A stretch of DNA of 33,256 bases from Sulfuricurvum sp. MLSB (GTDB lineage Bacteria > Campylobacterota > Campylobacteria > Campylobacterales > Sulfurimonadaceae): NCBI RefSeq assembly GCF_000747095.1, contig NZ_JQGL01000131.1, positions 1 to 33,256 on the forward strand, given 5' to 3'. This document shows, piece after piece, positions 1 to 33,256 of the stretch. Position 1 is the stretch's first letter, and each line of letters opens with the position of its first letter. Under the pieces are notes generated by a model, which was given only the letters and a program-made list of their open reading frames with translations, was not told the origin of the DNA and ran no database searches. The position numbers and the translations under genes are program-made.

Positions 1-668
1 AGCTGAATCCGGCGAACGTCGAGAACGGCGAGTTCGACCCCTTTGTTTTTGATGACGTCCAACATCCGATTGGCCACGATGGGATGCCCTTCGGTCGTAT
101 TCGTCCCCATCGCAATCATGTATTCGGTCTCATAGATGTCGTCAAACGGGTTGGTCGCTGCCCCTTCGCCGATCGTGGTTCGCATCCCTTTGAGCGACGG
201 AGAATGACAGACTCTGGCGCAGTTGTCGACATGGGGAGAGCCGACGACGTGGCGGGTGAAATGCTGAAACAGATAGGAACTCTCACAGCTGGTACGCGCT
301 CCGCCGATCGCGGCAAAAGAGTGCGGTCCGTGCTCACCGGTAATCGCTTTGAGCTTGCGCGCAACAAGTTCGTAGGCGCTCTCATAGCTTATCTCGTACC
401 ACTCCGTCCCGACGGGTTCGAGATAATCCATATCCAGATCGGCGAACAATGCCGCGTTTTTATTTAAAAACGATTTGCGCACCCGTGCGTTTCGCAGGCG
501 CTTGGCATGGGTCAGAAAGTCCCACCCCTGTTTTCCTTTGATGCAGAGCCTTCCTTGCGAAACGGTCCCTTCTTCTTTGGCAAAAATTTTCTGGATTTTG
601 TTATCTTCCACCTCAGCGGAAATATCACATCCTACACCGCAATAGGTACAAACGCTGTCGATGATCAT
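1..668 (-). CDS. Formate dehydrogenase catalytic (molybdopterin) subunit, Cys type, partial
   Basis: The reading frame is open from an ATG at 668 down to the window edge (about 222 residues, C-terminus missing). Residues C7, C10, C14 and C42 form the N-terminal [4Fe-4S] motif of the molybdopterin oxidoreductase family, followed by the conserved IKG. The motif ARVCHSPS (C154) matches the site where FdhF-type enzymes carry selenocysteine as molybdenum ligand; here it is an ordinary TGT Cys codon. Known role of the family: oxidation of formate to CO2 (or the reverse) at a bis-molybdopterin cofactor. No twin-arginine signal is visible, so a cytoplasmic enzyme is likely. An AGAGGG ribosome site lies about 8 bases upstream. 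It starts 26 bases after the SDR gene on the same strand and may be co-transcribed with it. Which FDH subtype, and with which partner subunits, cannot be seen here. Confidence 0.88.
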   Translation of the reverse strand, partial: MIIDSVCTYCGVGCDISAEVEDNKIQKIFAKEEGTVSQGRLCIKGKQGWDFLTHAKRLRNARVRKSFLNKNAALFADLDMDYLEPVGTEWYEISYESAYELVARKLKAITGEHGPHSFAAIGGARTSCESSYLFQHFTRHVVGSPHVDNCARVCHSPSLKGMRTTIGEGAATNPFDDIYETEYMIAMGTNTTEGHPIVANRMLDVIKNKGVELAVLDVRRIQ

Positions 669-694
669 AGAGATATTCCCTCTCAAGTTCGGGT

Positions 695-1447
695 TTACGT
701 ACCCTTTTTAAAATTGGTGAAGTTTACAATTTTGTCTCTTAAGGACTGCGGAAATAACGAGACAATTCGGATCATTAAGTAAAACCTAAAAGGGAAAGCA
801 TACCGTATTCTCTTTCGCTCGATCGCACCGGCGATGCAGGCGACTCCCGCTTCCGTCGTCAGCAAAAACGGCATTTTGAAACGGTTTTTCCGCGTCATCT
901 CCGAATCGATGAATCCCGGCATGATCGTCATAACCTTTATCCCGTGCAGCGAGAGCTGATGATGCAACCCTTCGGCGTAGGCGTTCAAAGCCCGTTTGGA
1001 ACTGCTGTAGGCGATCGAGGTCGGCATCGTCAAGAGTGATGCCAACGAGGAAATAAAGACCAATTCTCCGCTTCCCTGCGCAATTAGTTTAGGGATGATC
1101 GGCTCCAGTAACGCGTGAACGCTCAAAAAATTGGTTTTAAAAAGCTTCTCGAAATCTTCGAACGGCGTAACGCCTCCTGAATGACCGACCGAAACTCCGG
1201 CATTGAAGATGATGCGGCCGATATCGCCTTGCGCCAGCTCTTCCCCGATACGGCGCATCCGCCCGAAATCGGTTACGTCGGCGATCACGGTTTCGACCTC
1301 GGCCCCCTGCGCACGGCATCGCTCAGCGACGTCATTCAGCCGATCTTCCCGACGGGCCATCAATACGAGGCGTTGGGAAGGCGCTGCATAATGAAGGGCC
1401 ATCGCTTCACCTAATCCGCTGCTGGCACCTGTAATGATAATGCGCAT
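695..1447 (-). CDS. SDR family NAD(P)-dependent oxidoreductase
   Basis: A 250-residue classical short-chain dehydrogenase. The dinucleotide-binding motif TGASSGLG is at residues 6-13, NAG at 82-84, the catalytic Ser near 134, and the YxxxK pair is Y147/K151. These define an active Rossmann-fold oxidoreductase acting on an alcohol/ketone; the substrate cannot be read from the sequence. The arginines after the second beta strand (ARRE, 31-34) fit NADP preference, which is inference. The C-terminal about 45 residues are basic and hydrophobic, as in membrane-associated SDRs of this size. Start ATG at 1447 has a GGAG ribosome site 6 bases upstream. It is divergent from the S1-domain gene at 1487, sharing a 39-base promoter region, and lies just upstream of the formate dehydrogenase gene. 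Confidence 0.92.
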   Translation of the reverse strand: MRIIITGASSGLGEAMALHYAAPSQRLVLMARREDRLNDVAERCRAQGAEVETVIADVTDFGRMRRIGEELAQGDIGRIIFNAGVSVGHSGGVTPFEDFEKLFKTNFLSVHALLEPIIPKLIAQGSGELVFISSLASLLTMPTSIAYSSSKRALNAYAEGLHHQLSLHGIKVMTIMPGFIDSEMTRKNRFKMPFLLTTEAGVACIAGAIERKRIRYAFPFRFYLMIRIVSLFPQSLRDKIVNFTNFKKGT

Positions 1448-1473
1448 CCCGACTCCAAAAAGGTAAATATCGA

Positions 1474-1483
1474 TATAATTATA
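1474..1483. promoter_or_regulatory. Overlapping divergent -10 elements (palindrome TATAATTATA)
   Basis: TATAAT occurs on the plus strand at 1474-1479 and on the minus strand at 1478-1483, so one 10-base palindrome offers a perfect -10 to both flanking genes. No convincing -35 is seen for either direction. On the plus strand the -10 ends only 7 bases before the ATG at 1487, which would put the transcription start at or next to the start codon. Confidence 0.55.
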
Positions 1484-1486
1484 CCC

Positions 1487-2326
1487 ATGAACGAAACAAT
1501 AGCCATCGGGGAAATCAATACCCTCGTTATCGACCGCTCGACCGCTCCGGGATTATTTTTGCGCGCACTGGACGGAAGCGATATCCTGTTGCCGAATCAG
1601 TATGTCACCGAGGCGATGCACGTGGGCGATACGATCGACGTCTTCGTCTACACCGACAGCGAAGACCGTCCCGTCGCCACGACGCTGACACCCAAAGCCA
1701 AACTCGGTGAAATCGCTTTCGTCGAAGTAGTCGATACAACATCCATCGGAGCCTTCGTCGACTGGGGATTGCTCAAGGACCTGTTTGTCCCCAGAGCGCT
1801 TCAGAAACGTCCTTTTGCCGTCGGTGAAAAGCGGCTGATCCGCGTCATTCTCGACGAACAGACAGGCCGACTGGTCGGTACCGAAAAGATCACCGGCGGG
1901 CTGTTGCAGCCGCCCAGAGATTTTTATCCCAACACCCCGGTCACCTTTGTGATCATTGCCAAAACTCCCCTAGGGTACAAAGCGATCATTGACCATAAAT
2001 ACGAAGGCATGATCTACCATAACGAGATTTTCGAAGAGATCCGTGTAGGCCAGAGCAAAAGCGGGTTTGTTAAAATGCTTCGCCCAGACGGAAAGCTCGA
2101 TCTCTCTTTGCAGATGACGGGTAAAGCCAAGGCCGGAAATGCCGCAGACAAAATTTACACCATGCTCCAAGCCAACGGCGGTATGCTCCCTTACAACTAC
2201 AAGAGTGATCCGGAACTGATCCAGCAAACGTTCGGCCTGAGTAAAAAAAGTTTCAAAAGCGCCCTCACCCAGCTTAGCGAAAGCGGCAAAATCACAATCA
2301 AGGAGAATGGAATCTATGGGATTTAA
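1487..2326 (+). CDS. cvfB: S1 RNA-binding domain protein, CvfB family
   Basis: A 279-residue protein with the layout of CvfB/YitL: tandem S1-type OB folds followed by a C-terminal winged-helix-like segment. The N-terminal S1-like repeat covers about 1-65, the second about 70-130 (KLGEIAFVEVVDTTSIGAFV, then DLFVPR), and the third about 145-210 (GYKAIIDHKYEGMIYHNEIF). The last about 65 residues (SDPELIQQTFGLSKKSFKSA) resemble the winged helix that completes the fold. Family members bind RNA; in Staphylococcus CvfB affects virulence regulators, but the role in this lineage is unknown. There is no Shine-Dalgarno sequence before the ATG, and the -10 sits so close that a leaderless mRNA is likely. 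It overlaps the next small gene by 11 bases, suggesting translational coupling. Confidence 0.88.
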   Translation: MNETIAIGEINTLVIDRSTAPGLFLRALDGSDILLPNQYVTEAMHVGDTIDVFVYTDSEDRPVATTLTPKAKLGEIAFVEVVDTTSIGAFVDWGLLKDLFVPRALQKRPFAVGEKRLIRVILDEQTGRLVGTEKITGGLLQPPRDFYPNTPVTFVIIAKTPLGYKAIIDHKYEGMIYHNEIFEEIRVGQSKSGFVKMLRPDGKLDLSLQMTGKAKAGNAADKIYTMLQANGGMLPYNYKSDPELIQQTFGLSKKSFKSALTQLSESGKITIKENGIYGI

Positions 2327-2531
2327 ACCGCGAAAATCTCCGCAAGTCCGCCTAAGCACCCGCAACATCAGTTACGAAGAGGGCGGGAAAATCATTACCC
2401 TGCTCAGCATGAACCGCGAAACGATGGATATGGAAGTAAGCGTTCAGGAGGGAAACGAAACCAAAATCGTCACCGATTTTCCCTTCGCCCACCTTCCCAA
2501 AAAGATCAAGAAAGAGATCAACCCGCTATAA
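2316..2531 (+). CDS. Small conserved-looking protein coupled to CvfB
   Basis: A 71-residue basic protein of unrecognised family. The frame also has an ATG at 2307, but the AGGAG at 2301-2305 is only 1 base from that codon and 10 bases from the ATG at 2316, so 2316 is chosen (first residues MGFKPRKSP). No signal peptide, membrane helix or metal motif is visible. The composition (basic N-terminus, short beta-rich middle, basic KKIKKE near the end) would suit a small nucleic-acid or ribosome-associated protein, but that is only a guess. The start lies inside the cvfB stop region, so it is very likely co-translated with cvfB. Confidence 0.75.
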
Positions 2532-2532
2532 T
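2527..2532 (+). promoter_or_regulatory. -10 element for ppnP overlapping the upstream stop codon
   Basis: A perfect TATAAT overlaps the TAA stop (2529-2531) of the preceding small gene and lies 27 bases before the ppnP ATG. This leaves a short leader holding the AAGGA ribosome site. No clear -35 is seen. Confidence 0.45.
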
Positions 2533-2559
2533 TGCGCCACTATTTTACAAAGGAAGTTT

Positions 2560-2874
2560 ATGTCTCAATTTGCCAACGTCACCGTCGATAAAAAAGCCAA
2601 TGTCTATTTCGACGGAAAAGTTACCAGCCGCACCGTCCGTTTCGACGACGGAAGCATCAAAACGCTCGGAATCATGCTGCCGGGTGAATATACCTTCAAT
2701 ACGGGCGACAAAGAGATTATGGAGATCATGAGCGGTGAGATGGATGTTCAACTCCCCGGCTCGGATGCCTGGATCAGCGTTACCGGCCCGCAAAGCTTTG
2801 AAGTTGCGGCGAACAGCGCATTCCACCTCAAAGTCAAAACCGTTTCAGACTACTGCTGCAGTTTCGTCAAATAA
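2560..2874 (+). CDS. ppnP: Pyrimidine/purine nucleoside phosphorylase PpnP (DUF1255)
   Basis: A 104-residue single-domain cupin matching the YaiE/PpnP family at full length. Diagnostic stretches are [11 protein letters not shown] near residues 17-27, [20 protein letters not shown] near 37-56, the LPG turn and the C-terminal [15 protein letters not shown]. The E. coli homologue phosphorolyses a broad range of nucleosides to base plus ribose-1-phosphate; the same activity is inferred here. An AAGGA ribosome site sits a few bases upstream of the ATG. Its stop codon is built into a bidirectional terminator shared with the convergent Sel1-repeat gene. The uracil phosphoribosyltransferase gene lies close by on the other strand, so two base-salvage genes are near neighbours but not in one operon. 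Confidence 0.93.
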
Positions 2875-2901
2875 AGTGCCGCCTCTTTCGAGGCTGACTT
2901 T
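2873..2901. terminator. Bidirectional terminator between convergent genes
   Basis: An interrupted inverted repeat: AAAGT (2873-2877) pairs with ACTTT (2897-2901), and GCCTC (2881-2885) with GAGGC (2890-2894) around a TTTC loop (GAAA on the minus strand). The A-rich and T-rich flanks allow it to act in both directions. It overlaps the stop codons of both convergent genes. Confidence 0.65.
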
Positions 2902-3556
2902 ACTCTCTAATCCGGACATACTCCGCATCAATCCAACCGTCTTCATCAAATGAGCGCCATCCTTTTTTCGTGACTGTGCCGCTGATTTTGTAGCGTGATC
3001 CGCGCATGCTGACCGACGTCAAAACCATGTTGCTCTGATAACGTCGGCATTCGCCTTTGCCCGTGCATACCTGCGCTCCGTCTTTCGTCACCAACGTTGA
3101 GGGCGGTATCGGTCGGAGGGCATCATCATTCTCGGCCATCGCTTCAACCGGTGCGGCGACCTTTGCATCGTCGTGTTTTCCGTCAATGATTTCCAGCAAA
3201 AGTTTGCGTGCTTCCTTGTCTCCTTGCTTGGCCGCTTTTGACAGCCAAACCATCGCATTCTCCAGGTTTTTCTCCACTCCCCGTCCCGATGCGTACATCA
3301 ATGCCAGATTGTACTGCGCGTCCATATACCCCTGCTGCGCCGATTTTTCATACCACGAAACGGACTGCGCCTGGTTTCGCTCCACTCCGATACCCCGCTC
3401 GTACATCACTCCGACCTGGTATTGCGCCATCTGCTCACCGCGAAGGGCGCTCGTATAAACCTTCCAAAACGATTCCTGACTTCTTTGATCCCGAATCTCT
3501 GATGACATGCCGGCTGTAATAGCCAGCAACCATATAAACACTATCCTAAAATGCAT
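2900..3556 (-). CDS. Exported Sel1-repeat protein with C-terminal SH3-like domain
   Basis: The frame is open to 3691, but the upstream part overlaps upp. The ATG at 3556 has AAGAAGG 6 bases upstream and begins a clear signal peptide (MHFRIVFIWLLAITAGMSS), so 3556 is chosen, giving 218 residues. After the signal come two Sel1-like (TPR-type) repeats with the typical pattern AQYQVGVMYERGIGVERN and AQYNLALMYASGRGVEKN. A linker follows, and then a C-terminal bacterial SH3-like domain with an intact GW-type core (KKGWRSFDEDGWIDAEYVRI). Two Cys in the SH3 region could form a periplasmic disulfide. The architecture fits an envelope scaffold binding peptidoglycan or protein partners; the function is unknown. 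The gene begins 14 bases after the upp stop and is probably co-transcribed with it. Confidence 0.8.
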   Translation of the reverse strand: MHFRIVFIWLLAITAGMSSEIRDQRSQESFWKVYTSALRGEQMAQYQVGVMYERGIGVERNQAQSVSWYEKSAQQGYMDAQYNLALMYASGRGVEKNLENAMVWLSKAAKQGDKEARKLLLEIIDGKHDDAKVAAPVEAMAENDDALRPIPPSTLVTKDGAQVCTGKGECRRYQSNMVLTSVSMRGSRYKISGTVTKKGWRSFDEDGWIDAEYVRIRE

Positions 3557-3569
3557 CCGCATCCTTCTT

Positions 3570-4190
3570 TTAAAATGTATTATAGGCTCGATCGCCCGCA
3601 TCTCCCAAACCCGGGATAATGTATTTATTCTCATCCAACCCGCGATCAATCTGCGCGATGAAGATCTCAACGTCGCCGTAACGCTCCTCAATCTGCTTTA
3701 TCCCCTCCGGCGAACCGATGACATGCAGCGTCTTGATCGTTTTGGCCCCTTTTTGTTTGACGATATCTATCGCGTCGCACACAGAGCCTCCCGTCGCTAC
3801 CATCGTATCGACTACAATAACTGTTTTGCCGCTGCAATCTCCCGCCCGGTCATAATAGAGTTTGCTTTGATGCGTCTTTTCATCTCGTTTAATGCCCAAA
3901 AACCCCGATACGGCATTATTCACGGTTTCAATCACGGCTTCGTGCATCGGCAAAGCGGCCCGCAACACCGACACGACCATAATCGATGATTCGTCGATGC
4001 ATTCGACTTCCATCTCTCCTTGCCATGTCGCAATTTTTTTTGCTCTTGTCGGCATATCCTTGAGAGCTTCGTTCAACAAAAGTTTAGTTATTTCTTTGAT
4101 TGTGTGACGAAAAACGAATGACGGTACCGTAGCATCGCGAAGTGTATTGACAAGCGTCGTCAGCAAAGGAGATTGGGGGTTGGTACACAT
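3570..4190 (-). CDS. upp: Uracil phosphoribosyltransferase
   Basis: A full-length (206 aa) UPRTase, converting uracil and PRPP to UMP in pyrimidine salvage. The PRPP-binding loop VVDTMVATGGS lies at 127-137, and the uracil-binding C-terminal region with IIPGLGDAGDRAYNTF ends the protein as in the family. The start ATG at 4190 is consistent with the short N-terminus of family members. A TATAAT -10 lies at 4217-4222, separating it from the ribosomal operon, and the Sel1-repeat gene follows closely downstream. Confidence 0.97.
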   Translation of the reverse strand: MCTNPQSPLLTTLVNTLRDATVPSFVFRHTIKEITKLLLNEALKDMPTRAKKIATWQGEMEVECIDESSIMVVSVLRAALPMHEAVIETVNNAVSGFLGIKRDEKTHQSKLYYDRAGDCSGKTVIVVDTMVATGGSVCDAIDIVKQKGAKTIKTLHVIGSPEGIKQIEERYGDVEIFIAQIDRGLDENKYIIPGLGDAGDRAYNTF

Positions 4191-4216
4191 CGTTACTCTT
4201 TGTATTGATATGCGTA

Positions 4217-4222
4217 ATTATA
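4217..4222 (-). promoter_or_regulatory. -10 element upstream of upp
   Basis: A TATAAT hexamer on the minus strand, 27 bases before the upp start codon. The region 17 bases further upstream has no good -35 match, so strength is uncertain. Confidence 0.45.
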
Positions 4223-4238
4223 GTGAAATCGTGGAGAC

Positions 4239-4266
4239 AAACGCACCTGCACGGGGCAAGGCGTTT
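4239..4266 (-). terminator. Strong hairpin between infA and upp (candidate operon terminator)
   Basis: AAACGC (4239-4244) pairs with GCGTTT (4261-4266); inside it CTTGC pairs with GCAGG on the minus strand around a 5-base loop, giving about 11 base pairs with one bulged base. It begins at the infA stop, so it most simply ends the ribosomal operon. The minus-strand tract after it is only TTT, whereas on the plus strand it is followed by TTTTATTTG. Confidence 0.5.
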
Positions 4267-4484
4267 TATTTGTAGCGGTAAGTGATACGCCCTTTGTCCA
4301 AACTGTAAGGAGTCAGTTCGATTTTGACCGTATCCCCCGGGAGAATTTTGATGTAGTGCATCCGCATTTTACCTGCGATATGACACAAAATAACGTGCCC
4401 GTTTGGCAACTCCACACGAAACGTTGCGTTCGGTAGCGCCTCAATGATCTTTCCGTCTACTTCAATGACATCATCTTTTGCCAT
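4266..4484 (-). CDS. infA: Translation initiation factor IF-1
   Basis: 72 residues, the exact family length, a single S1-type OB fold. Typical IF-1 stretches are visible: the [15 protein letters not shown] segment, [17 protein letters not shown] and the basic end RITYRYK. IF-1 occupies the A site of the 30S subunit during initiation. It is the last gene of the operon here, 11 bases after map. In many bacteria infA continues into rpmJ-rpsM-rpsK-rpsD-rpoA-rplQ; in this window upp follows instead. Confidence 0.97.
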
Positions 4485-4495
4485 ATTGATCCTTT

Positions 4496-5254
4496 TTACG
4501 CGATTGATAATATTTCAGCTCTACCGTTGATAACCGCAACCGTATGCTCATAATGAGAGCCTCTCAGCCCGTCCGTACTGACTACATCCCATCCATTGGC
4601 CAAAATCTTGGACGTTCCCTCTTTGTGACAGATCATCGGTTCGATGCAAAAGACCATTCCGTTTTTGATCTTCGGTCCCGCTTTTGCGTTAGGTCCGTCC
4701 AGATAATTGGGTATTTCAGGTTCTTCATGGGGTTTTTTCCCGATTCCGTGACCGCAAAATCCCCGCAAAGGGACAAAACCGCGCTCAAGGATGAATTTTT
4801 CGATCTCTTGCGAGAGTTCTTTAAACCGCATCCCGTCTTTGATAATCTCAATCGCATGGTAAAGAGAATCTTTAGCGCACGCGATGAGCGCTTCGTCTTC
4901 TTTGCTGATCGTGCCGACACCGACCGAAACGGCCCCGTCCCCGAAATACCCCCCTTTTTTGGTTCCGACGTCAAAACCGACGATATCCCCTTCTTTGAGG
5001 GCATAATCGGTGGGTATCCCGTGAATAATCACTTCGTTGACAGAGATGCAGACGGCATTGGGGAAGCCGTAAAGCCCTTTGAAAGAGGGGATGGCGCCTT
5101 GACTTCGGATGTACTCTTCCGCCATGGCATCCAGTTCTTTCAAGGTGACTCCGGGCTTAGTGTGTTGAGCCAAAAGTTCTAGAGTTGCACCGACGATTTG
5201 ATTCGCCGCACGCAATTTTATGATTTCATCGTTTTTTCGTAGCGCAATCGCCAT
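4496..5254 (-). CDS. map: Methionine aminopeptidase, type I
   Basis: 252 residues, the size of type Ia enzymes. It removes the initiator methionine co-translationally. The dimetal ligands are in place: D95, D106, H169, E205 and E236, with the substrate-binding H79. No N-terminal zinc-finger extension is present. The start is 2 bases after the secY stop, so it is translated from the operon mRNA; this secY-map pairing is common in bacteria. Confidence 0.97.
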
Positions 5255-5256
5255 TT

Positions 5257-6519
5257 TTACAGGCCAACCGCGCTAAGAGTTTGATATTTGCTCATGTAAA
5301 CCTGCGCTTCGATACGACGCATCGTATCCAAAGCAACCTGCACGACGATCAAAACGGCCGTTCCTCCGAAGAAGAACGGAACCCCGGCCCCTTTGAGAAT
5401 AACCCATGGCAATGTTGCCACAAGCCCAAGGTAAATCGCACCCGTAAAGGTGAGGCGGCCGGCTGTCTCGTTCAAAAAGTCTTTGGTCGATTCGCCCGGA
5501 CGCACACCGGGGATAAAGCCGCCTTGACGTTTGAGGTTGTCGGAGATGTCTTTTGCGTTGAATACGATTGACGCATAGAAAAACGCGAAGAAAACGACAA
5601 ACAAAAACTGCAGCAGGTTAAAGAAATACCCGTTCGGATTCAAAGCATCAGCTACGCCCTGAACATACGGATTGGTACTTGAAGAAAGCACCGTCATCGG
5701 GAACATCAAGATGGCCGATGCGAAAATGACCGGGATTACCCCTGAAAGATTCACTTTGACCGGAATGTAGTTCATAACCCGTTTGTTCTGGTTTTGAAGC
5801 ATCGTCTTTTTGGCGTAGGTAACCGGAATACGGCGTTCCCCCAGCTCAACATAGATAATGACCAAAACGGTAGCAATAATCAGCGCGATAACCAACAGCA
5901 ATGTCAGGAAGCTCATCGCCCCCGTATTCACCATCGTTATCGACTGAGAAATTCCGCTAGGAATAGCCGAAACGATACCCGCGAAGATGATCAAAGAAAC
6001 ACCGTTTCCGATTCCGCTTTGGGTAATCTGCTCACCGATCCACATCAGCAGCATCGTACCCGCCAGCATTGAAACCGTCGCAAGAATCATAAACGTAGTA
6101 TGGTCAACCAATACTGCGCTGCTGCCGTCTTTGCCCGTCATGCTTTGCAAACCGATGCTGACACCGATCGCCTGAACAATCGTAATCGCAATCGTCGCAT
6201 AACGGATAATCTGCATGTATTTCACCATACCGTCACGCTCTTTTTTCATTTGAGCAAGGTTAGGGAAAGTCGCAGCCAACAGTTCCATGATAATTGAAGC
6301 GGTGATGTAAGGCATGATGCCAAGAGAGATGATCGAGAGGCGTTCTACGGCATTTCCGCTGAACATATTAAACAGACCCAGTGCATCTGCTGCGTGATCG
6401 TCAAAAAACGACGCAATGACCGCTGTGTCAACACCCGGTACCGGCACGTATGCCAGCAACCGGAAGATGAAGAGAAAACCGATCGTAATTAAGATCTTGT
6501 TTACAAGCTGTTGGTTCAT
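5257..6519 (-). CDS. secY: Protein translocase subunit SecY
   Basis: 420 residues with about ten hydrophobic transmembrane segments, the channel of the SecYEG translocon in the inner membrane. Recognisable parts include the N-terminal ILITIGFLFIFRLLAYVPVPG, the plug region after it (LFNMFSGNA), the cytoplasmic loop ELGERRIPVTYAKK and the later loop GGFIPGVRPGEST. The start codon overlaps the rplO stop by one base. SecE and SecG are not in the window. Confidence 0.98.
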   Translation of the reverse strand: MNQQLVNKILITIGFLFIFRLLAYVPVPGVDTAVIASFFDDHAADALGLFNMFSGNAVERLSIISLGIMPYITASIIMELLAATFPNLAQMKKERDGMVKYMQIIRYATIAITIVQAIGVSIGLQSMTGKDGSSAVLVDHTTFMILATVSMLAGTMLLMWIGEQITQSGIGNGVSLIIFAGIVSAIPSGISQSITMVNTGAMSFLTLLLVIALIIATVLVIIYVELGERRIPVTYAKKTMLQNQNKRVMNYIPVKVNLSGVIPVIFASAILMFPMTVLSSSTNPYVQGVADALNPNGYFFNLLQFLFVVFFAFFYASIVFNAKDISDNLKRQGGFIPGVRPGESTKDFLNETAGRLTFTGAIYLGLVATLPWVILKGAGVPFFFGGTAVLIVVQVALDTMRRIEAQVYMSKYQTLSAVGL

Positions 6520-6917
6520 TATTTACCAGTTGTTGTAACGTTTTCGTCTTTAATTTTAGATGCCAGATCTTTAGCGCTTGCACCGACAAGTTTAACGCTA
6601 ACGACCGATTTTTTCATACGGTGTACACTACGGATTGTTTCCATTGTAATCTCGGCAAGAGCAGCTACTTCTTTCACTTTCTCTACATTGATAACGTATG
6701 GTTTAACAACTTGTGATGTAAAACCGATTTTTGGCAAACGGCGAGCAAGTGGCTGTTGTCCACCCTCGAAGTTACGCTTTTCATTGTAACCTTTACGCGC
6801 TTTTTGACCTTTGTGCCCTTTACCGGCAGTTTTACCGGTTCCGCTGCCTTGGCCGCGTCCGATACGTTTTTTGCTGTGGGTTGAACCCGCAGCAGGTGTA
6901 AGATTTTCGAGTGCCAT
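6519..6917 (-). CDS. rplO: 50S ribosomal protein L15
   Basis: 132 residues with the hallmark glycine/basic N-terminal tail ([20 protein letters not shown]) that threads into 23S rRNA and a globular C-terminal domain; slightly shorter than the E. coli protein. It lies 3 bases after rpsE. In most bacteria rpmD (L30) sits between these two genes; here there is no room for it. It is coupled to secY by a one-base stop/start overlap. Confidence 0.97.
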
Positions 6918-6920
6918 TAC

Positions 6921-7364
6921 TTACCCTTTAATACGTGAAAGTGCGTCAATTGTCGCACGAACCACGGTGTTTGGATTGTTTGAACCCAAAGACTTCGTAA
7001 GAATGTCCTGGATCCCTGCAAGCTCGAGTACCGGACGAGTAGCGCCACCGGCGATAACCCCTGTACCTTCAGATGCCGGTTTAAGCAAAATACGGCTTGC
7101 ATTGTATTTGACTTCGATATCGTGAGCGATAGTAGTCCCTTTGATCTTGACTTCCGTCAGATTTTTGAACGCTTCATCTACTGCTTTACGAATCGCATCG
7201 GGAACCTCTTTCGCTTTACCCACACCGTAGCCGACAGTCCCTTTTTTGTTACCGACAACCACAAGAGCAGTAAAACGGAAACGACGTCCACCTTTTACAA
7301 CTTTTGTTACACGACCGATGTTTACGATCGATTCTTCAAATTCTTCTCTATTAATCGGATTCAT
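6921..7364 (-). CDS. rpsE: 30S ribosomal protein S5
   Basis: 147 residues; the N-terminal double-stranded RNA-binding-like domain carries [20 protein letters not shown] and the C-terminal domain carries the conserved [20 protein letters not shown]5 lies near the mRNA entry site and helps decoding accuracy. It lacks most of the N-terminal extension of the E. coli protein, as expected for a shorter form. It sits 10 bases after rplR and directly before rplO, with rpmD absent. Confidence 0.97.
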
Positions 7365-7374
7365 CGATCAGCCC

Positions 7375-7731
7375 TTAAAACTTGATTTCATTTGCACGAA
7401 GTGAATCGGCAAACGCTTTTACAACACCGTGGTACAAGAAACCGTTACGGTCGAACGTAATCTCGTTAATTCCGGCATCTTTGAGGGTTTTAGCAAACGC
7501 TGCAGCTGCTTTTTCAGCACCTTCTTTGTTTGCGCGAAGACCCAAAGTTTTTGAATGTACGCTCGCAAGCGTTACACCCTGCTCATCGTTGATCGCTTGT
7601 GCGCTGATGTAGCGGTTAGAGCGGAATACGGAAACACGTGGAAGTGCTGCGCATCCTGCGATTTTAGAGCGGATACGGCGTTTACGCTGAATGCGTTTTG
7701 CCGATTTGATTTTAAGTATTTTACCTGTCAT
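7375..7731 (-). CDS. rplR: 50S ribosomal protein L18
   Basis: 118 residues, typical length, a 5S rRNA-binding protein of the central protuberance. The basic N-terminus (KRIQRKRRIRSKIAG) and the SVFRSNRYISAQAINDE strand region are characteristic, as is the C-terminal FDRNGFLYHGVVKAFADSLR. It is placed between rplF and rpsE in standard spc order with short spacers. Confidence 0.97.
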   Translation of the reverse strand: MTGKILKIKSAKRIQRKRRIRSKIAGCAALPRVSVFRSNRYISAQAINDEQGVTLASVHSKTLGLRANKEGAEKAAAAFAKTLKDAGINEITFDRNGFLYHGVVKAFADSLRANEIKF

Positions 7732-7742
7732 TTCATCGCCCC

Positions 7743-8279
7743 TTATTTCTTAGATGTCTTACCGGCTTTACGCAGGATAGTTTCATCAGAGTATTTAACA
7801 CCTTTACCTTTATACGGCTCTGGCGGACGGAATGAACGAATTTCAGCAGCGATTTGCCCGACTTGTTGTTTATCCGCACCTTTGATGCTGATAACGTTTT
7901 TCTCTACGGCAATCGTGATTCCCGCGGGGATATCGTAGTTGATATCGTGGCTGAATCCGAGTTGAAGGTTCAATACGTTTCCTTGAACCGCTGCACGGTA
8001 ACCGACCCCGTTGATTTCCAGTTTTTTCTCAAAACCTGTTGTCAAACCGGTAACGATGTTTGCCGCAAGTGAACGGTAGGTTCCCCAAAACGCACGGTCT
8101 TGGCGGTGGTCAGAGTTTGTGCTGAATGTCAAAGCGTTATCTTCGAACGTAACACCGCAGTTTCCGCGTGTATCGAGTACTTGTGTAACGTTGCCTTTTG
8201 CGAAACTAATGACGGTTCCGTCAATGCTCACTTTAACATCATTTGGGATAGAAATAGGATTTTTACCAATACGTGACAT
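7743..8279 (-). CDS. rplF: 50S ribosomal protein L6
   Basis: 178 residues, two repeated alpha/beta domains. The N-terminal [11 protein letters not shown] and the C-terminal rRNA-binding motif [14 protein letters not shown] are diagnostic. L6 lies near the factor-binding region and contacts the sarcin-ricin loop area. Standard spc-operon position after rpsH, 9-base spacer. Confidence 0.98.
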
Positions 8280-8288
8280 CTTATCTCC

Positions 8289-8684
8289 TTACCAAATTGT
8301 ACAAAGGACTTCGCCGCCAACGCCAAGCTCGAATGCTTTATCGTTAGGAAGTACCCCTTTAGAACTGCTGACGATGATGGTACCGTAACCGTTTTTGAAA
8401 CGTTTAAGTTCATCTTTGCCTTTGTAAATACGGCGTCCAGGTTTGGAAACACGTTTTACTTCATTGATAACCGTACGACCTTTTTCATCGTATTTCAATA
8501 CGACGTTGATCGATTTTTTAACGCCGTCTTCGACTACGTTAAAGCTCTCAATGTACCCTTTGTCTGCCAAAATGGCAACCACAGCTTCTACAACTTTTGA
8601 ATGAACCAATATTGTAGAATCCAAACGACGCATAGCCGCATTACGGATACGAGTCAACGAATCCGCGATCAAATCATTAATCAT
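8289..8684 (-). CDS. rpsH: 30S ribosomal protein S8
   Basis: 131 residues with the N-terminal [17 protein letters not shown] helix and the C-terminal [12 protein letters not shown] motif that binds helix 21 of 16S rRNA. In E. coli S8 represses translation of the spc operon through the rplE region; whether this occurs here cannot be judged. A 41-base gap to rpsN is one of the larger spacers in the operon. Confidence 0.98.
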
Positions 8685-8725
8685 TTAATATTCCTTATCT
8701 AATCATTAGGAGTATCAAGCCGGAA

Positions 8726-8911
8726 TTACCAGCTTGACTTTCTAACGCCTGGGATCAACCCTTCGTTTGCCATTTTACGGAAGCAAACGCGACAAATTCC
8801 GAAATCGCTGATAACAGAGTGCGGACGACCGCAGATCTGGCAGCGTGTGTAAGCGCGGACAGCAAATTTTGGTTTGCGAGCCGCTTTAGCGATCATTGAC
8901 TTTTTAGCCAT
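8726..8911 (-). CDS. rpsN: 30S ribosomal protein S14, zinc-binding type
   Basis: 61 residues, the short C+ form. C24, C27, C40 and C43 make the zinc ribbon (CQIC and CRVC), absent from the long zinc-free paralogue. It ends with the typical [10 protein letters not shown]14 assembles late into the 30S head. Its start codon overlaps the rplE stop by one base. Confidence 0.98.
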
Positions 8912-9456
8912 TATTCTCTCCCTTTAGCAAACGGCATACCGAGCATTTCAAGAAGTTTGAATGCATCTTTGTCGTTTGTTGCAGTCGTGACGACCGTGAT
9001 GTTCATCCCGTGGATTTGCATGATGTCATCATAGTTTACTTCCGGGAAAATCAACTGCTCGGTAATACCGAAGTTATAGTTTCCGCGACCGTCAAAACCG
9101 TTACGTGGAATACCACGGAAGTCTTTAACACGGGGAAGTGATACGCTAACCAATTTATCCATGAAATCGTACATTTGAGCACCGCGCAATGTTACTTTCA
9201 CACCGACAGGCATCCCTTCACGTACTTTAAATCCCGCAACTGATTTGCGTGCAACGACAACCGAAGCGCGCTGACCGGCAATGTTGCTGATCGTATCTTG
9301 GATGTTTTGGATCAATTTGTTGTCTTTCATGGCAAAACCACAACCGACAGAAATGATCACTTTTTCCAAAGCAGGAACTTGCATTACATTTGCAATGCCA
9401 AGAGCGGATTGGAGCTCAGGTTTGAGCGCCAAATATTTATCTTTCAAACGTGCCAT
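8911..9456 (-). CDS. rplE: 50S ribosomal protein L5
   Basis: 181 residues, full length. Diagnostic segments are [40 protein letters not shown] and the C-terminal [12 protein letters not shown]5 binds 5S rRNA and forms a bridge to S13 and the P-site tRNA. Two bases after rplX, one-base overlap with rpsN. Confidence 0.98.
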
Positions 9457-9458
9457 GA

Positions 9459-9692
9459 TTACGCCTCTACTTTGCGGACATTCGATGCATCGATCGGCAT
9501 CTCTTTGTTCATAAATCCGCCTTGTGGATTTTGCTCGCTAGGTTTGATTGCTTTTTTAGCAACACGGCAACCTTTAACGATCACTTTGTTTTTCTTAGGC
9601 ATTACTTGAAGCACTTCTGCTTTCGTACCTTTGTCGTCACCGGCGATCACTTCGACAGTGTCACCTTTTTTGAAATTAAATTTTGCCATCAT
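9459..9692 (-). CDS. rplX: 50S ribosomal protein L24
   Basis: 77 residues, a compact KOW-domain form shorter than the about 104-residue E. coli protein. The KOW motif is [20 protein letters not shown] near residues 6-25, and the [18 protein letters not shown] segment follows. L24 is an early assembly initiator of the 50S subunit near the exit tunnel. Its ATG overlaps the rplN stop by 4 bases. Confidence 0.97.
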
Positions 9693-10057
9693 ACAACCTC
9701 CGGAGCCAATGAAACGATTTTCATGAAACCAGCGTAACGAACTTCACGGCTTACTGGTCCGAAAATACGTGTTCCTACCGGCTCACGTTTTTTGTCAAGG
9801 ATAACCGCTGCATTTTCGTCGAAACGGATCAAAGAACCGTTTTCACGGTGTACTTCTTTTTTCGTACGAACAACAACAGCTGTAACTACTTGACCTTTTT
9901 TGATTTTACCGGTCGGTGCCGCTTTTTTGACCGAAGCGATGATAACATCACCGACAGTCGCGTAACGACGTTTTGAACCGCCGAGAACCTTGATACACAT
10001 GAGCTCTTTAGCCCCTGTGTTATCGGCTACTGCAAGACGAGTAAAACTTTGAATCAT
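9689..10057 (-). CDS. rplN: 50S ribosomal protein L14
   Basis: 122 residues, invariant family length. It begins [20 protein letters not shown] and contains [20 protein letters not shown] and [20 protein letters not shown], all hallmark L14 blocks. It sits at the subunit interface contacting 16S helix 14. Overlaps both rpsQ upstream and rplX downstream by 4 bases (ATGA type), implying coupled translation. Confidence 0.98.
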
Positions 10058-10305
10058 GCTTCTACCCCTTTAACAAGAGTTTTGAAACGGAATGATTTGC
10101 TTTTTGAGAGCGGACGGCACTCAATCGCAACGACTTGGTCGCCAACGTTCAGTTGGTTGTTTTCGTCGTGAATCATGTATTTTTTGAAACGTTTTACCGT
10201 TTTGTGGTAGCGTGGGTGCATTACGCGGCGCTCAACAACGATAGTCGCTGTTTTGTCACCCGCTTTTTTGACTACGATACCTTGAATTTCACGTTTATGT
10301 GTCAT
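10054..10305 (-). CDS. rpsQ: 30S ribosomal protein S17
   Basis: 83 residues with the family pattern: N-terminal [20 protein letters not shown], central [19 protein letters not shown] and the conserved [14 protein letters not shown]17 is a primary 16S rRNA-binding protein of the 30S body. Ten bases after rpmC. Confidence 0.97.
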
Positions 10306-10315
10306 AGCTAGGCCC

Positions 10316-10501
10316 TTACTTCACTGCGCTAAGCGCTGTGTTGATGCGTGCAATGTCTTTTTTTGCCGTGCGAAGTTCGCTCGTATTGGTCAATTGCATC
10401 ATTTTTTGCTTGATCTTCAAAGTGAAGAGCTCAATTTTTTTCTCTTTGAGCATCCCCTGAAGTTCAGCGGCTGTTTTACCGTTCAAATCAGTATACTTCA
10501 T
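10316..10501 (-). CDS. rpmC: 50S ribosomal protein L29
   Basis: 61 residues, two-helix protein at the tunnel exit, part of the SRP and trigger-factor docking site. It begins [20 protein letters not shown] and ends with [16 protein letters not shown], the typical helical hairpin. The ATG lies 14 bases inside the end of rplP, with GGAG about 7 bases before it inside the rplP coding sequence, so translation is likely coupled. Confidence 0.95.
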
Positions 10502-10913
10502 TGCTCATCTCCGCAGTAACAATTTTTGTTTTGAATGGGAGTTTTTGCATCGCAAGTGCCAACGCTTCACGCGCAAGACCCTCTTCAACTCCGCCCATTT
10601 CAAAAATGATACGACCCGGTTCGATGTTCATAACCCATTGATCCACAGCACCTTTACCTTTACCCATACGAACTTCGAGTGGTTTAGCAGTAAGTGGTTT
10701 AGCCGGGAAAACACGGATCCAGATTTTACCGTTACGTTTGATGTGACGGGTAGCCGCGATACGAGCCGCTTCGATTTGGCGAGAGTTAATACGTCCCGCT
10801 TCCGTTGCTTTGAAACCGATTGTACCGAAGTCCAATTTGTTTCCGCGTGTGGCGTAACCGCGGTTACGCCCTTTCATTTGTTTACGATATTTCGTACGTT
10901 TAGGCATCAACAT
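10488..10913 (-). CDS. rplP: 50S ribosomal protein L16
   Basis: 141 residues; starts [19 protein letters not shown] and has the conserved [17 protein letters not shown] region and PFKTKIV. L16 helps shape the A-site tRNA-binding region and late 50S maturation. Two bases after rpsC; its 3' end overlaps rpmC. Confidence 0.98.
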
Positions 10914-10915
10914 GA

Positions 10916-11626
10916 TTATTTAGCCTTTCTGCGCGGGCGGCGTTGTTCACCTTCGCCGCGCTCTTCTTTAGATTCTTTTGCTTCTGGCTGAATCCCTTTG
11001 GTGAGAACCTCACCTTTGAAGATCCAAACTTTGATCCCGATTACACCGTAAGTCGTATGCGCTTCGGCAAAACCGTAATCGATTTTTGCACGGAGAGTAT
11101 GAAGAGGTACGCGACCTTCCAAATACCACTCTGTACGAGCGATTTCAGCACCGCCGAGACGACCTGAAACCGATACTTTGATCCCTTTTGCGCCTGAACG
11201 TTGTGCATTCTGCATAACTTTTTTCATTGCGCGGCGGAATGCAACACGTTTTTCAAGCTGAGTAGCCACGTTTTCCGCAACGAGTTGTGCAGAAGCTTGT
11301 GCTTTTTTCTCTTCTTTGATGTTTACGGCAACCGGTTTACCGATCAGGGCTTGAAGAGATTCTTTGATTTTTTCAATGTCAGAACCTTTCTTACCGATGA
11401 TGATTCCCGGACGAGCCGCGATGATCGTAACGCGAAGACGTTTCGCAGTACGCTCGATGACGATGTTGCTCACACCGGCATAGTAGAGTTCTTTTTTCAA
11501 GAATGTACGGATTTTATGATCTTCGCCGAGTGATACCGGAGCCGTTTTAAAGTTAGGGAACCATCTTGATTCCCAGTTACGGTTGATACCCAGACGAAGT
11601 CCGATAGGATTAACTTTCTGACCCAT
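10916..11626 (-). CDS. rpsC: 30S ribosomal protein S3
   Basis: 236 residues. N-terminal [18 protein letters not shown], a KH type II domain with the [12 protein letters not shown] loop near 75-86, and the C-terminal S3 domain with [21 protein letters not shown]3 lines the mRNA entry channel and helps unwind mRNA. The last about 20 residues are a charged, low-complexity tail (Glu/Lys then Arg/Lys), variable among bacteria. Two bases after rplV. Confidence 0.98.
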
Positions 11627-11628
11627 AA

Positions 11629-11946
11629 TTATTTGCCCTCTACTTCTACCAAAATGTGCGCAGTCGGTTTGCGGATACCTGATGCACTACCGCGGGCACG
11701 TTGTGTGAAACGTTTCAAAACCGGGCCTGCATCAACGCGGCATGATTTGATAACACAATCTTCCGCTTCCTGTCCGCTGTTCGCGACTGCAGACGCAACC
11801 ACTTTAGCAATAATTTTTGCCGCTTTGTTTGGAGTAAATTCCAATGCAGCCAATGCTTGTTCAGCATTCATACCTTGAACTTCGCGAGCGATCAAACGAG
11901 ATTTAGTCGGAGATACGCGAACGAATTTTAATAGTGCTCTTGCCAT
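11629..11946 (-). CDS. rplV: 50S ribosomal protein L22
   Basis: 105 residues, near-minimal length. It has [20 protein letters not shown] at the N-terminus and the tunnel-lining beta-hairpin region [20 protein letters not shown], where macrolide-resistance changes map in other bacteria. Nine bases after rpsS. Some relatives have a longer N-terminus, but no better upstream start is present before rpsS. Confidence 0.97.
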
Positions 11947-11955
11947 ATCTCTTCC

Positions 11956-12237
11956 TTATTTCCCGATTTTCTTTTGTACAGAACCTTTATGGCCCTTAAA
12001 TGTACGTGTTGGTGCGAATTCACCAAGTTTGTAACCGATGTGGTTCTCTGTTACGAAAACCGGTACAAACTGACGGCCATTATGGACGGTGAACGTCAAA
12101 CCGATCATTTCCGGCAGGATCACGCTGCGGCGTGACCATGTTTTGATTGGTTTATTGTTTTTCGTCTCTTTGGCAGAAATCACTTTTTTCATAAGGTGTC
12201 CGTCAACAAACGGTCCTTTTTTTACCGATCTAGCCAT
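11956..12237 (-). CDS. rpsS: 30S ribosomal protein S19
   Basis: 93 residues, typical length. [16 protein letters not shown] at the N-terminus, [20 protein letters not shown] in the middle and the [12 protein letters not shown] motif near the end are diagnostic. S19 is in the 30S head, near the S13 and L5 bridge. Three bases after rplB. Confidence 0.98.
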
Positions 12238-12240
12238 TGA

Positions 12241-13071
12241 TTAACCCTTTTTACGACGAGAGATAATAAGTCTATCGCTCGATTTTTTACCACGTGTTTT
12301 AGCACCTTTAGTCGGTTTACCCCATGGAGTAACCGGGTGACGTCCTGAATTCGTTTTACCTTCACCACCACCGTGCGGGTGATCGATAGGGTTCATCGCA
12401 GAACCACGAGTTTGAGGGCGGATACCCATGTGACGTGTACGCCCTGCTTTACCAAGAACGATGTTGATGTACTCTTCGTTACCGACGATACCGACAGTTG
12501 CCATACATTCGCCAAGAATGTAACGCATTTCGCCGGATGGAAGACGAAGTGAAACATATTTGCCATCACGTCCCATGATTTGTGCAGATGTTCCCGCTGA
12601 ACGAACGATTTGTCCGCCTTTGCCAGGTTTCAGCTCGATGTTATGAACCGTAGTACCGACAGGGATGTTCATCAATTTCATGGCATTGCCCGATTTGATG
12701 TCCAGTCCGCTCTCAGCGGCCATAATCGCATCACCGACATTCAAACCTTTCGGTTGAAGGATGTAGCGTTTTTCACCGTCTGCGTAGTTGATCAACGCGA
12801 TACGGCAGTTACGATACGGATCGTACTCGATTGCCGCAACAGTACCGGCAATGCCGAATTTGTTACGTTTGAAATCGATGATACGGTAAAGCTTTTTAGC
12901 TCCCGCTTCTTTATGGCGTGACGTGATACGACCGTTGTTGTTACGTCCTGCAGCTGCCGGAAGTTTTTTCAACAATGAGCGAACAGACGCTTTTGCCGTG
13001 ATATCCGAGTTGTCAACGTTTGTATAGAAACGTCGGCTCGGGGTAGTTGGTTTATACGTTTTGATCGCCAT
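12241..13071 (-). CDS. rplB: 50S ribosomal protein L2
   Basis: 276 residues, full length. The RNA-binding core includes [20 protein letters not shown] and the C-terminal [15 protein letters not shown], containing the conserved His (about residue 231) close to the peptidyl transferase centre. L2 is needed for subunit association. One base separates it from rplW upstream; standard S10-operon order. Confidence 0.98.
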
Positions 13072-13072
13072 A

Positions 13073-13354
13073 TTACACCGCCAAACTATCGATTTGTGCG
13101 CCTTCTGGCAATTTCACATAAAACTTTTTAAAGTCGTTTTGTTTGCCAGCGAGACCGCGGAAGCGTTTTACTTTACCGCTTTGATTCAAAGAGTTAACAC
13201 GAGCCGGAACGATTCCGAAGTACTCTCTGAACACCTCTTTAAGAGCGTTTTTAGTCATACGTGGAGACGTTTGAACTACGATTACGCCCTCTTCTTGAAG
13301 ACCAAGAGTCTTCTCTGTATACAGGATCGATTTGATATCAGTAATATCTGCCAT
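13073..13354 (-). CDS. rplW: 50S ribosomal protein L23
   Basis: 93 residues. Blocks typical of L23: [35 protein letters not shown] and the [16 protein letters not shown] loop. L23 sits at the tunnel exit and is the docking site for trigger factor and SRP, whose RNA is encoded about 4 kb away in this window. One base after rplD. Confidence 0.96.
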
Positions 13355-13355
13355 C

Positions 13356-13967
13356 TTAGCTCTCTTTAGTCAGATTTTCCCATACCGCTTTTTCGATTAC
13401 TACCGAACGGTATGTCGCAGCCAAAAAGGCGTTGAGTTCATTCTCTTCTACAACGTAGGTAGAAGCAATGTTACGGAATGCAAGATAGGTATTCTCGTCG
13501 AGAATCTTTTTCACCAACAACGCATCGCGAACGTTCAAAGCATTGAACAGCGCCAGTGCGTCTTTTGTTTTACCGCTTGGAACTTCGATCGAATCAACGA
13601 TAAAAAGTTTCCCAGCTTGTGCCAAAGCATCCAAAGCACATTTAAGTGCAAGTTTCTTTTGCTTTTTGTTGACTTTTTGATCGTAGTTACGACCAGTGTT
13701 CGGACCATGTGCAATCGCACCGCCAACCCAGATAGGTGAACGGCGTGAACCGGCACGTGCGCCGCCTCGCCCTTTTTGAGCCCATGGTTTTTTCCCGCCG
13801 CCGCGAACTTCAGAGCGAGTTTTCGCTGAAGCTGTGTTGGAACGGATACTCGCCTGGTACGATTTAACGTACAAGTAGAGATTGTGCGGGTTAATGCCGC
13901 TGAAGCTCTCAGGCAATGCCAATTCAGAGGCTTTTTCGAATTTTTCGTTCAGTACAATCGCGCTCAT
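13356..13967 (-). CDS. rplD: 50S ribosomal protein L4
   Basis: 203 residues. The long tunnel-reaching loop carries [20 protein letters not shown] and [19 protein letters not shown], the hallmark of L4. In E. coli L4 also represses its own operon by binding a long S10 leader; the leader here is much shorter, so that mechanism is doubtful. Start overlaps the rplC stop by one base. Confidence 0.98.
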
Positions 13968-14542
13968 TATTTCACTACCTTTACACGACCTAGTGCACCG
14001 TTAGCGCCCGGGATTGAACCCACGACAACCAATACACCGTTTTGTGCGTCATATGACATCACTTCATTTTTGACAGTAACTTGCTCGTTACCGTATTGAC
14101 CTGACATTTTGCGCCCTTTTTGGACTTTACCAGGCCATTCGCGGTTACCGATAGATCCACCGGTACGGTGAAAACGGTGACCGTGTGCGCCAGGTCCTCC
14201 GGCAAAATTCCAGCGTTTCATAACACCGGTAAAACCGCGACCTTTTGTATTGAATACGCTTTTAACGGTTTTTGCATCCGTCAAAGGATTCATATCCAAA
14301 TCGCCCGCTTCAGTGTTAGCGACTTCTAGCGTTGCGAATTTGTTGAACTCAGCAGTAAGGTTATACTTCTTTTGCTGACCTTCAACCGATTTGTTTGATG
14401 CTTTCCCTTCGCTGTACGCGACAAGGGCTGTACCGTCGTTCACTTCGCAAACTTTTACTTCTTTTACTTTCAAAAGAGTAACAACTTTGCTTTGTGCTCC
14501 GACTGTTCGGCTCATACCGATTTTTTCTACAATGTATTCCAC
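13967..14542 (-). CDS. rplC: 50S ribosomal protein L3
   Basis: 191 residues, a little shorter than in E. coli. The central finger approaching the peptidyl transferase centre is visible as [19 protein letters not shown] then [19 protein letters not shown]. In the E. coli protein the equivalent segment contains a Gln (NQTPG) methylated by PrmB; here the aligned residues are NREWPG, so the modification site appears absent. Ten bases after rpsJ. Confidence 0.97.
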
Positions 14543-14552
14543 ACCCTACTCC

Positions 14553-14864
14553 TTACTTGTCCATAGAGCGAACTTCTACGTCCACTTCCGGAGCCAAGTC
14601 AAGCTTCATCAACGAATCAACAGTGTCCGGCGTAGCCGATACGATGTCGATCAAACGTGCATGCATTCGGATCTCGAATTGCTCACGTGAACTTTTGTTT
14701 ACGTGCGGAGATTTGAGAACCGTATACTTACGAATCTTGGTTGGCAAAGGGATTGGGCCGCGAATTTCCGCACCCGTTCGCTTTACAGCTTCAACGATAG
14801 AGGCAACTGAACGATCAAGTACACGATGATCGTATGCTCTAAGTTTCAAACGAATCTTTTCCAT
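14553..14864 (-). CDS. rpsJ: 30S ribosomal protein S10
   Basis: 103 residues, invariant length, first gene of the operon. Diagnostic: [17 protein letters not shown] at the start, [20 protein letters not shown] in the middle and the loop [14 protein letters not shown]10 (NusE) is also a transcription antitermination factor with NusB. ATG at 14864 has AAGGA 7 bases upstream. The leader from the predicted transcription start is about 50 bases. Confidence 0.98.
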
Positions 14865-14888
14865 AATGTTTTCCTTAATAAAGAACTC

Positions 14889-14905
14889 GTCAGATCATGT
14901 CTGAC
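14889..14905 (-). promoter_or_regulatory. Small hairpin in the S10-operon leader
   Basis: A perfect 6-base-pair inverted repeat (GTCAGA / TCTGAC, 5-base loop) lies within the short rpsJ leader, between the -10 and the ribosome site. It could be a simple mRNA-stabilising or regulatory stem-loop; it is far smaller than the E. coli S10 leader. Confidence 0.4.
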
Positions 14906-14921
14906 TATATAAGGCGGCGAA

Positions 14922-14950
14922 ATTATACCGACATCCCCCCCTAGGGTCAA
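14922..14950 (-). promoter_or_regulatory. Sigma-70 promoter of the S10-spc operon
   Basis: Minus strand TTGACC (14945-14950), 17-base spacer, TATAAT (14922-14927): one mismatch from the full consensus. The spacer contains a run of seven G. It fits a strong constitutive promoter for the whole rpsJ-infA operon; no second strong promoter was noticed inside the operon. Confidence 0.85.
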
Positions 14951-14971
14951 GGATTTTGGGGGTAAAAAACG

Positions 14972-14977
14972 TATAAT
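14972..14977 (+). promoter_or_regulatory. -10 element upstream of the AAA ATPase gene
   Basis: TATAAT on the plus strand, 74 bases before the ATG at 15052, back-to-back with the S10 promoter. The -35 position holds AAGGAT, a poor match, so activity would be weak or activator-dependent. Confidence 0.4.
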
Positions 14978-15051
14978 GGTATTAATTTGTTTCCTTTTAA
15001 GAAGGAAGTGTGTATATTGGCATGATGATTTTTTACTAAAAGAGGCTGCAG

Positions 15052-16116
15052 ATGACCGTATTACTTGACGAATATTACCGCTACGATCTGCACAATCCCC
15101 TCTTTATCGAGCGCAAAGCAGCCATCGGTGAAGAAAGCGTCGCCCTTGTCGGCATCACGCAGTCGGGGAAAACGTCGCTGATTAAAAACTATCTCCTTTC
15201 AAAAAAGAAGTCAGCCTATCTTTATCTCGATTGCCGTGATCTGCGCTTGGACGTCAACGAACTCAATGCCGTTCTGGAACCGTTTTGCCGGGAGCACAAA
15301 ATCTCCATCCTTGCCCTCGATAACTATCGCGAAGGGGTCAGGCTCTTTGAGATCGACCAAATCATCCTCTCCTCCGAGCAGCCTCTCGATACCGCCGTAG
15401 AGGTATTGCCGGTGAATCTGCTCGATTTCGAAGAGTTTTTGGCCTTCGAACCCAAATTCGACTCCACCGCGCTCAACCATTTTTTCCAACTTGGGGGATT
15501 TCCGGCAATGCACCGTATCAATGCCGCAGAGCGGCTGCTGTATCTGCAAAAAACGCTGATACGCGCTCTGGAGCCGATCGAACTGGATATCATGACCCAA
15601 TCGTCCAAAATGGTGACGCAGAAGGTTTCGGCGTTCAACCTCTACGAACGGCTCAAAGGGGAACGCAAAATCTCCAAAGACAAACTCTATCTGCATGTCC
15701 AGGCACTGATCGACAAACGCTACCTCTACATGCTTGAAAAATACAACCATCCCAGCGCCGTTAAAAAATTGTATCTGTGCGATACCGCGATCAAACAGGC
15801 GCTGAACCTGCAAAAGCATTTCGGAAGGGTTTTCGAGAATCTGATCTATCTGGAGCTGATCAAACACAACGTCGAATGTTATTACGAGGAAGGGATCGAT
15901 TTTTACCTTCCCGGACGCTCCCAGATTATTCTGGCTTTGCCGTTTGCCAACGAACACGCACTTTTCAAGAAGGTGGAGAGTCTGGAAGGATTTATCATCA
16001 CCAACGGGGTCAGAGAGATCATCGCCGTGACGATGAATCTGGAAAGCACCCTTTCACATCCGATCGCACGGATCGAGATGGTGCCGTTTGCCCAATGGAC
16101 GCTCGGTGAAGAGTAA
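15052..16116 (+). CDS. ATP-binding protein, AAA_14/DUF4143-like
   Basis: 354 residues. The P-loop is GITQSGKT at 34-41, followed by a YLYLDCRDLRLD strand as in AAA_14 ATPases. The C-terminal half (about 195-340) resembles DUF4143: a winged-helix-like stretch (KISKDKLYLHVQALIDKRYL), then LYLCDTAIKQAL and GRVFENLIYLELIKH. The Walker B strand appears as SILALDNY, with Asn where the catalytic Glu is normal, and the ATPase domain looks compact. These proteins are widespread and poorly understood; many are thought to be linked to defence or selfish modules, but no toxin, nuclease or partner gene is adjacent. It is divergent from the ribosomal operon and upstream of rnhB. Start ATG follows GAGGCTGCAG; only a partial ribosome site is visible. 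Confidence 0.78.
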   Translation: MTVLLDEYYRYDLHNPLFIERKAAIGEESVALVGITQSGKTSLIKNYLLSKKKSAYLYLDCRDLRLDVNELNAVLEPFCREHKISILALDNYREGVRLFEIDQIILSSEQPLDTAVEVLPVNLLDFEEFLAFEPKFDSTALNHFFQLGGFPAMHRINAAERLLYLQKTLIRALEPIELDIMTQSSKMVTQKVSAFNLYERLKGERKISKDKLYLHVQALIDKRYLYMLEKYNHPSAVKKLYLCDTAIKQALNLQKHFGRVFENLIYLELIKHNVECYYEEGIDFYLPGRSQIILALPFANEHALFKKVESLEGFIITNGVREIIAVTMNLESTLSHPIARIEMVPFAQWTLGEE

Positions 16117-16191
16117 GCACGCCTGTGTTCTTAATCCGTTTTTCGTCAAGAATGTTCTACAATGCCGAAAAATTTAAAAGCAGGTTTCACA

Positions 16192-16740
16192 ATGAATTTT
16201 TGCGGTATTGACGAAGCCGGTCGGGGACCGCTGGCCGGATCGCTCTACATCGCCGGGGTGATTCTTCACACACCGATCGACGGGCTAGGGGATTCAAAAA
16301 AACTGAGCGAAAAAAAGCGCGAACAGCTGTTTGACATCATCATTGCCCATTCAACCCACCATATTGCCCGTTTTGACGCGGCTCAGGTCGATACTCTGGG
16401 TATCTCGGCCTGTCTGGCACAGGGGCTTCGCGAGATCATGTACGCGTTAGGGGAAGCCGATTATCTCTATGACGGCAATTCCACGTTCGGCGTCAGTGGC
16501 CTGCGCACCCTTGTCAAAGCCGACGCGACCGTCGCCGAAGTAAGCGCCGCCTCGATCCTCGCCAAAGTTTCGCGCGATCGCGAGATGGTTGAACTCTCTC
16601 GCCTCTATCCGCAGTACGGATTCGAAGGGCACAAAGGGTACGGCAGCGCCGCCCATATCGAAGCGATCCGGCAATACGGATACTGCGACATCCACCGTAA
16701 AAGTTTCAAACTCAAAGCGCTGCAACCCAGTTTGTTTTGA
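16192..16740 (+). CDS. rnhB: Ribonuclease HII
   Basis: 182 residues from the ATG at 16192, chosen over the in-frame ATG at 16162 because the family starts just before the FCGIDEAGRGPLAG motif and a GCAGG precedes 16192. Catalytic acids are D7, E8, D94 (YDGN) and D111 (KAD). The enzyme cuts RNA of RNA-DNA hybrids and single ribonucleotides in DNA. The motif DSKKLSEKKRE (34-44) and the conserved ASILAKVSRDREM are present, and YGFEGHKGYGSAAH follows. An 8-base-pair hairpin follows the stop codon. Confidence 0.96.
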   Translation: MNFCGIDEAGRGPLAGSLYIAGVILHTPIDGLGDSKKLSEKKREQLFDIIIAHSTHHIARFDAAQVDTLGISACLAQGLREIMYALGEADYLYDGNSTFGVSGLRTLVKADATVAEVSAASILAKVSRDREMVELSRLYPQYGFEGHKGYGSAAHIEAIRQYGYCDIHRKSFKLKALQPSLF

Positions 16741-16742
16741 AC

Positions 16743-16767
16743 GCCAAAGGAATAAAATCCCTTTGGC
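16743..16767. terminator. Hairpin downstream of rnhB
   Basis: GCCAAAGG (16743-16750) pairs perfectly with CCTTTGGC (16760-16767) around a 9-base AT-rich loop, 3 bases after the rnhB stop. No T-tract follows on the plus strand, so it may be a weak or factor-assisted terminator or a 3'-end stabiliser. Confidence 0.45.
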
Positions 16768-16831
16768 TACGCTTGCCGCTATGGCACTAAAGCCTGCCCC
16801 AAAGAGGGACAAAAATTCCATTGTATATTGC

Positions 16832-16837
16832 TATAAT
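16832..16837 (+). promoter_or_regulatory. Extended -10 promoter for the small gene at 16857
   Basis: TTGCTATAAT contains a TG-N extended -10 joined to a perfect TATAAT; no clear -35 is seen, as expected for this promoter class. It ends about 20 bases before the start codon, with an AGAGG ribosome site between. Confidence 0.5.
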
Positions 16838-16856
16838 CACCCAAAAAAGAGGTTTT

Positions 16857-17093
16857 ATGGTTTCACTTACCCATCTCGAAGCAGCCCTTGCCGCCGTCGA
16901 TGCCGAAGTCAAGGCGCTGTTGTACGATCAAAGCCTTTCATTAAGCGAAAAAGATGAAAAAATGCTGCCGCTGTTGAGAGAGAGCAAAGTGCTGAAACAA
17001 GCGTATGAAGATTTGTGCTATTTGAAAGAAAATCCGCCGAGCAGCCCAACGGGATGTAAAGCCGGACAATACAGAGAAGACGAAAAAAAATAA
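16857..17093 (+). CDS. Small protein of unknown function
   Basis: 78 residues starting MVSLTHLEAALAAVDAEV. The ATG at 16857 is preferred to the in-frame ATG at 16821 because AGAGG lies 5 bases upstream, and because 16821 lies upstream of the likely -10. The first about 55 residues are predicted to be mostly helical with heptad-like leucines and charged residues, compatible with a short coiled coil; the tail (NPPSSPTGCKAGQYREDEKK) is polar with a single Cys. I do not recognise the family. It is monocistronic, between rnhB and the SRP RNA gene that faces it from the other strand. Confidence 0.65.
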   Translation: MVSLTHLEAALAAVDAEVKALLYDQSLSLSEKDEKMLPLLRESKVLKQAYEDLCYLKENPPSSPTGCKAGQYREDEKK

Positions 17094-17119
17094 TCGGATT
17101 GTTTTTACAGAAAGGAAGG

Positions 17120-17220
17120 CTCTCCCAGATACCTGCGGCACAAAGCACGCATAGGTGTGCTGCTGTATTCCTACCCTGACACAGTGCCTTTACGCACCCT
17201 TGCACAGGTCTAGAAGAGTT
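17120..17220 (-). ncRNA. ffs: Signal recognition particle RNA, small bacterial (4.5S) type
   Basis: On the minus strand the segment CAGG-GTA-GGAA-TAC-AGCA (loop GGAA at 17168-17171) is the conserved domain IV of SRP RNA: a GGAA tetraloop, a short closing stem, then the symmetric CAGG/AGCA internal loop that binds Ffh. The ends pair over about 14 base pairs (CTCTTCTAGA and CCTG near the 5' end; CAGG and TCTGGGAGAG near the 3' end, with a 2-base bulge), giving a single long hairpin of about 100 bases without an Alu domain. It has its own near-perfect promoter. The exact 5' and 3' ends are inferred from the promoter and the terminal helix. Confidence 0.88.
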
Positions 17221-17225
17221 GGCGA

Positions 17226-17254
17226 ATTATAGCCGTTTGAACCTGTAAATGCAA
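17226..17254 (-). promoter_or_regulatory. Sigma-70 promoter of the SRP RNA gene
   Basis: Minus strand TTGCAT (17249-17254), exactly 17 bases, TATAAT (17226-17231). The predicted transcription start at 17219-17220 coincides with the 5' end of the terminal SRP RNA helix. Confidence 0.85.
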
Positions 17255-17276
17255 GACAAACTACTATAATATCTTC

Positions 17277-17384
17277 ATGATTTACCTCATTAGCGCCCTC
17301 GATGCCGAAGCCAGACCTCTGGTGAAGCACTATCGTCTCAAACGCGAAAGGACGAACTGCTTAGAAGTTTCATCGCTCCAATGA
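17277..17384 (+). pseudogene. Probable remnant of a nucleoside phosphorylase-like gene (5' end only)
   Basis: A 35-codon open frame begins MIYLISALDAEARPLV, which has the look of the first beta strand of purine/nucleoside phosphorylase (PNP_UDP_1) family proteins, and stops at TGA 17382-17384. Full members are about 200 residues or more, and no continuation was recognised in other frames before the fliD promoter. There is no ribosome site before the ATG, though a TATAAT occurs about 10 bases upstream (17263-17271 region). The rest of the gene was probably lost by deletion. The family call rests on a short N-terminal stretch and is tentative. Confidence 0.4.
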
Positions 17385-17467
17385 TCATTTCCGTGGGGAA
17401 CTTTTTTACGCAAAAAATGGCATTTCGTACTCTTTTATTTCCGACTATTAATAAAATAAAAAATTTT

Positions 17468-17475
17468 GCCGATAT
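17468..17475 (+). promoter_or_regulatory. Sigma-28 (FliA) -10 element for fliD
   Basis: GCCGATAT matches the GCCGATAA flagellar class 3 -10 consensus at 7 of 8 bases and sits 36 bases before the fliD start codon. The -35 position is an A/T-rich TAATAAAA, a partial match to TAAAGTTT. Confidence 0.65.
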
Positions 17476-17511
17476 AAAAATAAATCTTTGCCTTATATAA
17501 AGGATCATGCC

Positions 17512-18909
17512 ATGGCCAGTTCAATCAGTTCGCTCGGTATCGGCTCAGGCGTATTGACTGCCGATGTACTTGAACAATTAAAAGCCGCTGATGAAGCCCG
17601 TCTTATTACGCCGATCGATAACAAACTTGATCTTCAAGACCAAAAAGAGACGGCATTTGACCTTCTGGATTCGCTTATCAGCTCCTTCAAAAGCAGTGTT
17701 TCGGCTTTGAGTTACGATTCGCTGTACGCAAAGCGCACCACCACCGTAACAGGAGGCAATCTCCAAGTCGTGGCGGAAGCCGGCGCCGCTGTCGAATCGT
17801 TCACTCTGCAAACCGTGCAGCTGGCTCAAAAAAATATTCAGGAATCCGGTTCTTTCCTCTCTGCGACCAGCACAGTCGCCGACGGTAGCGGTACCATGGG
17901 GGTCACCATTGACGGTACGACCTACAACGTCAATTATACGGCAGCGACCACACTGGAAGAATTGGCGACAGCGATCAATGATGCCGCCGGGACGCAGGTA
18001 ACGGCATCCGTTTTGCAAACGGGGGCAACGTCGTACAAGCTTATTCTCTCTTCCAAAAACACGGGGGCGGATCAAGCCATATCGATTTCGGATACGCCGA
18101 GCGTTCCCGGTTCCGGGCTTGTCGATGCAATCTACAACGACGCCACGGCAACGAGCGGTTTTACGTCTGTTTTGACTGCGCAAGACGCCATTCTCAAATA
18201 CAATGGCATTACCGTGACGCGCTCAACCAATGAAATTTCCGATGTTATCAACGGCGTAACGCTCAAACTCACAACGGCGGGTGAAACGGCCAATGTCGAC
18301 ATCAAACAAGACCAAGACGCGATTACCGCGGAAATGGAACTGTTTGTCGAATCGTACAATACGTTGATCACCAATTTGCGTGATATGACGATGTCTGACC
18401 AGGAGACAGGTTCTCAGGGCGTATTCAACGGAGACAGTTTCATTAAATCCATCAGTCGTGAGATCAACAGCATCATCATTTCGGTCAACAGCGACAACGA
18501 TTCGCTCATGAATTACGGTATCGATATTGATAAAAGCGGTACTATGACGTTCAACAGCACAACGTTCAAAGCGGCACTGACGGCTGATCCTACCGCTGTA
18601 AACCTTTTCATGGCGGGCGGTTACGACAGCGTCAGCGGCCAGACGAAAACAGGTCTCTTTTCAACCCTGAACGACAAGATCAACGAATATACCGGTTATA
18701 ACGGATTGCTTGACAATTATCAGTCGAACATGGATAAAAAAATGACGTCGCTAAATGAAGAGCGCGCGCGGATGCTGGCATCTCTCGAATCCAGATATGA
18801 TATTCTGACCAAGCGGTTTTCGGCTTACGATGCCGTTATCAGCAAAATCAACGCTCAATTTTCATCACTTAACATGATGATCCAAGCCGAGGTAAATTCT
18901 AAAGGCTAA
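17512..18909 (+). CDS. fliD: Flagellar filament cap protein FliD (HAP2)
   Basis: 465 residues from the ATG at 17512, which has AAGGA 7 bases upstream; an in-frame ATG at 17488 lacks support. The N-terminal SISSLGIGSGVLTADVLEQL and the coiled region around residues 30-60 match the FliD N-terminal domain. The C-terminal domain (about 220-460) includes FVESYNTLITNLRDMT, then SVNSDNDSLMNYGIDIDKSG and the terminal helix with KRFSAYDAVISKINAQFSSL. Middle residues are Thr/Ser/Ala-rich and variable, as in surface-exposed cap legs. FliD pentamers cap the growing filament and fold exported flagellin. FliS is not adjacent. A sigma-28-type promoter precedes it. Confidence 0.96.
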   Translation: MASSISSLGIGSGVLTADVLEQLKAADEARLITPIDNKLDLQDQKETAFDLLDSLISSFKSSVSALSYDSLYAKRTTTVTGGNLQVVAEAGAAVESFTLQTVQLAQKNIQESGSFLSATSTVADGSGTMGVTIDGTTYNVNYTAATTLEELATAINDAAGTQVTASVLQTGATSYKLILSSKNTGADQAISISDTPSVPGSGLVDAIYNDATATSGFTSVLTAQDAILKYNGITVTRSTNEISDVINGVTLKLTTAGETANVDIKQDQDAITAEMELFVESYNTLITNLRDMTMSDQETGSQGVFNGDSFIKSISREINSIIISVNSDNDSLMNYGIDIDKSGTMTFNSTTFKAALTADPTAVNLFMAGGYDSVSGQTKTGLFSTLNDKINEYTGYNGLLDNYQSNMDKKMTSLNEERARMLASLESRYDILTKRFSAYDAVISKINAQFSSLNMMIQAEVNSKG

Positions 18910-18917
18910 CCCGTAAG

Positions 18918-18932
18918 TGGTACGCAATATGC
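18918..18932 (+). promoter_or_regulatory. Candidate sigma-54 promoter for the glycan operon
   Basis: TGGTACGCAATATGC has the GG-N10-GC spacing of sigma-54 promoters and agrees with TGGCAC-N5-TTGC except at two positions. It lies 9 bases after the fliD stop and about 113 bases before the SIS isomerase gene. Flagellar middle genes in Campylobacterota use sigma-54, so the context fits, but a chance match is possible. Confidence 0.4.
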
Positions 18933-18954
18933 TTTTTAGCTGAAATGGTACGTT

Positions 18955-19021
18955 GAGAAACAGAACCGACACACAATAGTCATTCCCTGCCTCTTCAGGC
19001 AGGCCGTTCAATCTGTTTCTC
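18955..19021 (+). promoter_or_regulatory. Nested hairpin in the fliD-SIS intergenic region
   Basis: Two perfect inverted repeats, one inside the other: an outer 10-base arm pair (18955-18964 GAGAAACAGA with 19012-19021) and an inner 7-base stem CCTGCCT/AGGCAGG (18986-19003) with a 4-base CTTC loop. A CGGTTTTAAAA stretch follows. It could be the fliD terminator, a structured leader, or the trace of a small mobile element. Confidence 0.5.
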
Positions 19022-19044
19022 CGGTTTTAAAAAAAGGGCATTAT

Positions 19045-19611
19045 ATGCAGTTCAAACTCTTCATCAGTGAATACATCGATCATCTGCATAGAATATTATC
19101 CTCGCTGGACAAAAATGAGCTTGTCAAGCTCGAACAACTTCTCTGCACTCTGAGCGGCGAACAGCGCGTTTACATTATCGGAAACGGCGGAAGCGCCGCC
19201 ACGGCATCGCACATGGTCAACGATTTCGGTATCGGCCTGAAACGCCGCGGAAAACTGAACATATCCGCGATTGCCCTCGCCGATAACCTCGCTTCATGCA
19301 CCGCCATCGCAAACGATACCGGTTATGACAATATTTTTTATCTGCAACTAAAAAATGTCCTCAATCCTCAAGATGTTGTTATTGCGATTTCATGCAGCGG
19401 CACGTCGCCGAATATCATTAAAGCTGTCCGCTATGCCAAAGAGATCGGAGCAACCGTCGTCGGCTTCAGCGGTTTTGACGGCGGAGAATTAGCCCGACTG
19501 AGCGACATTGTTTTGCACGCGCAAACCAATCCGGGCGAATACGGTCTGGTCGAAGATGTCCACATGGTGATCAATCACATGCTATACTCATGGTTTGTAC
19601 AAAAGGATTGA
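19045..19611 (+). CDS. SIS-domain phosphosugar isomerase, GmhA-like
   Basis: 188 residues, the size of GmhA (sedoheptulose-7-phosphate isomerase). The phosphosugar-binding loop IGNGGSAATASHMVNDF is at 45-61 and SCSGTSPNIIKAV at 117-128. H56 and the C-terminal EDVHMVINHM (170-179) correspond to the metal/active-site positions of GmhA, with D60 in place of the usual Glu. Isomerisation of a ketose-7-phosphate to the aldose phosphate is the best inference; another phosphosugar is possible. It is the first gene of the glycan operon, and a fused kinase/nucleotidyltransferase of the heptose-activation type lies further down the same operon. Confidence 0.85.
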   Translation: MQFKLFISEYIDHLHRILSSLDKNELVKLEQLLCTLSGEQRVYIIGNGGSAATASHMVNDFGIGLKRRGKLNISAIALADNLASCTAIANDTGYDNIFYLQLKNVLNPQDVVIAISCSGTSPNIIKAVRYAKEIGATVVGFSGFDGGELARLSDIVLHAQTNPGEYGLVEDVHMVINHMLYSWFVQKD

Positions 19612-19615
19612 TACG

Positions 19616-21052
19616 GTGGATAATTACCAAAAAGATATTTATTGTTTTGATCCGATTACCGCTTTTGAAGAAGCAGAAAAAAGAAACCGGGTCGAAACAT
19701 CAAATCCGCATGTTGACGGTTTGCAAATCTGCTACTATGACGGCGAATCGATCCCGAATGCCCCTGAAAACTGCATCAACGTACCGGTCAATACTTTCTA
19801 CGAATATTTTCTGACGACCAAGAACCGTTTACCCGAACGGATACATTTCGGCATCAAAGAATATTCCGGTGATGTCAAAAACGAATTGGTATCCGCCATT
19901 CAACAAACACTCAAAGCCATCGATACAGAACGCAACGCTATGTCCGATGCGCTGATGAACAACGCCAGGAAACTGCAACCGGAATTTTCAGAGACACTGA
20001 AAATTTTTCTGATAGCGTCCCGTGAAACAACGGTCATGCAGTACATCAGCCAAAATATAGCGGACGCGTTTAGAGCACTCGGCCATCAGGTTTTTCTTTC
20101 CATTGAAGAAAACGACATGCAAAAGATAGATACGTTTATCCATTTGGCCCATTACATTCAATTTAACCCAAACGTCGTTATCAATATCAACCATTTCAAT
20201 AACAGTTTTCTGCACGACGACGTCTTTAATTTCGTCTGGTTTCAAGACTTTATGCCTGTGCTTCAAAATACCCGGCCCATCGTGCTTCGGAAGCGTGATA
20301 CCGTCTATTCCCTGCTTCCTGAAATAGACCTTTTGCTGGAAAAAAAGGGAATCCCTTTCAGTCGCCAGTCTTTTTGTGTCAACAAAGCCATCTTTAAAAC
20401 CGATGAGACACTCACGCGCGAGCAGAAAATTATTTTTATCGGCAGTTCGTACGCCCCTCGACTGGACGCGCAACACCACAATACGAAAATCGTCAAAGAC
20501 GCGATCGATGTCTTGGACCAAGGTAAAGAATTTACAGCGGACATTATCCAAAAATGGGCCAAAAAGTATAATCTGAGCCCCGAGTACATCCAGAATCACG
20601 TTATCGCGTACGTCGTGCGGGACATAACCGTGTTGTGGCTGCATAAGATTCATCAGCAGACCGGCCTGCCGGTCGAAATCTACGGATGGGGCTGGGAGCA
20701 ATACGACGTTCTCAAACCTTACTGTAAAGGTTCTCTCCCTTATGATCAAGTAGCCGCCGTTTACAACAGTGCCGCATACACCTTGGTACCGCACAGTATG
20801 TATGTCCTGCAACAACGAACGCTTGAAGCTGCCGCGTGCGGCTGTCAGCCCATTGTGTACGACTGCCGATACAATGATACTCCCCCGTTTTACGAAAATG
20901 CACTCGCGTATTTTCGAACCGTCAAAGACATCATAAAGATCATTAAACACGGTTCGCCAAACGATTTGACCGCTCTTGTCGATGACAACAGCTATGAACA
21001 TTTCGCAAAACGCATTGTCCAATCCGTTGAGGAGCAATTAAAACATGGGTGA
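19616..21052 (+). CDS. GT-B glycosyltransferase, CgeB/glycosyltransferase family 1-like
   Basis: 478 residues from a GTG at 19616, chosen because AAAGGA lies about 8 bases upstream; an in-frame TTG at 19595 would overlap the previous gene. The first about 130 residues are an unrecognised N-terminal region. From about 130 comes a GT-B-like fold: KIFLIASRETTVMQYISQNI opening the first Rossmann domain, FNFVWFQDFMPVL, then the second domain with IIFIGSSYAPR, EIYGWGWEQYDVLKP and the donor-site region QRTLEAAACGCQPIVYDC, where E and the following Gly/Cys are typical. It likely moves a nucleotide-activated sugar made by the operon. Acceptor (flagellin, LPS or a glycan) unknown. It overlaps the radical SAM gene by 8 bases. 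Confidence 0.8.
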   Translation: MDNYQKDIYCFDPITAFEEAEKRNRVETSNPHVDGLQICYYDGESIPNAPENCINVPVNTFYEYFLTTKNRLPERIHFGIKEYSGDVKNELVSAIQQTLKAIDTERNAMSDALMNNARKLQPEFSETLKIFLIASRETTVMQYISQNIADAFRALGHQVFLSIEENDMQKIDTFIHLAHYIQFNPNVVININHFNNSFLHDDVFNFVWFQDFMPVLQNTRPIVLRKRDTVYSLLPEIDLLLEKKGIPFSRQSFCVNKAIFKTDETLTREQKIIFIGSSYAPRLDAQHHNTKIVKDAIDVLDQGKEFTADIIQKWAKKYNLSPEYIQNHVIAYVVRDITVLWLHKIHQQTGLPVEIYGWGWEQYDVLKPYCKGSLPYDQVAAVYNSAAYTLVPHSMYVLQQRTLEAAACGCQPIVYDCRYNDTPPFYENALAYFRTVKDIIKIIKHGSPNDLTALVDDNSYEHFAKRIVQSVEEQLKHG

Positions 21053-22139
21053 TATTTACCGTATTGATTCACACAAGCTGATGTACCATCCCGAACGGGT
21101 GGCACAGTGGAGCAACGCCGGAAACGATTGGGAAAAACTGAAAAAAGTTTATCCCATCTACGTCGAAATCTCTCCGTACGGCGGGTGCAACCACCGTTGC
21201 ACGTTCTGCGCTCTGGATTACATGGGATACGAAAAGATAGGGCAGGAAGAAAAAGCGCTCAAAGCCGCTCTCGGCGAAATGGCCGAAGGGGGAGTGCGCA
21301 GCGTGATGTTCGCGGGTGAAGGAGAGCCGCTGCTCTTTACCCCGCTTGCGTCGGTGATCGAGCACTGTGCTTCTATCGGCATCGACACCTCCATCACCAC
21401 CAACTTCGTCCCCTGCAACACGAAGAGCATCGAAACGTTCGTCCGCCACTGCTCCTGGGTCAAAGTGAGCCTCAATGCCGGAACACCCGAAAGTTACGCC
21501 GCCATTCACCAGACCAAAGAAGACGATTTTCACCGAGTCATCGAGAATCTGCGCTACGCAGTCCGTCTCAAACGCGAGTACGGATACACCTGCACCCTCG
21601 GGGCGCAGATGCTGTTGCTGCCGGAAAACCGCGACAGCGCCGTGACGCTGGCGAAACTGTGTGCCGATATCGGGCTGGACTATCTGGTTATCAAACCCTA
21701 TTCCCAGCATCTCTTTAGCGAAACGCACGCCTACGAACAGATCAACTACGACGACTACATGGATTTGGAAGCGGAACTGGCCGCGTGCAATACGGCCTCT
21801 TTCAATGTGGTCTTCCGTGCCAACACGATGCGCAAATACACCGAAAAACAACACGGATACAAAAAATGCCTCTCGACCCCGTTTTTCTGGGGATACATCG
21901 CTTCCAACGGCGACGTTTACGGGTGCAGTGCCTATCTTGGACAAGAGAAATTTTGCTACGGAAACATCAACGAAACGGGATTCAAATCGATCTGGGAAGG
22001 GGAAAAGCGGCGGCAAAGCTACGAATACGTCCAAAACGAGCTCGATATCAACGGATGCCGGGTCAACTGCCGCATGGATGAAGTCAACCGCTATCTCTGG
22101 CGGCTTCAAAACCCCAATGCTCACGACAATTTTATTTAA
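21045..22139 (+). CDS. Radical SAM/SPASM enzyme 1
   Basis: 364 residues. The radical SAM cluster motif CNHRCTFC gives C48, C52 and C55; the Gly-rich AGEGEPLLF follows at about 89-97. A C-terminal SPASM-like set of Cys is present: KKC near 278, YGC near 296, KFC near 306, then NGC and VNC near the end. Such proteins bind an extra Fe-S cluster and often modify peptides or sugars (for example epimerisation, dehydrogenation or C-C chemistry). The substrate cannot be read from sequence; the sugar operon context suggests a nucleotide sugar or a glycan precursor. It is a paralogue of the enzyme at 25150, sharing the DYLVIK segment. GGAG precedes the start inside the glycosyltransferase gene. Confidence 0.88.
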   Translation: MGDIYRIDSHKLMYHPERVAQWSNAGNDWEKLKKVYPIYVEISPYGGCNHRCTFCALDYMGYEKIGQEEKALKAALGEMAEGGVRSVMFAGEGEPLLFTPLASVIEHCASIGIDTSITTNFVPCNTKSIETFVRHCSWVKVSLNAGTPESYAAIHQTKEDDFHRVIENLRYAVRLKREYGYTCTLGAQMLLLPENRDSAVTLAKLCADIGLDYLVIKPYSQHLFSETHAYEQINYDDYMDLEAELAACNTASFNVVFRANTMRKYTEKQHGYKKCLSTPFFWGYIASNGDVYGCSAYLGQEKFCYGNINETGFKSIWEGEKRRQSYEYVQNELDINGCRVNCRMDEVNRYLWRLQNPNAHDNFI

Positions 22140-22148
22140 AGGTATCAT

Positions 22149-23135
22149 GTGAAAGCAATCGTAACGGGCGGCGCCGGGTTCATCGGCTCGCATATGACGG
22201 ATCTGCTGATAAAAGAAGGGTTCAGCGTCACCGTCATCGACAATCTGGCGAACGGGCGGCTTGAGAACCTCTCTCATCATCAGGGAAACGGTAAAATCAC
22301 GTTTGTTCAGGCGGATATCGGCGATTACGGAACCGATCTTGACCCTTATTTTACCGATGTCGATTATGTCTTTCATTTTGCCGCACTTGCCGATATCGTC
22401 CCCTCGATCAACGATCCTCTGACCTATCACCGTGCCAACGTCGACGGAACGATCCGCGTTCTCGAAGCCGCCCGCAAAACATCCATCAAAAAATTCGTCT
22501 ACGCTGCTTCCTCTTCGTGTTACGGCATTCCCGATACCTATCCTACTCCCGAAACGGCCGCCATCGATCCGCAGTATCCGTACGCGTTGACCAAATACCT
22601 CGGGGAAGAATACGTCATGAACTGGGGGAAAATCTACAATCTGCCTGTCGTCTCGATGCGTTTCTTCAACGTCTACGGTCCGCGCCACCGCACGGGCGGA
22701 ACCTACGGAGCGGTATTCGGCGTTTTTCTGGCCCAGCTGCTGGCCGGAAAGCCGCTCACCGTAGTCGGAGATGGCGAACAGACCCGCGATTTTACCTTTG
22801 TAACCGATGTCGCGGCGGCGTGTTATGCCGCCGCTCGCTCCGATATTGTTCAGGAGATTCTAAATGTCGGCAGTGACAACACCTATTCGGTGAACCGTCT
22901 CGTCGAACTGCTCGGTGCGGAAAAAATCCACATTCCCAAACGGCCGGGTGAGCCGGACTGCACCTATGCGGATATTTCCAAAATCAAACGGCTACTGGGG
23001 TGGAAACCGAAAGTCTCATTCGAAGAAGGGGTGAAAATTATGCTGGAGAACATCGAACTGTGGCGCGAAGCTCCCGTATGGGACGAAGCAAGCATTCAAG
23101 AAGCGACCAAAGACTGGTTCAAATATCTGGGATGA
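22149..23135 (+). CDS. NAD-dependent sugar epimerase/dehydratase (GalE-like SDR)
   Basis: 328 residues from a GTG at 22149 with AAAGG 6 bases upstream. Extended SDR: TGGAGFIG at 6-13, D31 after the second strand for NAD ribose, SSS at 121-123 and the catalytic YxxxK at Y145/K149. The segment RFFNVYGPRHRTGGTYGAVF is typical of UDP-hexose 4-epimerases and related enzymes. It probably epimerises a nucleotide-linked sugar; the base and sugar are not determinable. It overlaps the transketolase subunit gene by the 4-base ATGA. Confidence 0.92.
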   Translation: MKAIVTGGAGFIGSHMTDLLIKEGFSVTVIDNLANGRLENLSHHQGNGKITFVQADIGDYGTDLDPYFTDVDYVFHFAALADIVPSINDPLTYHRANVDGTIRVLEAARKTSIKKFVYAASSSCYGIPDTYPTPETAAIDPQYPYALTKYLGEEYVMNWGKIYNLPVVSMRFFNVYGPRHRTGGTYGAVFGVFLAQLLAGKPLTVVGDGEQTRDFTFVTDVAAACYAAARSDIVQEILNVGSDNTYSVNRLVELLGAEKIHIPKRPGEPDCTYADISKIKRLLGWKPKVSFEEGVKIMLENIELWREAPVWDEASIQEATKDWFKYLG

Positions 23136-23941
23136 GCATGCCGAACCTGAACGCCGAACACATCCGCAAGCACACCATCGCCCTTTCGTGCAAAAGCAAG
23201 GCGGGGCATTTGGCGCCGTCTCTTTCGTGCGTCGAAGTTTTGAGCGTACTCTTTCGGGATTTTCTGACATACGATGCGACCGATCCCCGCAGCGAATCGC
23301 GCGATCGCCTGATCTTCAGCAAAGGTCACGGCGCGTATGCGTATTATGTGATCTTGAACCGGCTCGGATTTCTGCCGGATTATGAACTGGAACACTTTTA
23401 CGCCGAAGGCGCCTCCATCAAAGGATGCCTGACCCGAAATCCCGATTACATGATCGAAGCCTCAACCGGTTCATTGGGACACGGCCTTCCGATTGCCGTC
23501 GGAATCGCAAAGGCCCTCAAACTTCGGGGAATGAATAACAAAGTCGTCTGCATCGTCGGAGACGGAGAGATGCAGGAGGGAAGCAACTTCGAGGCGTTGG
23601 GGCTGGCGTATCGGATGAAACTCGATAATCTTCTGATCATTATCGATGCCAACGGGCTGCAGGCCATGAACCGGGTTGAGGACGTCGGTCTGGATAATCC
23701 GCGATTATCCAAAGTGCTCTCTTCCTATACAGACTTTTTTCACGATCTCGACGGACACGATGAAGCGGCTTTACATGAAGCTTTTTCGCCTTTTTTCTCC
23801 GGGCAATCGCGCGGTATGTTCTCGGTCGTCTTTGCCAATACGATCAAAGGCAAGGGAATCGGCTTCATCGAAAACTCCGTCAATCACCATTTCCGATGCC
23901 CTACGGAAGACGGATACGTTTTGGAGGCCGACGATGAATAA
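23132..23941 (+). CDS. Transketolase, N-terminal (TPP-binding) subunit
   Basis: 269 residues from the ATG at 23132, in the ATGA overlap with the epimerase stop; a second ATG at 23138 is possible. The TPP/Mg motif is GDGEMQEGSNFEA at 143-155, with IFSKGHGAYA at 61-70 and GSLGHGLPIAVG at 113-124. This is the PP domain of split transketolases. Family chemistry: transfer of a two-carbon ketol unit between sugar phosphates. Its position between an epimerase and a GmhA-like isomerase suggests it builds or trims a sugar chain for the operon product rather than serving central metabolism. Confidence 0.93.
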   Translation: MSMPNLNAEHIRKHTIALSCKSKAGHLAPSLSCVEVLSVLFRDFLTYDATDPRSESRDRLIFSKGHGAYAYYVILNRLGFLPDYELEHFYAEGASIKGCLTRNPDYMIEASTGSLGHGLPIAVGIAKALKLRGMNNKVVCIVGDGEMQEGSNFEALGLAYRMKLDNLLIIIDANGLQAMNRVEDVGLDNPRLSKVLSSYTDFFHDLDGHDEAALHEAFSPFFSGQSRGMFSVVFANTIKGKGIGFIENSVNHHFRCPTEDGYVLEADDE

Positions 23942-24422
23942 TCTTGCAACCAAAAAAGAAGTAATGGCGGAGCTTTACCGTTATTTTCGCCAAGATGAAC
24001 GCATGGTTTTGCTGGCCGGCGATATGGGCTTTGCCGTACTGGACGACTTCTTGCAGAACCATCCCGAGCGCGCCTTCAATGTCGGTATCTGCGAGCAGGC
24101 GACCATCAGTATGGCGATGGGGCTCCACCTTGCCGGGTTAAAGCCTATCGTGTATTCTCAGGTCCCGTTTCTGGTGATGCGCGCCTACGAACAGATCCGT
24201 TATGACCTCAACGAACACAACGCCGACGTCAAACTGGTCGGTGTCGGAGCGGATAACTATTTTGAAAAGCTGGGCAGGAGCCACTGCATGGACAGCGACG
24301 ATCTGGCAATGATGGGAATTTTCAAAAACGTTTTAATTCTGGAGCCTTCAAAAACGACCCTCGAGGCCGATATTGCCAGAATGCTATCCTATGAGGGACC
24401 GGTGTATGTGAGATGCCAGTGA
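23934..24422 (+). CDS. Transketolase, C-terminal subunit reduced to the pyrimidine-binding domain
   Basis: 162 residues from the ATG at 23934, with GGAGG 6 bases upstream and an 8-base overlap with the TPP subunit. It has the Pyr-domain catalytic Glu in GICEQATISMAMGLHLAG (E54), the RAYEQIRYDL segment and SHCMDSDDLAMMG, as in transketolase and DXS. It ends at GPVYVRCQ, the boundary where normal C-terminal subunits continue for about another 140 residues with the transketolase C-terminal domain. That domain is absent, and the next gene does not encode it in any frame I inspected. The active site is made of the PP and Pyr domains, so activity is still plausible. Confidence 0.9.
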   Translation: MNNLATKKEVMAELYRYFRQDERMVLLAGDMGFAVLDDFLQNHPERAFNVGICEQATISMAMGLHLAGLKPIVYSQVPFLVMRAYEQIRYDLNEHNADVKLVGVGADNYFEKLGRSHCMDSDDLAMMGIFKNVLILEPSKTTLEADIARMLSYEGPVYVRCQ

Positions 24423-25144
24423 ACGATTCTTTAGAGCTTTATGCCCAAAACCTTGCAAAGGTTCAGCTACCGCCGTCTCAACACAACCAGCCATGCACAG
24501 AAACGTCCGTACGCATCTGCGCATCCCGTGAAGCCATCCGGCTGACCCTGTGCGTAGATACCCAAACACATACGCTCACAGAAGCATTCTGCACATTCGA
24601 TGCGTCAGTAGGACACGATGACGCAGCTCTGGCACACACCCTGTGCCAACTGCTCAAAGGGCTGCCGCTGATCGAAGCGCAAAGCCATGCCGTATTAAAA
24701 CTGGAAGAGCGTATGCGAGATGCATGGAACCGCCGTCCGGTTGCCGGGATCGTGCAAACGGCCAATATGGCCCCTATTTTTTCGACGCTGCAACGGTTGA
24801 TCGACGATGCAGCCAAAGAGTACCGCCGCCAAACCGGTTACAACGGGCAGGTCAGCACTTTTTTCGAATCCGCTCCGGGTTCGTGGAGTTCTCAGAGCGT
24901 TGAGCAAAAACACGCATCGATCCTGCAGGAAATCGAACCGTTTCTAAAGACACAAGGCATCGCCGTCCTGCCGGACGTCGTCTTCATCAGCGATTCGCGC
25001 ATCGAAGTCGACCTGCCCGGCGTAGCCCTGCAAAAATTGCCGGAGTTATTAATGGCGCTTGAACACCATCTATTCAAAGTGTTCGGCTTTCCGATCGAAG
25101 TGATGTATCACAATATGCAAGACCGCAACAAGAAACGGATATAG
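24413..25144 (+). CDS. Unrecognised 243-residue protein of the glycan operon
   Basis: I do not recognise the family. No signal peptide or membrane helix. The segment from about residue 33 (VRICASREAIRLTLCVDT, then HTLCQLLKGLPLIEAQ) and the end (QEIEPFLKTQGIAVLPD, then SRIEVDLPGVALQKLPELLM) have a faint pattern resemblance to the IscU-like and Nfu-like domains of NifU scaffolds, but the cluster-binding cysteines of those families are not conserved. This is weak evidence. The start overlaps the transketolase subunit by 10 bases and the stop is 5 bases from the second radical SAM gene, so it is firmly part of the operon and may assist one of those enzymes. Confidence 0.8.
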   Translation: MPVNDSLELYAQNLAKVQLPPSQHNQPCTETSVRICASREAIRLTLCVDTQTHTLTEAFCTFDASVGHDDAALAHTLCQLLKGLPLIEAQSHAVLKLEERMRDAWNRRPVAGIVQTANMAPIFSTLQRLIDDAAKEYRRQTGYNGQVSTFFESAPGSWSSQSVEQKHASILQEIEPFLKTQGIAVLPDVVFISDSRIEVDLPGVALQKLPELLMALEHHLFKVFGFPIEVMYHNMQDRNKKRI

Positions 25145-25149
25145 GTACC

Positions 25150-26259
25150 ATGGAAGAAGAAAAACTGATACTCGACGCCACAAAAATCGCATGGCATAAA
25201 GAACGGATCGAAGCGTGGGAACGCGGAGAGAGAATCGCACCGATTACCATCGATATGGCACTGACCCGGGCGTGCAACTACGGATGCAGCTTTTGCTATG
25301 CCCGACTTCAGGAAAACGACCGTTTCGATATCACCCGCGAAGTGATCGACGCTTTTTTGGAAGATTGTGCCGAGATGGGAGTCAAAGCGATTAGCCTTGT
25401 CTCGGATGGGGAGAGTTCGATATCGCCCCATTTCGAACATACGATCATCCGCGGTTCACAGCTGGGGATATCAATGGCAACCGCGACGCACGGCTACAAT
25501 TCGACCAAAGAAAGCCTGGAACGCATCCTGCCCCATCTCACCTACCTGCGCGTCAACATTTCCGCCGGTGAACCCGCGCGCTACGCCCAGATCATGGGGG
25601 TCAAAGAAGAGTGGTTTCATCAGGTATGCCAAAACATCCGCGACATGGTGGAAATCAAAAAACGCGATAACCTCGATGTTACTATCGGCATGCAAATGGT
25701 TTTGATGCCGCAGGATGCCGATCAGGTGATCCCGTTGGCGAAACTGGGCAAGGAATTGCGCCCGGACTATCTGGTTATCAAACACACCAGCGACAGCGAA
25801 GACGGACAGCTTGGAGTCGATTATTCCAAATACGCCGAACTCGACGATCTTTTGCACGAAGCGGAATCCTATTCTGATGAAGAATACCAGGTTTCGGTCA
25901 AATGGTCGAAAATCAGCTCCGAAGGCAAACGGAGCTATCAGCGCTGTTACGGCCCGCCGTTTCAGATCCAGATTTCCGGCTCGGGACTGGTTGCCCCCTG
26001 CGGAATGCTTTTTAACGAGCGATATAAAAAGTTTCATATCGGCAATATCGTCACCACCCGCTTCAAAGAAATCGTTCAAAGCGATCGTTATTGGGATGTC
26101 ATGAACTATCTGGCTTCGCCGAATTTCAATGCCCAGAAGATGTGCGGATCGCTGTGTTTGCAGCACAAGCCCAATGAGTTTCTGGATGCCTACAAAAAAG
26201 GGCAGATCGATCTAAGCGCGCCCAAAGGCAATCCGCCGCAACATATCAACTTTATCTAG
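25150..26259 (+). CDS. Radical SAM/SPASM enzyme 2
   Basis: 369 residues. ACNYGCSFCYA gives C42, C46 and C49 for the radical SAM cluster; SDGESSISPHF occupies the glycine-rich position. C-terminal Cys for an auxiliary cluster: QRC near 276, APC near 293, KMC and SLC near 340-345. It shares several aligned stretches with the enzyme at 21045 (for example AGEPARYAQI against AGTPESYAAI, and DYLVIK), so the two probably arose by duplication. AGG lies 5 bases before the ATG. It is followed 14 bases later by a methyltransferase gene. Function unknown; a radical modification of a sugar intermediate is the contextual guess. Confidence 0.88.
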   Translation: MEEEKLILDATKIAWHKERIEAWERGERIAPITIDMALTRACNYGCSFCYARLQENDRFDITREVIDAFLEDCAEMGVKAISLVSDGESSISPHFEHTIIRGSQLGISMATATHGYNSTKESLERILPHLTYLRVNISAGEPARYAQIMGVKEEWFHQVCQNIRDMVEIKKRDNLDVTIGMQMVLMPQDADQVIPLAKLGKELRPDYLVIKHTSDSEDGQLGVDYSKYAELDDLLHEAESYSDEEYQVSVKWSKISSEGKRSYQRCYGPPFQIQISGSGLVAPCGMLFNERYKKFHIGNIVTTRFKEIVQSDRYWDVMNYLASPNFNAQKMCGSLCLQHKPNEFLDAYKKGQIDLSAPKGNPPQHINFI

Positions 26260-26273
26260 GCAAAGGTCAACAC

Positions 26274-27044
26274 GTGTGCCCAATATGTTTTACAGAATCC
26301 GGCAGCTACTCGGTCATCGTCGATACGGTTTACAGCGTCTACAAATGCAGCGGTTGCGGTCTGGAATACACCGTACCGAATCCGAGCGATCAGGTTTTGC
26401 AGGCTTTTTACGGCAACTATCATGATGTACGTGCGGATGCGACCATCGTGCAGCGTAATGCTCGTAGAAATCTGAAAAAACTCGAAGATCTCGGAATCGC
26501 TCCGGACGCCGTCATTCTTGACTTTGGCTGCGGCAAAGGGGAATTTGTGGATATCGCAGGGGAGCGCTGCTTTGGCATTGAGCTCAATCCGGACAACACC
26601 AATTCCAGAATAAAAACATCGTTTGATGCGCTGCCGTACCGTTCGTTTGATGCGATCACGCTGTGGGGGGTGCTGGAACATCTCAACGCCATTGTGCCCA
26701 CACTGAAGACTCTCCGCTCTCACCTTGACACAGACGGATTGATGGCCATAACAACCGTCAATGCAGAAGGGGTGATCCCGTACTATCATAAACCGCCGGA
26801 GCATCTGACCTACTGGACACGACAAAGTTTTGAAAAGTTGGCCGCAACCCTCGACATGGACATCGTCCTTTATGAACCGTATCAGATGGAACAATATGCT
26901 GCGATCTATCTTGACCGGCTTTTAAGCCGGACGCCCATATCCTACCGTGACGGTATTCTGACCCATTCTTTGCGTGTTCTGCCCGAAATCGTCGAAGTCC
27001 CCACCAACGAGATTTTCGTTGTCATGAAACCTAAAGGATCCTAA
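26274..27044 (+). CDS. SAM-dependent methyltransferase with N-terminal zinc ribbon
   Basis: 256 residues from a GTG at 26274 with AAAGG 8 bases upstream. A zinc ribbon is formed by C2, C5, C25 and C28 (CPIC, CSGC). The class I methyltransferase SAM-binding motif is ILDFGCGKGEF at 81-91, and LWGVLEHL is the typical post-motif helix start. This architecture occurs in sugar C- and O-methyltransferases of deoxysugar and glycan pathways. No conserved C-methyltransferase-specific C-terminal domain was recognised, so C- versus O-methylation is open. ATG of the next gene directly follows its stop. Confidence 0.87.
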   Translation: MCPICFTESGSYSVIVDTVYSVYKCSGCGLEYTVPNPSDQVLQAFYGNYHDVRADATIVQRNARRNLKKLEDLGIAPDAVILDFGCGKGEFVDIAGERCFGIELNPDNTNSRIKTSFDALPYRSFDAITLWGVLEHLNAIVPTLKTLRSHLDTDGLMAITTVNAEGVIPYYHKPPEHLTYWTRQSFEKLAATLDMDIVLYEPYQMEQYAAIYLDRLLSRTPISYRDGILTHSLRVLPEIVEVPTNEIFVVMKPKGS

Positions 27045-28523
27045 ATGATCGAAAATGACTTTGTCACGGAAAATGTCAACGAGATCAGACGACTGGCGCA
27101 CAACGCAAAAATTGTTTTTATCAACGGTAACTTCAATATTCTCCATCCCGGGCACCTCCGGTTGCTCAAATTTGCAAAATCCAACGGCGCATTTTTAGTC
27201 GTCGGAATCAATGATTTTTCTCCCGACAGCGAACTGCTCGATGCCAAAATCCGGCTCGAAGCGATTCAGCATTCAATGTATGTGGATTACGCATTGATTT
27301 TAAAAGAAGAGCCGTGGGCCTTCATCAAAGCGCTCAAGCCAAACATTATCGTCAAAGGAAGCGAGCACAAACAGCATCATAACCCTGAACAGGCATTGGT
27401 GAAAGCGTACGGAGGAAAATTGGTATTCAGCTCCGGGGATATCGGGTTTTCCTCATTGCAACTTCTCGAAAGCGAATTTCAGCGTAACCACTTCGGCATG
27501 ATTGAAAAACCCCAAAACTATCTGAAACGGCACGGCATCAATACCGCCAAACTGACAAAACTCATTACGAAGTTTCAAGAATTAAACGTATTGGTCATCG
27601 GCGATACGATTGTGGACGAATACATCACTTGCGACCCTCTGGGGATGAGTCAGGAAGACCCGACGATCGTCGTGACGCCGATCTCTTCGGATAAATTCAT
27701 CGGGGGGGCGGCCATCGTCGCCTCTCACGCTGCCGGGCTGGGGGCAAAAGTCCGGTTTTATTCGGTCTTGGGCGAAGACGATTACCGTCATTTTGTTCAG
27801 GAAAAGCTCCATGATTACGGCGTCGAATGCCATCTGGTCCAAGATACAAGCCGTCCTACAACACTCAAACAGCGTTTCCGCGCCCACAACAAAACATTGC
27901 TGCGGGTTAACCACCTCAAACAGCATCACATCGATATCGATCTTCAAAACAAAATTTTCAAAGACATTGAGCAAAAGATCGCCGAAACCGATCTTATCGT
28001 TTTTTCGGATTTCAGCTATGGCTGTTTGCCGCCGCATCTGATAGACAAAATCACCACATTGGGACGTCAGCACGGAGTCATGATGGTTGCCGACAGCCAG
28101 TCCTCATCACAGATAGGGGATATTTCGAAATTCCGTCACATGAAACTCGTCACCCCTACCGAAAAAGAGGTCCGTCTCGCCTTGAACGATTTTGAATCGG
28201 GATTGATCATCCTGGCCGAAAAGCTGCGCAAACAAAGCGACATCGCCAATGTTCTCATCACGCTTGGGTCCGAAGGGGTCCTTATCCACGCCGACAAAAA
28301 CAAAAAATGGATCACCGATCAGATCCCCGCGCTGAACCGCGCGCCCAAAGACGTCGCAGGGGCAGGCGACTCGCTGCTCATATCGGCATCCATGTCCATA
28401 GCCGTCGGAGCCAGTGTCATGGAAGGAGCCTATATCGGCTCAATCGCCGCAGCCTGTCAGGTCGGCCGCGTCGGAAATATTCCGCTCAATATCCATGAAC
28501 TCGAACGGGAGATCATGGCATGA
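27045..28523 (+). CDS. Bifunctional nucleotidyltransferase (N) / PfkB sugar kinase (C), inverted HldE-like fusion
   Basis: 492 residues. Residues 1-150 are a cytidylyltransferase-like domain: INGNFNILHPGHLRLLKF with HPGH at 34-37, and IIVKGSEHKQ at 101-110. Residues 180-490 are a PfkB/ribokinase domain: VIGDTIVDEYI at 184-194, FIGGAAIVASHAAGLGA at 218-234 and the catalytic GAGD (D442 as base). HldE, which makes ADP-heptose, has the kinase first and the nucleotidyltransferase second; here the order is reversed. The likely job is to phosphorylate a heptose-7-phosphate-like sugar at C1 and activate it with a nucleotide. The bisphosphate phosphatase GmhB needed between those steps is not in the window. 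The stop overlaps the next gene by 4 bases. Confidence 0.88.
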   Translation: MIENDFVTENVNEIRRLAHNAKIVFINGNFNILHPGHLRLLKFAKSNGAFLVVGINDFSPDSELLDAKIRLEAIQHSMYVDYALILKEEPWAFIKALKPNIIVKGSEHKQHHNPEQALVKAYGGKLVFSSGDIGFSSLQLLESEFQRNHFGMIEKPQNYLKRHGINTAKLTKLITKFQELNVLVIGDTIVDEYITCDPLGMSQEDPTIVVTPISSDKFIGGAAIVASHAAGLGAKVRFYSVLGEDDYRHFVQEKLHDYGVECHLVQDTSRPTTLKQRFRAHNKTLLRVNHLKQHHIDIDLQNKIFKDIEQKIAETDLIVFSDFSYGCLPPHLIDKITTLGRQHGVMMVADSQSSSQIGDISKFRHMKLVTPTEKEVRLALNDFESGLIILAEKLRKQSDIANVLITLGSEGVLIHADKNKKWITDQIPALNRAPKDVAGAGDSLLISASMSIAVGASVMEGAYIGSIAAACQVGRVGNIPLNIHELEREIMA

Positions 28524-29224
28524 TTGCCCTTTTATTAAGCGCCGGTCTCGGAACCCGTTTGCGTCCGGTGACGGATCATCTGCCCAAATGCCTGGTCCCG
28601 ATCAACGGAAAGCCGTTGATGGATTACTGGTTTGAAAACCTCAGCGCAGCGGGGGTTACCCGATTTATCGTCAACACCCACTACATGGCGGAAAAGGTGG
28701 AGCGGCATATCGGTCTCAGCCCATGGAAAAACAACGTCACACTGCTGCATGAGCCCGAGCTATTGCTGACCGGCGGCACCATTCTGGCGTGCAAACCCTT
28801 TCTGAACAACGAAGCGTTTATGGTGGTCCATGCCGACAATCTCAGTTTTTGCGACTTCTCCGCTTTTATCGATGCACATCGTACGCGCCCAGAACACTGC
28901 GAAATGACGATGATGACGTTCGCGACCGACACTCCCCAAAGCTGCGGCATTGTAGCGCTGGATGAGCGAGGCGTCGTCACGGAGTTTCATGAAAAAATCG
29001 CTCATCCCCCCGGAAACCTTGCCAACGCGGCGGTCTACATCCTGGAGCCTTCCATCCTCGCTTTTATTGAGAGCCTGCACAAAGAAAAAGTCGATTTCAG
29101 CACCGAAGTGCTGCCCCGTTTTATCAACAGGATTTATACTTTCCACAACGACGGTTATCACCGGGATATCGGTACATTGGAAAGCTACGCCTTGGCACAA
29201 GTGGAATTAAAAAATTTTATTTAG
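28520..29224 (+). CDS. Sugar-phosphate nucleotidyltransferase, HddC/RmlA-like
   Basis: 234 residues of the NTP_transferase family. The nucleotide-binding signature AGLGTRLRPVTDHLPKCLVP is at 8-27, VVHADNLSF is the metal-binding Asp region near 97-105, and HRDIGTLESY is near the C-terminus, typical of mannose/heptose-1-phosphate enzymes. It may make a GDP-, CDP- or dTDP-activated sugar. Short size fits the catalytic domain alone. ATGA overlap with the fused kinase gene indicates coupling, and a 68-base AT-rich gap follows. Confidence 0.88.
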   Translation: MIALLLSAGLGTRLRPVTDHLPKCLVPINGKPLMDYWFENLSAAGVTRFIVNTHYMAEKVERHIGLSPWKNNVTLLHEPELLLTGGTILACKPFLNNEAFMVVHADNLSFCDFSAFIDAHRTRPEHCEMTMMTFATDTPQSCGIVALDERGVVTEFHEKIAHPPGNLANAAVYILEPSILAFIESLHKEKVDFSTEVLPRFINRIYTFHNDGYHRDIGTLESYALAQVELKNFI

Positions 29225-29292
29225 ATAAAATACGATTTATACTATCTTTTACACATCTTGATTAACAGTCAATATGTATAGAAGCAAGGATC

Positions 29293-30363
29293 ATGATTAG
29301 GTATGGAATTATGAAAAAAACCAATAACATCCTAGTATCTTATTCGGCTACGATCAAAGAGGCGTTGAAAATCATCGACAGCGGTGCAATGCAAATCGCT
29401 CTCGTTATCGACGATGATGACTGCTTATTGGGGACGCTCACCGACGGTGATATTCGCAGGGGACTGCTCAACGGCCTCTCAGTCGATAGCAGTATTGAAA
29501 CGATTTTTTTCAAAACTCCTACCGTAGCAAAAATATCCGATTCAAACGAGAAGATTTTTCGGATACTTCTCTCCAAAAAACTGCGCCAAATCCCGATCGT
29601 AGACGAATCCGGCCGGCCGGCCGGCATCATCGATATCGAAGAACTGATCAAGCCGAAACACAAAACGAACAAAGTCGTCCTCATGGCCGGCGGGCTGGGG
29701 ACACGGTTGGGCGAATTGACCAAAACGACCCCAAAACCGATGCTTCGGGTCGGAAACAAGCCGATTCTCCAAACCATCATCGAGAATTTTGCCAAATACG
29801 GTTATACCGATTTCATCATCAGCGTGAACTATCTCTCGCACGTCATCGAAGATTATTTCGGGGACGGCAGCTCCTTCGGCGTATCGATCGAATATATCCA
29901 TGAAAAAGAGCGCATGGGGACTGCCGGAGCACTCAGCCTCATGCGGTCCATGCTGAACGAGCCGTTTTTTGTAATGAACAGCGATTTGCTGACCAATATC
30001 AATTTCGAACATCTGCACGATTTCCATTTGGCACAGGGAGCGATCGCTACGATGGGCGTGCGCGAGTATGATTTTCAGGTCCCCTACGGCGTCGTGAATG
30101 TCGAAGACGGAAAAATCAGAAACATTGTCGAAAAGCCCGTGCACACGTTTTTTGTAAGCGCCGGGATTTACATGCTCTCACCCGAAGCCCTGGAATATCT
30201 GCCGGACAACCAGTTTTTTGATATGCCTTCGTTGTTCAACAATCTATCTGAAGCCGATTGCATGACGGGCGCTTTCCCCATCCATGAGTATTGGCTGGAC
30301 ATCGGACGTCTGAGCGATTTCGAACGGGCCAATACTGAGTTTTCGCAGGTGTTCAGTGTATAA
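29293..30363 (+). CDS. ptmE: CBS-domain nucleotidyltransferase, PtmE-like
   Basis: 356 residues from 29293. Two CBS motifs at about 15-120 are followed by the NTP_transferase domain with LMAGGLGTRLGELTKTTPKP at 130-149, and the C-terminal YWLDIGRLSDFERAN. This architecture is that of Campylobacter PtmE, which converts glucosamine-1-phosphate and GTP to GDP-glucosamine, the first committed step of legionaminic acid synthesis. Start is uncertain: the ATG at 29293 has AAGGA only 2 bases away, while the ATG at 29311 would begin MKKTNNILVSYSATIKEAL, as expected for the family, with a weaker ribosome site. It overlaps the cytidylyltransferase gene by 8 bases. Confidence 0.88.
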   Translation: MIRYGIMKKTNNILVSYSATIKEALKIIDSGAMQIALVIDDDDCLLGTLTDGDIRRGLLNGLSVDSSIETIFFKTPTVAKISDSNEKIFRILLSKKLRQIPIVDESGRPAGIIDIEELIKPKHKTNKVVLMAGGLGTRLGELTKTTPKPMLRVGNKPILQTIIENFAKYGYTDFIISVNYLSHVIEDYFGDGSSFGVSIEYIHEKERMGTAGALSLMRSMLNEPFFVMNSDLLTNINFEHLHDFHLAQGAIATMGVREYDFQVPYGVVNVEDGKIRNIVEKPVHTFFVSAGIYMLSPEALEYLPDNQFFDMPSLFNNLSEADCMTGAFPIHEYWLDIGRLSDFERANTEFSQVFSV

Positions 30364-31060
30364 AGGGGCCACATTTGCAGCCATTATTCCTGCCCGCGGC
30401 GGGAGCAAAAGGCTGCCGCGCAAAAATATCCTCGATCTTGAAGGAAAACCTTTGATTTCCTGGACGATCGAAGCGGCTCTGAAAAGCCGATACATCGATG
30501 AGGTAGTCGTCACCAGCGATGATGATGACATCATCCGTATTGCGCAGGAAGCAGGAGCGAAAACGCTCAAGCGTCCGGACGAGCTGGCGCGTGATGATAC
30601 CTCTACGGTCGATACGGTTCAACATGCCCTGAATCTGATGAAACGGTTCGATTACGTCGTACTGCTCCAGCCGACCAGTCCGCTGCGCACGGATAAACAT
30701 ATTGATGAAGCGATAGAGCTTTGCATCGCCAAAGAAGCCGATGCCGTGATTTCCGTATGCGAAACGGAACATAATCCTCTGTGGAGCAACGTGTTGCCCA
30801 AAGACGGCGATATGAGCTGTTTTTTGCGCGAAGAGGTAAAAAACAAACGCTCTCAGGAATTGCCGGAGCAGTATCGGCTTAACGGCGCTCTCTATATCTG
30901 CCGGACGGAAAAATTGTCGGATCAGCGCACGTTCTTTTTGAATAAAAACACGTATGCGTACATCATGGACCGAAAATCGTCTGTAGACATTGATGAAGCA
31001 TTCGACTTTCTTCTCGCAAAAACGCTTCTTTCCTGCGCAAACGATCAAAAGCCGCAATAG
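30356..31060 (+). CDS. CMP-nonulosonate synthetase (acylneuraminate cytidylyltransferase; PtmB/LegF type)
   Basis: 234 residues from a GTG at 30356 (MYKGATFAAIIPARGGSK); an AGG lies about 8 bases upstream. The CTP-binding signature ARGGSKRLPRKNI lies at 13-25, followed by EVVVTSDDDDII; LLQPTSPLRT is near 105-114, all typical of NeuA/LegF enzymes rather than PseF. It activates a nine-carbon keto sugar acid with CTP. Pairing with PtmE points to legionaminic acid. The synthase (NeuB-like) and other steps are not in the window. Confidence 0.9.
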   Translation: MYKGATFAAIIPARGGSKRLPRKNILDLEGKPLISWTIEAALKSRYIDEVVVTSDDDDIIRIAQEAGAKTLKRPDELARDDTSTVDTVQHALNLMKRFDYVVLLQPTSPLRTDKHIDEAIELCIAKEADAVISVCETEHNPLWSNVLPKDGDMSCFLREEVKNKRSQELPEQYRLNGALYICRTEKLSDQRTFFLNKNTYAYIMDRKSSVDIDEAFDFLLAKTLLSCANDQKPQ

Positions 31061-31115
31061 TACGCCGTGTTTCCTGCTAAAATAGCATCTTAACACTCAA
31101 CCGAAGGATCAAGAA

Positions 31116-33131
31116 GTGGAGCGTATACAGCAACAGGCTATTCAAACATTTCAAACCAATTTGGATTTTTTCAAACAAAAACACAAACACGTATATGACA
31201 AAATTTTCATTCTTCAAGAAGCCATCGAGCGGGGAAGTTATCCGGAAAATTACGCACTGGAATACCGTGAGGGCTATTTTGACGTCAAAGAACTCTCAAG
31301 CGGCCGTTTTTTATACAACCAATCCAGCCTTCAGCATGCGCAAACATCTGCTCAGCACGTCACGCTAAGCAAAACCGAATCGGTTATCGAAACATTTTAC
31401 AATTTTGAATTCTCCGAAAAAGCCGTTGCCAAAGCAGCCGAAACAGACCCGACCATGAGTTCATACGCCACAACCGCACCGGTGATCGGTTACGTACATC
31501 AGGTGGCCTCAAAAGACAAACCTCTGTTGCAGATATACAAATACATCTTTCTCGGCGCGGGTCTGGGGATACATATGGCGGAGATTCATAAAAAAATCAA
31601 AAGCCATATGTACCTTATCGTCGAAAACAATCTCGAAATCTTCCGGCTTTCTTTGTTTGTAACCGATTACTCGTCTGCTTTCGGCAAAGCGGACCTGGAC
31701 TTCAGCATCGCCGACAGTACGGCAGACTTTCGCGAACGATTCAACCATTTTTTTCATATCGGGTTTCTGTACAACAACTATTTGAAGTTTTCCCTCTTCT
31801 CCGAGGCATACGGCTATCTTATCCCCCAGCTTCAAAGTTTTATCGCCTCGCAATCGCATTTGACCTACTCGCATCATCGATTACTCGAAAAAAATGCGCG
31901 GGTGCTCAACACACTGGAAGAAGGGTACCGCTTTTTAAACCTCTCGGAACATCATCACAACACTCTGTTTTCAGGTAAACCGGTGTTGTTGGTAGCAGCC
32001 GGCCCTTCTTTGGATAAAAACATGGCGTGGCTCAAAAGCCATTACGACCAATTCATCATCGTATGCGTACTGAATGCCGTCAAAACACTCGAAAAACATG
32101 CCATTCATCCCCATATCGTCGTTCACGGCGACGAATCCGAATTTCATTTGATCCAAACATTTGCACGTATGGAAAACCCCGATTTTTTAAAAGACGCGTT
32201 GTTTATCCTGACGCCAAGCATCCCCATGCATGTTTTCACGCAGTACTACAAAAAAGAGCAAATCTTTTTGTTTGAGGAACGCACCCGCTATAAAAAAAGC
32301 TTCGGCTTTTTGGAAGGGTTCAGCGTCGGTGAATTGAGCTATGCACTTTGCCTTATCTTTGATGCGCAAAAAGTACATCTTCTCGGGCTGGATCTTGCGC
32401 TTGACCCCGAAACAGGCCGGACGCATGCGGGCGATCACCACAACGATACGACGCTGGAAGGACAAAAGGCGATCAACGACCAGAATGTGCTGGACCTTTT
32501 CGCTTCGACGCTGCCGGTCAAAGGCAATTTCCTGGATACCGTGTTAACAACGCCCCTGTTTGAAATGTCCATCCACCGTATGGAATATTTTACGCGCGTG
32601 TACAAATCGGAAAACCAACACGTATACAACCTGAATAACGGGGCGTATTTTTACGGCACGATACCGACGGAAGCTTCTAAAGTCGACAATTATCCCGCAC
32701 TCGACCAAACCCTGATCTACACGCAAATAAAAAGTTTTTTTGACGAAATTTCCTCCTCAACCCTTACGATTGAAGAAAGCAAACAGTTCGATACCCGGAT
32801 ACAACACGCCGAAAAGATGTTTACTATCATTATGAGCTTTTCAGAGAGCAATGTTTCCTCCATCCAGCTCTTTTTCGAAGAGTACAGCAAAACAGTCAGT
32901 CAGCTTGTCCAATCAGCAGGAGAATTTGAACTCTCGCAAATCTTTGCGGTATATCTGGAATATATCTCAGGATACGTCGGAGAGTTTATCAACAGCAAAA
33001 ACATTGACAATCCGAAACGGCATACGAAGAAACTTCAAAAAATCCTCGTTGCTCAACTGCTCAAACTGCATCAGCACTATCAAACATCGATCATCAATGC
33101 CCGATCGAAAACGTCAACATCGAATGTATAA
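31116..33131 (+). CDS. maf: Motility accessory factor (Maf/DUF115), flagellin nonulosonate transferase
   Basis: 671 residues from a GTG at 31116 with AAGGA 7 bases upstream. The N-terminal region (about 20-250) matches the Maf flanking domain, with VENNLEIFRLSLF near 168. The central DUF115 domain carries PVLLVAAGPSLDKN at 289-302 and HPHIVVHGDE at 331-340, followed by HLLGLDLAL and the HAGD stretch. The C-terminal about 200 residues are helical. Maf proteins attach pseudaminic or legionaminic acid to Ser/Thr of flagellin before export. Neighbours fit: a CMP-nonulosonate synthetase upstream and a flagellin gene downstream on the opposite strand. Confidence 0.95.
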   Translation: MERIQQQAIQTFQTNLDFFKQKHKHVYDKIFILQEAIERGSYPENYALEYREGYFDVKELSSGRFLYNQSSLQHAQTSAQHVTLSKTESVIETFYNFEFSEKAVAKAAETDPTMSSYATTAPVIGYVHQVASKDKPLLQIYKYIFLGAGLGIHMAEIHKKIKSHMYLIVENNLEIFRLSLFVTDYSSAFGKADLDFSIADSTADFRERFNHFFHIGFLYNNYLKFSLFSEAYGYLIPQLQSFIASQSHLTYSHHRLLEKNARVLNTLEEGYRFLNLSEHHHNTLFSGKPVLLVAAGPSLDKNMAWLKSHYDQFIIVCVLNAVKTLEKHAIHPHIVVHGDESEFHLIQTFARMENPDFLKDALFILTPSIPMHVFTQYYKKEQIFLFEERTRYKKSFGFLEGFSVGELSYALCLIFDAQKVHLLGLDLALDPETGRTHAGDHHNDTTLEGQKAINDQNVLDLFASTLPVKGNFLDTVLTTPLFEMSIHRMEYFTRVYKSENQHVYNLNNGAYFYGTIPTEASKVDNYPALDQTLIYTQIKSFFDEISSSTLTIEESKQFDTRIQHAEKMFTIIMSFSESNVSSIQLFFEEYSKTVSQLVQSAGEFELSQIFAVYLEYISGYVGEFINSKNIDNPKRHTKKLQKILVAQLLKLHQHYQTSIINARSKTSTSNV

Positions 33132-33163
33132 GAAATTTTAGAAAGTAGTATAGAGAGGGGAAG

Positions 33164-33177
33164 TGCCCCGAAGGGCA
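33164..33177. terminator. Small hairpin between maf and flagellin
   Basis: TGCCC and GGGCA arms (5 pairs) with a CGAA loop on the plus strand, which reads as the very stable TTCG tetraloop on the minus strand. It lies 32 bases after the maf stop. No T-run follows on the plus strand, so termination is uncertain. Confidence 0.35.
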
Positions 33178-33182
33178 TAAAA

Positions 33183-33212
33183 AAGTGCAGAGCAGCCGCC
33201 CGAGGGCTACTG
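33183..33212 (-). terminator. Likely terminator of the flagellin gene
   Basis: On the minus strand an imperfect hairpin (arms CAGTAGCCC and GGGCGGCTG, 2-base loop, 33193-33212) lies 15 bases after the flagellin stop and is followed 8 bases later by TTTTTT. The T-run is somewhat far from the stem. Confidence 0.45.
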
Positions 33213-33227
33213 TTCTAAAAGCCGACT

Positions 33228-33256
33228 CTACTGAAGGAGTCTGAGCACGTTCTGCT
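33228..33256 (-). CDS. Flagellin, C-terminal end only
   Basis: Minus-strand codons at the edge read QNVLRLLQ then TAG, preceded by the last two bases of another codon. QNVLRLLQ or close variants is the hallmark C-terminus of Campylobacterota flagellins, part of the D0 coiled coil. Only 8 complete codons are present, so the assignment rests on this motif and on the neighbouring maf, ptmE-type and fliD genes. Whether it is FlaA- or FlaB-like cannot be told. Confidence 0.75.

Follow-up and report, generated by a model that had tools for sequence, protein, structure and literature searches.

The stretch of Sulfuricurvum sp. MLSB DNA analysed here (contig NZ_JQGL01000131.1; all 33,256 nucleotides are referred to as the window) raises the question of what a protein does that combines the two domain families of HldE (RfaE) in the opposite order, in a genome that also encodes a kinase-first HldE (contig C96). 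This protein, which we call J, is encoded on the forward strand (27045..28523) by an uninterrupted reading frame of 492 amino acids, starting with an ATG at 27045 and with a stop codon ending at 28523. It is a reversed bifunctional protein with a nucleotidyltransferase (residues 26-146) followed by a PfkB kinase (residues 181-490). Pfam places CTP_transf_like at residues 26-110 (E 1.2e-11) and PfkB at residues 181-479 (E 1.5e-24), which bears out the domain order proposed in the first-pass annotation, and the HPGH and GAGD motifs indeed lie at residues 34-37 and 439-442. The N-terminal CTP_transf_like domain spans 27117..27482 (residues ~25-146) and the C-terminal PfkB/HldA-like kinase domain 27585..28514, both on the forward strand. 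The structure of J was predicted with AlphaFold2 from 48 homologues (mean pLDDT 88, pTM 0.70), and the closest PDB structure found by Foldseek is the kinase HldA from B. cenocepacia (E ~1e-27, 26% identity).

J and HldE have the GAGD and HxGH motifs in common, but the kinase comes first in E. coli HldE, in the HldE of Sulfuricurvum sp. MLSB and in 18 HldEs from Campylobacterales. The reversed order is therefore not the normal one for ADP-heptose synthases of this phylum, as the canonical HldEs read in Campylobacterales are kinase-first and the organism itself has one. Moreover, J stays below the NCBIfam equivalog cut-offs, i.e. 212.6 vs 345 for TIGR02198, its top NCBIfam match, 71.8 vs 181.5 for TIGR02199 and 191.7 vs 521 for NF008454, and in trees calculated for each domain separately it lies in a clade apart from HldE, HldA and HldC in both cases. 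In the kinase tree, which was left unrooted because the outgroups rbsK and pfkB had extreme branch lengths, all reversed proteins are split from all normal-order ones at 100/100. The nucleotidyltransferase tree consists of three clades, namely J (100/99), two further groups of reversed proteins termed rev2 and rev3 that here fall together, and HldE/HldC; long branches were flagged between rev2 and rev3. The trees and the differently fixed residues described below support, in both domains, the earlier suggestion of a lineage distinct from HldE, and the trees and the intact HldE in the genome rule out that J arose by rearrangement of the local HldE. A single origin of the reversed architecture would fit the unrooted trees, as would either order being the older one, and so would both a fresh fusion event and an exchange of the two halves. 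Among characterised relatives, the split kinase/adenylyltransferase pair HldA and HldC from Burkholderia and Neisseria provides the solved structure nearest to J (HldA) and the solved nucleotidyltransferase nearest by sequence (HldC), but J is fused, reversed and outside the HldA/HldC clades. Besides J, a kinase scoring over the cut-off is present in 8 of the 12 J genomes examined; in the remaining 4, several of which are drafts, J is the sole RfaE-like kinase detected.

The idea that J is a singular fusion did not hold. A search of GTDB genomes with an alignment of nine members yielded 296 relatives, and the best 80 of these are all full-length reversed fusions with 47-67% identity. According to their record titles, these 80 come from Campylobacterota, Pseudomonadota, Nitrospirota, Acidobacteriota, Chlorobiota, Actinomycetota, Verrucomicrobiota, Bacteroidota, Cyanobacteriota, Thermodesulfobacteriota and others, many of the records being MAGs, some of whose titles are possibly misassigned. 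The reversed protein is found in 12 of 299 Campylobacterales genomes (52-81% identity), and the other Campylobacterales matches listed cover the kinase part only, at ~30% identity. J is rare per genome: among 399 Pseudomonadota genomes there were two strong matches, including the search centre itself. When a protein of the same domain order with ~32% identity (L172) was used as query, 32 of 299 Pseudomonadota genomes had matches that were full-length and collinear; three of these belong to known groups or are closely related to them, and one (G394) is a J. The full-length relatives and this survey, with reversed fusions in at least three clades, rule out a unique fusion.

The reversed proteins read from this survey form the two clades rev2 and rev3 (L114 8932-10467, L115 8923-10452 and L172-L184), which together occur in ~10% of the Pseudomonadota genomes sampled; two of them are annotated as PfkB family carbohydrate kinase. 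They have the domain order of J, and their kinase groups with that of J at 100/100 against HldE, but they are only ~30% identical to J. SIS and transketolase-type genes lie nearby in L114 and L115. Plasmid matches that seemed reversed in the table (L116, L118-L122) are in fact kinase-first, the halves having been joined from two pieces. A phage origin of J was also rejected: no place in the phage collection covers 80% of J, and the scan of viral_contigs gave two short nucleotidyltransferase matches only. Our literature search, which covered open-licence papers, found neither a publication on this reversed architecture nor biochemistry. We tentatively conclude that the family of reversed nucleotidyltransferase-kinase proteins for sugar activation to which J belongs is old and has spread horizontally.

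If J already contains a nucleotidyltransferase, why is it paired with a second one? At 28520 the full-length reversed fusion is directly followed by K (28520..29224, forward strand), an NTP_transferase resembling RmlA, HddC and mannose-1-phosphate guanylyltransferases, whose gene overlaps that of J by 4 bp. The pairing noted in the first-pass annotation is real and tight. K is present in 78 of 80 J loci (median identity 56%), almost always as the immediate downstream neighbour; in most loci its start lies no more than 30 bases from the J stop codon, the 4-base overlap being the most frequent arrangement. Among the 299 Campylobacterales genomes, those with strong K matches (>368 bits) are precisely the 12 that contain J, and in one of these both genes are present twice. 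Among the Pseudomonadota sampled, a single genome (G466) has K without a strong J match. Such an obligate partner is a further difference from HldE, and within 1.5 kb of rev2/rev3 no K was detected in the loci examined. Across 28 sequences of K, the residues at typical catalytic positions do not vary. Its best scores are to mannose-1-phosphate guanylyltransferase and related sugar-1-phosphate nucleotidyltransferases, all under the respective NCBIfam cut-offs. K shares the NTP_transferase fold with HddC of the HddA-GmhB-HddC pathway to GDP-D-glycero-alpha-D-manno-heptose, and the likeness extends to the SIS isomerase in some J loci and to two loci in which K is fused to or lies beside GmhB. In L059 (2547-3776), K and a GmhB-type heptose bisphosphate phosphatase form one fusion protein of 409 aa (TIGR00213 174 bits, cut-off 149.6); the gene order in L075 is J, K, GmhB, GmhA-like SIS. 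However, K is far under the cut-off of the HddC profile (NF049965, 71.1 bits vs 300), and the J kinase is of the PfkB type, whereas HddA is of the GHMP type. A second fusion suspected in L169 turned out to be a 392-aa frame around K in whose translation no GmhB domain was seen by eye, so that L059 provides the only instance found.

The active sites of J, whose motifs both look intact according to the first-pass annotation, are so for the kinase and only in part for the nucleotidyltransferase. In the GAGD motif of the kinase both glycines and the aspartate are present in 81 of 81 sequences and the alanine in 80. In the nucleotidyltransferase, HxGH is kept in all 80 sequences covering the motif, but the aspartate of GxFD (GNFN in this J) is replaced by Asn (76), Glu (3) or Val (1), and L2, the loop that follows the second strand and normally bears the catalytic lysine of the family, is shorter by about six residues. 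The aligned KG position of L2 is gapped in 80 of 81 J sequences, while all 27 normal-order proteins have KG there. Since 44 of the 81 J sequences have a lysine at some point of the shortened loop, and 14 have a KG elsewhere in it, J has not uniformly lost lysine from the loop but lacks it at a conserved position. All rev2 and rev3 proteins read retain both FD and KG. In HldC, the lysine of this loop is Lys69 (PMC7993394), and in the Plasmodium CCT the mutant of the equivalent lysine, K663A, is practically inactive (PMC6060094). In J, HxGH, Lys104-Gly105, Arg70 and Arg39 are invariant or nearly so, which argues for a working nucleotidyltransferase site, and the invariant Arg39 is a candidate substitute for the L2 lysine.

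The kinase, too, departs from HldE/HldA: 31 positions are fixed in both groups, GAGD among them, and 16 are fixed differently, including Asn to Ile in GGAxN, Lys to Gln in DPKG, Lys to Tyr in SDYxKG and Asn to Thr in NxxE. Several of the differences fall in motifs through which PfkB kinases contact the sugar or the phosphate. The 16 differences may indicate that the substrate is not heptose 7-phosphate.

J and K close a tightly packed run of genes (19045 to 29224, gaps of -17 to +14 bases) that opens with a GmhA-like SIS isomerase (19045..19611; TIGR00441 102 bits, below the cut-off of 209); all genes listed here lie on the forward strand. The run includes an NAD-dependent epimerase/dehydratase that recurs in J-K loci (22149..23135), a ThDP-binding Transketolase_N subunit (23132..23941), a stand-alone Transket_pyr subunit without Transketolase_C (23934..24422) and a radical SAM/SPASM protein (25150..26259) whose gene is frequently the one just before J in loci from Campylobacterota. 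Downstream of K follow a CBS + NTP_transferase protein of PtmE-like architecture (29293..30363), a CMP-nonulosonate synthetase-like protein (30356..31060; TIGR03584 PseF 166 bits, cut-off 206) and a Maf family flagellin glycosyltransferase (31116..33131; MptE-like and Maf_flag10_N). From their family membership, these three neighbours suggest that the J-K product would decorate flagellin or a related surface glycan in this organism. ThDP-dependent enzymes of three kinds, i.e. split transketolase, E1-like and acetolactate-synthase-like, are found in 44 of 54 J loci of at least 15 kb and, with the same profiles, in none of 19 canonical HldE loci, the latter all stemming from one order and the J loci spanning phyla. 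The HldE loci contain a SIS gene in 17 cases and a weak K match in one; near J, a SIS gene is present in 29 and GmhB in 5 of 80 loci.

Several further features of these clusters were observed. The split transketolase (23132-24422) is minimal, consisting of Transketolase_N and a 162-aa Transket_pyr, and this short form occurs in 19 of 80 J-K loci. The radical SAM proteins at 21045-22139 and 25150-26259, the second with SPASM, have counterparts of ~60-83% identity in many Campylobacterota J-K loci. A 243-aa protein (24413-25144) has no Pfam or NCBIfam match, and weakly similar proteins (24-29%) occupy the same place in 5 other loci. The methyltransferase directly upstream of J (26274-27044) has no similar gene in 80 other J loci (tblastn, 1e-6). 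An open reading frame close to the glycan cluster (17488-18909) resembles, by eye, the flagellar cap protein FliD. Elsewhere, two families without Pfam match recur in J-K clusters, exemplified by L111 12121-13392 (~414 aa, 14 loci) and L102 3312-3833 (~173 aa, 13 loci).

Based on these findings we speculate, at not quite even confidence, that J and K make an activated sugar, likeliest a heptose or a heptose-like chain-extended one, for a surface or flagellin glycan, with K carrying out nucleotidyl transfer and the nucleotidyltransferase of J being remodelled. Transketolase-type enzymes and the GmhA-like SIS isomerase would provide a sugar phosphate, which the kinase domain of J would phosphorylate at the anomeric carbon. 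A GmhB-type phosphatase would then take off the other phosphate; its gene lies close by in a few loci and is part of a K fusion in one, and elsewhere the core enzyme presumably takes this role. Finally, K would couple the sugar-1-phosphate to a nucleotide, and the nucleotidyltransferase of J may either have left the main transfer to K or catalyse a different, slower or regulatory reaction. The domain order, the intact reading frame, the clade and its spread, the coupling to K, the residue changes and the gene context are observed; we infer every one of these reactions, the participation of J and K in one pathway, the heptose-like sugar and the take-over of transfer by K. In favour of this reading are the occurrence of the family in many phyla, the tight coupling of K and its invariant catalytic positions, the loss of the L2 lysine position and the GxFD aspartate in J with the retention of both in the K-less rev2/rev3, the inactivity of the Plasmodium CCT lysine mutant, the K-GmhB fusion, the gene order in L075, the conserved GAGD and a kinase fold nearest to HldA, and the ThDP enzymes in J loci but not in canonical HldE loci. 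It is weakened by the scarcity of GmhB and SIS genes in the loci, the 16 kinase differences, the (near-)invariant residues of the J nucleotidyltransferase site and the lysine found in 44 and the KG found in 14 of the 81 loops. A more radical version, which we regard as doubtful, is that the nucleotidyltransferase half of J is altered or silent, serving as NTP- or product-binding or docking domain, that transfer is performed by the partner of another fold from the overlapping next gene and that the pair is part of a conserved ThDP-dependent pathway whose product is a long-chain or branched sugar not yet described.

The alternative that survives best, although we consider it unlikely, is that the nucleotidyltransferases of J and K are each active but differ in the sugar or the position on which they act, with J alone making one NDP-sugar by kinase and then transfer reactions and K activating a second sugar of the same glycan. 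The conservation of HxGH and Lys104-Gly105 in all or nearly all J proteins, the invariant catalytic positions of K and the wealth of sugar-modifying enzymes in the clusters would agree with this, but the changed lysine loop of J speaks against it, and the strict one-to-one coupling of J and K in genomes and the 4-bp overlap fit a single pathway better. Less probable still is a non-heptose substrate, i.e. J phosphorylating another polyol, acid or ketose from the ThDP enzymes and the pair making a CDP-, GDP- or UDP-activated unit. Such a route would account for the fixed kinase differences, several of them in motifs that generally contact sugar or phosphate, for the three types of ThDP enzyme nearby and for the absence of SIS and GmhB from most loci, and it is opposed by the K-GmhB fusion and the J-K-GmhB-GmhA-like order, found in one locus each. 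That J is simply an HldE-type enzyme is highly improbable despite a kinase fold nearest to HldA and TIGR02198 as top match, given scores far under the equivalog cut-offs, the separate clades, the altered nucleotidyltransferase motifs, the HldE already in the genome and the other kinase over the cut-off in 8 of the 12 J genomes.

Our preferred reading, a joint J-K pathway, bears on annotation beyond this organism. Relatives are labelled PfkB kinase or look RfaE/HldE-like in family searches, by which ADP-heptose synthesis would be predicted where it is possibly absent. Regarded as a separate unit, the J-K pair may instead serve as marker for an uncharacterised sugar-nucleotide pathway across many phyla, and it would offer a clean way to test if one half of an enzyme's function can be outsourced to a neighbouring protein with a different fold.
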